The position numbers were made by a program, and so were the translations under genes. The notes beneath the pieces were generated by a model. It had not been told where the DNA came from. It saw only the letters and a list, made by a program, of their open reading frames with translations, and did not search any database. Shown here in pieces: positions 1 to 60,225 of a DNA stretch of 60,225 bases (the stretch's first letter is position 1; every line of letters begins with the position of its first letter). The DNA is from Deltaproteobacteria bacterium. Lineage in GTDB: Bacteria > Desulfobacterota > Syntrophia > Syntrophales > Smithellaceae. The stretch spans positions 1 to 60,225 of the forward strand of contig JAKLDS010000007.1 of the NCBI GenBank assembly GCA_022703375.1, written 5' to 3'.

Positions 1-1
1 C

Positions 2-907
2 AAGGCTGCCAGAGAATCGGTGCGGCAGAGTGAAGAACGCTACCGGACAATCCTCGAGGATATTGAAGAAGGCTGCTACGAAGTTGACCTGGATGGTAAC
101 TTTACTTTTTTTAATAATTCATTCTGTAAAATTCTCGGTTATTCTCCGGATGAAATAGCAGATGCCGGTTATAAAAAAATAACCGATGAGGAAAATTCGC
201 AGAAATTTTTCCGGGCATTTAACTTTGTCTTTGCAACGGGCATTCCCAATCCCTGCATTAATTTTAATGTTGTATGTAACGGCGGATTGATAAAAGATGT
301 CGAGGTTTCAGTTTCTCTGATCAAAACGGTGCAGGGCAGGCCTGCCGGTTTTCGCGGTATCATGCGCGATGTTACCGAGCGGAAGAAAAATGAAGAAATG
401 ATTGCCTATATGGCATACCATGATCCCCTGACCGGCCTGCCAAATCGCCGCCTGTTCGATGACCGTCTTTATGTCGCCCTGAAATTAGCCAGGCGCGGCG
501 GCATGAAATTGGCTGTCCTGATGATAGATCTGGATAGCTTCAAGGAAGTCAATGAAGCGCTGGGGCGCCGGATGGGAGACATGCTGCTCAGGGAAGTAGG
601 CGGCAGACTGGCCTGTCAGATTCGAAAAAGCGATACGTTGGCGCGTCTGGGCGGAGATGAATTCATGATGCTTTTGATGCCGGAAATTAAAAGGAATGAA
701 GACGTTGATGTGGCGGCCGGCAGGATAATCCGCGCCTTTCGCGATCCTTTTATCTGCAAGGGGATGGAGCTTTATACCTCGGTAAGCATGGGCGTTGCCA
801 TTTTTCCCGATCATGGCGATGACGTGGAAAAATTAATCAGCCGCGCCGACATTGCCATGTATGAAGTGAAAAACAGCGGACGCAACAACTTCAAAATTTT
901 TCAGTAG
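2..907 (+). CDS. PAS-GGDEF diguanylate cyclase (5' end outside window)
   Basis: The reading frame is open to the left edge, so the true start and probably a sensor region are missing. The visible part has one PAS domain (about the first 120 residues) followed by a complete GGDEF domain. The signature GGDEF is intact near codon 217 of the visible frame, and an RxxD inhibitory site (RKSD) sits five residues before it. This predicts an active enzyme making cyclic di-GMP from two GTP with product inhibition. A conserved His of the substrate loop is Arg here (NEALGRRMGD). The stop overlaps the convergent rlmI gene by 7 bases. The signal sensed is unknown. Confidence 0.88.
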   Translation, partial: KAARESVRQSEERYRTILEDIEEGCYEVDLDGNFTFFNNSFCKILGYSPDEIADAGYKKITDEENSQKFFRAFNFVFATGIPNPCINFNVVCNGGLIKDVEVSVSLIKTVQGRPAGFRGIMRDVTERKKNEEMIAYMAYHDPLTGLPNRRLFDDRLYVALKLARRGGMKLAVLMIDLDSFKEVNEALGRRMGDMLLREVGGRLACQIRKSDTLARLGGDEFMMLLMPEIKRNEDVDVAAGRIIRAFRDPFICKGMELYTSVSMGVAIFPDHGDDVEKLISRADIAMYEVKNSGRNNFKIFQ

Positions 908-2091
908 GATTTTGTCAGCAAAAGGCCTTTCAGATAGGTTCCTTCCTGATGACCAAACGCTGCCGGGTGATCATGACCGGCCTGCAGTTTCTGCAGCAAT
1001 TGCATATCCGTGCCGGCGTCGCGTGCTGCTTCCAGAACAATTCGGGCAAAGAATTCCTCCCCGATAAAATTAGAGCAGGAAAAAGTGGCGAGAAATCCTC
1101 CGGGCGCCAATCGTTTAACGGCCTGCAGATTTATCTCCTTATAGCCGCGCGCCGCTTTACCGATGTCCTGTTTTGCTTTGGCAAAAGCGGGAGGGTCGAG
1201 AATAATCAGATCAAAGCATTCTCCGGTCTGACGCAGATAGTCAAAAACATCAGCTTCCAGAACAGGGTTGTCAGCGCTGGAAAAATTATTGATAGCCAGA
1301 TGACGGCGGGCAGCCGCGCAAGCGGTTTTAGAAATATCCACAGAACAGACTTGTTGCGCGCCTCCGGCGGCGCAATACACGGAAAAGGCGCCGGTATAAC
1401 AAAAGCAATTCAAAACACGGGAGCCGGAGCTTATTTTTCCCAATGTTTCTCTGTTTTGCCTCTGATCCAGAAAAAAACCGGTTTTCTGACCGCCCGGAAT
1501 ATCCACTTCAAACTGCAAACCGTTTTCCCTGATCGTGGCCGGTCCGCTTTGCTCGTTGCCGAAGATGAGTCCCCGGAAATTTTCCAGACCTTCCAGTTTG
1601 CGCGAACGTCCTTCGCTCTGTTCGTAAATCCGCCCGGCCTGAGTCAGCGCCAGGAGAACATCAAGAATATATTTTTTTTGTTTTTCCATTCCCGCTGTTG
1701 CTATGGAAATTACCAACGTCCGGCCGTAAACATCAACGATAAGACCGGGAAAGCCGTCGCCTTCGGCGTTAATCAGGCGGTAGGCGTCAGTTTGCCTGTT
1801 GATGATTCTGCTTCTTAAAGCAACAGCAGACTGCACACGCTTCCGCCAGAAATCCGCGTTGATTTCCTCCTGGCAGTTTCTTGTCAAAAGACGGAAAGCA
1901 ATATCAGTTTGCGGATTGTAAAAACCAAGCGCCAGCGGTTTTCCGGAAAAATCTCTGGTGAGCGCAATGTCTCCGGCCGCGGGTTTTCCCTCGATCCGGG
2001 CGATGGCGCCGGAAAACAACCAGGGATGTCCCCGCAACAGCGAAGTTGACCGTCCTTTTTTTAAGATTATTCCGGGATAAGCAATTTGCAT
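901..2091 (-). CDS. rlmI: RlmI-type 23S rRNA cytosine-5 methyltransferase
   Basis: A 396-residue protein with an N-terminal PUA-like RNA-binding segment (about 1-75) and a C-terminal class I SAM methyltransferase. SAM-binding motif I reads NCFCYTGAFSVYCAAGG and the motif IV region reads LDPPAFAK. By family knowledge these proteins methylate C1962 of 23S rRNA in the cytoplasm. The length matches E. coli RlmI. An alternative is a related PUA-methyltransferase of unknown rRNA site. It stands alone on the minus strand, divergent from the mannose-1-phosphate guanylyltransferase gene. Confidence 0.85.
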   Translation of the reverse strand: MQIAYPGIILKKGRSTSLLRGHPWLFSGAIARIEGKPAAGDIALTRDFSGKPLALGFYNPQTDIAFRLLTRNCQEEINADFWRKRVQSAVALRSRIINRQTDAYRLINAEGDGFPGLIVDVYGRTLVISIATAGMEKQKKYILDVLLALTQAGRIYEQSEGRSRKLEGLENFRGLIFGNEQSGPATIRENGLQFEVDIPGGQKTGFFLDQRQNRETLGKISSGSRVLNCFCYTGAFSVYCAAGGAQQVCSVDISKTACAAARRHLAINNFSSADNPVLEADVFDYLRQTGECFDLIILDPPAFAKAKQDIGKAARGYKEINLQAVKRLAPGGFLATFSCSNFIGEEFFARIVLEAARDAGTDMQLLQKLQAGHDHPAAFGHQEGTYLKGLLLTKSY

Positions 2092-2116
2092 AAATTTTCC
2101 TGTTATCTTTTATCGC

Positions 2117-2143
2117 TTGAAATAGCAAGGTGGATTGTATAAT
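2117..2143 (+). promoter_or_regulatory. candidate promoter of the guanylyltransferase gene
   Basis: A perfect TATAAT lies at 2138-2143 with TTGAAA at 2117-2122. The 15-base spacer is short, so the -35 is doubtful. The coding start follows about 40 bases later behind a clear AAGGAG. Confidence 0.35.
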
Positions 2144-2184
2144 AAATAAAAGGCGAAGGAAATAAGTTAAAAAGGAGACGGGGA

Positions 2185-3258
2185 ATGTACGCAGTAATTA
2201 TGGCCGGAGGACGGGGTACGAGGTTCTGGCCGCGCAGCAGAGAAAAAAAGCCCAAGCATCTGCTGGACATCGTGAGCGCCAAAACAATAATTCGGGAAAC
2301 CGTTGACCGTATTTTGCCCTTAATCACGCCGGAAAATATATACGTTGTGACCGGTCAAAAGCACTCCCGCGCACTGATTGGCCAGCTGCCGGAAATTCCC
2401 CGCGGTAATATCCTGATTGAGCCGCAGGGTAAAAACACGGCAGCCTGCATCGGCCTGGCCGCTCTGCATATCGTGAAAAAGGCTGATGATGTGATGATTG
2501 TGCTGCCATCGGATCATGCTATTGCGGATTCCGACAGGTATCTGTCTTTGATTAAAGCAGGGGCGCAGATAGCCGCCGACAGCGATGCTTTGGTGACCAT
2601 CGGCATAAAACCGAACGGCCCGCAGACGGGATTTGGTTACATCGAGCGCGGAGAATCGGCAGGTCGTGTTGCCGGGGAAGAAGTTTTCCGCGTGCAATCT
2701 ATCCGGGAAAAGCCGCAATATGAGCAGGCGCGGGAATTTGTCGCCAGCGGCAGGTTTTACTGGAACAGCGGGATGTTCATCTGGAAGGCTTCAACGATTA
2801 TGCAGTCCATTGGAAAATGGCTGCCCGCTTTAAATGAGGGATTGCGCGAAATTAACGCGGCTCTGGGATTGCCTGCCGAAGCCGCAGTTGTGCGCCGGGT
2901 TTACCGGAAAATTGCCGCCGTCTCTATTGATTACGGTGTGATGGAAAAGGCGGATAATGTTTTTGTTCTACCGGGCGATTTCGGCTGGAGTGACGTAGGC
3001 AGCTGGGATGCCCTCTGGGAAATATCGGCGAAGGATGAGAACGGCAACGCCAATATCGGCGGCAGCGAAATTACAGTCGCGGACAGCGCTGGCTCGCTGG
3101 TTTACAGTCCGGGGAAACTGGTTGCTCTCGTCGGCGTGCATGATTTAATTGTTGTTGAAACAAAAGACGCCTTGCTGATTTGCCGCCGGGGGCAATCGCA
3201 GGATGTAAAAAAGATTGTTGATACGCTGGAATCGCAGGGCGGGAAAAAATATCTGTGA
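2185..3258 (+). CDS. manC: mannose-1-phosphate guanylyltransferase
   Basis: Makes GDP-mannose from mannose-1-phosphate and GTP, a sugar donor for surface polysaccharide. The N-terminal nucleotide-binding loop is MAGGRGTRFWPRSR, followed by the conserved KPKHLL, and WNSGMFIW is the family's substrate-site motif. At 357 residues it lacks the C-terminal phosphomannose isomerase domain of the bifunctional AlgA type, so it is the single-function short form. The ATG is preceded by AAAAAGGAGACGGGG. No other polysaccharide gene adjoins it, so its pathway is not shown here. Confidence 0.88.
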   Translation: MYAVIMAGGRGTRFWPRSREKKPKHLLDIVSAKTIIRETVDRILPLITPENIYVVTGQKHSRALIGQLPEIPRGNILIEPQGKNTAACIGLAALHIVKKADDVMIVLPSDHAIADSDRYLSLIKAGAQIAADSDALVTIGIKPNGPQTGFGYIERGESAGRVAGEEVFRVQSIREKPQYEQAREFVASGRFYWNSGMFIWKASTIMQSIGKWLPALNEGLREINAALGLPAEAAVVRRVYRKIAAVSIDYGVMEKADNVFVLPGDFGWSDVGSWDALWEISAKDENGNANIGGSEITVADSAGSLVYSPGKLVALVGVHDLIVVETKDALLICRRGQSQDVKKIVDTLESQGGKKYL

Positions 3259-3262
3259 CGGG

Positions 3263-3559
3263 TTAATTAAGAAAAACAGAATCGCCGGTGACGCGAAAGT
3301 TGCCTTTTTTCAGCGCCGCCTTTATTGCTTCCAGAGACGTTCTTTCGTTATCAAAATTAATAATTACCATATCGGGCTTCTTAATTTCATGCCTTACCAC
3401 TCCGTCAATCTTATTGAGGATGTCCCGCATCCTGGCCGCGGCCCCTCAGGCCTGGCATCCCGGCACTGTTAATCGCACAATTCTGATCTCAGCCAGAGCG
3501 TTTGCAGAAAACGAGATAAGCAGTAAGAGACACAGCAATGCGGCGATTATTTTTTTCAT
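3263..3559 (-). CDS. candidate selenoprotein: secreted heavy-metal-associated (HMA/MerP-like) protein with CxxU
   Basis: Reading the minus strand from the ATG at 3559 gives a 98-residue protein if one in-frame TGA (3446-3448, codon 38) is read as selenocysteine. Residues 1-23 are a signal peptide (MKKIIAALLC, then a hydrophobic run ending SANALA). Residues 24-98 look like a small HMA fold: IVRLTVPGCQA, the TGA, GAAARMRDILNKIDGV, then a KKPDMVIINFD strand and EAIKAALKKG helix. HMA domains bind soft metals through CxxC; here the second Cys position is the TGA, giving Cys35-x-x-Sec38. A GAGG lies 7 bases before the ATG. A hairpin fitting a bacterial SECIS follows the TGA. The end is TAA. If not selenocysteine, this is a nonsense-broken HMA gene. 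Confidence 0.72.
3417..3433 (-). promoter_or_regulatory. candidate bacterial SECIS hairpin
   Basis: On the coding (minus) strand AGGATG pairs with CATCCT around the loop CGGGA. Eighteen bases separate the TGA from the loop, within the usual bacterial window of about 16-37, and a G lies among the first two loop bases. The loop nearly matches that behind the SelW-like gene. Confidence 0.6.
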
Positions 3560-3628
3560 TGCAAACCTCAATTATTACTTGATTTAATTTCAGCAAAATC
3601 TGACTGAAAATGCAAATAGTATTTGGCG

Positions 3629-3657
3629 TTGACAGGAAAATATAATTTTGTCATAAA
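3629..3657 (+). promoter_or_regulatory. candidate sigma-70 promoter of maf
   Basis: TTGACA at 3629-3634, a 17-base spacer and CATAAA at 3652-3657. The maf start lies about 30 bases downstream. Confidence 0.45.
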
Positions 3658-3687
3658 TTTATCAGTATTCAGGAAGAAGGGAAATGG

Positions 3688-4281
3688 ATGTCCGCATACA
3701 AAGCAAACAGCCTGATCCTGGCTTCCGCCTCACCGCGGAGACAGGAACTGCTGGAAGCAGCTGGTTTAAACTTCCAGATTGTTCCGGCTCATGTCAATGA
3801 AGCATACCGGGAAGGTGAAACCCCCGGCTCTCACGTCAAAAGACTGGCCTGTGACAAGGCGGCAGCCGTCGCGAAGAAATATCCGGAGTCGTGGGTGCTG
3901 GGCGCTGATACAATCGTTGTTATTGATGATATGATTTTAGGCAAGCCGAAAAGCAGGATGCAGGCGAAGCGGATGCTGGAGCGTCTCAGCGGCAGGTTTC
4001 ACAAAGTATTCACAGGATTTGCCGTTGTCCGGGCTGCCGCGCACATACAAAAAGCGAAAATCATTCAGACGTCTGTGCAATTTAAAAAAATCAATCCGCA
4101 GGAAATGGAATGGTATATCTCCTGTCCCGAACCTTACGACAAGGCCGGAGGATATGCCGCTCAGGGCCGGGGAGCCTGCTTTATCAAGTCGCTGCGCGGT
4201 TCCTACACCAATGTTATCGGTCTGCCGGTTTGCGAAGTTATGGACGAGCTGGAACAACTGGGGGCAATACAATTAAAGTGA
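3688..4281 (+). CDS. maf: Maf-family nucleotide pyrophosphatase
   Basis: A 197-residue Maf protein. The N-terminal phosphate-binding motif is ILASASPRRQELL, and the central LGADTIV carries the catalytic acidic residue of the family. Family members hydrolyse non-canonical or pyrimidine nucleoside triphosphates (dTTP/UTP, or m7GTP in the YceF type) in the cytoplasm, and were first noted for septation effects. The subtype cannot be fixed by eye. Its stop lies 6 bases before the PLP-homeostasis gene, so the two are probably co-transcribed from the promoter just upstream. Confidence 0.88.
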   Translation: MSAYKANSLILASASPRRQELLEAAGLNFQIVPAHVNEAYREGETPGSHVKRLACDKAAAVAKKYPESWVLGADTIVVIDDMILGKPKSRMQAKRMLERLSGRFHKVFTGFAVVRAAAHIQKAKIIQTSVQFKKINPQEMEWYISCPEPYDKAGGYAAQGRGACFIKSLRGSYTNVIGLPVCEVMDELEQLGAIQLK

Positions 4282-4287
4282 TTTTTT

Positions 4288-5043
4288 ATGGATAATGAAA
4301 TCAGCGAAAACATCAACAGCGTTAAAAAGCGTATTGCCATTGCCGCAGCCCGCTGCGGACGTGATCCTCACGACGTGAAATTAATGGCGGTGACAAAAAC
4401 TGTCGCACCGAAGCGGATTATGGATGCAGTTGATACCGGCATTGATCTGCTGGGAGAAAATTATGTTCAGGAAGCCAAAGAAAAGATTGATTTTATAAAA
4501 GAACATTTGTTGGAAAAAAAATGCGGGGCTGTGCAAAACTGGTCAGATATATTTCAACAGCCCCAGTGGCATATGATCGGATACTTGCAAGCCAACAAGG
4601 CTAAATATGCCGTCCGTCTTTTTGATTGTATCCATTCCGTTGACCGCCGGGAACTGGCTGAGGAGCTGAATAAAAGAGCCGGGCTGCTTCCCCGTAAAAT
4701 AAAAATTCTGATAGAAGTCAATGTCAGCGGCGAGCCGACGAAGAATGGCGTCCCGGCGGCAGCGGCATTGTCTTTGATAAAGGAAATATCCGGGCTGGAA
4801 AACATTGCCGTGCGCGGATTGATGACAATGGCTCCTTATTCCGATAATCCCGAAAGTTCCCGGCCGTATTTTAAAGCTCTGCGCGAACTGCGCAATGATA
4901 TCAGAAGCGCCGGCATTGCCGGTGTGCTTATGGAAGAGCTATCCATGGGCATGACGGATGATTTTGCAGTTGCTGTTGAAGAAGGAGCAACGATTGTCCG
5001 TGTGGGTCGCGCTATCTTCGGCGCTCGTCCCGATAAACAATAG
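4288..5043 (+). CDS. yggS: YggS/PLPBP family pyridoxal phosphate homeostasis protein
   Basis: A 251-residue alanine-racemase-fold protein without the racemase C-terminal domain. The PLP-binding lysine lies in LMAVTKTV, and GENYVQEA, WHMIGYLQANK, SVDR, VNVSGEPTKNG and LSMGMTDDF are the family blocks. By family knowledge it buffers intracellular PLP and affects amino-acid balance rather than catalysing a defined reaction. An insert of about 10 residues (around KCGAVQNW) comes before the WHMIG block. It lies 6 bases after maf. Confidence 0.9.
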   Translation: MDNEISENINSVKKRIAIAAARCGRDPHDVKLMAVTKTVAPKRIMDAVDTGIDLLGENYVQEAKEKIDFIKEHLLEKKCGAVQNWSDIFQQPQWHMIGYLQANKAKYAVRLFDCIHSVDRRELAEELNKRAGLLPRKIKILIEVNVSGEPTKNGVPAAAALSLIKEISGLENIAVRGLMTMAPYSDNPESSRPYFKALRELRNDIRSAGIAGVLMEELSMGMTDDFAVAVEEGATIVRVGRAIFGARPDKQ

Positions 5044-5163
5044 GAAACAGCGATGACTTTTCTCAGGGAAAATGCAATTGCAGCTTGTGTTGTATGAACG
5101 AAATATGTTAAAACTACGCTTAATACGATAAGCAATTTTCTGTTTTCCAAAGGAGCCTGTCTA

Positions 5164-5937
5164 TTGCTGAATGAAGAAATTACAAAACAGGATTTATTTA
5201 AGGCCTGTGAGTCTCTTTTTGGCAGCGACATAGATGTATCTGTTGAATTCCTGAGATACCTGCAATTATCCGGCGTAAAAGCAGCTTTTCGCAAGAAAGC
5301 TCTGGAAACACATCCTGACCGGGCTATTATGCTGGCCGGTGAAGTCGGCTTAATGGAACGCCGCTTCAAAGAAGTGAATCTGGCATATCAGATGTTGAGT
5401 GAATTTCTGTCCTACCCCTGGAAATACCGGTTGGAGGAGGACGGCTCTATTTCAGAAAATTACGTCTGGCGGAAAAAGCCGGCGCCGAAGTCCGCCAAAC
5501 CATATTCCTATAATTACAGCTCTAAAACGAAGCCTGAACCGAAATACGGCGGCCGCGTTCCCGGCAGAAGGCTGCTTTTCGGTCAGTATCTCTACTATAC
5601 AGGACATATCTCGTTTGCCACTTTAATTAAGGCTATTGTCTGGCAGCGTCTGCAACGCCCGTCCATCGGCGCTATTGCCACCGATTGGGATTTGATTTTT
5701 ACGGAGGATGTGCTGAGTATCTTAAAGAAGAGGCGCTACGGCGAGAAATTCGGAGAATGCGCCCTGCGCTGCGGTTATATTTCACAGTATCAGTTGAATC
5801 TGCTGCTGGAAAGACAGCAAATGCTGCAACCCCAAATCGGCAGGTATTTTCTGGAAGAAAGAATAGTCTCTTCTGCCGGGTTATTTAAACTGGTTGCCGA
5901 ACTAAAGGTTCACAACAGAAAATTCTGGTCATCATAA
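5164..5937 (+). CDS. J-domain protein with a C-terminal domain of unknown function
   Basis: A 257-residue protein. Residues about 35-85 form a J-domain-like helical hairpin with the HPD tripeptide (ALETHPDRA) that in DnaJ proteins stimulates DnaK ATPase. After a basic, Ser/Pro/Tyr-rich linker (about 95-125), residues 130-257 form a separate domain beginning RRLLFGQYLYYTGHIS, with the repeated theme FGxxL/FGExALxxGyIS. That recalls the small N-terminal domains of type II secretion/pilus ATPases, although I am not certain. The TTG start is chosen because AAAGGAG precedes it and no in-frame ATG lies near. It could be a DnaK adaptor. Confidence 0.75.
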   Translation: MLNEEITKQDLFKACESLFGSDIDVSVEFLRYLQLSGVKAAFRKKALETHPDRAIMLAGEVGLMERRFKEVNLAYQMLSEFLSYPWKYRLEEDGSISENYVWRKKPAPKSAKPYSYNYSSKTKPEPKYGGRVPGRRLLFGQYLYYTGHISFATLIKAIVWQRLQRPSIGAIATDWDLIFTEDVLSILKKRRYGEKFGECALRCGYISQYQLNLLLERQQMLQPQIGRYFLEERIVSSAGLFKLVAELKVHNRKFWSS

Positions 5938-5956
5938 AGCGAGAATCATTGTAAAA

Positions 5957-5986
5957 CCCCAATCCCTATAGAATCGGGACTTTGGA
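5957..5986. terminator. possible bidirectional terminator hairpin
   Basis: Imperfect stem of CCCCAA-TCCC with GGGA-C-TTTGG between the convergent J-domain and TPR genes. No strong T run follows, so this is weak. Confidence 0.28.
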
Positions 5987-5997
5987 GTTCATACCCG

Positions 5998-6816
5998 TTA
6001 TTTTTTGAAGGAGAAAATCTTTTTAAAAAATCCGCCGTCCTTTTTAACGTTATCTCCGGCGGTTTCTTTTGTATGCTTAACTTTTAACAGATATTCGTGA
6101 AACAACTTCCCTTCTTTGAACTCCGGATTAATATTTAATGCTTTCGCGAGATATTCTTCGGCCTTAACGCTGTCGCCTTCTTCGAAAAGGGCGCGGCCGA
6201 CATTGTAGTGGAGGTTTTCATCACGGGGGGATACAGAGAGCGCCCTGGTATAACACTGGACGGCTTCCGTAAATTTTTTCTCCGCCCTGGCGGCAATGCC
6301 TTTCTCGTTGAAATGCAGAATAACGCCGTCACGGATTGCCTCGCTGGTGCCGATTGTTTTCTGCGCTTCCGGCAGATTATTCTCTTCAATTAGTTTAACC
6401 GCATCGGCAATTTTCTGGTCGTCCTCTTCCTTTTTTTTCAGGGCTATTTTTTCCGCATCAATGCGCTGGGCTTCAGCGGCTTCCTCGTCTTTGGCAACCT
6501 TTTCGACAATTTCTTCTTCCTGAGCGACAATCATGCTTTTCATGAATTCCAGGTTTGTTTCCAGATCGGTATCGCCGAATTTGACTTCCCCGAATATTTC
6601 CTGGAACTTTTTGTGAAGGGAAAGATTTTTCAGAAAGCCTTCAATGCCCTGATGGATTTCTTCTTTTTCTTTTTCTGTCAAAGGGACGCCCTTGAGGCTT
6701 TCGATTATGTTCTTGAAGGCAATAAGGCAGGTGGCTATTTTACCCTGCTTGACATAAAGCTCACAGGTATGAAAACGGTGGAAAAGTTCTGTGGAAGTTG
6801 AAATTTTAGCAGCCAT
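5998..6816 (-). CDS. TPR-repeat protein
   Basis: A 272-residue soluble protein, last gene of a three-gene leftward operon (15 bases after the histidine kinase). Residues 1-75 are helical and unrecognised, and 80-130 are highly charged and probably coiled coil. About 160-240 carry tetratricopeptide repeats, seen as KFTEAVQCYTRAL, NLHYNVGRALFEEG and SVKAEEYLAKALNINPE. The tail is lysine-rich. TPRs bind proteins, so a scaffold for the neighbouring kinase and TPR response regulator is a reasonable inference. No catalytic motif is visible. Confidence 0.72.
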   Translation of the reverse strand: MAAKISTSTELFHRFHTCELYVKQGKIATCLIAFKNIIESLKGVPLTEKEKEEIHQGIEGFLKNLSLHKKFQEIFGEVKFGDTDLETNLEFMKSMIVAQEEEIVEKVAKDEEAAEAQRIDAEKIALKKKEEDDQKIADAVKLIEENNLPEAQKTIGTSEAIRDGVILHFNEKGIAARAEKKFTEAVQCYTRALSVSPRDENLHYNVGRALFEEGDSVKAEEYLAKALNINPEFKEGKLFHEYLLKVKHTKETAGDNVKKDGGFFKKIFSFKK

Positions 6817-6830
6817 AAATATGCTCCCGC

Positions 6831-7523
6831 CTAAGGTAAAAATATGGAAAAAACACCGCCGCCATATTTACCGCCGTTGATTATGGAGATAAAACCGCAT
6901 TTTTCCCTGTTTTTGTGCTGAGAAGCAACCATGAGCGAAAAATAAATACCCAAACCCGTGCTGCCGGTGGCAAAGCTCGTTTCCTTTTTGAAATCCGGGT
7001 GTTGCCGTTCATTAAAAACCATGGAAGAAGGATAACCTACCCCGTCATCTTCAATACGCAAAACTAGATAGCCGTTTTCCTTAAAAGCGCTGAGCCTGAC
7101 CTTCTGTTTGGCATAGCGAAACGAGTTGTTAATTACATTATCGAATACTCCCGTCAGAAGATTGCGGTCAAATGCCCAAAAAAGTTCCTCGTCGCATTGC
7201 GTTTCCATCTCGATTCCCCGCGAATCAAGAAGGATTTCGTGCTGGGTTGTAACATCGTCCAGAAATTCGCTGATGGAATGGTAATCAATATTTATCGCCA
7301 GTTGAGATTTATCCGCTTTATAAAGAGAAAGCAGTCGAATGAGGCTGCTGTTTAACCGCTTTATTTCATACTGCAGTTTATAGAATTCGATATGCGAAGG
7401 GCATTTCTGCTCCTTGCAGGTGGCAATAATATCTTCCAGGTTATTAAAAAGAATGCCCAGTGAGTTTTTAGTGTCATGCAGCGTCGAAGCCAGAATATCG
7501 GAGAAGTTCATATTATCTTCCAT
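6831..7523 (-). CDS. cytoplasmic histidine kinase without an input domain
   Basis: A 230-residue kinase reduced to a phospho-acceptor helix pair and an ATPase domain. The H box is STLHDTKNSLG (His about 16), close to the start. The N box lies at NNSFRYAKQKV, the G1 box at IEDDGVGYPS and the G2 region at GSTGLGIYFSLMV. There is no membrane segment or sensor domain, so the signal must come from a partner. It begins 12 bases after the response regulator-TPR gene, which is its likely phosphotransfer partner. A second Met at codon 5 is an alternative start. Confidence 0.8.
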   Translation of the reverse strand: MEDNMNFSDILASTLHDTKNSLGILFNNLEDIIATCKEQKCPSHIEFYKLQYEIKRLNSSLIRLLSLYKADKSQLAINIDYHSISEFLDDVTTQHEILLDSRGIEMETQCDEELFWAFDRNLLTGVFDNVINNSFRYAKQKVRLSAFKENGYLVLRIEDDGVGYPSSMVFNERQHPDFKKETSFATGSTGLGIYFSLMVASQHKNREKCGFISIINGGKYGGGVFSIFLP

Positions 7524-7535
7524 GAATGTTTAATG

Positions 7536-9257
7536 TCAGCCGGGAACCAGTTCATTGTACATCGCCTGCAGCATAGGTAAATCTTTATAATGATCGTCAA
7601 TTTTCTTAACCATGTCAAGATACATTTTAGTCTTGGCTATTTTTTCCTCATTAACGCCGTATTCTTTCATGTAAAGCATGAGAACTTGTGCGGCATTGGC
7701 ATTGATAATTTTGTTTTCCGGTACATGCAAAGCTGCTTTCTCAAAGTAATCAATGGCTTCTTCAATCCTGCCTTCCTGAGTAAGCGCAACTCCTTCATTG
7801 TTAAGGGCGATTATTTCGTCTTTGGCGCGGTCAATGAATTGCTGGCCATTATCTTCTCTGCCGACTTCCTTGAAGACCGTTTTAACAATATCAATTGTCT
7901 CTTCCCTGTCGTAATTACACTGCACGATGCGTTTGATGATTTTTGTTCCCTTTTCTTCCTCACCCATCATGATATAAGTTTTAGCGAGCTCGAGTTCCAC
8001 CTCCGGCGGAATGCCGCCCGCAATGCTTTCAGCAATGGTATTTGCTTCAGCCATTGCTTTTCTGGCGTCTTCTTCGCGGTTCATTTTCTTATAAACATAA
8101 CTTTCGGTAACGCTGACATGAAGTTTGGCCTCATCGCTGTCGGGAAACTCCTTGAGAGCGACATTTAGAACATCGAGGCTTTCTTCGGAAGCATCAAGAT
8201 GCACCAGCGTTTTGGCGAGACTCGTATAATCGGAAGGTGATCTCATGCAGGAATACTTCCCGTGCTCGACGGCTTTCTTGAAGGAATTTTCCGCAACGGA
8301 AAAGTCGTCATTGCGGTAAGCGAGGTTACCCAGAGCTTTCTGTCTCATAATGGCGCGCGGCGAAATATTCGTTGCCTTCATCAACACCTGCTGCGCCTCT
8401 TTATGCTTTTCCAGTTTGGCCAGCGTTTGCGCCAGATAATCATAGGCAGCCATGATTTTGTCGTTTTTGGCAAGTATTCCCTCGAAAATTACTTTTGCCT
8501 GCAGATAATTTCCCAACATCAAATCGGCCTTGCCCCGTCCCAGCTCAGCCCAGCCGACATTACCCATCAGCAAAACCTTCTCATAGAAATCATAGGCCTC
8601 TTGGTAATTGCCGATTTTGAGCAGCAGTTCCCCCTTGAGTTTCAGCAATTCGGAAAGATTGCGCGGCGACTTAGCAATTAAATCGTCACAAAGATTTATT
8701 GCCAGGGCGTAACTGTTTTCGGCTATGGCCTTGTCAATTTCTTTAAAATTTTCTTTTTTTTGAATAAGGCTTCTGATTTTCTTTTCGAGTACTTCCTTGG
8801 CGAAGGGTTTCATCAGATAGTCATCAGGTTGATGCTCGGCGGCGCCCATTATCATTTCCAGAGTATTTTCGGCGGTGACCATAATAAACACTGTGGAGTA
8901 ATTGATGTAATTGCGATATCTTGCTTCTTCCAGCACCTGCTGGCCTGATTTTCCCTGTCCCAGGTTGTAATCGCAGAGAACTACATCGAAACGGCGGATA
9001 GTCATTTTGTGAATTGCTTCTTCGCCATCGGTAGCGTCGTCAATGTAAAGAACGCCGAATGAGCGCAGCATATTTTTCATGGTCAGACGAAAATTAAAAA
9101 AGTCCTCAATAACAAGCACTTTTTTTGATTTTAAGCTGATATCATTTTTAGTTTCCGCCTTTTTCAAAGAGAACCTCATTAATTTGTCGTTATATAAAAT
9201 AGTAAAATATTTAAATAGAAAAAGAAAGTAATTTCTAAACGGAAAATCTCGCTGCAT
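7536..9257 (-). CDS. response regulator receiver domain fused to a long TPR array
   Basis: The receiver domain begins at KKVLVIEDFFNF, with the phospho-acceptor Asp in DVVLCDYNLG and the conserved Lys in DDYLMKPF. About 400 residues follow, made mostly of tetratricopeptide repeats (for example NYQEAYDFYEKVLLMGN, RIEEAIDYFEKAALHVPE). There is no DNA-binding or enzymatic output, so phosphorylation probably controls protein-protein contacts. The start is uncertain. ATG 9257 has GGAGGG about 7 bases upstream but yields a hydrophobic leader odd for this fold. ATG 9179 starts directly before the receiver domain but has no clear ribosome site. First gene of the operon with the kinase and TPR protein. 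Confidence 0.82.
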   Translation of the reverse strand: MQRDFPFRNYFLFLFKYFTILYNDKLMRFSLKKAETKNDISLKSKKVLVIEDFFNFRLTMKNMLRSFGVLYIDDATDGEEAIHKMTIRRFDVVLCDYNLGQGKSGQQVLEEARYRNYINYSTVFIMVTAENTLEMIMGAAEHQPDDYLMKPFAKEVLEKKIRSLIQKKENFKEIDKAIAENSYALAINLCDDLIAKSPRNLSELLKLKGELLLKIGNYQEAYDFYEKVLLMGNVGWAELGRGKADLMLGNYLQAKVIFEGILAKNDKIMAAYDYLAQTLAKLEKHKEAQQVLMKATNISPRAIMRQKALGNLAYRNDDFSVAENSFKKAVEHGKYSCMRSPSDYTSLAKTLVHLDASEESLDVLNVALKEFPDSDEAKLHVSVTESYVYKKMNREEDARKAMAEANTIAESIAGGIPPEVELELAKTYIMMGEEEKGTKIIKRIVQCNYDREETIDIVKTVFKEVGREDNGQQFIDRAKDEIIALNNEGVALTQEGRIEEAIDYFEKAALHVPENKIINANAAQVLMLYMKEYGVNEEKIAKTKMYLDMVKKIDDHYKDLPMLQAMYNELVPG

Positions 9258-9376
9258 AAAAAATCCCTCCGGGGTTGCCCCGCGGATTGTCAGGGAGTTC
9301 AAGTTTCGCCGTTATAACGATGGCCGGCGGAAACCGCTTTTTAAATTTATCGTGCCTTTAAAGAATCGCTTTGGCC

Positions 9377-9396
9377 TCACGGACATAGTCCGGTGA
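9377..9396. promoter_or_regulatory. imperfect palindrome in a divergent intergenic region
   Basis: TCAC-GGAC-ATA-GTCC-G-GTGA lies between the divergent response regulator and exporter genes. It could be an operator or a leader hairpin; nothing else supports it. Confidence 0.25.
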
Positions 9397-9535
9397 TAAG
9401 CGACCGCAAATATTTTTCATTAATGTTATGGTCATTTCGGGAAAGCAACTGGAATTCCTTTTTTTCTTGCCAGCATGTTATATTTATGATTTAGGAGAAC
9501 CGTGCAAATTACAATATATTAAAGCATTGATTTAT

Positions 9536-12500
9536 ATGACAATTAATAAATATCAAATTCGCTGGTCTCTTCTTATCATTGTTGCAGTTCTGTTGGCTGC
9601 TGTTTTTGTCTGGAATACATATAATCTGAAAATCGAAACCGATATTCTGGAATCGCTGCCCCGGCATGATCAGGTGCTGGTTGATGCACGTCAGATAATC
9701 AAGCATCTTCCCGTCCAGGATCGCGTCTTTATTGAGATCAGCCAGGAAGCGGCCGATAAGGACAGGCTGGTGGCCTCCGCTGTTAAAATCAGCAATAAGC
9801 TGAAGCAAAGCCGGCTTTTTACTAAAGTCGGGTTGGGAGATGATGCCCGGAATTTTCCCGAACTGATTAAGCATATAACGGAAAATCTGCCAGTTCTTTT
9901 CAGCGAAACGGACCTTGAGCAGAAGATTAAACCGCTTCTCGGCCGCGAAAAAATCAAGGAGATATTTATTCAGAACAGGCAGAGCCTGCAGCAGTTGGAA
10001 GGAATCGGCCGCAGCGAAATGATTACCCGGGATCCCCTGGGTTTTTCCGGAATTATTTTAGCAAATCTTTCTTCTTTAATGCCGGCAAACAACGCGCAGT
10101 TTTATCAGGGGCAGCTTATTTCGGGCGATGGGCGGCATGCTTTGCTTGTGGCTCATATTGCCGGATCGGGGACGGACACAAAAACAGCATTGCAGATAAG
10201 AAATCTAATCAGCGACATTGAACGTGAAATGAAGGCCGATTATGATTTCAAAAACACCAAAAGCGATATTACGGCAGCGGGAGCCTATAACGCCGCACTT
10301 GATAATGAAACCGCCGCCAAACGCGATACGCGAAAAGCGATAATTCTCGCAATAATCGGCATATCGCTATTGCTGCTTTTAGCGTTTCCCCGTCCGCTCA
10401 TCGGTTTACTGGCGCTGCTGCCTTCGACAGTGGGGGCGATAACATCGCTGTTTGTCTGCTCTTTCTTTTTCCCGTCAATATCAATGCTGGCTATCGGTTT
10501 CGGCGGTGCCATTATGGCTTTTACCGTTGATTTGGGCATTACTTATTTATTATTTTTAGACCAGACCAGCCAGACCTACGGTAAAAGGGTGGCACACGAG
10601 GTTTGGAAACCCGGACTTCTGGCGGCGCTGACAACCGCCGGAGCATTTCTCCTGCTTCATTTCAGCGATTTCATCATTATGGCGGAAATAGGCCTTTTTG
10701 CGGCATTGGGAGTTCTCTTTACCCTGCTTTTTGTGCATATGGTTTTTCCCTCCATTATTCCAACTCTTCCGCCGGCCTCCCGTTCCGGCAATAAATATTT
10801 GCAGCAGTTCATCAATAAGATCGCTGTTGCGTCCAACTGGAAATTATACGGAGCGGCGATTTTTGCGGTCGTTATGCTGTTATTTGCCAGGCCGGTTTTT
10901 CAAGTAGATATTAATTCGCTGAATTCCGTAAGCGCGGAAACTATAACAGCGGAAAAAAGAATACAAAATACCTGGGGGGATTTTTCCGGAAAAAGCTATC
11001 TTTTTGTGCAGGCGGCCAACGCGCGACAGTTGCAGGAAAAAAATGATAAGCTGTCTCAACTGTTGGCAGTCGAAGTGAAAAAGAGCGTTATTAAACCGGC
11101 TTTTCTCACTGCGAGCGCTTTCCCTTCATCCCGAAGAGCCGAACAAAATCAGGCTGCCTGGAATAGTTTCTGGAATAAAAAGACGCTGGATAAATTAAAA
11201 GCGGATGTGGCCTGGGCGGCGAAGGAAACGGGCTTTTCGTCCGGCGCCTTTTCTCCTTTCTGGCAAATGATTAAAAGAAAACCGGCGGCGCAGGAATTGC
11301 CGGAAAAATTCTACAATATTTTCGGCATTAACAAAAGTTCTGGGGGCCTTGTGCAGTTAAGTATGCTGTCGGCTGATAAAAATTACGATGCCGAATCATT
11401 ATCCGCCCATCTGACAGCGGCAGAAGCAGCCAAGATTTTTGATGCCGGGCTATTCAGTAAAAGGCTCGGTGAAACCTTGAAAAATATTTTCCTCAAAATT
11501 GCCTTAATCACCGCGGCAGGAATTGTGCTTTTTGTTTTTCTGCTTTTCCTGGACTGGCAGTTGTCGCTGGCCGTGCTTGCACCCGTGGCTTTTGCGCTGA
11601 TTTCCACACTGGGTACTTTGAAAATAATCGGCCATCCGCTGGATATTCCGAGCATCATGTTGTGGATTGTTGTTATGGGGATGGGTATTGATTATGCAAT
11701 TAATTATGTCTGCTTTTACCAGCGCTATCGGGAGGAGAATAATCCGGCAATGAACACGGTTAAAATGGCGATGTTTCTTTCCTCGTTTACAACGTTTATC
11801 GGTTTCGGCGCGCTGGCTTTTTCATCACACGCTCTGCTGAAAAGCATTGGTGTCACATCGCTTTTAGGTATCGGCTATTCAATCGTCGGAGCCTATCTGA
11901 TTGTTCCGGCGTTGATGAAGAAAATATATGCCACAGGCTATTCTTCCCTGCCGGCAGGCAATGTGTTGATCGGATCAAAACAGCACCGTCTTCGCGTCCT
12001 GCGGCGTTATCGTCATGCGGAGGCTTATGTGCGCCTGTTTGCCCGCTGCAAAATGATTATTGATCCGATGTTTAAGGAACTGCATAAATATATGGATAAT
12101 CCCCGCAAAATAATGGACATCGGTTGCGGCTTCGGAATTCCCGCTGTCTGGCTGCTGGAAATTTATCCCGCCGCAAAAGTTTACGGGCTGGAACCCGATG
12201 AAAAGCGCGTGCGCGCGGCTAATTACGCTCTCGGAGAGCGTGGTTTTGTGAAAAGCGGTCTGGCGCCCGATCTGCCGGTTTGCGAGGACGGGGTTGACAC
12301 GGTGCTGATGCTGGATATGATACATTTGCTTTCCAATGAAGGCTTGATGCTTGTTCTGCAGCTGATTTATGATAAGCTTTCTCCGGAGGGAAGATTGATT
12401 ATCCGGGCGACAGTTCCCACGGATAAAAAAATTCCCTGGAAACGCTGGATAGAGAAGATAAGATTGCAAATATCTGAAACTCCGGAGCGTTTCCGCAGCG

Positions 12501-12604
12501 AACAGCAAATCTGCGATCTGATGCAAAGCGCCGGATTTAAAGTCGGCAGGCACGATTCAGAAACCGCCGGTGTGGAAGAGAAATGGTTTGTCGGCCGGAA
12601 GTAA
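9536..12604 (+). CDS. RND/MMPL-family exporter fused to a C-terminal SAM methyltransferase
   Basis: About 1,022 residues from the ATG at 9536. Residues 11-27 form the first membrane helix, and two RND-like halves follow, each with a periplasmic loop and a five-helix bundle (for example AFTVDLGITYLLF and GMGIDYAINYVCF, which carry the acidic residues typical of MMPL transporters). From about residue 815 the protein becomes soluble; residues about 855-1020 are a class I methyltransferase with motif I MDIGCGFGIPAVW. MMPL proteins export lipids or polyketides, often beside ketosynthases and acyltransferases as here. The fused methyltransferase probably modifies the exported molecule. An upstream in-frame ATG (9428) would add 36 unlikely residues. 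Confidence 0.82.
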   Translation: MTINKYQIRWSLLIIVAVLLAAVFVWNTYNLKIETDILESLPRHDQVLVDARQIIKHLPVQDRVFIEISQEAADKDRLVASAVKISNKLKQSRLFTKVGLGDDARNFPELIKHITENLPVLFSETDLEQKIKPLLGREKIKEIFIQNRQSLQQLEGIGRSEMITRDPLGFSGIILANLSSLMPANNAQFYQGQLISGDGRHALLVAHIAGSGTDTKTALQIRNLISDIEREMKADYDFKNTKSDITAAGAYNAALDNETAAKRDTRKAIILAIIGISLLLLLAFPRPLIGLLALLPSTVGAITSLFVCSFFFPSISMLAIGFGGAIMAFTVDLGITYLLFLDQTSQTYGKRVAHEVWKPGLLAALTTAGAFLLLHFSDFIIMAEIGLFAALGVLFTLLFVHMVFPSIIPTLPPASRSGNKYLQQFINKIAVASNWKLYGAAIFAVVMLLFARPVFQVDINSLNSVSAETITAEKRIQNTWGDFSGKSYLFVQAANARQLQEKNDKLSQLLAVEVKKSVIKPAFLTASAFPSSRRAEQNQAAWNSFWNKKTLDKLKADVAWAAKETGFSSGAFSPFWQMIKRKPAAQELPEKFYNIFGINKSSGGLVQLSMLSADKNYDAESLSAHLTAAEAAKIFDAGLFSKRLGETLKNIFLKIALITAAGIVLFVFLLFLDWQLSLAVLAPVAFALISTLGTLKIIGHPLDIPSIMLWIVVMGMGIDYAINYVCFYQRYREENNPAMNTVKMAMFLSSFTTFIGFGALAFSSHALLKSIGVTSLLGIGYSIVGAYLIVPALMKKIYATGYSSLPAGNVLIGSKQHRLRVLRRYRHAEAYVRLFARCKMIIDPMFKELHKYMDNPRKIMDIGCGFGIPAVWLLEIYPAAKVYGLEPDEKRVRAANYALGERGFVKSGLAPDLPVCEDGVDTVLMLDMIHLLSNEGLMLVLQLIYDKLSPEGRLIIRATVPTDKKIPWKRWIEKIRLQISETPERFRSEQQICDLMQSAGFKVGRHDSETAGVEEKWFVGRK

Positions 12605-12611
12605 GAATTTT

Positions 12612-13490
12612 ATGAAAAAACTATCTTATCGCTGCGCCTTATTTTTTTCGCGGTATTTCGGTTCCTGTTTCTTCTCGATATTTTCCTGGTTTATCGCAAC
12701 GGGATATTTTCTTTTATTTCCGGCGCGGGTTGCCCGCAGCCTGAAGTTTTATCGAACACTTTTCCCCGCAAGCGGTTTTTTCTACCAGCTCTTTTGCGTC
12801 TGGAAACAATATCATAACTTTACCAGCGTCTATAAACACCGCTTTTTGGCCGGAATCAAAGACGAAGTGGAATTTACCGCAGAAGGCTGGGAATATCTGG
12901 AAGAAGCGGTGGAGAAAAAGATCGGTGCGATTATCGTGATGTCGCATATCGGCAACTGGGAACTGGCGGCGGAAATGCTCCGGCGCAAGGGACTGCCCAT
13001 TATGCTTTACCTCGGAGCCAAACACAAAGAACAGGTGGAGAAAATTCAGAAGGAAAAACTGATGCAGAGCGGCATTAAAATAGTGGCAACATCGGACAAG
13101 GAAAGTTCTCCCTTTGCCCTGCTGGAGGGGATAAACTTCCTGCGCTCCGGCGGGATTGTTTCCATGACCGGCGACCGTATCTGGGGACGTCAGCGTTCGG
13201 TCAAAGTAAATTTTCTGGGACATGAGGTGCAGCTGCCCGACGCTCCTCATTTATTTGCCTTAATGTCGGAAGCACCGTTGATGACTTTTTTTGTCAGCCG
13301 GCAGGCTTCCGGCAAGTATCATGTCACCGTATCCGGAGGACGAAAAGTATACGCCAAAACGAGAAATGAGCGGAAAGAAGCTGTTCTGGCATCGGCGCAG
13401 ATTTACGCCGATGAACTGGCTCAGATGGCTCGCCGGCATCCTTTTGAATGGTATCATTTCGAGCCGTTTCTGGGCGAAAAGATTAATTGA
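12612..13490 (+). CDS. LpxL/HtrB-like lipid acyltransferase
   Basis: A 292-residue member of the lipid A biosynthesis acyltransferase family. An N-terminal membrane anchor (about 12-40) precedes the catalytic motif HIGNWE (H-x4-E form) in VMSHIGNWELAAEML. Substrate-site blocks follow (GGIVSMTGDR, then PDAPHLFALMSEAPL), and WYHFEPF lies near the end. Family members move an acyl group from acyl-ACP onto a lipid at the inner membrane. The gene starts 7 bases after the exporter-methyltransferase. With the ACP and ketosynthase downstream, it more likely serves this cluster than lipid A, although that is inference. Confidence 0.84.
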   Translation: MKKLSYRCALFFSRYFGSCFFSIFSWFIATGYFLLFPARVARSLKFYRTLFPASGFFYQLFCVWKQYHNFTSVYKHRFLAGIKDEVEFTAEGWEYLEEAVEKKIGAIIVMSHIGNWELAAEMLRRKGLPIMLYLGAKHKEQVEKIQKEKLMQSGIKIVATSDKESSPFALLEGINFLRSGGIVSMTGDRIWGRQRSVKVNFLGHEVQLPDAPHLFALMSEAPLMTFFVSRQASGKYHVTVSGGRKVYAKTRNERKEAVLASAQIYADELAQMARRHPFEWYHFEPFLGEKIN

Positions 13491-13560
13491 CACTAAAAAC
13501 GGACTTTACTATATTTTCCTGCACAAAATAGTTAATTCCAATAAAGCCAAGGGGGGCGTT

Positions 13561-13878
13561 ATGAAAAAAGTAATAACGGGAACGGCGATGATTTTTGTAT
13601 TCGCGCTTCTTTCTGCCGGAGCGCTGGCGGATGATAATGCAAAAAGCATCAATCTCTCCGCGAGCAGTTCTGTTGCAGATATCCTTAACACTGCCATGAA
13701 CAGCAAAGCTCATGTTTTTATTCGTCTCAAAAGCGGTCAGGAATATTCGACGAAGATTATCCGCAGCGTCGGCAATGCGGCGGTCGTAATAGGAGAACCG
13801 TCACGTCGGGAGTTCTACGATGTCTACATCCTGATTGAATCAATAGCGGCGGTGGAAGTTCGCGTGCGCGACAAATAG
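13561..13878 (+). CDS. small secreted protein, function unknown
   Basis: 105 residues with a signal peptide (MKKVITGTAMIFVFALLSAG, cleavage probably after ALA near 23), so periplasmic. The mature part is a short beta-rich domain with HVFIRLKSGQEYSTKIIRSV and VVIGEPSRREFYDVYILIES, ending VEVRVRDK; the pattern recalls Sm/LSM-like barrels but this is only a visual impression. A strong AAGGGGGGC precedes the ATG. It sits between the acyltransferase and the HTH-like gene of the acyl cluster. Not otherwise recognised. Confidence 0.68.
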   Translation: MKKVITGTAMIFVFALLSAGALADDNAKSINLSASSSVADILNTAMNSKAHVFIRLKSGQEYSTKIIRSVGNAAVVIGEPSRREFYDVYILIESIAAVEVRVRDK

Positions 13879-14137
13879 CAGGGCCAGAGCGTTCCTGCGG
13901 AAAATATTTTTCGGTTATCTGCAATCACCGGATCAGCCGGATTGTTTTACGGCCCGGCTGAAATGCGGCCAATGCCGGGCTCTGCAGCTTCCTGCCGATT
14001 TCGGGTGTTCGCTATCCTGCCTTTGTTTTCCTCCCTGAAGATTAATCAGGACAAATGCCAATCCGGATAATAAAATTTACTTTGCGCCCTGCTGATTTTA
14101 GTATAAGAAGATAAAATATTATGAGCAGGGGCGCGTA

Positions 14138-14560
14138 ATGAAAGTAAATGAAGTGCCGCAGGATATAACTTATTACGAAGGCGAAAAACGTGCCTGTTAT
14201 GCTCTTAATGAGCAGGGGAAATACGTCATTGTGACCAGCGCCGGCTGGAGCGCTGAAGAAGTAGTCAACGGCATGGCTGTTGCCGAGCTTGCCGCCCATC
14301 TGGAAAAAACACGTAAGGAAGTTCTGGCGGGCTTAAAGAGTCCGCTTTATTATCATATGGAACAAAGGCAGATGACACCCGCTATTCTTGCTAAGACAGC
14401 CGGAATCTGCCGGTTGCGCCTGCGGCGGCATTTTAAAGCGCCGGTTTTTGCCCGTCTGAGTGCTGCCGTATTGGAACGTTACGCGCGCGCGCTGGCGCTG
14501 ACAATAGATGAATTAAAGAAAGTACCTGAGAAATCAAGCGGGGAAAAGGATACAAAATAG
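14138..14560 (+). CDS. small protein with a C-terminal helix-turn-helix-like region, function unknown
   Basis: 140 residues. The first 70 are an unrecognised alpha/beta segment (ITYYEGEKRACYALNEQGKY). The last 70 look like an XRE-like five-helix DNA-binding region: QMTPAILAKTAGICRLRLRR, then VLERYARALALTIDELKKV. It could be a cluster-specific regulator, but the fit is loose. The next gene (BtrH-like) begins 2 bases after its stop, so it is the first gene of that operon segment. The 259 bases before it carry no gene I can support. Confidence 0.62.
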   Translation: MKVNEVPQDITYYEGEKRACYALNEQGKYVIVTSAGWSAEEVVNGMAVAELAAHLEKTRKEVLAGLKSPLYYHMEQRQMTPAILAKTAGICRLRLRRHFKAPVFARLSAAVLERYARALALTIDELKKVPEKSSGEKDTK

Positions 14561-14562
14561 AT

Positions 14563-15591
14563 ATGGAATTAACAGCCGGCGGAAGACCTTTTGTCCATCA
14601 GCATTCGGCGCATTGCGAAAGCGGTGTGACAGCGGCCCTGTTCCGGGATCAGGGATTTAATATCAGTGAAGCGCTTGTTTTCGGCATCGGCAGCGGCATT
14701 TTTTTCGGCCATTTGTTTTTTGTCAAAATGGTCGGCCTGCCGATTACTACTTTCCGCGGCTTGCCCGGCTCCGTTTTCCGTAAAGCGGGGAAGCGCCTGG
14801 GGGCAAAATTTATCGTCAAAACGTACCGCAACCCGCAAAAAGGCATGGCCGAATTGCGCCAATTGCTCCGGGAAGGAAAAATTGTCGGATTAACCACCAA
14901 CATTTACTGGTTATCCTATTTTCCGAATCGCTTCCGTTTTCAATTCAACGGCCATAATTTAATTGCCCTGCGGGAAATCGAGGGCGGTTTCCGTGTCAGC
15001 GATCCGGTGCTGGAACACCCGGTGGATTGCCTCACCGATGATTTGGAGCGGGCACGTTTTGCCCATGGCCCGCTGGAGCCGCATGGCCGTTTGTACTACC
15101 CTTCGCAGATTCCCCCCAATCCCGATATTAAAAAAGCCTGTATAAAGGGAATGAAAGATACCTGCAATATGATGCTGCGCACAGGCATACCGATTTTCGG
15201 CGTCAGCGGCATTCGCTTCCTGGCTAAAAAGATTAAGAAAAGTCCGCAAAAACTTGGTTTTAACGAAGCCTGCCGCCATCTGGGCAATATCGTCCGGATG
15301 CAGGAGGAAATAGGCACCGGCGGCGCGGGATTCCGTTTCATGTATGCCGCTTTCCTGCAGGAAGCGGGAGAACTCTTTTTATCGGATGAATTGAAAAGAT
15401 TGTCGCAGGATATGACGGCCGTCGGCGATAAATGGCGCGAGTTTGCCGTGGTGTCCGCGCGCATCATCAAGCAGCGCGATGAAAAGGAAGAAACTTTTGC
15501 CAAGGCCGGCGATATTTTATTGGCATGCGCCGCCCGCGAAGAAGCTCTTTTTAAAGATCTGAGCAAGATCGTCAGAAAGCTGAAGGCATGA
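14563..15591 (+). CDS. BtrH-like (butirosin H N-terminal domain) acyltransferase
   Basis: A 342-residue protein whose first 150 residues match the BtrH N-terminal pattern: HCESGVTAALFRDQG with Cys18, then ALVFGIGSGIFFG, and FNGHNLIAL (His131) followed by FRVSDPV (Asp147). This is a papain-like Cys-His-Asp arrangement. BtrH transfers an acyl group from an ACP to an amine in butirosin synthesis. An ACP gene lies 2.3 kb downstream. The C-terminal 180 residues are helical and less conserved. The gene is coupled to the following ABC ATPase by an ATGA overlap. The acceptor is unknown. Confidence 0.8.
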   Translation: MELTAGGRPFVHQHSAHCESGVTAALFRDQGFNISEALVFGIGSGIFFGHLFFVKMVGLPITTFRGLPGSVFRKAGKRLGAKFIVKTYRNPQKGMAELRQLLREGKIVGLTTNIYWLSYFPNRFRFQFNGHNLIALREIEGGFRVSDPVLEHPVDCLTDDLERARFAHGPLEPHGRLYYPSQIPPNPDIKKACIKGMKDTCNMMLRTGIPIFGVSGIRFLAKKIKKSPQKLGFNEACRHLGNIVRMQEEIGTGGAGFRFMYAAFLQEAGELFLSDELKRLSQDMTAVGDKWREFAVVSARIIKQRDEKEETFAKAGDILLACAAREEALFKDLSKIVRKLKA

Positions 15592-16307
15592 AGGCTTTAG
15601 AAATTTCCACGATTACCTTTTGTTATGACAAAGCGACGGAGTGCGCCCTGCAAAGCTTTTCTCTGTCTGTTGAAGAGGGGCAAATCCAGGCCATGCTGGG
15701 TCCGAACGGCGCAGGCAAAACCACGTTGATGCGGATCATTACCGGTCAACTGATGGTCAAATCCGGTGAAGTTGCCGTTTACGGCCGCCGCATGCCCGAT
15801 CAAACCTCGCTGGGCTCAATCGGCTACGCCCCGCAACCAATATCTTTATATCCGACGCTGACGGCAAGGGAAAATTTAAAGTTTTTCGGCACAATGGCCG
15901 GAATGGCCGATGGCAAAATCGGTGAACGCGCTGAAGCTGTCCTTGCGGAAACTGGACTGGTATCTTACGCACTCAAGTATGTAAACACCTATTCGGGAGG
16001 AATGCTGCGTCGTTTAAATCTGGCCGTGGCCCTTTTACATGAGCCGAAGCTGCTGCTTTTGGATGAACCGACAGTGGGCGTAGATCCGCAGAGCCGCAAT
16101 CATATTTATCAGACACTGGCGAGGCTTAATGAATCCGGTGTGACCATCCTGCTTTCCACTCACATTATGGAAGAGGCCCAGCGTCTTTGTTCCCGGGTCA
16201 CGCTGGTGGATCAGGGGAAAGATATTTTTTCCGGCGAGATGAATAAAATTGACAATCTGGAGAAGTTCTTTCTGGAAAAAACGGGGAGGGGATTGCGTGA
16301 CGAATAA
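15588..16307 (+). CDS. ABC transporter ATP-binding protein
   Basis: A 239-residue ABC-2 class ATPase. Walker A is GPNGAGKTT, the signature is YSGGMLRRL (SGG core), and Walker B is LLLLDEPTVGVD, followed by the switch His in LLSTHIMEEA. It resembles the DrrA/CcmA group that drives export of lipids, drugs or polysaccharide. Its start overlaps the BtrH-like stop. The matching permease is the next transporter gene, but a DUF559 element now separates the two. Confidence 0.9.
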   Translation: MKALEISTITFCYDKATECALQSFSLSVEEGQIQAMLGPNGAGKTTLMRIITGQLMVKSGEVAVYGRRMPDQTSLGSIGYAPQPISLYPTLTARENLKFFGTMAGMADGKIGERAEAVLAETGLVSYALKYVNTYSGGMLRRLNLAVALLHEPKLLLLDEPTVGVDPQSRNHIYQTLARLNESGVTILLSTHIMEEAQRLCSRVTLVDQGKDIFSGEMNKIDNLEKFFLEKTGRGLRDE

Positions 16308-16313
16308 AAAATT

Positions 16314-16334
16314 CCCCTCCCTCAACGGGAGGGG
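16314..16334. repeat. G/C-run hairpin on the left flank of the DUF559 gene
   Basis: CCCCTCCC-TCAAC-GGGAGGGG is a perfect 8-base stem lying 7 bases after the ABC ATPase stop. A GGGGAGGG copy recurs just downstream. Such runs often border DUF559 genes, as they do here on both sides. Confidence 0.6.
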
Positions 16335-16363
16335 TCAGGGGAGGGTGCTGATAATTGGATAAA

Positions 16364-16699
16364 ATGACATTCCTGGCAAAGGCTCTCAGAAACAGACCGA
16401 CAGACGCAGAAAAATTATTATGGAAATACTTGCGACAAAAGCAGATGGAAGGATTAAAATTTCGACGGCAGCAACCCATTGATAATTATATAGTTGACTT
16501 TATTTGCCTGGAAAAGAGAATTGTCATTGAAGTTGACGGTGGACAACATGCTATAAGAAAAGAAGAAGATATTGTGAGGGATGAATATCTTCGTCGACAA
16601 GGATTTCAAGTTTTACGGTTCTGGAATAATGAAGTATTACAGAACATCAGAGGGGTGCTGGAAGTTGTAAGGGAGAATTGTTTATCACCCGCCCCTTAA
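16364..16699 (+). CDS. DUF559 (Vsr/PD-(D/E)xK-like) protein, probably an inserted selfish element
   Basis: About 111 residues. RPTDAEKLLWKYLR, FRRQQPIDNYIVDF and RIVIEVDGGQH give the DUF559 pattern, a restriction-endonuclease-like fold related to Vsr (acidic D and ExD positions intact). It lies between the ATPase and permease of one ABC exporter and is flanked by G/C-run hairpins, and its last codons form part of the right one. It is probably a late insertion unrelated to the transporter, with nuclease activity plausible but unproven. ATG 16364 is preferred; a TTG lies 9 bases earlier. Confidence 0.75.
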   Translation: MTFLAKALRNRPTDAEKLLWKYLRQKQMEGLKFRRQQPIDNYIVDFICLEKRIVIEVDGGQHAIRKEEDIVRDEYLRRQGFQVLRFWNNEVLQNIRGVLEVVRENCLSPAP

Positions 16700-16740
16700 T
16701 CCCCTCTACCCTAAAGGGCACCGAGGCCGTGAAGGGCGGG
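16688..16740. repeat. G/C-run inverted repeat on the right flank of the DUF559 gene
   Basis: CCCGCCC (16688-16694) pairs with GGGCGGG (16734-16740), and CCCTAAAGGG lies inside. Together with 16314-16334 it brackets the DUF559 gene. Confidence 0.5.
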
Positions 16741-16759
16741 GAAAAGTAAAGGAATTAAG

Positions 16760-17881
16760 TTGATTTTAAGACAGCTCAAAGAATTAATCAAAAAGGAAAT
16801 GCTCATTATGCTGCGCGACCGGCAGACGATCCTGCTTCTTTTCTTCATGCCGGTGGCGCTGATATTTTTTATGTCGCTCGCCCTGGAAGGCGTCTGGACG
16901 GACAAACTAACCGGCAGGAAAATTCAACTGGTTATAGAAAATAAAAGCAATTTACCCAAAGCCAATCTGCTTGTGGAAAAAATAAAATCCAATAAAATGG
17001 TTCAACTTCTTGACCGGCCGCAGGGCCTGGACAATGAGCAGATTTTCGAAGATGGCAAAACGCACGCGGTTGTTGTTATTCCCCGGGGCTTTGATGAAGG
17101 CGACAAGCCTGTGGAAATTTATTTTAATCCGGTAATGGATGCCGGTTACAAAATAGCTGCCCGCTCACTGATTACCAGCGCCACGGTGGAAGTAATTATG
17201 GGAATCGAAAACCTCGATACCGTGATTGCCGGTTTAATTGCGGAGAAAGCCAAAGAAAACAGAGCATTTCCGACACCCCTGCAGCAGACCGTTCCGGCTT
17301 ATGCCATCTTCGCCATGTTTTTTATTGCCATTCCCATGTCCATTGGCTTTTTAAAGGAAAAACAAAACGGCACTCTCCAGCGCCTTTTTACATATCCGAT
17401 CAATACTAATTTGGTTGTGCTGGGAAAGATTGCGCCGTATTATCTGATTAATATTATCCAGTTTGTTTTAATGCTGCTGGTCGGAGTTTATCTCATGTCT
17501 CACATTATCACTTATCCCTTTCATCTGGGAGGGCATCCCTGGCAGATGCTGCCGGTTACGCTGGTGGTGGCGGCAGCGACAACCGGTTTTGGCGTGCTGG
17601 TGGCGGCGTTGGCAAGGACACCCGAACAGTCTTCAACGCTAGCGGCGACCGGAGCGATTTTAATGGGGGCATTTGGCGGCATTATGGTGCCGCATGTCGT
17701 CATGCCGCAGCTAATGAAGCAGATGGCCATGATTTCTCCCATGTATTGGGCGCATCAGGCCTACCTGGATATTTTCTTGCGCGACGCTTCTTTTATGTCT
17801 ATACTGCCGAAGCTCATTGTCTTATTGGCATTTGCGTTAATTTGTTTTTATCTTGCGGGAAGGAGAATTAAATGGATGTAG
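16760..17881 (+). CDS. ABC-2 type transporter permease
   Basis: 373 residues with one N-terminal membrane helix (QTILLLFFMPVALIFFMSLA), a large periplasmic loop (about 45-175), and five more helices from about 180 to the C terminus. This is the ABC-2 exporter layout. LKEKQNGTLQRLFTYPI is the typical cytoplasmic coupling segment. It pairs with the ATPase upstream. A TTG start is used because AAAGGA lies 6 bases before it. The stop overlaps the ACP gene by 10 bases, so transporter and ACP are translationally coupled; the cargo is probably an acyl-ACP-derived product. Confidence 0.88.
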   Translation: MILRQLKELIKKEMLIMLRDRQTILLLFFMPVALIFFMSLALEGVWTDKLTGRKIQLVIENKSNLPKANLLVEKIKSNKMVQLLDRPQGLDNEQIFEDGKTHAVVVIPRGFDEGDKPVEIYFNPVMDAGYKIAARSLITSATVEVIMGIENLDTVIAGLIAEKAKENRAFPTPLQQTVPAYAIFAMFFIAIPMSIGFLKEKQNGTLQRLFTYPINTNLVVLGKIAPYYLINIIQFVLMLLVGVYLMSHIITYPFHLGGHPWQMLPVTLVVAAATTGFGVLVAALARTPEQSSTLAATGAILMGAFGGIMVPHVVMPQLMKQMAMISPMYWAHQAYLDIFLRDASFMSILPKLIVLLAFALICFYLAGRRIKWM

Positions 17882-18183
17882 CTCAGGCTTTCAAAGATTT
17901 GAATGTTGCATCGCGGGAAGAATTGATCTTTAAACTCAAGGAACTGATTATTAAGGCCTGCGATGTCAGGAATGTTAAGCCCGAAGAAATACCGACAGAT
18001 GTTCCTTTTATCAACGGGCCGGGGCCGCTTAAGCTCGATAGTCTTGATGCCATGGAAATTGCGATGGAGCTGAGGTATCAGTTCGGTGTGGAATTGAAAA
18101 ACGCCTCGACTGCGGCTAAGGCCATGCAATCATTCGATACACTGGCTGATTTTGTTATCGAGGCGCCGAAGGTTAAAAAGTGA
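17872..18183 (+). CDS. acyl carrier protein
   Basis: 103 residues. The phosphopantetheine attachment motif is LDSLDAMEIAMEL, with Ser57. A Gly/Pro-rich loop (INGPGPLK) precedes it, as in ACPs of aryl-polyene-like and dialkylresorcinol-like clusters. It carries acyl chains as thioesters for the ketosynthase downstream, and could feed the BtrH-like and LpxL-like transferases. The start overlaps the permease stop. It is not the fatty-acid AcpP, which is shorter and lies among fab genes. Confidence 0.88.
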   Translation: MDVAQAFKDLNVASREELIFKLKELIIKACDVRNVKPEEIPTDVPFINGPGPLKLDSLDAMEIAMELRYQFGVELKNASTAAKAMQSFDTLADFVIEAPKVKK

Positions 18184-18355
18184 CAACGACCTTGAAAAAT
18201 ACCCTGAAGGGCACACGAACGTTCATCTGCGGAGCCTGTCCCCGCGCAGGCGGGGATCACGCTGCAAATCCTAACGCTCGCCGTATGTCCATATACGCCT
18301 CGCGGTTCGGTTTTTTGCGCGCCTTGCATCTGGGCATTTTTGAACAGCCCCATAG
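18183..18355. repeat. interspersed repeat, copy A
   Basis: Non-coding stretch filling the ACP-ketosynthase gap. It shares AAATACCCTGAAGGGCACA with copy B (30774-30916), GCGCGCCTTG with B, and TTTTGAACAGCCCC with copy C (about 32440-32608). The ends are roughly inverted (CTTGAAAAAT / ATTTTTGAACAG), suggesting a MITE-like mobile repeat. Confidence 0.55.
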
Positions 18356-18404
18356 TCTAATAATTTATAATTTTTCGGCTTTACTTTTTGCAGGTTAATT
18401 AAAA

Positions 18405-19574
18405 GTGGCTCAAGATATCATATCCATTCGCGGTTGGGGAGCAGTAACCACGCTGGGCTGGAGCGCGAACGAAACAGCGCGGAATTTGATTGCCGGACAT
18501 ACTCATCCGGCGGCCAGGTGCCAATCCTCCCATCTGATTAACCGCGAATATAAGGCTTTTGAAGTTGCGTATTCCGGCAGCGTTATGGAAAAATCAGCGG
18601 CGATGATTGATTGCGCCATCAGGGAAGCATTTACCCGCGCTGAACTTTCCGCAGACGAGATTGCCGAATCCTGCCTGCTTGTCGGAACCACCGGCGGCCT
18701 TTTTATCCGCAACGAGCATGAATTCACCGAATATGTAAAAAATAATCCGCAGGAGGAATCGCCGGCCATCGCCTGCCGCAACCGCGGCCCCGGCGAAGTA
18801 TCCGACTGGATTGCCGCAAAATATGGAATCAGGGGCATGGCCATGACTCTTAGTATGGCCTGCGTTTCCAGTTCGCATGCGCTGGTTATAGCCTCCCAGC
18901 TTTTGGCACAAAAAAAAGTTGAAAGAGCAATTATCGTCGGTTACGAGCCGCTTTTAAATTTGACCCTCCACGGTTTTGCGAGCCTGCTTTTGTATGATGA
19001 CGAGAAGTGCCGTCCCTTTTGCAACAAGCGTTCCGGCATGCAGATCGGCGAAGGCGCCGCAGTGGTGATAATGGAGAGAAGCAAAGGCTCTTCGCCGGGT
19101 AAAACATATTACCGGTTTGCCGGCGGCTATTTATTCAACGATACGGCCAGCCTGACTTCCGCCGGGGTTGATGGCGAATTGGTTAGAAACGTCATTCAGC
19201 GTTCGCTTAGCTCCGCCGGGATATCAGCGGGAGATATAGTTGCAATAAAAGCGCACGGCACGGGAACAAGAGATAACGATCTTTCGGAAGGCCGGGGAAT
19301 GGTTAAGCTCTTTGGCGATAAATTACCGCCCGTTGTTTCCCTCAAAGGCGCTCTGGGGCATCAGTTGGGTGCAGCCGGGGCGGTGGAAACAGCAGTCTGG
19401 CTTTCCTGTCTGGAAAAGGGGACGATACCGCGGAGTTTCGGTTTTGAAGAATTTGATGCCGAAATAGGTTTTATCCCTTCGCAGATAAATACTCCGGCAA
19501 TGGCCGGTGCATATCTATTTACCTTTTTCGGCTTCGGCGGAACTTGCACGAGTTATGTAGTAATTAAAAATTAA
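18405..19574 (+). CDS. beta-ketoacyl synthase
   Basis: 389 residues with the thiolase-fold triad: Cys153 in MACVSSSHAL, one His in KAHGTGTRDND and the other in GALGHQLGAAG. KS enzymes condense an acyl thioester with malonyl-ACP. The conserved ACSS/ACAS context is ACVS here. It resembles aryl-polyene or chain-initiating KSs more than FabF, but the subtype is a guess. It is the last gene of the rightward acyl cluster and probably works with the ACP upstream. The GTG start lacks a strong ribosome site. No ketoreductase or dehydratase is in the window. Confidence 0.85.
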   Translation: MAQDIISIRGWGAVTTLGWSANETARNLIAGHTHPAARCQSSHLINREYKAFEVAYSGSVMEKSAAMIDCAIREAFTRAELSADEIAESCLLVGTTGGLFIRNEHEFTEYVKNNPQEESPAIACRNRGPGEVSDWIAAKYGIRGMAMTLSMACVSSSHALVIASQLLAQKKVERAIIVGYEPLLNLTLHGFASLLLYDDEKCRPFCNKRSGMQIGEGAAVVIMERSKGSSPGKTYYRFAGGYLFNDTASLTSAGVDGELVRNVIQRSLSSAGISAGDIVAIKAHGTGTRDNDLSEGRGMVKLFGDKLPPVVSLKGALGHQLGAAGAVETAVWLSCLEKGTIPRSFGFEEFDAEIGFIPSQINTPAMAGAYLFTFFGFGGTCTSYVVIKN

Positions 19575-19669
19575 TGGCAATTTGCCTTGCTTCGGCTTTC
19601 CGCAGCTTACCATGGGAAGAAATCAAGGATAAAAAACAGAGATGTGCCGGCGGGAAATTAAAGTATTAA

Positions 19670-19756
19670 TGGTGCCGAAGGCCGGACTTGAACCGGCACG
19701 GGTTTTGCCCACTACCCCCTCAAGATAGCGTGTCTACCAAATTCCACCACTTCGGC
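19670..19756 (-). tRNA. tRNA-Leu (anticodon GAG)
   Basis: An 87-base type II tRNA with encoded CCA. The acceptor stem is GCCGAAG/CTTCGGC. The anticodon stem CTATC/GGTAG holds the loop TTGAGGG, so the anticodon is GAG. The variable arm (TGGGCAAAACCCG) is long, as in leucine tRNAs, and the T arm contains GGTTCAAGTCC. It lies downstream of secG in the gapA-tpiA-secG direction. Confidence 0.95.
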
Positions 19757-19822
19757 ATCAATATGAAAAAATCAATCTGACAAAACTAACTGAATACAGC
19801 GCTTTTCCGCTATCAGAAAAAA

Positions 19823-20176
19823 TTACTTTTTAACCGGCGCAGGCACCAAAGGTTTGGCTGCTTCGGATTGAGCAGGTTTTGCTTCCGCCGGAATTGTTTG
19901 TTCCGCGGCTGCCGGAGCCTTCACTTTTTCCATTAAAGAAGAAGATGGCCTGCGGCTGGAAGTATAAGTAAGCGTCAGCGATGTCAGCATAAAGATTATT
20001 GCTATTGCCGCCGTCATTTTGCCCAAAAACGTTCCCGCGCCCGAAGAACCGAAGACAGTCTGGCTGGAACCGCCAAACGCCGCGCCCATGCTGGCGCCCT
20101 TGCCCGCCTGCAGCAAAACCACCAGAATCAGGGCAATGCTGATTACCACATGTAAAATTGTCACTAATGTATGCAT
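19823..20176 (-). CDS. secG: SecG, preprotein translocase subunit
   Basis: 117 residues with two membrane helices (about 3-22 and 50-72) joined by a Gly/Ala/Ser-rich loop (KGASMGAAFGGSSQTVFGSS), the SecG hallmark. It assists SecYE in moving proteins across the inner membrane. The C-terminal 45 residues are rich in Ala, Pro and Lys, a common low-complexity tail. It is the third gene of a gapA-tpiA-secG operon, beginning 10 bases after tpiA. Confidence 0.9.
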   Translation of the reverse strand: MHTLVTILHVVISIALILVVLLQAGKGASMGAAFGGSSQTVFGSSGAGTFLGKMTAAIAIIFMLTSLTLTYTSSRRPSSSLMEKVKAPAAAEQTIPAEAKPAQSEAAKPLVPAPVKK

Positions 20177-20186
20177 CGAAAACCTC

Positions 20187-20942
20187 TTATTTAAAATTTA
20201 TAATATTTAAAAACGAACTCAAATCAAGGCTTGCCGATCCGACCAGCGCGCCGTTGATATCTTTTTGCGCCATTAAAACACCGATGTTATTGGCGGTAAC
20301 ACTGCCTCCGTAAATAATTGATACGGCGTCGGCAATCGATTTCCCGTAAATTTCGCCAAGTAGATTGCGGATGAAAATATGCGCTTCCTGGGCTTGTTCG
20401 GGTGTTGCTGTTTTACCGGTGCCGATTGCCCAGACCGGCTCATAGGCAACGACAATGTGCTTCATATCACCGGCCGGGATATTATTCAATCCTTCTTTTA
20501 ACTGCCGGGAGATAACGCTGAAGGTTGCGTTGGCCTCTCTTTCGGCCAGAGTTTCGCCGATACAGAAAATAGGCCGCAAATCATAGCTCAGAGCGGCGGC
20601 AATTTTGGCGTTGATAAAAGAATCTTTTTCGCCGAAAAGTGTCCGACGTTCTGAATGCCCGATTATGCAATAACGGCAGCCGGCGTCTTTCAACATTGCG
20701 CCGGAAATTTCACCGGTAAAAGCTCCTTTTTCCACTGCATGCATGTTCTGGGCGCTGAGCCGGACCGGTGAATTATTCAACTCCGCAGCAACTGCCGCTA
20801 AAGATGTAAAAGACGGCGCGACAATGATGGTTGCCGCAACAGGCTTCTGCAGAAGCGCTTTTTTCAGGCCGCGGGCAAACTCCATCGCCTCGGCGGTTGC
20901 CTTGTTCATTTTCCAGTTGGCGGCAATGATAGTTTCGGGCAT
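20187..20942 (-). CDS. tpiA: triosephosphate isomerase
   Basis: 251 residues, the usual length. The catalytic residues are all visible: Lys in AANWKMN, His in IIGHSERR and Glu in VAYEPVWAIGTG. The phosphate loop is IYGGSVTANN. It interconverts dihydroxyacetone phosphate and glyceraldehyde-3-phosphate in glycolysis and gluconeogenesis. It starts 6 bases after the gapA stop. Confidence 0.96.
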   Translation of the reverse strand: MPETIIAANWKMNKATAEAMEFARGLKKALLQKPVAATIIVAPSFTSLAAVAAELNNSPVRLSAQNMHAVEKGAFTGEISGAMLKDAGCRYCIIGHSERRTLFGEKDSFINAKIAAALSYDLRPIFCIGETLAEREANATFSVISRQLKEGLNNIPAGDMKHIVVAYEPVWAIGTGKTATPEQAQEAHIFIRNLLGEIYGKSIADAVSIIYGGSVTANNIGVLMAQKDINGALVGSASLDLSSFLNIINFK

Positions 20943-20948
20943 GTCTTT

Positions 20949-21956
20949 CTAATATCCCTTTGCGGCAATATAAATTGCCAGATCGCGCAGCCGGCAGGCA
21001 TAGCCGCTTTCGTTATCGTACCAGGAAAAGACTTTAACCATGTTGCCTTCGACAACTTGCGTCAAAGGCGCATCCACTATTGAGGAATAGGAGCTGCTGG
21101 TAAAATCTACGGAAACCAGCTCTTCTTCACAGTAAGCCAAAATTCCCTTGAGTTTGTTTTCCGAGGCTTCTTTTAAAGCGGCGTTGATTTCCTCCACCTT
21201 GACAGGTTTTGCTACTTCGATTGCCAGATCAACCATAGAAACGTTCGGCGTAGGCACGCGCAAAGCGATGCCGGCAAGCTTTCCCTTCAAAGCGGGAAGA
21301 ACTTCCCCGATGGCGGAAGCCGCTCCGGTTGATGTCGGGACAATGCTTAAAGCCGCCGCCCGGCCGCGCCGTAAATCCTTATGCGAGCCGTCCAGCAGAC
21401 GCTGATCCATTGTGTAAGAATGAATGGTTGTCATTAAACCTTTGACAATGCCAAATTTTTCATGAAGCACCTTGACTAAGGGCGCGAGACAGTTGGTCGT
21501 GCAAGAAGCGTTGGAAATAATATGATGTTTGGCGGGGTCGTAGGATGCCTCATTGACGCCCATGACAAAAGTTCCATCTATGCCTTTGCCGGGAACAGCC
21601 AGAATGACCTTTTTTGCGCCAGCTGCAATGTGGCCTGTCAAATCGGCGCCTTTGCGGAATTTGCCCGTTGATTCAATTACTATATCCACACCCAGCTTTT
21701 TCCAGGGCAGGTCGGCCAGATTGGCAAACTGGGTAATGGCTATTTTTTTGCCGTTAACGACAATGTTATCACCATCGGCCTGCACATCGGCCTTGATTTT
21801 GCCGTGAATGGAATCATATTTCAGCAAATGAGCCAGATCTGTAGCTTTGGCGCGGGAGTTAATAGCAACGATTTCAATATTCTGATAATCCAGACAGGCG
21901 CGGATCATATACCGTCCCACCCGGCCAAAACCGTTAATAGCTATTTTTATTGCCAT
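20949..21956 (-). CDS. gapA: glyceraldehyde-3-phosphate dehydrogenase
   Basis: 335 residues. The NAD-binding start is INGFGRVGRYMIRACL, the catalytic Cys lies in SNASCTTNCLAPL, and the His region is IHSYTMDQRLLDG. It oxidises glyceraldehyde-3-phosphate to 1,3-bisphosphoglycerate, or runs in reverse in gluconeogenesis. It heads the operon with tpiA and secG. Phosphoglycerate kinase, which often sits between gapA and tpiA, is absent; the genes are 6 bases apart. Confidence 0.96.
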   Translation of the reverse strand: MAIKIAINGFGRVGRYMIRACLDYQNIEIVAINSRAKATDLAHLLKYDSIHGKIKADVQADGDNIVVNGKKIAITQFANLADLPWKKLGVDIVIESTGKFRKGADLTGHIAAGAKKVILAVPGKGIDGTFVMGVNEASYDPAKHHIISNASCTTNCLAPLVKVLHEKFGIVKGLMTTIHSYTMDQRLLDGSHKDLRRGRAAALSIVPTSTGAASAIGEVLPALKGKLAGIALRVPTPNVSMVDLAIEVAKPVKVEEINAALKEASENKLKGILAYCEEELVSVDFTSSSYSSIVDAPLTQVVEGNMVKVFSWYDNESGYACRLRDLAIYIAAKGY

Positions 21957-22009
21957 CTTTTACCTCCTGTTAAAACCTGATAATTAACCTGGTTTTTTAA
22001 AACCGCGGC

Positions 22010-22038
22010 ATAATAGCCAAATGCGGCAATTGCGTCAA
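22010..22038 (-). promoter_or_regulatory. sigma-70 promoter of gapA-tpiA-secG
   Basis: On the minus strand TTGACG (22033-22038), a 17-base spacer and TATTAT (22010-22015). This is a near-consensus promoter about 55 bases before the gapA start, which has AGGAGG-like bases before it. Confidence 0.65.
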
Positions 22039-22189
22039 CTTTTTTCTTTTTCTGTGTTTTTTTAGGGAAAACGATTAATAATCAAATAATTGTGGTGCGG
22101 TTCATTTGTAAGATATGAACCTTAAAATTTTATGTTGATTATCCGTTTCACCGACAACTAAAGGTGTAAGCAGGCTATCCGTATTTGTT

Positions 22190-24832
22190 CTACTTCGCCA
22201 ATATCTTTTCCAACTGTACAATCGCCTGGGCCAGATTTTCGGGCTTAGTGCCGCCGGCCTGCGCCATATCGGGACGACCGCCGCCGCTGCCGCCTATCAG
22301 CGGGGCTATCTCTTTGATGATATTGCCCGCGTGAAAACGCGAGGTCAAATCTTTGGTGACCATGCACAAGAGCATGGCTTTATCGCCGGTCTTTGCTCCC
22401 AGTAAAATCACGCCGGAGGCCAGCTTGTCGCGCAGTTTGTCGCCGAAATCCCGCAACATCTTCACATCGGAAATATTGACTTCGGCCGCCAGCACTTTTA
22501 TTCCGTTGATTTCTTTTAACTGGCTCAATAAATCGCCCGAATCCCTGGCGGCCATTTTTCCTTGCAGCGCTTCGATTTCTTTTTCGAGCTCTTTAATATG
22601 CTTTAATGTTTTTTCCACCCGCTCCGTAATTTCCAGAGGATTGGCTTTGAAAAGAGCAGCTGTTTTTTTCAACTGTTCTTCGAATTCCTGAATATGGCGC
22701 AGGGCCTCGCGGCCGGTGACGGCCTCAATCCGGCGGACACCCGCGGCAATTGCCGATTCATGCAGCACCTTCAAAATGCCGATATCGCCCGTGCGTTCCA
22801 CATGCGTGCCGCCGCATAGTTCGCGGCTGACATCACCCATTTTGACCATCCGCACCGTCGCGCCGTATTTCTCATCAAATACTGCCGTTGCGCCGGTTTT
22901 CAGCGCGTCTTCCAGGGCGCAGACTTCCGTTTTTACGGGCAGATTCTTGCGGATAACATCATTGGCTATTTTTTCCACGCGCTTGATTTCATCATCGCTG
23001 ATTTTGGAAAAGTGGGTAAAGTCAAACCGCAGCCTTTCGGGATTGACGAGAGACCCGGATTGCTTGATGTGGTCCCCCAGCACGGCTTTCAAGGCAGCCT
23101 GCAAAATATGAGTACCGGAGTGATTGGCCTGAATGGCCTTTCTTCTTTCCAAATCCACAATCAACCGCACCTTCGCGCTTTTTTTAATGGTACCGGATTT
23201 CACGGTTCCCTGATGGGCGAAAAGCTTGTCAACAGGTTTCTTTGTGTCAGCAACGGCAAAGGAAAAATCTGCGCCTTCCAGAAATCCGGTATCGCCCACC
23301 TGACCGCCCGATTCGCCGTAAAATGGCGTATTTTCCACGACTATTTCCGCGCTCTCGCCTTCACTGACGGAATCAACCGGTTGACCATTGACAAAAATTG
23401 CGCTGACAGAAGACTCCGCTTTGGTCACTCCCTCATAGCCGCAGAAATCGGTCAGGACGCCGGTGCTGGCTGCTTTGAGGTAGCACTCGGAAACAGCCTC
23501 TTCACCGCTGCCTTTCCAGGCGGCGCGCGCTTTTTCGCGTTGCCGTTCCATCTCGGCCTCAAAACCTTCATTATCCAGCGTAAAACCATCGCGTTTGACG
23601 ATGTCCGCCGTCAAATCCGTGGGGAAACCATAGGTATCGTATAGTTTGAAAACCAGCGAACCGGGAAGAACATTTTTTTTCACCTTGTTCAGTTGAGCCG
23701 TCTCTTCCTGCAAAATTTTCAGACCAGCATCCAGCGTCTCCATGAAACGCTGCTCCTCATTCAAAATAACTTTGGTAATGAAAGAGGCTTTGGCTTCCAT
23801 ATCGGGATAGGCACCCTTAATCATGGAGATAACGACTTCGGCGCACTGATACAGAAAAGGTTTGTTAATTCCCAAGAGCTTGCCGTGACGCGCCGCTCTT
23901 CTCAAAATACGGCGCAAAACATAACCGCGTCCTTCATTGCTGGGCAAAATACCATCGCCAATCAGGAAAGCAATTGAACGGCTGTGATCGGCAATAACGC
24001 GGATGGAGGTATCGCTTTCTTCATTTTTGCCGTAAGTCTTGCCGGAGAGCTTCTCCACAAAGCGGATGATGTCAGTGAAAAAATCAGTATCGTAATTACT
24101 TTTGACTCCCTGAATAACGGCAGCGAGGCGTTCCAGTCCCATGCCCGTGTCAATATTCGGTTTGGGCAGGGGATTGAGCTTTCCCGCGGCATCGCGGTCA
24201 AATTGCGTGAAGACCAGATTCCAGATTTCCAGATAGCGGTCGCAGCCGCAGTCAATGTTGCAATCGGGCTTGCCGCAGCCCGTGCCGGGACCCTGGTCAA
24301 AAATAATTTCAGAGCAGGGGCCGCAGGGGCCGGTATCGCCCATCATCCAGAAATTGCTTTTTTCGCCCATGCGGACGATCCGATCGGAGGGCACTTTCAT
24401 TTTTTTGTTCCAGATGCTGAATGCCTCATCGTCATCCTGATAAACAGTTACCCAGAGTTTATCTTTGGGTAGTTTGACGACTTCCGTTAAATATTCCCAC
24501 GCCCATTCAATGGCTTCATTTTTAAAATAATCACCGAAAGAAAAATTGCCGAGCATTTCAAAGAAAGTGTGATGACGCGCCGTGACACCGACATTTTCCA
24601 AATCATTGTGCTTGCCGCCGGCACGGACTGATTTCTGGCAGGAGGCAGCCCTTGTATAACCGCGATTTTCCAGACCAAGGAAGGCGTTTTTAAACTGCAC
24701 CATGCCCGAATTGGTGAAAAGCAGCGTCGGATCGTCTTTAGGAATCAGCGATGAGCTTGGCACTCGTGTATGCCCTTTCCCCTCGAAATATTTTAAAAAG
24801 CTTTCCCGAATTTCGTTACCCTTCATCGCCAT
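22190..24832 (-). CDS. alaS: alanyl-tRNA synthetase
   Basis: 880 residues, full length. The class II core begins RESFLKYFEGKGHTRVPSSS, and the editing domain has the zinc-site motifs HSGTHILQAAL and CGGTHV. The C-terminal Gly-rich motif is GGSGGGRPDMAQAGG. It charges tRNA-Ala and clears mischarged Ser/Gly. The first codons overlap the end of recX by 17 bases, consistent with a recA-recX-alaS transcription unit. Confidence 0.97.
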   Translation of the reverse strand: MAMKGNEIRESFLKYFEGKGHTRVPSSSLIPKDDPTLLFTNSGMVQFKNAFLGLENRGYTRAASCQKSVRAGGKHNDLENVGVTARHHTFFEMLGNFSFGDYFKNEAIEWAWEYLTEVVKLPKDKLWVTVYQDDDEAFSIWNKKMKVPSDRIVRMGEKSNFWMMGDTGPCGPCSEIIFDQGPGTGCGKPDCNIDCGCDRYLEIWNLVFTQFDRDAAGKLNPLPKPNIDTGMGLERLAAVIQGVKSNYDTDFFTDIIRFVEKLSGKTYGKNEESDTSIRVIADHSRSIAFLIGDGILPSNEGRGYVLRRILRRAARHGKLLGINKPFLYQCAEVVISMIKGAYPDMEAKASFITKVILNEEQRFMETLDAGLKILQEETAQLNKVKKNVLPGSLVFKLYDTYGFPTDLTADIVKRDGFTLDNEGFEAEMERQREKARAAWKGSGEEAVSECYLKAASTGVLTDFCGYEGVTKAESSVSAIFVNGQPVDSVSEGESAEIVVENTPFYGESGGQVGDTGFLEGADFSFAVADTKKPVDKLFAHQGTVKSGTIKKSAKVRLIVDLERRKAIQANHSGTHILQAALKAVLGDHIKQSGSLVNPERLRFDFTHFSKISDDEIKRVEKIANDVIRKNLPVKTEVCALEDALKTGATAVFDEKYGATVRMVKMGDVSRELCGGTHVERTGDIGILKVLHESAIAAGVRRIEAVTGREALRHIQEFEEQLKKTAALFKANPLEITERVEKTLKHIKELEKEIEALQGKMAARDSGDLLSQLKEINGIKVLAAEVNISDVKMLRDFGDKLRDKLASGVILLGAKTGDKAMLLCMVTKDLTSRFHAGNIIKEIAPLIGGSGGGRPDMAQAGGTKPENLAQAIVQLEKILAK

Positions 24833-25319
24833 TTAAACTATCCTCCACCTTTTTTCCTAATTTCTGTAAAATCAAGCCCGGCGGGAAACCTCTGCCCAAC
24901 AGACTCTGAAATATTTTTTTCTTTTCTTTAATATCCGGTGGGCCGGACTTTCTTCCGGCTGCTTTTTTCTTCACCAGCAATCCGACGGCTTCTTCCTCGC
25001 TCATCTCCTGCCGCGCGGTTTCCAGTGCTGCGGTTAATGTTTCTTTATCAATCCCTTTTTCCTGCAAATCGGCAATAATTTTTCTATTACCCCAGAGTTT
25101 ATTGACGGCCAGATGACGCGCCCACTGACAGGAAAATGAATTGTCATTGATATATTTTAAATCGCCCAGTTTTGCCAGTGTTTCTTGAATAATAGCCGTA
25201 GAAAAGCCCTTTTCCTTGAGCTTTTTGGCCACTTCTTTTTCACTGCGCGGCCGTAGAGCAAGATAACGATAAGCTTTTTGCTTCGCGTTGGCCACGGTAT
25301 CAAAGGCGGATTGATTCAT
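24816..25319 (-). CDS. recX: RecX, regulator of RecA
   Basis: 167 residues of repeated three-helix units. Family motifs visible are AYRYLALRPRSEKEVAKKL, DLKYINDNSFSCQWA and LGRGFPPGLI. RecX binds within the RecA filament groove and limits its activity. It lies 103 bases downstream of recA with a strong hairpin between, and overlaps alaS. Confidence 0.9.
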   Translation of the reverse strand: MNQSAFDTVANAKQKAYRYLALRPRSEKEVAKKLKEKGFSTAIIQETLAKLGDLKYINDNSFSCQWARHLAVNKLWGNRKIIADLQEKGIDKETLTAALETARQEMSEEEAVGLLVKKKAAGRKSGPPDIKEKKKIFQSLLGRGFPPGLILQKLGKKVEDSLNGDEG

Positions 25320-25375
25320 GAGAATACTTAAGTTACCTGTTATTAAGCCAGGAACAGCGGATAAGTCAAGTCATT

Positions 25376-25413
25376 AAGATTCCTCATCCCTTATTATGGG
25401 GATGAGGAATCTT
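25376..25413 (-). terminator. hairpin between recA and recX
   Basis: A perfect 15-base stem (left arm 25376-25390, right arm 25399-25413) around the 8-base loop TTATTATG. It lies 10 bases after the recA stop. No long T run follows, so it may partly terminate or protect the recA transcript and lower recX expression. Confidence 0.6.
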
Positions 25414-25422
25414 GAGGGCAGC

Positions 25423-26478
25423 TTACTTTTTCTTCTTTTCCGGTTCTCCGGCTTCTTCTTTAATTTCTTCCTTTGCTCTTGGTTTTAAACCCATCTTTTC
25501 GCGGACTTCGTCTTCAATCTGCTTCATAATGTCAGGATTATCCTTCAGGAAAATACGGGAATTGTCGCGCCCCTGTCCCATCCGATCGCCCTTGTAGGAA
25601 TACCAGGCGCCGCTTTTTTCGATTATTCCCTTATCAGCGGCTAAATCCAGGACATCGCCTTCGCGGGAAATACCTTCACCGAAGATAATATCGAATTCCG
25701 CTTCCCGGAAGGGGGGCGCCAGCTTATTTTTGACTACTTTAACTTTGGTGCGGAAACCGGTCACATCCTGGCCTGTTTTGAGCGATGTCATTTTGCGGAT
25801 ATCCAGGCGTTGCGAAGCATAGAATTTCAGGGCATTGCCGCCGGTGGTCGTTTCGGGATTGCCGAAAAAGACGCCGATTTTCATGCGCAACTGATTGATA
25901 AAAATTACCGTGGTTTTGGATTTGCTGATACTTCCGGTCAGCTTGCGCAGCGCCTGCGACATGAGACGTGCCTGCAACCCCATCTGGGCATCGCCCATTT
26001 CGCCTTCCAGTTCGGCTTTGGGAACCAGGGCGGCAACGGAATCAACAACCAGGATATCCAGCGCGCCGCTGCGCACCAGCGTTTCGGCAATTTCCAGCGC
26101 CTGTTCGCCGGTGTCCGGCTGCGAGATAAGGAGATCATCGGTGTTGACACCGATTTTCTTTGCGTATGTTACATCTAGAGCATGCTCGGCATCAATGAAA
26201 GCGGCCAGGCCATTGGCTTTCTGCGCTTCCGCTACAATATGCAGAGACAGTGTTGTTTTACCGCCGGATTCCGGCCCGTATATTTCAATAACCCGGCCGC
26301 GGGGAACGCCCATTGTTCCCAACGCTATATCCAGACTCAGCGACCCTGTGGAAATAGCCGGAACATCGGCAACCGGTTCACCGCCGCCCAGTCTCATGAT
26401 CGAACCCTTGCCGAACTGCCTTTCAATTTGCGTTATCGCCAAATCAACCGCTTTGGATCTATCTGTATCTGCGCACAT
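25423..26478 (-). CDS. recA: RecA recombinase
   Basis: 351 residues. Walker A is GPESGGKTT (the more usual form is GPESSGKTT), the Walker B region is [15 protein letters not shown], and [20 protein letters not shown] is the DNA-binding loop 2 region. It forms filaments on single-stranded DNA for strand exchange and stimulates self-cleavage of LexA-type proteins, one of which lies in this window. The tail is acidic and lysine-rich ([16 protein letters not shown]). No GAAC-N4-GTTC box is visible upstream. Confidence 0.97.
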
Positions 26479-26540
26479 AAATACCTCCGTTAAAATTTAT
26501 TTGAAAAAATTTTATTCTTCTATGATTATTCGCAATTTGC

Positions 26541-26789
26541 TCATTTAGCCCTGCAATTCTTTTGAACTGTTGCAAAAAATGCAACAGTTGATTTTCTGTC
26601 CAATTCCTCTTCTTTATATATATTAAACAAGTGTCTCGAAATTACTGATTTATCCCTTTCTAATAAATCTGCTATTTGATTAAGACTTAACCAGACGGTG
26701 TCCTGAATAAGCCGCACTTCCATTTTGTTCTGATAAAGAACGATTTGGCCACCGGAAATATCTTTTATCTGTTTTTCTTTGTTTCTCAC
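26541..26789 (-). pseudogene. remnant of a RhuM/virulence-protein family gene
   Basis: An 82-residue piece that looks like the N terminus of RhuM-type proteins: QIVLYQNKMEVRLIQDTVW, then LSLNQIADLLERDKSVISR and HLFNIYKEEELD. Full-length relatives run to about 300 residues, but this frame stops after TVAFFATVQKNCRAK, where relatives continue. It interrupts the usual thpR-recA neighbourhood and is probably a decayed insertion. Confidence 0.55.
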
Positions 26790-26953
26790 TTTTTCTTCTG
26801 CTCTTTAATTCAGTCGAAATTTTAAATTATTGAATTAATTATACTGCCCCCTGAATTCCAGTTGGATTCAACAGGCACTGTCTGTTGAATTACAGATGGA
26901 AATTTAAAATAATACCTGTACATAATTATTAATCACTATTTCCGCGTATTATC

Positions 26954-27538
26954 TTACCCCCTCAATGGAATCGTGGCGAGCCTCGTATAAATCGCCCCCT
27001 GTGGTGTCAGTTTGCTTTGAAACAAAATCAACTCCGTATCTCTAAATTCGCCTGCTGTAAAATCTTTGTATTTATCCAGCGCCTTGTCAATGCCTTGCAC
27101 GGAGCCCGGAAACTTGATGCGTCCCAGCGTCAGGTGCGCGCGAAAGGGTCTTGTTTCCTGGGGAAAGCCAATTCGGGCAAAATCATCTTCCAGTTGCTTT
27201 TGTAATTGCGCCAGTTTCTCCACTTCTCCTTCCGTACCCAGCCACAAGACGCGCGCTTTCTGCGGATTGGGAAATACGCCCATCTGCCTGACAGTAAGCA
27301 AAATCGGCAAGACAGCGGCAGCCCTTTGCCGTACAGCATTACAAATATTGGCGACATCGTTTTGCGAAATATCGCCGAAAAACTTCAACGTCAGATGATT
27401 GCCGTGGGGGCGCGTCCAGCTTACTTTTCCTGTCAGCTCCCTTTTTAATTTCTCCTGCAGGCGCGAAGCCGCAGCCAGAATTTCTTCCGGCGGCTCAATC
27501 GCCAGAAAAGCGCGGATATTTTTTTCTCCATCTGTCAT
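26954..27538 (-). CDS. thpR: RNA 2',3'-cyclic phosphodiesterase (2H family, ThpR)
   Basis: 194 residues from the ATG at 27538. The two HxTx motifs of the 2H phosphoesterase fold are HLTLKFFGD and HLTLGRI, and the start is RAFLAIEPPEEI. It opens 2',3'-cyclic ends or ligates tRNA halves in vitro. Its ATG shares one base with the cinA stop (TAATG), so the two are translationally coupled. A longer in-frame extension exists upstream but overlaps cinA and has no family similarity. Confidence 0.88.
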   Translation of the reverse strand: MTDGEKNIRAFLAIEPPEEILAAASRLQEKLKRELTGKVSWTRPHGNHLTLKFFGDISQNDVANICNAVRQRAAAVLPILLTVRQMGVFPNPQKARVLWLGTEGEVEKLAQLQKQLEDDFARIGFPQETRPFRAHLTLGRIKFPGSVQGIDKALDKYKDFTAGEFRDTELILFQSKLTPQGAIYTRLATIPLRG

Positions 27539-28785
27539 TATAATTCGCCCTGCAAATATCTTTTCAGCATGAGCAGCGCCGCTTCGGAAAAAATAATTTT
27601 GTTTCTTTGGCGATCCCAGCGGAAAACAAAGTGACGGCAAATTGTGGACTTACGGTCCGCCAGCGCGAGATAGACGGTGCCGACCGGTTTTTCGGCGCTG
27701 CCTCCGGTTGGCCCCGCGATGCCGGTCGTAGCAAGGCCGATATCCGTGCCGGATATTTTGCGCACACCTTCAGCCATCAGTCTTGCCGTTTCTTCGCTTA
27801 CTGCCCCGTGTTTTTCGATGACATGCGCAGGAACTCCCAGTATTTCCGTTTTCGCGGCATTGCTGTAGCTCACGACTGCACGGTTGAAATAATCGGAGCT
27901 GCCCGCCACGTCGGTAATCCGGCTGGAAATGAGCCCGCCGGTGCAGGATTCCGCCACGGCCAGCGTCAGCTTTTTCTCTTTTAAAAGTCTCCCCACAATT
28001 TCTTCCAGATTTTCTTCGCCGCAGGTGAAAATGTATTTATTAAGACGTTTTTTGACTTCACCGCACGCCAATTGCAATTTTTCCTCAGCGGCGGTCTGGG
28101 AATTCTGCCTTGATGTCAAGACCAGATGATTCTCGGGAAAAACGGGATAGAAACCGACTGCAATTCCAAGCGCGGCAAAATCAAAATCAGCAAGGCTTTT
28201 ATCCACGGCGCCCTCTCCCAGGCCAAAGGTCTTGATTGTCTCTTTGGCGATGAATTGCTCGTTTTGCGGAAACTCGCGGCGCAAAATAGGCAAAACGCCG
28301 CCCGCGAACATCAACTGCGCCTCTTTGGGCACGCCGGGAATGACAAAAATTAATTTACCCGCTGCTTTAAGCATGAAGCCTGCTGCTGTTCCTGCGTTGT
28401 TGGGAATGATTTCCGCGCCCTGCGGAAACATCGCCTGTTTGGTATTGTTTTCTATCCAGACAAAATTGCGCGAGGTGAATATTTCTTTGATATGCGCCAG
28501 AACTTTTTCGTCGGTAAAGAGCGGCAGGCCGAATGATTTTGCTATTGCTTCCGTGGTAATATCGTCGGCCGTCGGGCCCAGGCCGCCGGTGCAGATTACG
28601 GCATCAGTCATGGTCAGCAGGTAATTCAGGCGGCTTTTGATGGAGGAAAAATCGTCCTCGACGGCAAGCATTGCTTCAATGCGCCAGCCCTGAAGATTGA
28701 TTTCCCGGGCGATGAAGGATGAATTGATATCCGATACCCGCCCGCTCATTAATTCATTGCCTATTGTTAAAATTCCAACTCTCAT
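27538..28785 (-). CDS. cinA: CinA, NMN amidohydrolase / competence-damage protein
   Basis: 415 residues with the two-domain CinA layout. The N-terminal molybdopterin-binding-like domain starts ILTIGNELMSGRVSD and has TGGLGPTADDITTEA. The C-terminal PncC domain has AVAESCTGGLISSRIT and ATTGIAGPTGGS. It deamidates nicotinamide mononucleotide in NAD salvage and has an ADP-ribose pyrophosphatase function in some relatives. It sits in the pgpA-cinA-thpR-recA order common in bacteria, overlapping pgpA by 4 bases. Confidence 0.94.
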   Translation of the reverse strand: MRVGILTIGNELMSGRVSDINSSFIAREINLQGWRIEAMLAVEDDFSSIKSRLNYLLTMTDAVICTGGLGPTADDITTEAIAKSFGLPLFTDEKVLAHIKEIFTSRNFVWIENNTKQAMFPQGAEIIPNNAGTAAGFMLKAAGKLIFVIPGVPKEAQLMFAGGVLPILRREFPQNEQFIAKETIKTFGLGEGAVDKSLADFDFAALGIAVGFYPVFPENHLVLTSRQNSQTAAEEKLQLACGEVKKRLNKYIFTCGEENLEEIVGRLLKEKKLTLAVAESCTGGLISSRITDVAGSSDYFNRAVVSYSNAAKTEILGVPAHVIEKHGAVSEETARLMAEGVRKISGTDIGLATTGIAGPTGGSAEKPVGTVYLALADRKSTICRHFVFRWDRQRNKIIFSEAALLMLKRYLQGEL

Positions 28786-29252
28786 ATTACTCCCAGAAAT
28801 AATAATAGCATCATTAACGCTCCGGCGTAAATGCCCGCGCCGACATCGTCGAGCACCACGCCCCAGCCTCCCGGCAGTTTTTGCAAACGGTGTAAAGGAT
28901 AAGGTTTTAAAATATCAAAAACGCGAAACAGCACAAAGCCGATGAAGATACTTAAAGGCATTACTGCCGCCGGCAACATGGTTATCTGCAAGCCGATAAT
29001 CTCGTCAATGACAATGCGCTGGTCATCCTTTTTCTTGAAAAGTTTTTCAGCGCGCCCGGAAATATAAATTGATAAAGCCAGTAACGCCAGCACAATTATT
29101 ATCCGCAATACCATGGGCAAAAGACAATAGGCCAGATAAATAGGAATACCGACAATTGTGCCCATTGTTCCCGGAGTGAAACGAATATACCCGGCGCAAA
29201 AACCGGTTGCCAAGAATTTAATGACTTTATCTTTCAAATAATTTGCCTCCAA
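28782..29252 (-). CDS. pgpA: phosphatidylglycerophosphatase A
   Basis: 156 residues with four hydrophobic segments. The PgpA motifs are TGFCAGYIRFTPGTMGT, RIVIDEIIGLQI and GWGVVLDDVGAGIYA; the acidic residues of the last two are the catalytic metal ligands. It removes the phosphate from phosphatidylglycerol phosphate at the inner membrane. It heads the pgpA-cinA-thpR unit. Confidence 0.92.
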   Translation of the reverse strand: MEANYLKDKVIKFLATGFCAGYIRFTPGTMGTIVGIPIYLAYCLLPMVLRIIIVLALLALSIYISGRAEKLFKKKDDQRIVIDEIIGLQITMLPAAVMPLSIFIGFVLFRVFDILKPYPLHRLQKLPGGWGVVLDDVGAGIYAGALMMLLLFLGVI

Positions 29253-29295
29253 CGACTAAAAATATCTCCTTTCGGTTGACATGATATTTTATTGT

Positions 29296-29757
29296 TCAAA
29301 TAACCATTCCCCCTGCATAAAAAAGCTCATACAACTCATGTCCGTTTTTGCTGATCGCTTCCCTGCCGTTGAATTTGTCTATCTTTCCTTTGGCTGAATT
29401 GGCATAGCAATAATCGGCGTTAGAATATTTTTCCGGCCCGCGAAAAGGATGCTTGGGGCTGACGAGATTCATTGCTTCGCGCAGAAAAGAGTAAATGCTC
29501 ATTATCTGCAATTTATCCATATTGAGCAATAGACCGCCCGTGTAGCTCATTGACCAAATAGGTTTTTCCTTGAGATACACGATTTCCTGTCCGACGAAAT
29601 TCAGCATCCCGGCATAAATATCGCGGTAAAAAAAATCCCCCTGCCGGTATTCCAGTTGTTTGGTTCCCGGCAAAAGCGGTGTTACCGATTGCGTATCGCC
29701 CTGTGCCGCGTAGGACGATTTCTTAGCTTCCACAATGAATTTTATCAGGTCATCCAT
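29296..29757 (-). CDS. DUF5680-like protein, function unknown
   Basis: 153 residues. GTKQLEYRQGDFFYRDIYAG, PIWSMSYTGGLL and GHELYELFYAGGMV fit a small family I associate with DUF5680, found alone or beside XRE regulators. No signal peptide, membrane helix or catalytic motif is evident. It begins 7 bases after the SelW-like selenoprotein and is probably in its operon, which may be the best clue to its role. Confidence 0.65.
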   Translation of the reverse strand: MDDLIKFIVEAKKSSYAAQGDTQSVTPLLPGTKQLEYRQGDFFYRDIYAGMLNFVGQEIVYLKEKPIWSMSYTGGLLLNMDKLQIMSIYSFLREAMNLVSPKHPFRGPEKYSNADYCYANSAKGKIDKFNGREAISKNGHELYELFYAGGMVI

Positions 29758-29764
29758 ATGAATA

Positions 29765-29992
29765 TTAATCCATTCTTTTTATCAGGCCGGTGATTTCGCC
29801 TTCGTTGGGAAATCTGTGAGTTTTGCTTTTCGCGTAAATTAATTTGCCGTCGCATTTTACCTCGAAAATTCCGCCTCCGCCCCTGATTAATTTAATTTTC
29901 GCAGCGGGATAAATCGCCTTTATTTCCGCTTCCACCCGGGAAGCCTGCGGCAAATAGTTTCACTCCCCGCAATATTCGATAAAGATATCCAT
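29765..29992 (-). CDS. SelW-like selenoprotein (Rdx family) read through an in-frame UGA
   Basis: Read from the ATG at 29992 this is a 75-residue protein with TGA at codon 11 (29960-29962). The N terminus MDIFIEYCGE, then the TGA, then NYLPQASRVEAEIKAIYPAA is the SelW/SelT/SelH redox motif Cys8-x-x-Sec11 followed by NY. The rest (GGGGIFEVKCDGKLI, KSKTHRFPNEGEI) is the conserved Rdx fold ending. A perfect AAGGAGG lies 6 bases before this ATG, and a SECIS-like hairpin follows the TGA. A start after the TGA would remove the redox motif. Rdx proteins are small thiol/selenol redox proteins. Strong evidence that the organism inserts selenocysteine. Confidence 0.9.
29928..29944 (-). promoter_or_regulatory. 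bacterial SECIS hairpin of the SelW-like gene
   Basis: Perfect 6-base stem GCTTCC/GGAAGC with the loop CGGGT on the coding strand. The loop starts 22 bases after the TGA, inside the usual window. The loop matches the CGGGA loop behind the HMA gene. Confidence 0.75.
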
Positions 29993-30140
29993 AGCCCCTC
30001 CTTAATTCAACTAAAAGAGCCATTTCGATTTCAAAGGATAACGAGGCGGCAAGGAGAAGGCGCCGCAGGCGTATTTTATAATACGTTGAGGACGCCGACA
30101 ACGATGCCAACAAAGTTAGCCAAAGAAAGCGAAATAGCGC

Positions 30141-30169
30141 TTGACAATAGAACGATTGTTCTATATCAT
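30141..30169 (+). promoter_or_regulatory. promoter with an embedded LexA-type operator
   Basis: TTGACA (30141-30146), a 17-base spacer and TATCAT (30164-30169). The spacer holds the perfect palindrome TAGAAC-GATT-GTTCTA (30148-30163), a GAAC-N4-GTTC SOS-type box. A repressor bound there would block RNA polymerase. The -10 ends 7 bases before the ATG, so the mRNA is probably leaderless. Confidence 0.75.
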
Positions 30170-30176
30170 ATTTACC

Positions 30177-30764
30177 ATGAAAGTCAAGCGAACTTTATCA
30201 GATGTGGAAGAAATAATCAGCGGCTTTTTCCGGGAAAACCGGCGGATGCCCTCTTATTCCGAGATGGCGGATATTATCGGCGTGCGCTCCAAAAGCGTGG
30301 TTGATTTCTGGGTGAAAAAATTGATTGCCGCGGGCGTGCTGCAGAAAGACACCAGGGGTTTTCTCTCGCTTATCCGCCGGCCGTTGGGGCTCAAGCTCGC
30401 CGGCGAAGTCTGTGCCGGGTTCCCGTCGCCTGCGGAAGAAGAGTTGCGCGATGTCATTTCCTTCGATGAATATCTGGTGTCCCGTCCGGAAAATTCATTT
30501 CTCCTTTCCGTCACCGGCGATTCGATGAGCGGCGCGGGAATAATGGATAAGGACTTAGTCATTGTCGAACGGGGGCGCGAGCCGAGAAACGGCGACATCA
30601 TTCTGGCCGAAGTGGACGGCAACTGGACTATGAAATATTTCCACAAGAAGGGAAAAACGGTGACGCTGGAAGCGGCCAATCCCAAATACCCGCCAATTAT
30701 CCCGCAAAACGAGCTGAAAGTCGCGGGGGTGATAACAGCGGTGGTTAGGAAGTATCACAAGTGA
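30177..30764 (+). CDS. lexA: LexA/UmuD-type self-cleaving repressor
   Basis: 195 residues from the ATG at 30177. Residues 1-65 are a winged helix-turn-helix (RRMPSYSEMADIIGVRSKSV). The cleavage site is Ala80-Gly81 in VCAGFPSPAEEE, the catalytic Ser116 lies in TGDSMSGAGI and Lys153 in NWTMKYF. RecA filaments trigger self-cleavage, releasing SOS genes. The palindrome in its own promoter suggests autoregulation. It may be the main LexA or a second, UmuD-like copy; the FPSPAEEE cleavage context resembles UmuD. The nearby Y-family polymerase is a plausible target, though no matching box lies before it. Confidence 0.86.
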   Translation: MKVKRTLSDVEEIISGFFRENRRMPSYSEMADIIGVRSKSVVDFWVKKLIAAGVLQKDTRGFLSLIRRPLGLKLAGEVCAGFPSPAEEELRDVISFDEYLVSRPENSFLLSVTGDSMSGAGIMDKDLVIVERGREPRNGDIILAEVDGNWTMKYFHKKGKTVTLEAANPKYPPIIPQNELKVAGVITAVVRKYHK

Positions 30765-30773
30765 CGACCATGG

Positions 30774-30916
30774 AACGGCCTTGGAAAATACCCTGAAGGG
30801 CACATGAGCCCATATACTGCGTTGCGCTCCGTTCGCGTCGCTGCGACCTACGTAGAAGTAGGTCTCACTCCACGATACTCGCGCGCCTTGTCCCTGGGAC
30901 TTTTTGCAAGGCCGTT
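30774..30916. repeat. interspersed repeat, copy B, with terminal inverted repeats
   Basis: Perfect 10-base terminal inverted repeats AACGGCCTTG (30774-30783) and CAAGGCCGTT (30907-30916) bound a 143-base element. Its interior matches copy A at AAATACCCTGAAGGGCACA. No coding frame. It is the main content of the gene-free stretch 30765-31074; the rest shows nothing recognisable. Confidence 0.65.
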
Positions 30917-31074
30917 GAAAGCGAAGCGGTATAAAAAGGAAAATTTGCAAGGTTGTCAATATTAGTCTCTACTGGATGAAAAATATTTAATTTGTTCCCT
31001 CTTCCTTGATTGCCTGCCCGGCGTATGCTGGGGGAGAGGCTAGGTGAGGGTGAAAAGGAGGATGGAAAAACGAT

Positions 31075-31305
31075 ATGCAAAGTGAAATTATCTTTTCTGA
31101 GAATATTGTTCAAACACAGGCAGCACGCAGCCCGGAGATACTCCAGAGCATCAAATCTGCTCAGAAATTTCGTAAATTCATCGAATGCAGCGACTGGGAC
31201 GTCCGCCTTCTTGATTATGAGAAATATCTCAATCGTTTTTCCTGGGCAGTTATTATTGCCTCGGTTCTTTATCTGCTCCCGATTTGTGTGACTATTTTGC
31301 TATGA
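31075..31305 (+). CDS. possible small membrane protein
   Basis: A 76-residue frame with one C-terminal membrane helix (WAVIIASVLYLLPICVTILL) after a charged region. AAGGAGG lies upstream but about 15 bases away, too far to be convincing. It precedes the Y-family polymerase gene by 33 bases. No family recognised; it could be spurious. Confidence 0.35.
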   Translation: MQSEIIFSENIVQTQAARSPEILQSIKSAQKFRKFIECSDWDVRLLDYEKYLNRFSWAVIIASVLYLLPICVTILL

Positions 31306-31338
31306 AACGCTTTTGCAATCAGTCTTTGATGAACTAAC

Positions 31339-32370
31339 ATGAGACGTATTCTCCACATCGACATGGATGCCTTCTTTGCCGCTGTTGAAGAGCAAAGAAA
31401 GCCGGAAATAAAGGGAAAGCCGGTTGTCATCGGCGGCAGCGGCAATCCTTTGAAAAGAGGTGTCGTTTCTACGGCCAATTACGAAGCCAGGAAATTCGGC
31501 ATCCATTCCGCCATGCCTTTGCAGACGGCGTACAAACTCTGCCCCCAGGCCATATTTCTTCCGGTGGATTATGAGATGTATGTGGCCGTATCCCGGAAAT
31601 TCAAAGAAGTCCTGCATGCGGTCAGTCCGATTATGGAAGACGGCGGAATTGATGAGGCTTATCTTGATGTCTCCGCTCTTGCTGAAGATAACGATACCAT
31701 CATCCGCCGGATCAAGAAGGGGATAAAGGAAAAAACAAATCTGACCTGTTCCATCGGTGTTGCTCCCAACAGGCTTCTGGCAAAGATGGCCTCCGATATG
31801 CAAAAACCGGACGGTGTTACGGTCTTGAATGAGGGAAATATCGAAGGCCTGCTTTGGCCGCTGCCCATCCGGAAACTCTACGGAGTAGGCCCGAAAACCG
31901 AAGAGGCACTGAAAAAACAGGGCATCGACACTATCGGCAGGCTGGCCGCTCTTTCTCTGGAAGTTCTGGCGGAACGCTTCGGGAATTCTTATGGCCGCTA
32001 TCTTTTCGATGCAGCCAGAGGCATTGATGACAGCGAACTTACCACCTCCTGGGAACCCAAATCAATGAGCAGGGAGACGACCTTTCAGGATGACGTGGGC
32101 GAGTGGCAGACAATCGCCAGAACTCTGGCCGATCTGACCCGCGAAGTAGTGCACGATATGCACGAACGGCAATACAAAGCCAAAACGTTTACAGTAAAAA
32201 TCAGGTTCGACAATTTCCAGACCCTGACCAGGGCAAAAACTCTTGATGATTATACGGACACTGAAGATATTATCCGGAAGGCGGCTTTTGCCTGCCTCAA
32301 ACGGATTGAATTAAAAAAGAAGGTAAGGCTTATCGGCATGAGAGCAAATAATCTGCGGAGTGACGGGTAA
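31339..32370 (+). CDS. dinB: Y-family DNA polymerase IV
   Basis: 343 residues. The palm carries the catalytic acids in HIDMDAFFAAVEEQ and GGIDEAYLDVS, followed by CSIGVAPNRLLAKMASDMQKP, the helix-hairpin-helix block LYGVGPKTEEALKKQGI and a little-finger domain. It copies across damaged DNA in error-prone fashion. The C-terminal beta-clamp-binding peptide is not obvious and the protein ends early after VRLIGMRANNL. It lies 0.6 kb after the LexA-type gene, suggesting an SOS role. The region 32371-32935 that follows has no gene. Confidence 0.93.
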   Translation: MRRILHIDMDAFFAAVEEQRKPEIKGKPVVIGGSGNPLKRGVVSTANYEARKFGIHSAMPLQTAYKLCPQAIFLPVDYEMYVAVSRKFKEVLHAVSPIMEDGGIDEAYLDVSALAEDNDTIIRRIKKGIKEKTNLTCSIGVAPNRLLAKMASDMQKPDGVTVLNEGNIEGLLWPLPIRKLYGVGPKTEEALKKQGIDTIGRLAALSLEVLAERFGNSYGRYLFDAARGIDDSELTTSWEPKSMSRETTFQDDVGEWQTIARTLADLTREVVHDMHERQYKAKTFTVKIRFDNFQTLTRAKTLDDYTDTEDIIRKAAFACLKRIELKKKVRLIGMRANNLRSDG

Positions 32371-32439
32371 CAGGGGTTGTTGACCGGTACGCGCATTCCC
32401 GCAGGGAAGCGCAATCAAAAAAATAAATGCATTCATTGC

Positions 32440-32608
32440 CGGTAAAAGCCACTGGTTTTTACAAACCGCTCATCTGCTGCGTTGCGCTGCAAACCGCACC
32501 GCTCAACCCTTCGGCAAGCTCAGGGCAAGCTCATTGCCCAATACTAGTCATAGTGAGCTTGTCGAACTATGCGCGCCTGGCAGCTAAACGCTTTTGAACA
32601 GCCCCTAA
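32440..32608. repeat. interspersed repeat, copy C (diverged)
   Basis: Contains CATCTGCTGCGTTGCGCTGC, GCGCGCCT and TTTTGAACAGCCCC, shared in part with copies A and B. Inside lie AAGCTCA-type short inverted repeats, including AGCTCA and TGAGCT. It accounts for part of the 565-base gene-free stretch 32371-32935. Confidence 0.4.
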
Positions 32609-32840
32609 AAAGTTTAACTCAATTTGGCGGGCAGAGGCTAAGCAAAAGCGGCCACGGGCATTCGAAGTCCTTTTGATGGGCTTTAACCGATTGATACAGC
32701 CTGTATAAATCGGAATTGAAAAAGTATGAATTATTATTTAAATAGTTGATATTATTTGACGAAATTGATAATTTATCAAATACAAAAAACGATTTATTGT
32801 GAGATTTCAATATTAATGCGGGGAACAATCCCGCAAAGCG

Positions 32841-32857
32841 GCGGGTCGAAGACCCGC
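32841..32857. repeat. perfect hairpin GCGGGTC-GAA-GACCCGC
   Basis: A 7-base stem with a 3-base loop in the gene-free stretch before mazE. No T run follows, so it is not a clear terminator. It might be a degenerate cassette boundary, but no attC core is visible. Confidence 0.4.
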
Positions 32858-32935
32858 GGCTCCGTTACGCTAAAAGTTAATTGATTACTTTCTGCCTGGT
32901 ATGATATAACGGAATACCAAAACAGGAGGCATATT

Positions 32936-33178
32936 ATGGGAAAAACAAAAATAGCAATTACACTAGACACCGAATTTATCGGTGAATTGGATAGGCTGGT
33001 CGAAGAAGATTATTTTCAAAATCGCAGCCAGGCAATATGTGATGCTGTGCGTGAAAAACTTGCCCGAATGAAACGCAGTAGGCTATCTATAGAATGCGCA
33101 AAACTCGATCCGAAATTTGAAAAAGCTATGGCGGAAGAAGGATTAGCTGAGGATGTGAGCCAATGGCCAGAATATTGA
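32936..33178 (+). CDS. ribbon-helix-helix antitoxin (MazE/CopG-like)
   Basis: 80 residues. The start KTKIAITLDTEFIGELDRLV is a ribbon-helix-helix DNA-binding domain followed by NRSQAICDAVREKL, and the acidic C-terminal half (about 50-80, ending DVSQWPEY) would cover the toxin. ACAGGAGGC precedes the ATG. It overlaps the MazF-type toxin by 16 bases, the usual type II toxin-antitoxin order. It probably neutralises the toxin and represses the operon. Confidence 0.86.
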   Translation: MGKTKIAITLDTEFIGELDRLVEEDYFQNRSQAICDAVREKLARMKRSRLSIECAKLDPKFEKAMAEEGLAEDVSQWPEY

Positions 33179-33498
33179 GGGGTGAGATTAGGTGGGCAGA
33201 TTTAAATCCCGTGCGTGGGCATGAACAGGCGGGCTTGCGCCCCGTGCTCATTGTGAGCCAGGATATTTTTAATGAACGCTCAGGCACAGTCATAGCCGTG
33301 GCCATTACAAGCCAGCCGCAAAAAGCTGGATTCCCGTTAACTCTTGAATTGAAGTCTCCCAATTTGCCTAAGAAATCATGGCTTAAAATCAGTCAAATCC
33401 GAACACTATCTGTCGAGAGAATTGGTAAGGTTATCGGTAAAGCATCTCTGGAAGAGTTGAATCAGGTCATAGAAGGGTTAAATGAAATAATCGCGTAA
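33163..33498 (+). CDS. MazF/PemK-type mRNA interferase toxin
   Basis: 111 residues. The MazF barrel is seen as ILRGEIRWADLNPVRGHEQ, LRPVLIVSQD, NERSGTVIAVAITSQ and SWLKISQIRTLSVERIGK; the conserved Arg and Thr/Ser of the RNA-cutting site are present (RPVLIVS, AVAITSQ). It cleaves mRNA at short sequences to arrest growth. Followed at once by an attC-like site, so this pair is probably a stabilising integron cassette. Confidence 0.9.
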   Translation: MARILRGEIRWADLNPVRGHEQAGLRPVLIVSQDIFNERSGTVIAVAITSQPQKAGFPLTLELKSPNLPKKSWLKISQIRTLSVERIGKVIGKASLEELNQVIEGLNEIIA

Positions 33499-33502
33499 CC
33501 AT

Positions 33503-33558
33503 CCGCTGAACCCGATTGCAGGCCGCTGTATCGCTCCGGCTGATTTTTTCGTCAGGTA
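33503..33558 (+). repeat. attC-like recombination site 1
   Basis: Begins 5 bases after the mazF stop. CGCTGAACC near the left end faces CGTCAGGT at the right end, and inside CAG(G)CCG pairs with CGGCTG leaving an extrahelical G, an attC trait. The right half CTCCGGCTGATTTTTTCG recurs in sites 2 and 4. Confidence 0.6.
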
Positions 33559-33570
33559 GTAAGGAAGGAT

Positions 33571-34358
33571 ATGAGTAGTACGAAAGTTGAAGAGTTCAAA
33601 GTTGTTGTTCCCGGCGGCCGGGTATTTGCAAAAAGGTGGATGCCTGAGACCGATGCAAAAAAAAGCCAATCATCCTGCTTCACGATTCCTTGGGCAGCGT
33701 TGATTTGTGGAACGACTTTCCTTCAAAATTGGCTGAAAGTCTTTCCCGATGTGTTTTGGCCTATGACCGATTGGGATTCGGTAAATCCGATGAGCGAGAT
33801 TCATTGCCATCCCTGGAGTTTATCGCAGAGAAAGCAACGAATTACTTCCCGGCGATAAAGGAACATTCATCTCTCGGCAGTTATGTTCTTTTTGGCCATA
33901 GCGTCGGGGGCGGTATGGCAATCAAAATCGCCTCTCAAGATTCTGATTGCAGGGCTGTGGTAACTGTCTCAGCTCAGGTATTTGTTGAAGACCTCACTAT
34001 TAAGGGAATACAAAAAGCAAAACAGATGTTTGAGCAGCGGGGACAGATAAAAAGGTTGGTAAAGTGACATGGCAAAAAAGCGACCTGGGTTCTTCATGCA
34101 TGGACGGATGTGTGGTTGTCACCCGAGTTTAGAGACTGGAGTATAAAATCAGCTATTGAGCATGTGCGGTGCCCGGTTCTCGCAATCCATGGCGATAATG
34201 ATGAGTATGGCTCTTCAGCATTCCCGAAGTTTATTGCAAAGAACTCCGGTGGGCCGACTGATATGCTGATCATCAAGAACTGTGGTCACATGCCTAATAA
34301 AGAAAAACAAAAAGAAGTGATCGGTGCGACACTATCGTTTCTGAGTAATATTGTCTAA
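33571..34358 (+). pseudogene. broken alpha/beta hydrolase (gene cassette)
   Basis: The frame from the ATG at 33571 (behind AAGGAAGGAT) reads EEFKVVVPGGRVFAKRW, then is thrown out of frame at an 8-base A run (33657-33664). One added A restores ILLHDSLGSVDLWNDFPSK, and the fold continues through the nucleophile elbow FGHSVGGGMA. An in-frame TGA at 34065-34067 then interrupts, after which the same frame gives HGKKATWVLHAWTD, PVLAIHGDNDEYG and the catalytic His in IKNCGHMPNKEK. Two lesions make this a pseudogene unless both are sequencing errors. Flanked by attC-like sites. Confidence 0.75.
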
Positions 34359-34433
34359 CATTCCGGAGAGGAATGAGGGAACATTTGATGAGCGCGAATA
34401 AATAAAACGATTTTACGATTGCCCAACGAGCGC

Positions 34434-34477
34434 AATCTACCCGATTGCTGCGCAGCGGCTGATTTTTTCGTAGGCAG
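34434..34477 (+). repeat. attC-like recombination site 2
   Basis: TCTACC at the left faces GTAGGC at the right. The interior CCCGATTGC...GCGGCTGATTTTTTCG matches site 1 over most of its length, but the top of the hairpin is shorter. Lies between the broken hydrolase and the methyltransferase. Confidence 0.55.
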
Positions 34478-34516
34478 TGCCCGAATCTATTCAAATCCGA
34501 AAGGAGATTTTTTACA

Positions 34517-35263
34517 ATGGATATTCCACGAATTTTCAATATTACCGAAAGCGCCCACCGCATTCATAACCCGCTGACACCCGAAAAGCTCGCCACTCTC
34601 GGCGCAGCGCTGCGTCTGGAAAAGGGGACCCGATTGCTCGACCTTGGCAGCGGCTCGGGTGAGATGCTGTGCACCTGGGCGCGCGATTACGGAGTCATCG
34701 GCACCGGCATCGACATGAGCCGGTTGTTCACCGAGCAAGCGAAACTCCGTGCTGCAGAGCTCGGCTTGGCCGATCAAGTCAAGTTCATCCATGGCGATGC
34801 CGCGGGCTATGTCTCTGACGAGAAGGTTGGTGTGGCAGCCTGTCTCGGCGCCACCTGGATCGGCGGGGGAGTCAGCGGAACTATCGAGCTTCTGGCGCAG
34901 AGCCTCCGCCCCGGAGGGATCATCCTCATTGGCGAGCCCTACTGGCGGCAGTTACCGCCGACTGATGATGTTGCCAAAGGGTGTCTTGCCCACTCCATCT
35001 CCGACTTTCTCCTGCTTCCGGAACTTATCGCGTCTTTCGGCCGCCTCGGCTACGACGTTGTGGAAATGGTTTTGGCAGACCAGGACGGCTGGGACAGATA
35101 CGAGGCAGCCCAGTGGCTCACCATGCGCCGCTGGTTAGACGCCAATCCCGGCGACGAGCTCGCGAAAGATATTCGGGACAAACTGAACTCGGAACCCGAA
35201 CGCCACGCCGCTTTCACGCGGAAATATCTGGGCTGGGGCGTGTTCGCGCTGATGAGGCGGTGA
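34517..35263 (+). CDS. SAM-dependent methyltransferase (integron cassette gene)
   Basis: 248 residues. Motif I is RLLDLGSGSGEMLCTWA, the acidic motif II end is IGTGIDMS, followed by FIHGDAAGYV and GGIILIGEPYWRQLPP. A small-molecule class I methyltransferase with unknown substrate. A good AAAGGAG lies 10 bases before the ATG. The gene looks clearly richer in G+C than its neighbours, a sign of separate origin, and is bracketed by attC-like sites 2 and 3. Confidence 0.85.
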   Translation: MDIPRIFNITESAHRIHNPLTPEKLATLGAALRLEKGTRLLDLGSGSGEMLCTWARDYGVIGTGIDMSRLFTEQAKLRAAELGLADQVKFIHGDAAGYVSDEKVGVAACLGATWIGGGVSGTIELLAQSLRPGGIILIGEPYWRQLPPTDDVAKGCLAHSISDFLLLPELIASFGRLGYDVVEMVLADQDGWDRYEAAQWLTMRRWLDANPGDELAKDIRDKLNSEPERHAAFTRKYLGWGVFALMRR

Positions 35264-35308
35264 TGAGGAGATTACCGGGCGACTCAGAAAATGGGGAAAA
35301 ACCAATCA

Positions 35309-35370
35309 TGTCTGACAGCTCATTCAAACCGACGCCGCTTCGCGGTGCTGCTTAATTCGGACGTCAGGCA
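35309..35370 (+). repeat. attC site 3 (close to a classical 59-base element)
   Basis: 62 bases. Left core TGTCTGACA, right core ACGTCAGGCA, and a middle CCGACGCCGCTTCGCGG followed by GCTTAAT. By memory this closely resembles the attC of class 1 integron aadA cassettes (TGTCTAACA...CCGACGCCGCTTCGCGG...GCTTAA). The best attC in the window. Confidence 0.82.
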
Positions 35371-35395
35371 AACAGAAATAGAAGCGAGTGCGCAC

Positions 35396-35938
35396 ATGAG
35401 AAAAATGCAGATTAGTAAGGCGTTTACGTTGATCGAATCCGGTCCGGTTGTTCTTGTTACGACAAATGATGGAAAGAAGAAAAATATAATGACCATCTCG
35501 TGGAATATGGTGGTGGATTTTACGCCGATGTTCGCCATAACCACCGGGCCGTGGAATTATTCCTTTGCCGCTCTTCGTAAAACGAAAGAGTGTGTAATTG
35601 CCATTCCCACTGTTGACCTGCTGAATAAGGTCGTCGGAGTGGGAACATGTTCCGGCGCTGATACAGATAAATTTGAAAAGTTCGGGCTTACCCCCGTGAA
35701 GGGGAAGCATGTCCAAGCGCCCTTGATAAAAGAATGCCTGGCGAATATCGAGTGCAAAGTTTTAGACATCGTCAAGAAGCACAATATCGTCGTCCTCGAA
35801 GGCGTTGCGGCGTACTTTGATAATTCACGAAAGGAGAAGCGAACTGTTCACGCAGTTGGCGATGGAACGTTCGTAGTGGATGGACGCAAGTTGAATCGAA
35901 GGGAAATGATGTTGTCGAAGCTTCCCGCCGGCGTCTAG
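35396..35938 (+). CDS. flavin reductase / flavoredoxin-like FMN-binding protein
   Basis: 180 residues from the ATG at 35396. It has the flavin-reductase split-barrel pattern: GPVVLVTTNDGKKKNIMTIS, FTPMFAITTGPWNYS, ECVIAIPTVDLLNKV and GADTDKFEKFGLTPVKGK. Such proteins bind FMN and pass electrons from NAD(P)H or ferredoxin to partners; the substrate is unknown. It follows attC site 3 by 26 bases and precedes site 4, so it reads as a cassette gene. An upstream in-frame ATG would start inside the attC and is unlikely. Confidence 0.85.
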   Translation: MRKMQISKAFTLIESGPVVLVTTNDGKKKNIMTISWNMVVDFTPMFAITTGPWNYSFAALRKTKECVIAIPTVDLLNKVVGVGTCSGADTDKFEKFGLTPVKGKHVQAPLIKECLANIECKVLDIVKKHNIVVLEGVAAYFDNSRKEKRTVHAVGDGTFVVDGRKLNRREMMLSKLPAGV

Positions 35939-35950
35939 TTTATGCAGTTC

Positions 35951-36006
35951 GCCTGATCAGCAGCTCCAGCGGAGCGCTGTACTCCGGCTTTTTTTCGTTC
36001 GGTGTC
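35951..36006 (+). repeat. attC-like recombination site 4 (degenerate)
   Basis: AGCGGAG-CGCTGTA-CTCCGGCT forms the inner hairpin with one extrahelical base, and GCTGTA...CTCCGGCT...TTTTTTCG matches site 1. The outer cores (GCCTGATC and CGTTCGGT) are poorly matched. The T run could also act as a terminator. Confidence 0.42.
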
Positions 36007-36014
36007 ATTTACAT

Positions 36015-37070
36015 ATGAAATTAAGTAATCTGGGTTTTGATAAATGGTTTGAATCGCATGCCGCTGAGTTACTTCATGAGAAGCACAGCATTGCCCGCGT
36101 ATCGGCAGTTGATCGCGGTTCATATCTGATAAGAAATGAATCGGGAGAGGTGCCCGCCGAGCCAACAGGGAAGTTTTCTTACCAAATTGAGAATCGCTCA
36201 GATTTGCCGTGTGTTGGAGATTGGGTGACGGCACAATATTACGACAACGACACGGCAGCCGTCATCCATGGGGTATTTCCGCGAAAGACGTTCCTGCGGC
36301 GCAAGAGTTCCGGTGTAAATGTAGATTTCCAGATGATTGCAGCCAATGTAGATGCCGCCTTCATCATTCAGTCATGCCATTTTGATTTTAACGCCAATCG
36401 TCTTGATAGATACCTGGTCATGGCGGAAGATGGCGGTGTTGAACCGATAGTCATGCTCACAAAGACAGACTTGATTCCCGGAGACGAACTGGAGCACAAA
36501 CTGGCGATCGCGAGCTCTGCCGCCAAGAATAAGGTGCTCGCCCTCAGCAGCGTCACGGGTAGCGGGTTCGAGGAGCTCCGGCAGGCGCTCTATCCGGGAA
36601 GAACGTACTGCCTGCTCGGTTCATCGGGTGTCGGAAAGACGACCATTATCAACCGCCTCATAGGCCGAAAGGCATTCGACACAAAACCGGTCAGCGGTAC
36701 GGGAGAAGGCACTCATACAACTTCGCGCCGACAACTTATCGTTCTCAGCGAGGGTGCAATGCTGATTGATACTCCGGGAATGCGGGAGCTTGGGCTTATC
36801 GGCGCGGGCAATGGAGTTGATACAGGTTTCGAAGACATTATCAGCCTATCCACAAAGTGCCGTTATGCGGATTGCCGCCATGAGCAAGAGCCGGGCTGTG
36901 CCGTCCGCGCTGCAGTCGAAAGCGGGGAATTGAGTGAAGAGCGGCGTTCCAATTATCTCAAACTCAGGAAAGAGTCGGAATATTACGAGCTGTCATATTT
37001 AGATAAACGGAAAAAAGATAAGACGTTCGGACGATTCATTAAATCGTACAAGAAGCAAATGAAAGATTGA
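36015..37070 (+). CDS. rsgA: RsgA, ribosome-associated GTPase
   Basis: 351 residues. A circularly permuted GTPase: the G4 motif (MLTKTDLIPG) comes before G1 (GSSGVGKTTIINRL) and G3 (IDTPGMRELG). An N-terminal OB-fold precedes it and a C-terminal zinc knuckle follows (CRYADCRHEQEPGC). RsgA helps mature the 30S subunit. Lying after an attC-like site with a second half-site behind it, this copy may be cassette-borne, perhaps an extra paralog beside a chromosomal one. The start lacks a clear ribosome site. Confidence 0.9.
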   Translation: MKLSNLGFDKWFESHAAELLHEKHSIARVSAVDRGSYLIRNESGEVPAEPTGKFSYQIENRSDLPCVGDWVTAQYYDNDTAAVIHGVFPRKTFLRRKSSGVNVDFQMIAANVDAAFIIQSCHFDFNANRLDRYLVMAEDGGVEPIVMLTKTDLIPGDELEHKLAIASSAAKNKVLALSSVTGSGFEELRQALYPGRTYCLLGSSGVGKTTIINRLIGRKAFDTKPVSGTGEGTHTTSRRQLIVLSEGAMLIDTPGMRELGLIGAGNGVDTGFEDIISLSTKCRYADCRHEQEPGCAVRAAVESGELSEERRSNYLKLRKESEYYELSYLDKRKKDKTFGRFIKSYKKQMKD

Positions 37071-37078
37071 GGCAGAAG

Positions 37079-37141
37079 TACCTGACAATCTGATCCAACC
37101 GACTGTCCGGGGCCGCAGCTGAGCTCTTTGTCCATCGGGCG
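37079..37141 (+). repeat. attC-like site 5 (left half good, right half unclear)
   Basis: TACCTGACAATC...CCAACCGACTGTCCGG resembles the left half of a classical attC (CCTAACAATTCG...CAAGCCGACG). The expected right core cannot be placed with confidence. It follows the rsgA stop by 8 bases and could be the broken end of the array. Confidence 0.42.
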
Positions 37142-37201
37142 CACCTCAAATGGAAGTTTTTACTTATCTGAATCATCGGCACAGGTGTTAATTAAGATTT
37201 T

Positions 37202-38515
37202 ATGACCGAACAATTATTCAGTTTACATTCCTGGCCGCGCGCTATCCTGCATATTGACGGCGATGCTTTTTTTACTTCTTGTGAAGAAGCCATTCACCCG
37301 GAGCTCCAAGGCAAAGCGCTGATTACCGGCGGGGAGCGCGGCATTGTCGCCTGCGCGAGCTACGCGGCAAAAAAGCTGGGCGTCAAGCGCGGTGTGCCGT
37401 TGCACGAGGCAAGGAAAATCTGTCCGGGGCTGATTATTCTGCCTTCCGATTATGAAACCTACAGTTTAATTTCCCAAAGGATGTTTGCCATCATGCGCCG
37501 CTTCACGCCTGATGTCGAGGAATATTCGATTGACGAGGCTTTTGCCGACATCACCGGCATGCGCCGCGCCCTGCATTCCTCCTACGAGGAAATCGCCGCC
37601 AATATGAAAAAAGATATTGAGAGGGAGCTGGGAATTACCGTTTCCGTGGGCTTAAGCATTACCAAGGTGCTGGCGAAAGTCGCCTCCAAATACCAGAAAC
37701 CGGCGGGAATGACGATCATCAAAGGCCGGGACATTGCCGGTTATCTGCGGGATTTGCCGGCGGAAAAAATCTGGGGCATCGGTTTTGCCACTACCAATTA
37801 TCTCGCCAAAATGGGAATTCGTTACGCGCTGGAGTTTGCGCAGCTACCGGAAAATACGGTGCGGCAAAAATTCACCAAGCCCGGTGTGGAAATCTGGCGC
37901 GAGCTGCGCGGCGAGTCGGTCTATCCCGTGACCAATGAAGAAAAAAGTTCTTACGCTTCCATCAGCAAAACAAAAACTTTTGCGCCTCCCACATCCGATG
38001 CCGAATATCTTTTCGCGCAGCTCATGCGCAATATGGAATCGGCCTGCATCAAAGCGCGGCGTTACAATCTTGCTCCCCGCAAAATTGTTGTTTTTCTCAA
38101 GAAGAATGATTTTTCCACAACGGGCATCGAGGCTGCTCTTTCGCGACCGTGCTCGACTCCACTCGAATTTACAGGTGTTATCCGCGAGATGTTTTCGGCC
38201 TGTTTTAATCCGCAAGAGCAGTATCGCGCCACGGGCGTTGTCCTGCTCGAACTCGCGCCCGATACGAACATCCAATACACTCTTTTCGATGATCCCGTCC
38301 GGGCCGAAAAAATAAAGCAAATCTACGAAGCCGCCGATGACCTGGGGCAGAAATTCGGCAAGCACACGCTGCATCTGGGAAGTTCTCATCTCATCGAAAA
38401 GCTGGGTAAAGGCCGCCGGGGGACACCGACAGTGCGCGAACAGACGCAGTTAAAGGGTGAAACGAAACGCCGCCATCTGGGATTGCCGCTGATCCACATC
38501 AAAACGGTGAGTTAA
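37202..38515 (+). CDS. second Y-family DNA polymerase (DinB/UmuC-like)
   Basis: 437 residues. The catalytic acids lie in HIDGDAFFTSCEEA and EYSIDEAFADITGM, with SVGLSITKVLAKVASKYQKP and the hairpin KIWGIGFATTNYLAKMGI. It is longer than DinB: a little finger follows, with a basic tail (GKGRRGTPTVREQTQLKG). It is not a duplicate of the 31.3 kb gene; the two are strongly diverged. Translesion synthesis is the expected role. No LexA-type box is visible upstream. Confidence 0.9.
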   Translation: MTEQLFSLHSWPRAILHIDGDAFFTSCEEAIHPELQGKALITGGERGIVACASYAAKKLGVKRGVPLHEARKICPGLIILPSDYETYSLISQRMFAIMRRFTPDVEEYSIDEAFADITGMRRALHSSYEEIAANMKKDIERELGITVSVGLSITKVLAKVASKYQKPAGMTIIKGRDIAGYLRDLPAEKIWGIGFATTNYLAKMGIRYALEFAQLPENTVRQKFTKPGVEIWRELRGESVYPVTNEEKSSYASISKTKTFAPPTSDAEYLFAQLMRNMESACIKARRYNLAPRKIVVFLKKNDFSTTGIEAALSRPCSTPLEFTGVIREMFSACFNPQEQYRATGVVLLELAPDTNIQYTLFDDPVRAEKIKQIYEAADDLGQKFGKHTLHLGSSHLIEKLGKGRRGTPTVREQTQLKGETKRRHLGLPLIHIKTVS

Positions 38516-38576
38516 TCCATTTTTAATTGATATTGTTCAGGGAAATAATCAACTGCTGAAAAAAGCAAAAACCCGG

Positions 38577-39500
38577 CTACTTGCCAATCCCGCGGATAAA
38601 CGAGAGATAGGCGTCAGATGTCTCTTTCGGTTTTTCCAGCATGGGGGCATGGCCGCAATCTTTGATAATAACCGTCTTATAATTTTTCAATCCTTTTTCA
38701 AAAACCGGCACGCTGGAAATATCAAGAATTTTGTCCTGGTCCCCCCAGAGAATCAGCGCGGGCGCCTCGATCTTGGGCAAATCGCTTTCCAGCGAGGTGA
38801 AACCGGGGGCCATATCTTTGGCGATTTTTTCATTGAAAGGGCGGTTGGCAAGACCCTGCTTGATAAACATTTTCTTGAAAGGATAAGGGGTGCGCGGTGG
38901 ATTGACAAAAACGAGTTTCATCAAACGGTCAAAATCATTGCTGTCTTTTAAGAGCAGGGGAGACTCTCCCTTTTCCATTAATTTGACAACCTCGCTTTTT
39001 TCCAGGGATTGCACGCCCGCGGCGTCAAACAGGCCGACGCTGAGAACATCATCCGGATAACGAACGGCGTAGGCCCCGGCAAACCAGCCGCCCATGGAAT
39101 TGCCCACGATATGAAATTTGTTGATCTTAACGGCCTGACGGAATTTATGTAAGCGTTCGATTTGGCTTGCCGCATCATAGCTGGCATTCATCAACTGTGA
39201 GCTCTCGCCGTGGCCGGGCAAATCTGGTATCACGACATGATAATTGTTGGTGAAAAAAGCGGCAAAACGCGGCCAGTTGTCTTTATTGGCGCTGTAACCG
39301 TGCAGCATTAATATTGTCGTTCCCCGTCCTCCTTCAAGATACACTATTTTATGGTCGTCAATTTTTATTTCTTTTTTGACAAGACCGGCCTTTCCCCTTT
39401 CATAATCAATGAAATACCCTGCAATCTTTTCCGGAAACGCAAAGAAAAAGCCGATCGCTACAATTACTATTATTAATAGGGCGGCAAATATCTTCTTCAT
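38577..39500 (-). CDS. membrane-anchored alpha/beta hydrolase
   Basis: 307 residues. Residues 3-25 are a signal anchor (ALLIIVIVAIGFFFAF), so the enzyme faces the periplasm. The fold shows MLHGYSANKDNW (oxyanion loop), DLPGHGES, the nucleophile elbow VGNSMGGWFAG, the Asp region LILWGDQDKILD and the His in DCGHAPMLEKP. All three catalytic residues are present. It resembles lipases/esterases of the 2-hydroxymuconic hydrolase type; the substrate is unknown. Located 42 bases downstream of lolA on the same strand, probably in one operon. Confidence 0.86.
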   Translation of the reverse strand: MKKIFAALLIIVIVAIGFFFAFPEKIAGYFIDYERGKAGLVKKEIKIDDHKIVYLEGGRGTTILMLHGYSANKDNWPRFAAFFTNNYHVVIPDLPGHGESSQLMNASYDAASQIERLHKFRQAVKINKFHIVGNSMGGWFAGAYAVRYPDDVLSVGLFDAAGVQSLEKSEVVKLMEKGESPLLLKDSNDFDRLMKLVFVNPPRTPYPFKKMFIKQGLANRPFNEKIAKDMAPGFTSLESDLPKIEAPALILWGDQDKILDISSVPVFEKGLKNYKTVIIKDCGHAPMLEKPKETSDAYLSFIRGIGK

Positions 39501-39542
39501 GATGGTAATCCCCCTGTTTTATTAGAATAGTTACGAAAAAAT

Positions 39543-40310
39543 TTACGGCATATTGTAAACATTGACGCCGGCCGGCGGTTTGAACTGAAAGAGTTTTTCG
39601 GAAACGGAACTGTTGATGGTGATGGCGGTAAACATCAGAACAGTCGAATTACCCATGGTGTCGTCAAAACTTATCCGGATAATCTGATAATTGCTTTTGT
39701 CAAGGGTCAGCTGGAAATCGTTCAAACCGGAATTTTTTTCGCGCGGTGACAAAATCAATGAATAATTGCCATTTTTATCCGTTTCCTGCGGCGTATAACG
39801 GATAATGAAATCATCATTTAATTTACCCAATCCCGCTAAAAATTTAATGAGAACCTTGGATTTAAAAATTAAATCCGATTCCTGTGTATAGACAACCTTT
39901 TCTTCAGGCAGGTAAAGCCATGTCTTGCGGGGATTAATAATCAGTTTTTTGGTTTTGGGGCTGGTATAATTCCAGAACATGTTTTTCGGCTTCTTCAGAT
40001 AAACAATCCCCGCTTCCCTGTCGGTTTTCTGTATTGATTTTACTATTGTTTCCTGAACAAAGCTGGCTTTAAAATCATAAATTTTGTCGTAAGTCTGCTG
40101 TAATTTTTCGGTAATTTGTTCGATGGGCGGATTTTTTTCGCCTAAGACAACCGTGGGAGCCATAACAAAAAAAAGAGCCAGAACGGCAAAGATATTTGCC
40201 GCGATGAAGCTAATGCTGCTATTTCTTTGCGGTTTTTTTTTCGTTAAAATTAGCGTAAATAATTGTGAAAATATGGCAACTAATGGCACATTTTTTTCAG
40301 TGGAGTTCAT
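39543..40310 (-). CDS. lolA: LolA, periplasmic lipoprotein carrier
   Basis: About 255 residues from the ATG at 40310. A hydrophobic stretch (ANIFAVLALFFVMAPTVVLG) ends an unusually long N-terminal region of about 55 residues, so the signal peptide start is doubtful. The mature part is LolA-like: KLQQTYDKIYDFKASFVQET, KNMFWNYTSPKTKKLIINP, KTWLYLPEEKVVY and DFQLTLDKSNYQI. LolA carries lipoproteins from the LolCDE exporter to the outer membrane. It could instead be a cluster-type LolA homolog serving lipid export. GGA lies before the chosen ATG; an ATG 18 bases earlier lacks a ribosome site. Confidence 0.85.
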   Translation of the reverse strand: MNSTEKNVPLVAIFSQLFTLILTKKKPQRNSSISFIAANIFAVLALFFVMAPTVVLGEKNPPIEQITEKLQQTYDKIYDFKASFVQETIVKSIQKTDREAGIVYLKKPKNMFWNYTSPKTKKLIINPRKTWLYLPEEKVVYTQESDLIFKSKVLIKFLAGLGKLNDDFIIRYTPQETDKNGNYSLILSPREKNSGLNDFQLTLDKSNYQIIRISFDDTMGNSTVLMFTAITINSSVSEKLFQFKPPAGVNVYNMP

Positions 40311-40469
40311 ATCTTTTTCCGCTCTCATCGCTAAGTGGCGATGATTAAAGGGTATATTTATAAGTAATTGTATTTATTGTATTTATGTGTTGCTCAATCC
40401 TTAGGCAATGTGGTTCAAAATCGTAACGAATGCGCACTTACATGGCTTGTAAACAGAGTTATCAACAAG

Positions 40470-40493
40470 GTATTCCACAATCTTGTGGAATAC
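40470..40493. promoter_or_regulatory. perfect 24-base palindrome between ilvE and lolA
   Basis: GTATTCCACAA-TC-TTGTGGAATAC: 11-base arms with a 2-base centre. It lies about 160 bases before the lolA start and 60 bases after the ilvE stop. No T run follows on either strand, so an operator is likelier than a terminator. Confidence 0.5.
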
Positions 40494-40551
40494 AAAGCCA
40501 AGTGCCTGTATCAAAGGGAATTTTTATAATTACTCCTCTTTGCCCCCCTGC

Positions 40552-41628
40552 TTAGTCCGATATCTTGACACGCCAGCCGAAGGGGTCTTCCTTCAATCCG
40601 TACTGGATTTGCAGGATTTCGTTATACAGTTTTTCCGCCACGGGGCCGGTTTTGGAATTATTAATAAAGTAATCCCGGCCGCGATAGTGAATTTGTCCCA
40701 CCGGTGAAATAATTGCCGCCGTTCCTGTGGCGAACGCTTCCTTAAGTTTTCCGTTGTGGGATGACTCGATGACTTCATGAATCGTTATCGGTCGTTCGGC
40801 AACTTTGATTCCCAGGTATTTGGCCAGTCTGATGGCTGAGTTGCGGGTAACTCCCGGCAGAATTGTTCCGGCCAGAGGCGGTGTAACCAATTCATCACCA
40901 ATCAGGAAGAAGATGTTGCTCGTGCCCACCTCTTCGATATACTTGTTTTCAATGGCATCCAACCATAAAACCTGCGTATAGCCCTTACTGGTGGCAATTC
41001 TGGAAGCGTAAAGGCTGGCCGCATAGTTAATAGCCGCCTTGACGTTACCCGTGCCGCCTTTAGTTGCGCGCACATGCTCCTGCGACACATACATCTTTGT
41101 GGGAGAAAAGCCCTGCGGATAATAAGCGCCCACCGAACCGACAACGATAAAAAAGAGATACTCACTGGCCGGATGCACGCCGAGAGCCGCCTCGGTGGCA
41201 ATCATGGTCGGACGGATATATAAGGATGTTCCTGCGCCGTGGGGAACCCAGTCTTTTTCCAGAATAACCAGTTTTTTGATGGCTTCGAAAAATATTTCTT
41301 CATCCAGTTGCGGCATGCAGAGCCTTTCCGCCGAAACATTCATTCTTTTAATGTTTTCCGTCGGGCGAAAAAGATAAATTTCACCATGGGGGCCCCGGTA
41401 GGCTTTGAGCCCTTCAAAGATTTCCTGACCGTAGTGCAGACACATTGCCGTTGGATCCAGTTTTAAGGGGCGGTAAGGTTCGATAATGGGAGCATACCAG
41501 CCCTTGCCCTCCTTATATTTCATGTTGAAAAAATGATCGGTCACTATCTTACCGAAACCGAGCTTCGATTCATCAAGCGGCTTTTGCTTTCTTTTGTGTT
41601 CAGGCGCATTCTTAATTCTGATTTTCAT
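40552..41628 (-). CDS. ilvE: branched-chain amino acid aminotransferase
   Basis: 358 residues from the ATG at 41628, chosen because TGAGGA lies 5 bases before it. Fold type IV PLP enzyme: YGQEIFEGLKAYRG, FRPTENIKRMNVSAERLCMP, and the region KGGTGNVKAAINYAAS near the PLP-binding site. Then EVGTSNIFFLI and TPPLAGTILPGVTRNSAI follow. It makes leucine, isoleucine and valine from 2-keto acids and glutamate. Single-gene unit; downstream lies the palindrome at 40470. Confidence 0.94.
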   Translation of the reverse strand: MKIRIKNAPEHKRKQKPLDESKLGFGKIVTDHFFNMKYKEGKGWYAPIIEPYRPLKLDPTAMCLHYGQEIFEGLKAYRGPHGEIYLFRPTENIKRMNVSAERLCMPQLDEEIFFEAIKKLVILEKDWVPHGAGTSLYIRPTMIATEAALGVHPASEYLFFIVVGSVGAYYPQGFSPTKMYVSQEHVRATKGGTGNVKAAINYAASLYASRIATSKGYTQVLWLDAIENKYIEEVGTSNIFFLIGDELVTPPLAGTILPGVTRNSAIRLAKYLGIKVAERPITIHEVIESSHNGKLKEAFATGTAAIISPVGQIHYRGRDYFINNSKTGPVAEKLYNEILQIQYGLKEDPFGWRVKISD

Positions 41629-41720
41629 ATATTCCTCATTCACCTTTCACCGGGCTTACGGATTTGGCAGGTTATGCCTGCCGCAGGAAAAAAACCCGGA
41701 TATTTAAAAATTTACTATCA

Positions 41721-43250
41721 TTAAACGATCCCGCGATCAAGGCTTCGGTATTGAATTGCCTCCGCAATGTGTGTTGCCGTAATCCGGTTTTCACTTTCAA
41801 GGTCGGCAATGGTCCGCCCCACTTTCAGGATACGGTTCATGGCGCGGGCAGAGAGCCCCAGCTTCTCAATTGCCATTTCCATCAGCCGATGGGATTCCTC
41901 GTCTATCGGACAAAACTCCCGTGTTTGTTTTTCCGACATACGGGCATTACAAATAATTCCTTTGCGGCCAAAGCGTTTTTCCTGAATCGTTCTGGCTTTA
42001 AGAACACGTTCTTTAATTGCCGCGGATGATTCCCCCGTTTCTTTGGCGGATAAAGCACGATACTTAACCGACGGCACCTCGATATGCAAATCAATTCTGT
42101 CGAGGAGCGGTCCCGATATTTTGCCCTGATACTGCCTTATCTGCTGAGAACTGCAACGGCAGGCCCGGACGCGGTCGCCGTAATAACCGCAGGGGCAGGG
42201 GTTCATTGCCGCCACCAGCATGAAGCGGGCGGGAAAAGTTGCCGTAACGGAAGAACGGGTGATCGTGATGGCGCCTTCCTCCAGCGGCTGACGCAGCGCT
42301 TCCAGCGCATTTCTCTTGAATTCCGGCAGCTCATCGAGAAAAAGCACACCCAGATGGGCAAGGCTTATTTCCCCGGGGCGGGGTATCTGTCCGCCGCCGA
42401 CCAGTCCCGCATCCGATATTGTATGATGCGGTGAACGAAAAGGTCTCGTGGCAATCAGGGTTTTCCTGCCGTTCAGACAGCCGGCCACGGAAAACACTTT
42501 TGTTACTTCTATTGCTTCGCTAAAAGAAAGTTCCGGCAAAATAGTCGGCATCCTCTTGGCGAGCATGCTTTTCCCGGAACCGGGAGGACCAATCATGATA
42601 ATATTATGGCCGCCGGCTGCTGCAATTTCCAGCGCCCGGAGCGCCTGTTTCTGTCCCTTTATTTCGTTGAAATCCACTTCGTAGCGGCGTTGTTCCTGAA
42701 AAATTTTATCAATATTCAGTACAAGAGGCTCGATGGCAATGCGGCCGGCGAGAAATTCGACCACAGCGGGCAGTGTTTTGACAGGAAAGACATTGATGCC
42801 TTCAACCATGGCTGCTTCGGTCGCGTTATCTTCCGGAACAAAGACAGCCTTGATGCCGATTTCTCTGGCTTTAAATGCCGCCGGCAGCACTCCGCCCACG
42901 CTTTTGATGCTGCCATCCAGCGATAATTCACCGATGAACAGGCAGCTTTGCAGATCTTCTTCCCTGATTAATTCCTGGGCCGCCAGAATTCCTACGGCGA
43001 TGGGCAGATCAAAACCGGTTCCTTCTTTTTTTACATCGGCGGGAGCAAGATTAACCGTGACATGGCTGCGCGGAAAAGAGTAGCCGGAATTTTTTATCGC
43101 TGCCTTGATTCTGTCGCGGCTTTCCTTTACGGATGCGTCCGGCAGGCCGACAGTGGAGAATTGCGGTAAACCTTGCGAAATGTCAACTTCTACGGAAACG
43201 GGATACGATTCCATGCCGACTATACTCATGCCGGTAACTTTGACAAACAT
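41721..43250 (-). CDS. comM: ComM/YifB Mg-chelatase-like AAA+ ATPase
   Basis: 509 residues. The N-terminal Lon-protease-like fold (MESYPVSVEVDISQGLPQFS) is followed by an AAA+ domain with Walker A GPPGSGKSMLAKR, Walker B GVLFLDELPEF and a zinc-type insert (NPCPCGYYGDRVRACRC). The C-terminal Mg-chelatase helical domain ends the protein. ComM is a helicase for branch migration during natural transformation. Divergent from moaC. Transformation competence is not shown by any other gene here. Confidence 0.92.
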   Translation of the reverse strand: MFVKVTGMSIVGMESYPVSVEVDISQGLPQFSTVGLPDASVKESRDRIKAAIKNSGYSFPRSHVTVNLAPADVKKEGTGFDLPIAVGILAAQELIREEDLQSCLFIGELSLDGSIKSVGGVLPAAFKAREIGIKAVFVPEDNATEAAMVEGINVFPVKTLPAVVEFLAGRIAIEPLVLNIDKIFQEQRRYEVDFNEIKGQKQALRALEIAAAGGHNIIMIGPPGSGKSMLAKRMPTILPELSFSEAIEVTKVFSVAGCLNGRKTLIATRPFRSPHHTISDAGLVGGGQIPRPGEISLAHLGVLFLDELPEFKRNALEALRQPLEEGAITITRSSVTATFPARFMLVAAMNPCPCGYYGDRVRACRCSSQQIRQYQGKISGPLLDRIDLHIEVPSVKYRALSAKETGESSAAIKERVLKARTIQEKRFGRKGIICNARMSEKQTREFCPIDEESHRLMEMAIEKLGLSARAMNRILKVGRTIADLESENRITATHIAEAIQYRSLDRGIV

Positions 43251-43394
43251 TTTTTTCTCCGGGAAATTTTAGGCTGAAAAATATTAGCTAATCAGAGTAT
43301 TTATATCAAGTATTTTTCACTACATTATCTGAAAAAGGACATTTTGGACAAAATTTCCGCATTATTTTCGCATAAAAATATTATCACGACTTTG

Positions 43395-43423
43395 TTGACT
43401 CGTTAAATCGCCTGTGCTAGAGT
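43395..43423 (+). promoter_or_regulatory. candidate sigma-70 promoter of moaC
   Basis: TTGACT (43395-43400), a 17-base spacer and TAGAGT (43418-43423), 46 bases before the moaC ATG in the comM-moaC divergent region. Confidence 0.5.
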
Positions 43424-43468
43424 CCCTCAAAATCCCGATTCTAACTTGATTTCATAGTCAATAATGCC

Positions 43469-43948
43469 ATGAAAAAATTATCCCATGTCAGTGAGCAGGG
43501 CGATGTGCAAATGGTGGATGTCAGTGCGAAAGATATCTCTTTGCGCGTAGCCAGAGCCGGCGGTTCAATCGAACTTGCCTGCGCAACGCTTGATTTAATC
43601 GAAAGCAGTAAAATGGCGAAGGGTAATGTTCTGGCCGCAGCAAAGATTGCCGGGATAATGGCGGCCAAAAAAACAGGAGAGCTTATTCCCCTTTGTCATC
43701 CACTGGAATTGACCGGCATTGATGTTGATTTGAAAATTGACCGCGGGACATCACGGATATTGATTGAGGCTGAAGTCAGGACGGTCGGTAAAACCGGTGT
43801 GGAAATGGAAGCGCTTACTGCGGTCGGTGTTGCGGCGCTGACCGTATATGATATGTGCAAGGCCGCCGATAAAAATATGGTTATCGGAGATATTATGCTT
43901 TTATCCAAGACGGGTGGCCGCAGCGGCTCTTATAGCAGAAAGAAATAA
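43469..43948 (+). CDS. moaC: cyclic pyranopterin monophosphate synthase
   Basis: 159 residues, usual length. LCHPLELTGIDVDLKI, EVRTVGKTGVEMEALTA and the Lys-bearing block MCKAADKNMVIGDIMLLSKTG are the MoaC motifs. It completes the first step of molybdopterin synthesis after MoaA. moaA is not in the window. It complements moeA at 57.7 kb and the pterin-dependent oxidoreductase at the right edge. Confidence 0.95.
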   Translation: MKKLSHVSEQGDVQMVDVSAKDISLRVARAGGSIELACATLDLIESSKMAKGNVLAAAKIAGIMAAKKTGELIPLCHPLELTGIDVDLKIDRGTSRILIEAEVRTVGKTGVEMEALTAVGVAALTVYDMCKAADKNMVIGDIMLLSKTGGRSGSYSRKK

Positions 43949-43958
43949 TCAGAAAAAT

Positions 43959-44474
43959 ATGCCTGTAAATATTTTTAAAATTAAAAGAGCTTTTCTTATT
44001 CCGCTAATTGCCGTCACAGCGCTCCTGTTTGTGCTTTTTTTACTGAGTTTGCCGGCCGGGCTTTTATGGGAAAAAATAATCCTGGGCTGCTTCTTTGTTG
44101 TTACGCTGGCTATTGCCACTGAGTGCTGCAGAAGGGAAATGATTGTCGGCGAGCAAAGCCTGATAATTAAAAAGTTTTTTCGGCGCAAGGAGTTTTCCTG
44201 GGCGGAAATTACCCAGCTGGCAGTTGTCGCCATGGGGAAAAAAGTGTATTTTCTCTTGACGACAACAAAAGGTTTTTATATCTTCTCCAACCTTTTTGCC
44301 GATCATGCCCTGCTTGTTCACGCGCTGATGGATAAGCTGGGCGAGGAAAAGGTGGAAGCGGAAGTTAAAAACTATCTGGATTATCCGGTCGAGCGGTTCT
44401 CGCTGATAATTATGAGCTGGATTGCGGCTCTGGTAATTTTAGTCATAATAATTGTAAAATTGTCCGGTAATTGA
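43959..44474 (+). CDS. membrane protein with a PH-like middle region, function unknown
   Basis: 171 residues from the ATG at 43959. Two N-terminal membrane helices (about 10-30 and 38-55) flank a short loop, a beta-rich segment follows (EMIVGEQSLIIKKFFRRKEF, then SWAEITQLAV and KKVYFLLTTTKGFYIFSNLF), and one more helix ends the protein (LIIMSWIAALVILVIIIVK). The layout recalls bacterial PH-domain membrane proteins. It starts 10 bases after moaC. Not otherwise recognised; its link to cofactor synthesis may be only positional. Confidence 0.68.
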   Translation: MPVNIFKIKRAFLIPLIAVTALLFVLFLLSLPAGLLWEKIILGCFFVVTLAIATECCRREMIVGEQSLIIKKFFRRKEFSWAEITQLAVVAMGKKVYFLLTTTKGFYIFSNLFADHALLVHALMDKLGEEKVEAEVKNYLDYPVERFSLIIMSWIAALVILVIIIVKLSGN

Positions 44475-44529
44475 TTTTATCATCATTGAGCTTGCTGCTT
44501 TCTCCTGCAGCAAAAAAGGATTGCGGAAA

Positions 44530-44832
44530 ATGGGTTCGAAAAAGAATAATACGTCCGTCGTAATTGATGTCAAAGAAACACCCTATGCAGCAGTCGAAGA
44601 AATAATGGAAAAAAAGCTGGAAGATATCGCCACGGTTCTGGGTGCTTCGGGCGGCCGCAAAAGCAAACTGCATGAAGAAGTTATGACCATGGTGGAAAAG
44701 GGTCTTTTTAAAATTGCTCTCAGGCGATCCAATTATATCAAAAGCGCGGCCGCCGCTTTTCTGGGTATCAGCCGCAACACCTTTACTGATAAAATGGGCA
44801 AACTGGGTATTAATTGTGAGAAAATAAAGTAG
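44530..44832 (+). CDS. Fis-family helix-turn-helix protein
   Basis: 100 residues. The last 45 (LFKIALRRSNYIKSAAAAF, LGISRNTFTDKMGKLGI) form the Fis/NtrC-type C-terminal helix-turn-helix. The N-terminal half (YAAVEEIMEKKLEDIATVL) is helical and would dimerise. It lacks the AAA+ domain, so it is a nucleoid-type or small regulatory Fis protein. AAAGGA lies about 10 bases upstream. The 324 bases after it hold only the nrpR promoter region. Confidence 0.72.
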   Translation: MGSKKNNTSVVIDVKETPYAAVEEIMEKKLEDIATVLGASGGRKSKLHEEVMTMVEKGLFKIALRRSNYIKSAAAAFLGISRNTFTDKMGKLGINCEKIK

Positions 44833-45091
44833 TTATGCCAGAAAATTGCCGTTCGTTAGTGTCGGAAAAGCTTAAGTAAGTTCTGAAAATTCCCTGCTGA
44901 TTTCTAAAAAAATTTTGCGATATTGCCGGCGAAGCTGAGAAAATAGTTTGCCAATAGCGAAGTCCTGTCTTGTCAGATAAAGATAAATGGCGAAAAATAT
45001 TGACGTCCAGCTTGTTGCGGGAACGCCGCCTTTGTTGAAAGCTCAGACAAGCTGTTCGGCAGGTTTTTGCCCCGGTTCAGCAAAAATTAAT

Positions 45092-45120
45092 TTGACAAAA
45101 AAAAGGTTTGAAAGTAAGCA
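45092..45120 (+). promoter_or_regulatory. weak promoter candidate of the NrpR-like gene
   Basis: TTGACA at 45092-45097, 17 bases, then TAAGCA at 45115-45120; the -10 is a poor match. The rest of 44833-45156 contains no gene or RNA I can recognise. Confidence 0.35.
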
Positions 45121-45156
45121 TACGGCAACCGATAGCCGATAGTTGACGGGAAACCT

Positions 45157-46158
45157 ATGAAACAGCTTTTTAAACCGGAAGATATTGAACGCAAAGTCAT
45201 CCTGATACTGAAGATACTGCACGAAAGCCGGGAGCCGCTCGGTGCCCGGGTTATCGCCCGCAAGATGGCGGAACGCGGCGTACAATTGAGCGAAAGAACA
45301 GTGCGTTATCACCTCAAAATAATGGATGAGCGGGGACTGACTCGCCTGGTGGGAAGACGTGACGGCCGCATGGTGACTAAGCAGGGTCAAAGTGAAATTG
45401 GCGATGCGCGGGTGCAGGATAAAATCGGGCTCTGCATTTCCCGTATTGATTTGCTGGCTTTTAAGACCACTTTCGATCCCGTAAAAAAACAGGGAATGGT
45501 GCCGGTCAATATATCATTTTTCCCGAAGAATCAGTTTTCCCGGGCGCTGGCGGCTATGAAACCGGCTTTCCGGAAGAAAATGAACGTCAGCGACCGGATA
45601 GCCGTGGCCAAAGAAGGAGAAAAACTGGGCGATGTGATTGTACCGCAGGGTAAAGTCGGTCTGGCGACTGTTTGCAGTATTTTAATCAATGGCGTTCTGT
45701 TAAAGCATGGGATTCCCATTGATTCGAAGTTTGGCGGCATTTTGCAAATCAAGAACAGAGTTCCCTTACGCTTTGTCGAGCTTATCTACTATTCCGGCTC
45801 GTCACTTGATCCTTCAGAAATTTTCATCCGCGGCAAAATGACTTCCGTCAGTCAGGCAGTGGAACAAGGTGAAGGAAAGATTCTGGCTAATTTTCGTGAA
45901 ATACCGGCCGTCAGCATCAGCCTGGTGGAAAAAATAATGGTGCAAATGCAGGATGTTGGCATTAACGGTGTTCTTTCCATCGGCGGCATCGGCAGCCCGA
46001 TTTGTCAGACAATGGTTGATGTGAACAAAGCCGGCGTGATTCTCCTGGGTGGCCTGAATCCCGTTGCCTGTGCCCACGAGGCGGGTATCGAAGCGGACAA
46101 TCTGGCGATGACCGCTGTGATGGAATTTCAGGAGATGATTGGCATAGAAGAGCTTTAA
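45157..46158 (+). CDS. NrpR-like transcriptional regulator
   Basis: 333 residues. Residues 1-75 are a winged helix (IERKVILILKILHE, ERTVRYHLKIMDERGLTRLV), and the remaining 250 form one DUF128/NrpR sensor domain with GDVIVPQGKVGLATVCSI, PIDSKFGGILQI and GLNPVACAHEAGIE. In methanogens NrpR represses nitrogen-assimilation genes and is released by 2-oxoglutarate. The gene lies 69 bases before gdhA, which makes and uses 2-oxoglutarate, so local control of gdhA is a fair inference. The single sensor domain differs from two-domain versions in some archaea. Confidence 0.85.
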   Translation: MKQLFKPEDIERKVILILKILHESREPLGARVIARKMAERGVQLSERTVRYHLKIMDERGLTRLVGRRDGRMVTKQGQSEIGDARVQDKIGLCISRIDLLAFKTTFDPVKKQGMVPVNISFFPKNQFSRALAAMKPAFRKKMNVSDRIAVAKEGEKLGDVIVPQGKVGLATVCSILINGVLLKHGIPIDSKFGGILQIKNRVPLRFVELIYYSGSSLDPSEIFIRGKMTSVSQAVEQGEGKILANFREIPAVSISLVEKIMVQMQDVGINGVLSIGGIGSPICQTMVDVNKAGVILLGGLNPVACAHEAGIEADNLAMTAVMEFQEMIGIEEL

Positions 46159-47583
<1,425 letters not shown>

Positions 47584-47608
47584 GAAAACAAAAGAGCAGG
47601 GAGGCGAT

Positions 47609-48832
47609 ATGGATTTTGTGCCGAAAGCCCGGGAAAGAATATGTCAACTGCTCAATCGCGGTGTGGACATTCCCAATCCGGAAACAATAGATATCGGGTC
47701 TGAAGTCAATATTGAACAGATCGCCGCAAAGGATGTAAAAATATATCCGGGATGCCGCCTTTACGGCGGCAAAACGGTCATCTCTGCGGGATGCCGGCTG
47801 GGCCATGAGGCGCCGGTGACGATTGAAGACTGCCAGCTGGGAGAAAAAGTTGAGCTCAAGGGCGGTTTTTTCTCCGGTTCGGTTTTTCTCGAAAAGGCGA
47901 ATATGGGCATGGGCGCACATGTGCGGGAAGCGTCAATTCTCGAAGAGCAAGCCTCCGGCGCCCACTGTGTGGGATTAAAACAAACCATCCTTTTTCCGTT
48001 TGTCACACTGGGCAGTTTAATAAACTTCTGTGATTGTCTGATGTCCGGCGGCACCAGCCGCCAGAATCACAGCGAGGTCGGCAGTTCCTATATTCATTTC
48101 AACTTTACACCGGACGCCGATAAAACAACTCCATCCCTGCTGGGCGATGTTCCCCGGGGCGTGATGTTGAACCAGCCGCCGATTTTTCTGGGCGGTCAGG
48201 GAGGTATTATCGGTCCTGTACGATTAGGTTATGGCAATGTTGTGGCGGCGGGATCCATTTTGCGGCATGATTATCCGGAAGACAATAAGCTGATTTGCGA
48301 AACGGGTAATGCCGGAAATATCAAGAATTATGTCAAGACGCTTTACCCCAATATCGGGCGGGTGGTGGAAAATAACATCATTTATCTGGCCAATCTGACG
48401 GCACTGGAGGCCTGGTATACTGACATCAGAAAGCCATTTATGGAAAGCCGGCCTTTGGGCAATCTTATTTATGCCGGCGCAATGGAAAAGCTTTCTCTTG
48501 CAAAGAAGGAACGCAGCAAAAGATTAAAAGCGCTGGCGGAAAAAGCCTCTGCATCGGGCAGGAGAGAACTTCAGGAACAGATGGCTTTTATTGAAGGAAT
48601 ATTTGTCGGCAGGTTTGCGGCGGAATCTCCGGATGTTAAAAAATACCGCGATGCATTTCTGCAGGGATTCGCCAAAGCCGCAGGTCGCAGCAAGGATGAT
48701 TATATCGAGACAATCCAGGGCCTGCCTGCGGCTGTTTCGGTAAAAGGCGTCAAGTGGTTGGCCTCTTTGGTGGATGATATCTGTAATAAGGTCCGGAAGG
48801 TGATGCCTTCTGTGTATCAGGGGAAACGTTGA
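47609..48832 (+). CDS. left-handed beta-helix protein (sugar-nucleotide/acyltransferase-like)
   Basis: 407 residues. Hexapeptide-like turns mark a left-handed beta-helix: ISAGCRLGHEAPVTIEDCQL, then GSVFLEKANMGMGAHVREAS, IIGPVRLGYGNVVAAGSIL. The C-terminal 150 residues are helical. Similar proteins are annotated as GlmU/UDP-GlcNAc pyrophosphorylase relatives, but the N-terminal pyrophosphorylase domain and its GxG loop are missing, so acyl transfer or a structural role is likelier. AGGGAGG precedes the ATG. It overlaps glmM copy 1 by one base (TGATG), suggesting joint work on an amino sugar phosphate. Confidence 0.7.
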   Translation: MDFVPKARERICQLLNRGVDIPNPETIDIGSEVNIEQIAAKDVKIYPGCRLYGGKTVISAGCRLGHEAPVTIEDCQLGEKVELKGGFFSGSVFLEKANMGMGAHVREASILEEQASGAHCVGLKQTILFPFVTLGSLINFCDCLMSGGTSRQNHSEVGSSYIHFNFTPDADKTTPSLLGDVPRGVMLNQPPIFLGGQGGIIGPVRLGYGNVVAAGSILRHDYPEDNKLICETGNAGNIKNYVKTLYPNIGRVVENNIIYLANLTALEAWYTDIRKPFMESRPLGNLIYAGAMEKLSLAKKERSKRLKALAEKASASGRRELQEQMAFIEGIFVGRFAAESPDVKKYRDAFLQGFAKAAGRSKDDYIETIQGLPAAVSVKGVKWLASLVDDICNKVRKVMPSVYQGKR

Positions 48833-50187
48833 TGGGTAAGATATTCGGCACTGATGGAATACGGGGAGCGGCCAATCGCTATCCGATGAATGCCGAGATT
48901 GCCTTTGGCGTCGGGCAATCCATTGCTTACCTGTTCAAAAAAAACAAACACCGCGCCCACGTTATTATCGGTAAGGATACGCGAATTTCCGGTTACATGC
49001 TGGAAAGTTCACTGGAAGCGGGCATTACCTCGATGGGCGGATACGCCTATCTGGTGGGTGTGCTGACGACGCCGGGGATTGCCTTTATTACTCAAAGCAT
49101 GCGGGCGGATGCCGGTATTGTGATATCCGCATCACATAATTACTTTGAGGATAACGGACTGAAAATATTCGGCAGAGACGGTTTTAAGCTGAGCGACGCC
49201 GAGGAAGAGCAAATTGAAGATTTAATTCTTAATAATAAGTTGTCGGAACTTCTGCCGACAGCTGGCGGCATGGGCAAAGCCACGCGGATTGACGATGTTC
49301 ATGGACGCTACATTGTCTTTCTGAAAAACACCTTTCCCCGCAATTTATCCATGGAGGGCATGAAGATTGTTCTGGATACCGCCCATGGTGCGGCCTATAA
49401 AGTGGCGCCCGCAGCTTTTTTTGAACTCGGCGCCGAAGTGGAAGTCATTCATAATACGCCGGACGGGGTTAATATCAACGATCAATGCGGCTCTCAACAT
49501 ACGGAATCACTGCGCAAAAAAGTGGTGGAAACCGGCGCAGCAATCGGCCTGGCATTCGATGGTGACGGCGATCGCCTGATTGCCGTTGATGAAAAGGGCA
49601 AAGAGATTACAGGAGACCAGCTTCTCATAATCTGTGCTAATATGTTGAAAAAAGAAGGCCGGATGAAAAACGATTTTCTTGTGACGACGGTGATGAGCAA
49701 TCTGGGTTTGCGGCTGGCCTGCAAAAAATACGGATTCCGGCATCATGCCTCGCCGGTCGGCGACCGCTACGTTCTGGAAGACATGCTGCGGCTGGGCGCG
49801 GTAATCGGTGGCGAAGATTCGGGGCACATGATTTTTCTCGATCATCATACAACCGGCGACGGTATCCTGGCGGCCATGCAACTTGTTGCTGCAATGGCGC
49901 AGTCAGGCAAGCCTCTTTCGGAACTGGCGTGCCAGATGGAAATATTTCCGCAGAAACTGATTAATGTTCCCGTGGCTTGCAGACCGGAAATTGTCTCGCT
50001 TGGCAAAGTTGCGGCGGCGGTAAAGCAGGCCGAACGCGAACTGGCAGATGAAGGCCGCGTGCTGGTTCGCTATTCCGGAACGGAAAATGTCTGCCGCGTT
50101 ATGGTGGAAGCCCCCAGTAATGAACTGGCGCAAAAACATTGCCAGAACATCGCTGATGCTGTGAAAAGTGAAATAGGAAAATTTTGA
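48832..50187 (+). CDS. glmM: phosphoglucosamine mutase paralog 1
   Basis: 451 residues. The four phosphohexomutase loops are visible: the phosphoserine loop GIVISASHNYFEDNG, metal loop AFDGDGDRLIAVD, sugar loop GGEDSGHM and phosphate loop RYSGTENVCRVMVEA. The serine loop has Tyr where most members have Pro (SASHNP). GlmM converts glucosamine-6-phosphate to glucosamine-1-phosphate for peptidoglycan and lipid A. By eye it is about half identical to the second copy at 52.9 kb, which keeps the canonical loop. This copy may use a different substrate. Confidence 0.88.
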   Translation: MGKIFGTDGIRGAANRYPMNAEIAFGVGQSIAYLFKKNKHRAHVIIGKDTRISGYMLESSLEAGITSMGGYAYLVGVLTTPGIAFITQSMRADAGIVISASHNYFEDNGLKIFGRDGFKLSDAEEEQIEDLILNNKLSELLPTAGGMGKATRIDDVHGRYIVFLKNTFPRNLSMEGMKIVLDTAHGAAYKVAPAAFFELGAEVEVIHNTPDGVNINDQCGSQHTESLRKKVVETGAAIGLAFDGDGDRLIAVDEKGKEITGDQLLIICANMLKKEGRMKNDFLVTTVMSNLGLRLACKKYGFRHHASPVGDRYVLEDMLRLGAVIGGEDSGHMIFLDHHTTGDGILAAMQLVAAMAQSGKPLSELACQMEIFPQKLINVPVACRPEIVSLGKVAAAVKQAERELADEGRVLVRYSGTENVCRVMVEAPSNELAQKHCQNIADAVKSEIGKF

Positions 50188-50198
50188 GGAGAAAGAAT

Positions 50199-51158
50199 AT
50201 GGGAATTACCGTTTATGTAACAAGGGATTTCGCCCACATGAGTGAGGTGGCGGCAGAAATTGTCATCAAAGAAACAAGCGCGACAATAAAGAAAAAAAGG
50301 CAAGCCGTTTTGGGGCTGGCCACCGGCAACTCGCCTACCGGCCTTTATAAACATTTTGCCCGCGCGGCCAACGGAGGAAAATTTGATTCCGGACGCATTC
50401 GCAGCTTCAATCTTGACGAATATGTCGGCCTGCCCGGCGATAATGTTCAGCAGCGGGTTATTCATCCGGAAAGTTACTCTTATTTTATGATTCAGGAACT
50501 GTTCAGCCTGCTTAAACGAAAATTTATTGAAACCCGCGTTCCCTACGGTTCGCTGATTGATCAGAAGCTGCTTAAAAAAGAGCTGGCCGGAAATAAACAG
50601 GATTGGGAAGCCAGAGGAACCGATGCCGGTAAATCCATCGCCATCAAAGCCAATCCGGCATCGCCATATCTGGCTTGGATTAAAAAAGAAATACTGGACG
50701 GTTATGCCCGGAAAATCAAGGCGGCGGGCGGCATTGACCTGCAGGTTATCGGTGTCGGCGGACGCGGCCATGTCGCCTTCCATGAATCGGGGATTCCTTT
50801 TAAGGGAAGTTCTGTTCTTCTTGTCAAGCTGGATGATAATACTATCGCCAACGCCGTTAAAGACGGTCATTTTAAGAAAGTATCCGATTCACCGCAATAT
50901 GCCATCAGCATGGGTGCTGAACTGGTCTATCAGGCGCGGACGGTTGTTCTGGTTGCCAACGGCGAGAGAAAAGTGGAATCAGTGACGCGATCTCTGCTGG
51001 AAGATGCGACTCCGGAAATTCCGATATCTTACGGCCAGAAATACGCAAAACAGGGAGGCAATCTGATTTATGTGCTCGATGCCGTTGCCGCCCGCGGACT
51101 GCTGGAAAACAAAAGGAAACTGCAGGATAAAAAAATTGTCATCAAAAATCTTGCTTAA
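50199..51158 (+). CDS. NagB-like glucosamine-6-phosphate isomerase family protein
   Basis: 319 residues. LGLATGNSPTGLYKHF, FNLDEYVGL and GVGGRGHVAFHESGIPF are the NagB/RpiA/phosphogluconolactonase motifs; canonical NagB has GxDGHIAFNEPG, so Arg replaces the active-site Asp here and the catalytic set is altered. NagB interconverts glucosamine-6-phosphate and fructose-6-phosphate plus ammonia. An insertion around 110-150 makes it longer than E. coli NagB (266). GAGGAG precedes the ATG, 11 bases after glmM copy 1. Confidence 0.82.
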   Translation: MGITVYVTRDFAHMSEVAAEIVIKETSATIKKKRQAVLGLATGNSPTGLYKHFARAANGGKFDSGRIRSFNLDEYVGLPGDNVQQRVIHPESYSYFMIQELFSLLKRKFIETRVPYGSLIDQKLLKKELAGNKQDWEARGTDAGKSIAIKANPASPYLAWIKKEILDGYARKIKAAGGIDLQVIGVGGRGHVAFHESGIPFKGSSVLLVKLDDNTIANAVKDGHFKKVSDSPQYAISMGAELVYQARTVVLVANGERKVESVTRSLLEDATPEIPISYGQKYAKQGGNLIYVLDAVAARGLLENKRKLQDKKIVIKNLA

Positions 51159-51179
51159 TTATCGCTGGCGCGGTTTTAG

Positions 51180-52811
<1,632 letters not shown>

Positions 52812-52859
52812 AACAGTTTAAGCAGACTTCAGGACATGCTTCATTAAAAGGAGAAAAAT

Positions 52860-54209
52860 ATGGGAAAATTATTTGGAACTGACGGAATAAGAGGCGTGGC
52901 CAATGAATATCCGATGACCGCCGATCTGGCGCTGAATGTCGGCAAAGCCACAGCGCATTTTTTCAAACGCAAGGGTCATCATCCCCGGATCATTATCGGC
53001 AAGGATACCCGCATCTCCGGGTACATGATTGAAAACGCGCTGGTCTCCGGTCTGTGCTCGATGGGTGTGGATGCAATCATGGTCGGCGTCATGCCGACAC
53101 CGGGCATTGCCTTTCTGACTCAGAGTATGCGGGTGGATGCCGGCATTGTCATTTCCGCTTCCCACAATCCCTATCAGGATAACGGCATTAAGATATTTTC
53201 CAATGACGGTTACAAGCTCCCCGATGAAACGGAACTGGCAATTGAAGATTTGATACTCAAGGACGGCATGAAAAAACTGCATCCGTCACCGCAGGAACTC
53301 GGCAAGGCTTTCCGGATTGAAGGCGCCATTGACCGCTATATCGTTTTCCTGAAAAGCGTTTTCCCGAAAGAGCTGACGCTGGAGGGCATGAATATTGAAC
53401 TTGACTGCGCCAACGGCGCCACCTATCGCGTTGCCCCGCAGACTTTTATGGAGCTGGGCGCCAATGTCACCGCCCGTTTCGATCAGCCCAACGGAACAAA
53501 TATCAACGACAATTGCGGTTCGCAGCATACCGACATGCTGGTGGAAAAGCTTTTAAAGAGAAAAGCCGATGTCGGTTTTGCCTTTGACGGCGACGGCGAC
53601 CGGCTGATTGCCGTGGACGAAAAGGGCAATGTCCTGACCGGCGACCAGATTATCGCTGTCTGCGCCAAACACATGAAGGCCAAAGGCAAGCTGACCAATA
53701 ATCTTGTCGTGGCGACGGTGATGAGCAATCTCGGTTTGCGCCAGGCGATGAAACCACTGGGGATCGATATTACCACAACAAAAGTCGGCGACCGCTATGT
53801 CCTCGAAGAAATGAAAGCCAAAGGCGCGGCCATCGGCGGCGAGGAATCCGGACATATTATTTTCCTGCAGGATCATACCACCGGTGACGGCATTCTTTCG
53901 GCTATTCAATTGCTGATTGTCATGAAGGAACAAAATAAGCCTCTGTCCGAACTGGCGAAAGTAATGAAAGTATTTCCGCAGAAGATGATCAATATTGATG
54001 TAAAAGCAAAACCGGAAATCAATACTCTGCCAGCCGTTGTCAAGGCTATCGCGGATGTGGAAAAAATTCTGCAGGACAAGGGCCGGGTGCTGGTGCGCTA
54101 TTCGGGAACGCAGAACATGTGCCGCGTCATGGTCGAAGGGCCGACGAACGAGGAAACCGAAAAATACTGCCGCCAGATAGCGGACGTCGTGACAAAAACA
54201 ATCGGATAA
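52860..54209 (+). CDS. glmM: phosphoglucosamine mutase paralog 2 (canonical)
   Basis: 449 residues with unaltered loops: serine loop GIVISASHNPYQDNG, metal loop AFDGDGDRLIAVDE, sugar loop GGEESGHI, phosphate loop RYSGTQNMCRVMVEG. This copy is the better candidate for the housekeeping GlmM. AAAAGGAG precedes the ATG. It follows pyrG by 48 bases and closes the rightward amino-sugar run. Confidence 0.93.
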   Translation: MGKLFGTDGIRGVANEYPMTADLALNVGKATAHFFKRKGHHPRIIIGKDTRISGYMIENALVSGLCSMGVDAIMVGVMPTPGIAFLTQSMRVDAGIVISASHNPYQDNGIKIFSNDGYKLPDETELAIEDLILKDGMKKLHPSPQELGKAFRIEGAIDRYIVFLKSVFPKELTLEGMNIELDCANGATYRVAPQTFMELGANVTARFDQPNGTNINDNCGSQHTDMLVEKLLKRKADVGFAFDGDGDRLIAVDEKGNVLTGDQIIAVCAKHMKAKGKLTNNLVVATVMSNLGLRQAMKPLGIDITTTKVGDRYVLEEMKAKGAAIGGEESGHIIFLQDHTTGDGILSAIQLLIVMKEQNKPLSELAKVMKVFPQKMINIDVKAKPEINTLPAVVKAIADVEKILQDKGRVLVRYSGTQNMCRVMVEGPTNEETEKYCRQIADVVTKTIG

Positions 54210-54303
54210 ATGATGTCAATTTATCGGGACAAAACAAGCTTGCCTTGTCCAGATAAAATTTTTCAGCAAACACGGCTTTCCCTGTTTGCTGTCGGACAGC
54301 TTA

Positions 54304-54522
54304 TTAAATGTTGCCGTCGGGTATAGCCTCGTGGGCTTTTCTGCCGTGAACCCTCTCGTAAGCCCGACAGAAAGGACATAAACTGCTTTCGATTGTTTTG
54401 ACGAATTGGAAAACGATGCCCTTTTGTTTTTTGCGGGCATAACGGCAGACCGTGCAGTTTTCACAAACTCTGGCCATCTTTAAATCATTTGCTCTAATTG
54501 ATTTTTCCGGCATAAATGGCAT
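54304..54522 (-). CDS. small cysteine-rich protein
   Basis: 72 residues with two close Cys pairs: ARVCENCTVCRYARKK and SSLCPFCRAYERVHG. Spacing CxxC and CxxC suggests a zinc-ribbon or Fe-S/redox site. It lies 24 bases upstream (in transcription terms, after) the NtrC-type regulator, on the same strand, and probably shares its transcript. Ends in TAA. No family recognised. An internal Met (17) is an alternative start. Confidence 0.55.
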   Translation of the reverse strand: MPFMPEKSIRANDLKMARVCENCTVCRYARKKQKGIVFQFVKTIESSLCPFCRAYERVHGRKAHEAIPDGNI

Positions 54523-54546
54523 ATTCTCCTGACTCGCTTTTGCCTG

Positions 54547-55911
54547 CTATTTGCGCAGATTATATTTTATCATTTTCAACTGCAACCCTTTGCGGCTTAG
54601 ACCCAGTTCTTTGGCCGCTTTGGTGACATTACCGCCTGATTCTTCCAGGCATCTGATAATCATCTGCCGTTCGACATTTTCCATCTGGTTGCGGACGACA
54701 TCCTTCAGCGGTTTGCCGTCTTCCGTTACTGCGTCAGTCTGTGCGGTCATGCTTGATTTGAGCTCTTCCGGCAATTCGGCTACGGTTATGACATTACTTT
54801 TAGCCATCAGCATTATTCGCTCCAGCAGATTTTCCAGCTCGCGGATGTTACCGGGCCACTGATAAGACAGGAAAAGACGCAGTACCTCTTCATCGGTGCC
54901 CGTTATTTTCAGCCCCAGTTTTTTGTTGATCTTATCAATGAAGTAATCGACGAAGGAAGGTATGTCTTCCTGGCGATCCCGCAGCGGCGGCATAACCAGC
55001 GGAAAGACATTGAGCCGATAATATAAATCTTCCCGGAATCTGCCGTCACGTACATCCTGTTGCAGATTTTTATTGGTGGCGGCGATAATCCGCACATCAA
55101 CCTTGATTGTCTTGAGCCCGCCTACTCTTTCAAATTCCTGTTCCTGAATGACGCGCAGCAGTTTTACCTGCATATCGCGCGGGATTTCGCCGACTTCGTC
55201 GAGAAACAGAGTTCCTTTGTGCGCCAGCTCGAATTTACCGGGCTTGGTGATGGAGGCTCCCGTGAAGGCTCCCTTTTCATAACCGAAAAGTTCGCTCTCC
55301 ATCAGTGTTTCGGCAATCGCCGCACAGTTAATTTTGATTAACGGATTATTTTTCCGCGGCGAATTAAAGTGAATTGCCTCGGCCACCACTTCCTTGCCGG
55401 TGCCTGTTTCACCGGTAATCAAGACGGTTGTTGTTGAGGGAGAGACACGTTTGACGGCGTCGAATATTTCCAACATTTTTTTGCTGTTGCCGACGATGCC
55501 GCCGCGATCAATCTCGTCAGGGGGCAGAATCAATTCACTTTCGTTGAGGGTGCGTGTTTTTATCGCCTTGGCAATGATATTTTTCAGATCAGCAAGTTCA
55601 AAAGGCTTCATGATATAATCCAGCGCACCTTTTTTTAAGGCTTCCACGGCGGTGGCAACCGTACCGTGGGCGGTAATCATAATAACTGGAATTTTGGGAT
55701 ATTTGTTTGTGATGTGGTCGAGCAGCTCCATGCCGTTAATGCTGGGCATTTTTAAATCGGTGATGACGACGGATACCGGCTTGGCCTGCAATATTTGAAT
55801 TGCTTCCCGGCCGTCGGCGGCAGCTGTAACTTCAAAGCCCTCTTTCTTGAGCATGGCCGAAAGAACAAGCCGCATATTCAGTTCATCATCGACTATCAGG
55901 ATTTTGTTCAT
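54547..55911 (-). CDS. NtrC-type sigma-54-dependent response regulator
   Basis: 454 residues. A receiver domain with the phospho-acceptor Asp in [11 protein letters not shown] and the Lys in YIMKPF is followed by an AAA+ domain. There Walker A is [15 protein letters not shown], the sigma-54 contact is GAFTGA (in [14 protein letters not shown]), and Walker B is [13 protein letters not shown]-terminal Fis-type helix-turn-helix ends the protein. It activates sigma-54 promoters. Its kinase is the next gene upstream, 50 bases away. Targets are unknown. Confidence 0.95.
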
Positions 55912-55961
55912 GATCTCTCAATATTATGCTTTGCCTATTAAATCAAGCCGGATGATGGGTA

Positions 55962-57485
55962 TCAACCGGAAGCATTGAAACGGATGAAAAATACGGTACC
56001 CTGGGACGGAATGGACTTGACCCGAATCATTCCGCCGTGTTCCTTGATTATCTTCCGGCAGATGGCCAGACCCAGGCCGACGCCTCTTTCCTTTGTTGTA
56101 TAAAACGGCTTAAAAATATTTTTTATCTGTTCATCGTTCATTCCCTGTCCGGTATCACGGATGGTTATGCCGACAGCCCGGCCGGCGTTCGACTCTATCC
56201 TGGCCGTGCGAAAAGTCAGCGAGCCGCCCTGTGGCATGGCTTCAATGGCGTTGAGGGCTATATTTAATATCACCTGGATCATCTGTTCTTCGTCGATATC
56301 CACCAGCGGGATGTCGTCATGCAGTTCCTTTTCTATTTTCAAGACGCTGGTGAGATGATTGACCGCAATAATGGAAATCGCTTTTTCGATTATGGGATTG
56401 ACGCTCTGAAGGCGAATATTCAGCTTTTGCGGCCGCGCGTAATTGAGAAATTTGTTGACGACGGAATTAAGTCTGTTTACTTCTTCGATTATGACATTAA
56501 GCAGTTTTTTGTGTTCTTCGGATACTGCTTCTCCTTCCAGGTATTGAGCTGCTCCCTTTATCGAGCCCAGCGGATTGCGGATTTCGTGAGCGAGGACCGG
56601 AGCCATCTCCGCCAGCAGCAGGGTTTTTTCTCTTTCCAGCTTTTCATCAAACTCATAAAGCGAAGTAAAAACATCCTGGCTGGCCGGATAAAAGAAGCTG
56701 AAGATTTTTTTCAGAATCATCTTCAGCGGGCTCAACGAAATGACAATCAGCAGGGACGCCATCACCACGATAGTGAAGGAGGGCAGCGGGCCGTCACTGA
56801 AAAAAACGGCGACCAGATAGAATATTATTGTTCCGGCCAGAGTGCTCACCATAATTATCAGGGCGCGGGCCAGAAAATCGTGGAATTCATGGAGCTGAGG
56901 ATAGGCGATAATCAACAGAAGGAAATAAAGCAACGCGGCGATAATGAGGCCGGAGACGGCGGGAAAGGAAAAGCCGAAATAACTCAAAACATCAAAACTG
57001 CTCAGGAGCGCCGCCAGAGGGCAGACATAAATAAGGTAGCCCAGGCGTTTTTTTTCCGTACTGGGCGGAAGTTTTTTTATATAAATCAACAATGCCAGAT
57101 AGCTCAAACCGAGAAGGCAATAAACGTAAATCAGTAAAGCTTCCTCGAAATATGGCCAGCGGGGCAGTGCGGTAAAAAGAGAAATGCCGCCGATGATGCT
57201 GAGAAAAACAAAGAAAAAAACAAGCCCGCGGGAAATAAAAGTTTTCTTTTGCGTAAGCTGGCGCGTAAACCACAAAGTCAGCGGCGCTATCGCCAGCATT
57301 CCCAGATACTCAATAGTTTTCCAGAAACCGGCGGCAAATATGCTCTGGAAAAAAATGCCGGTTTGTGAAAGAAAGACGGCGGCGCAAAGCGCAACAAAAG
57401 ATGTCAGCAGCTTATCTTTTCTGCCGGTAATGATTAAGGAAATTGCAATGATGAAACTTGCAGCCGCCAGTGTAAAGGAGTCCAT
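55962..57485 (-). CDS. membrane histidine kinase, partner of the NtrC-type regulator
   Basis: 507 residues. Residues 1-265 contain about eight or nine membrane helices with little loop sequence, then a linker. The H box is APVLAHEIRNPLGSIKG, the N box is NIALNAIEAMPQGG and the G boxes are IRDTGQGMN and RGVGLGLAICRKIIKE, giving a complete NtrB-like kinase core. No PAS or periplasmic sensor domain is seen, so the membrane part itself probably senses the signal. Its stop lies 50 bases from the regulator start. Confidence 0.9.
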   Translation of the reverse strand: MDSFTLAAASFIIAISLIITGRKDKLLTSFVALCAAVFLSQTGIFFQSIFAAGFWKTIEYLGMLAIAPLTLWFTRQLTQKKTFISRGLVFFFVFLSIIGGISLFTALPRWPYFEEALLIYVYCLLGLSYLALLIYIKKLPPSTEKKRLGYLIYVCPLAALLSSFDVLSYFGFSFPAVSGLIIAALLYFLLLIIAYPQLHEFHDFLARALIIMVSTLAGTIIFYLVAVFFSDGPLPSFTIVVMASLLIVISLSPLKMILKKIFSFFYPASQDVFTSLYEFDEKLEREKTLLLAEMAPVLAHEIRNPLGSIKGAAQYLEGEAVSEEHKKLLNVIIEEVNRLNSVVNKFLNYARPQKLNIRLQSVNPIIEKAISIIAVNHLTSVLKIEKELHDDIPLVDIDEEQMIQVILNIALNAIEAMPQGGSLTFRTARIESNAGRAVGITIRDTGQGMNDEQIKNIFKPFYTTKERGVGLGLAICRKIIKEHGGMIRVKSIPSQGTVFFIRFNASG

Positions 57486-57654
57486 GTAATTACTTTATAA
57501 TGCCTTTCCGGAAAAAGCTAACAAAAATTTGCCGGAAAAATTAACCTGAATTGTCAACAAACATTTCTTTCCTGCACTGAAAACAAGAAATTTATTCAGA
57601 CGTATTTTGCCAGAGGAGTTTTTTCTCTTATCATACGGTTATTTACGTTAATTG

Positions 57655-57682
57655 TTGACAACTTTTCTTTCTCTGATAAGCT
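57655..57682 (+). promoter_or_regulatory. candidate promoter of moeA
   Basis: TTGACA (57655-57660), 16 bases, then TAAGCT (57677-57682). A separate TATAAT occurs at 57692-57697 without a good -35. The gap also serves the divergent kinase gene. Confidence 0.4.
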
Positions 57683-57714
57683 TACACGCATTATAATATA
57701 ATGAGGAATGAAAA

Positions 57715-58926
57715 ATGATTTCTGTGGAAGAAGCGTCAAAAACAATCCTGATGAATTTCCGGAAACTTGGTCGGGAAAAGGTTGCTATTATTGATGCGCT
57801 GGCGCGTGTGGCAGGCGAAGATGTTTATGCGGCGTATGATATTCCCGGTGCAGCCAATTCCGCCATGGATGGCTATGCCGTTCGTCACCGGGATACCGCC
57901 GGCGCGAACAGGCGGAATCCCGTCAGCTTGAAAATAGTGGAACATATACCGGCAGGCCATGTGCCGCAAAAAAAAATCCGCAGAGGTGAAGCCGCCAGAA
58001 TTATGACAGGCGGCCTTATTCCTGCCGGCGCTGATGCCGTTATCCGCCAGGAAGATACAAAAGCCGCCGGGACGGATGTACTGGTCATTGCTGAAATTGC
58101 CGCAGGCAAGGATATCCGGTTTGCCGGCGAGGATGTGCAAAATGGCAGTCTCGTAATTTCTCAGGGGACTTTTATCAAGCCTGCGGTAATCGGTATGTTG
58201 GCCGCTCTGGGCCGCACGCAAATCAGTGTTTATCGGAGGCCGCGAGTGGCGATTATTGCCACGGGAGATGAGCTTGTTGCCGTTACCCGAAAGCCGCCTG
58301 CCGGCAAAATAATTAACAGCAACAGTTATGCACTATCCGCTCAGGTGCTGGCCTGCGGCGGCATGCCGCTAATGCTGGGAATAGCCCGCGACAGGAAAAA
58401 AGATTTACAAAGACTATTTAAATCGGCCACGGCAAGCGCTGACCTGATAATTTCATCAGGCGGTGTTTCCGTAGGCGATTTTGATTTCGTGAAAACCGTA
58501 ATGAAAGAAGGTGGCAATAGTCTGCATTTCTGGCGGGTGGCGATGAAACCGGGCAAACCGCTGGCTTTCGGAGAAATTGAAGGTGTGCCGGTGCTCGGCC
58601 TGCCGGGCAATCCGGTTTCTACGATGGTTTCCTTTGAGCAGTTTGTCCGTCCCTGCCTTTTAAAAATGCAGGGGCATGAAAATTTATTCCGTCCGCTGAT
58701 TAAGGCTGTTTTGATGGAAGAAATCAGGAAAAAGGCTGGTGCCAGGCATTTTATCAGGGCGATTGTGAAAAAAGAAAAAAACAAATATTTTGTGAGCAGC
58801 ACCGGCGGTCAGGGCTCCGGTATTTTAAGCTCAATGGTTTTAGCCAATGCTTTGATTGTGCTTGCGGAAAATGCAACTAAAGTTAAAAAGGGAAGTCTGG
58901 TTGATGTCCAACTGCTCGCTGATTGA
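57715..58926 (+). CDS. moeA: MoeA, molybdopterin molybdenumtransferase
   Basis: 403 residues. Motifs are NSAMDGYAVRH, RIMTGGLIPAGADAVIRQED, IIATGDELV, SSGGVSVGDFDFVK and MKPGKPLAFG, then LPGNPVSTMVSFEQFV. It inserts molybdate (or tungstate in some lines) into the activated pterin. A GAGG lies a few bases upstream. It precedes an aldehyde:ferredoxin oxidoreductase gene, whose tungsten/molybdenum pterin cofactor it could help finish. Confidence 0.93.
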   Translation: MISVEEASKTILMNFRKLGREKVAIIDALARVAGEDVYAAYDIPGAANSAMDGYAVRHRDTAGANRRNPVSLKIVEHIPAGHVPQKKIRRGEAARIMTGGLIPAGADAVIRQEDTKAAGTDVLVIAEIAAGKDIRFAGEDVQNGSLVISQGTFIKPAVIGMLAALGRTQISVYRRPRVAIIATGDELVAVTRKPPAGKIINSNSYALSAQVLACGGMPLMLGIARDRKKDLQRLFKSATASADLIISSGGVSVGDFDFVKTVMKEGGNSLHFWRVAMKPGKPLAFGEIEGVPVLGLPGNPVSTMVSFEQFVRPCLLKMQGHENLFRPLIKAVLMEEIRKKAGARHFIRAIVKKEKNKYFVSSTGGQGSGILSSMVLANALIVLAENATKVKKGSLVDVQLLAD

Positions 58927-58968
58927 CGAATTATTGCTCCGGCAATTAGACATGCTAATTGTTTTTAC

Positions 58969-59146
58969 GACGGATGGCGGAAACAGAGCCGGAAATATTT
59001 TGGAATAAATTTAAGGCTTGCTTCAGTCGCTTCCAAAACTCATCCGCCCACGGGCGGACTCAGACTCTTGGAATCGCTGATCTTCCGCTTCGCCTGTATT
59101 TATTTGCCAAAATATTCCCTGATTGGCTCTGTTTCCGTCATCCGTC
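58969..59146. repeat. long imperfect inverted repeat (MITE-like hairpin)
   Basis: The ends GACGGATGGCGGAAACAGAG... (58969-58990) and their complement at 59125-59146 match 21 of 22 bases. Further in, GGAAATATTTTGG pairs with a copy near 59107-59119, and the centre is CCGCCC-AC-GGGCGG. The 178-base element fills the moeA-AOR gap (58927-59247) and has no coding frame; no target-site duplication is obvious. Confidence 0.75.
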
Positions 59147-59247
59147 ATTTCTCATTTTTTTGATAAGTATATTCGTTTTAATTATTTAATTGCCGGTGTA
59201 ATAGTAAGCGATTGCCGGAAAATCAGAAAATCAAAAGGGAACAACAA

Positions 59248-60225
59248 ATGAAGTATACGAAAACACAGCTCAGCCACGGATACGCCAATCACATACTGAA
59301 CATTGATTTAGAGGAAAGCGTTGTATATATTCAGCCGCTGGATTCCGGTATCAGAGATTATTTTATCGGCGGCCGGGGGTTGGGGCTCTATCTGCTGCAT
59401 CAGGGAATTAAGGCCGGGACAACGGCTTACAGCCCGGAAAATCCGCTGATTTTTGCACCGGGGCCGCTCTCCGGCATCCCGCAATTTCCGGGAACCAGCA
59501 AGTGCATGGCCGTTTCCCTTTCGCCGCTGACTGGTATTCCGGGTGTTTCCAATTTTGGCGGTCATTTCGGCGCATATCTGAAATACGCCGGATTTGATGC
59601 TCTGGAAATAACTGGTATTGCACGGCAAGACACCATGATTGTTATTGACAGCTTCCGCGGTGAAATATCAATCGTTCCTGCCCCGGCTGTTGAACAGGTT
59701 TTTGATTTGGAGAAGGTTATCATTGAGCGATTTGTTGAAGCCGGTTACGAAAAGAAGGATATCGTTTTTCTTACAACAGGCCTTGGCGCGGCTCACACCA
59801 CCTACGGCTGTATTAACAGCCACTATTTCGATGCCACCAAACCGGTGGACGGGACGAAAGGTATTTTCCGGACCAAGCAGGCCGGCCGCACCGGTCTGGG
59901 CTCCGTTATGTCGCATAAAAAAATCCGCGCAGTTGTCGTGCTGGCGCAGTATCCTCATGGAGAAAATCCCTATGGCGCGGCAGACTGGGATATGGTGAAA
60001 CAAGCGGGATTAAAGCTCCACAGGATAGTCAAAGAAGTTGATCCTCAATCGCTCAAGATGTATCGCAAGGGCTCGGCGGGGTTGATTGCCTTCATGAATA
60101 AGGATAACTATCAATCTCTGCCGGTGAAAAATTACCAGTTAGGCTCCGACCCGCAGGCCGATAAAATCTGCGGCAAGTTTTACGCCGAGCACCTTTTCGA
60201 CCACCGCGGCATGGATGGCTGTTTT
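59248..60225 (+). CDS. aldehyde:ferredoxin oxidoreductase (3' end outside window)
   Basis: The first 326 codons of an AOR-family enzyme. HGYANHILNIDLEES, FIGGRGLGLYLLH, PGPLSGIPQFPGTSKCMAVS, GVSNFGGHFGAYLKYAGFD and TGLGSVMSHKKIRAVVV are the N-terminal pterin-binding domain patterns, and MNKDNYQSLPVKNYQLG is the family link region. The last codons MDGCF probably begin the Cys cluster for the [4Fe-4S] centre. AORs oxidise aldehydes or reduce acids with ferredoxin, using a tungsten-bispterin. AAAAGGGA precedes the ATG. Substrate unknown. Confidence 0.9.
   Translation, partial: MKYTKTQLSHGYANHILNIDLEESVVYIQPLDSGIRDYFIGGRGLGLYLLHQGIKAGTTAYSPENPLIFAPGPLSGIPQFPGTSKCMAVSLSPLTGIPGVSNFGGHFGAYLKYAGFDALEITGIARQDTMIVIDSFRGEISIVPAPAVEQVFDLEKVIIERFVEAGYEKKDIVFLTTGLGAAHTTYGCINSHYFDATKPVDGTKGIFRTKQAGRTGLGSVMSHKKIRAVVVLAQYPHGENPYGAADWDMVKQAGLKLHRIVKEVDPQSLKMYRKGSAGLIAFMNKDNYQSLPVKNYQLGSDPQADKICGKFYAEHLFDHRGMDGCF

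Follow-up and report, generated by a model that had tools for sequence, protein, structure and literature searches.

A putatively exported HMA-fold selenoprotein of Syntrophales with selenocysteine likely displaced from the canonical metal site

The window, the whole stretch of DNA that was analysed (60 225 nt of contig JAKLDS010000007.1, Smithellaceae), carries on its minus strand a short gene with one in-frame TGA. The gene and its immediate surroundings contain the following features.

3263..3559, minus strand: selenoprotein gene of 98 codons and a TAA stop, with one in-frame TGA decoded as Sec (reading frame and homologues)
3566..3569, minus strand: ribosome-binding site GAGG, 7–10 nt 5' of the ATG (sequence)
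3559-3557, minus strand: start codon ATG (sequence)
3491..3559, minus strand: predicted signal peptide, codons 1–23, with MKK, a hydrophobic core and ALA before E24 (sequence; same layout in relatives)
3266..3490, minus strand: HMA-fold domain, predicted β-α-β-β-α-β (AlphaFold2 model; Foldseek, VIA and profile matches)
3455..3457, minus strand: codon for Cys35 of the C-x-x-U motif (sequence)
3446..3448, minus strand: TGA codon for Sec38 (sequence; same position in homologues)
3417..3433, minus strand: bSECIS-type hairpin AGGATG-CGGGA-CATCCT over codons R43–L48 (sequence and covariation)
3265-3263, minus strand: stop codon TAA (sequence)
3688-4281: maf, divergent from the selenoprotein gene
2185-3258: manC-like gene, convergent with the selenoprotein gene

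The frame from the ATG at 3559 to the TAA at 3265-3263 is open apart from the single TGA, and with that codon read as Sec it translates as MKKIIAALLCLLLLISFSANALAEIRIVRLTVPGCQAUGAAARMRDILNKIDGVVRHEIKKPDMVIINFDNERTSLEAIKAALKKGNFRVTGDSVFLN. Beyond the presumed cleavage point ALA|E, which was placed from the sequence itself, the mature part runs through RIVRLTVPG-C-Q-A-U-GAAARMRDILNK into an HMA-like remainder. Ribosome sites of the AGGT/GAGG type precede the gene in most relatives. The plus-strand translation of 3263-3559 is unrelated. An initial annotation had described an HMA-like selenoprotein here with a TGA at 3446-3448, a ribosome site, a frame running to TAA and a 6-bp hairpin with loop CGGGA at 18 bases; all of these are present, on the minus strand, and its expectation that standard gene calls would miss or break the gene holds, as an expectation, given the internal TGA.

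Contig searches with the single protein returned no relatives and a too-diverse alignment was unsuitable, whereas a tighter alignment retrieved them. Relatives with names belong to Smithella, other Syntrophaceae and deltaproteobacterial metagenome assemblies. A homologue is present in 48 of 59 related genomes, nearly all with TGA at the same codon, and in 107 of the 155 genomes of the order. Distant members exist within the phylum outside Syntrophales; most of the weak matches across the phylum come from HMA domains within ORFs of 700–950 codons, an ATPase-like size, and fall outside the family. Plasmid records yielded merP only, at approximately 33% identity. In nearly all family members examined the selenoprotein gene stands alone between maf and the manC-like gene, and maf, manC-like and YggS-like genes occur together in 26 of 29 clustered neighbourhoods (counted per gene cluster, the window included). 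Because of this shared neighbourhood the gene is, as judged from gene order, an old chromosomal resident outside any mercury cassette.

Some further observations concern individual loci. One family member, L117 (JAHIYH010000063.1), lies on a contig assigned to a Patescibacteria assembly, probably through misbinning. Another homologue (L121, G525:C26) lacks both Sec and Cys at this site, where it reads VPAIVSLETA, and is perhaps a degenerate copy. Elsewhere in the window, two similar phosphoglucosamine-mutase-like genes (48829-50187 and 52860-54209) flank CTP-synthase-like and glucosamine-phosphate-isomerase-like genes, and a histidine-kinase-like ORF (55962-57485) resembles the neighbour of the Cys-containing paralogue L054; the window genome itself lacks a Cys paralogue.

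The window genome (2.57 Mb in 120 contigs) encodes selA (614 bits), selB (379 bits) and a tRNA-Sec with anticodon UCA, and its selD (L159, G000:C31:20462-21391) is itself a selenoprotein gene, carrying an in-frame TGA at the usual place (motif AGUACK, within AGUACKIGPGD). Lack of selA, selB and selC had been named beforehand as grounds for abandoning a selenoprotein, and the genome contains all three as well as selD. Among the related genomes selA was found in 58 of 59, those without the selenoprotein gene included. A reassigned code with TGA as Trp was rejected on the presence of tRNA-Sec(UCA) and the fact that the neighbouring manC and maf genes end in TGA.

The TGA recurs at the same place in dozens of species, in assemblies that are independent of one another. 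Exactly one in-frame TGA is found in 111 of the 121 matching places listed for the order, and none in the other 10 (counted by hand from the order-wide search of 155 genomes); inspection of 50 loci, of which 49 were aligned, and of a further 40 confirmed the TGA at the motif. Relatives thus carry TGA where a sequencing error in a CxxC gene would have left them with Cys. The codons on both sides of the TGA are under purifying selection, with pN/pS of 0.29 before it and 0.37 after it, synonymous sites being near saturation.

Downstream of the TGA, the window copy of the hairpin has 6 bp, a loop CGGGA beginning 18 nt past the TGA and a folding energy of −6.5 kcal/mol over 30 nt; across aligned family members the loop starts 21–25 nt from the UGA. 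Taken alone, the window hairpin shows no exceptional stability (z = −0.70 for 46 nt), and the fold of lowest energy is another structure, so that its significance derives from sequence comparison and not from the stability of this copy. In a gap-free alignment of 48 sequences anchored on the Arg of the R43–L48 stretch, 96% of the cells in a 7-bp stem are paired, none of 500 shuffles is as good, and double-sided changes occur in six of the seven stem pairs (22 cells). Sliding the pairing partner abolishes the signal. This covariation bears out the bSECIS-type hairpin of the initial annotation. Both Cys paralogues aligned (L054 and L057, GCADC) are devoid of the hairpin; L057 retains the RIGAIL peptide via other codons, yet without the hairpin.

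Taken together, the Sec machinery, the conserved TGA, the purifying selection and the covarying hairpin are four independent lines of sequence evidence that the TGA of the window gene is a genuine selenocysteine codon. The locus almost certainly encodes an exported HMA-fold selenoprotein, with its UGA decoded under the direction of a hairpin embedded in the codons that follow it. That the TGA arose by a sequencing error, or is the stop of a decayed HMA gene, draws on nothing beyond the failure of the window hairpin alone to beat shuffles, and we reject it as exceedingly improbable in view of the same TGA in independent assemblies, the covariation and the purifying selection downstream of the codon.

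AlphaFold2 with 49 homologues predicts the fold with pLDDT 88 and the order E25-31, H40-50, E54-60, E64-70, H76-85, E91-96, with Sec in the loop that joins strand 1 to helix 1. Foldseek and VIA-align match the model to the HMA domains of CopA, HMA7, Atx1, CopZ and MerP (VIA Z 11–12), and profile searches give CopA at 2e-13 and MerP at 2.9e-9. The window protein has no match to PF00403 (HMA) up to E 10, its only Pfam matches being sub-threshold and meaningless, and reaches no NCBIfam model (June 2026) at cut-off; the closest is MerP TIGR02052, at 42 bits vs 92.55. Each of the 49 aligned members hits the MerP model at a sub-threshold score. PF00403 is passed by one fused member of the family, L062 (33.9 bits vs gathering 24.8). 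With signal peptide, HMA fold and conserved TGA in place, the exported HMA-fold protein with Sec proposed at the outset is upheld, export being predicted from the sequence.

The position of the Sec is another matter. The initial annotation took the TGA for the second metal-site cysteine of the HMA domain. In the ungapped HMMER alignment to MerP, however, G34 falls on Gly11, C35 on Met12 and U38 on Ser15, and MerP Cys14 and Cys17 lie opposite window residues 37 and 40. Structural ranges are consistent with this register (24-95 vs MerP 1-72), whereas hhalign, once gaps are introduced, can superpose CxxU on CxxC. The GMxCxxC metal site is not present in the window protein, which has PGCxxU instead, and the Cys/Sec pair probably sits some two residues away from where HMA domains have CxxC.

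The motif itself varies. CxU forms (L060, L062, L065, L066, L077 and others) have Sec on the first HMA cysteine, and still other members have no Cys near the Sec at all (YDSU in L063, PGVVU in L079-L081, SGGU in L078). True Cys replacements are few (L054 and L057, with CxC in L119 and L120). As the alignments have it, the constant feature is Sec rather than Cys.

What the Sec does was put earlier as a choice between metal and redox roles for a periplasmic Cys-Sec protein. The exported selenoprotein stands, as predicted; a metal role is possible and redox chemistry is slightly favoured. The favoured reading, to which we give even chances, is that Sec provides a selenol for redox or nucleophilic chemistry on the outer side of the cytoplasmic membrane; export, chemistry and substrate are all deduced indirectly. 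In the CxxU and CxU forms the nearby Cys would close a selenenylsulfide with Sec, and in members without Cys an external thiol would do so. Selenol chemistry is slightly preferred over soft-metal binding because the pair is displaced from the metal site, shows the variable spacing of redox motifs and can lose its Cys; a single reactive selenol fits the CxxU, CxU and Cys-less forms better than a two-ligand metal clamp. The same preference draws on gene fusions and context. In L062 (1057-1791) and L154 a CxU HMA domain is fused to a thioredoxin-like domain, in which the CxxC has degenerated to SPDS or CPDS, and in L060 a pyridine nucleotide-disulphide oxidoreductase gene (76-1437) lies directly 5' of the CxU family member, the two probably forming one transcript. 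These hints come from few, distant members; the gene of the window's own family stands alone between maf and the manC-like gene. The nearest named relatives moreover bind metals (MerP, 42 bits on TIGR02052; plasmid merP, 33% identity), and selenocysteine binds mercury and other soft metals very well.

Soft-metal binding is accordingly still a strong rival, given the fold, the resemblance to MerP and the established high affinity that selenolates have for soft metals. Here a Cys thiolate and the Sec selenolate would grip Hg, Cu, Ag or Cd in the loop, as the cysteines of MerP and CopZ do, and the protein would be a binding or carrier selenoprotein; we regard this as a serious contender, held at less than even chances. 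Besides the HMA fold and the match of 49 of 49 aligned members to the MerP model, albeit sub-cut-off, it has in its favour the other predicted Sec-containing metal proteins, namely the MerT-like C/SxxU protein, NF041115 with UxxU (PMC13188914) and NF045683. It has to accommodate a Cys/Sec pair two residues off the canonical site, relatives that retain Sec without Cys, and a window-family gene that lies outside metal operons, with no mer partners such as MerT beside it. In the window genome no further HMA domain was recognised, by a search that detected 13 of 14 controls, and P1B-type ATPases gave a single sub-cut-off match, whatever the length considered. The MerT search of this genome gave no match, in a search that detected no positive control either.

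Some other role for Sec on the HMA fold, such as a part in the extracytoplasmic handling of selenide, persulfide or comparable selenium or sulfur species, is improbable. Sec being more constant than Cys would suit it, as would the rhodanese-domain genes near L079 and L080, but the rhodanese link is limited to these two closely related, distant members and has no counterpart in the window's family.

Of the named families, MerP (TIGR02052; 1osd, 1afi) is the best sequence relative. It shares with the window protein the signal peptide, the HMA fold and roughly the length, as well as V-P-G ahead of the site and FDD.KT following strand 3. Unlike MerP, with its GMTCxxC, the window protein has Cys and Sec at G+1 and G+4 (G+3 in some members) and no Cys at G+6, and its gene has no adjacent mer genes. 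NF041115, the UxxU metal-binding (seleno)protein, is likewise an HMA-type selenoprotein of the same wider group but has two Sec at the canonical GMxUxxU, whereas the window protein has one and scores 16.5 bits vs the cut-off of 95. A two-TGA HMA protein of the same phylum, L084 (1504-1767; GMIUPAU), resembles NF041115, though below cut-off (80.8 bits vs 95), and looks clearly different from the window family. The PF02411 MerT-like C/SxxU and NF045683 MerT/CopZ fusion-like selenoproteins also have Sec in a heavy-metal transport setting and a C/SxxU motif, but are membrane proteins or fusions and not single exported HMA domains.

A 2026 selenoprotein review (PMC13188914) lists 119 families, none of them consisting of one exported HMA domain with CxxU; it has related entries in the UxxU metal-binding family, the MerT-like C/SxxU protein and a ZntA-type ATPase. 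A marine survey of 2008 (GOS, PMC2398784) lists two sequences of a 'Mercuric transport protein MerP' selenoprotein, for which it gives no Cys homologues; this entry was not carried into the 2026 inventory. As a MerP-like protein with Sec it resembles the window family, at the level of this listing, which gives the comparison neither sequence nor motif, and it may be an early sighting of the family. The window family is not described in the open literature searched, and the comparisons in sequence support it well as a distinct HMA-fold selenoprotein family.

These results add an order-wide selenoprotein family that is absent from the 2026 inventory and from NCBIfam (June 2026) and whose genes standard calls would be expected to truncate. 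The RIGxIL codons are under a double constraint, from the peptide and from the RNA hairpin, the RNA constraint being released in the two Cys paralogues aligned. The family also amounts to a natural experiment for Sec on an HMA scaffold, with Sec kept while the Cys partner and the spacing vary. A broader scenario, which we advance tentatively and somewhat short of even odds, is that in Syntrophales a MerP-like domain lost its two-Cys metal site and gained Sec at a neighbouring loop position, becoming a conserved exported selenol enzyme in which the essential residue is Sec and not Cys, and of which thioredoxin-fused versions exist. If true, a metal-carrier fold would have been turned into a selenium-based catalyst.
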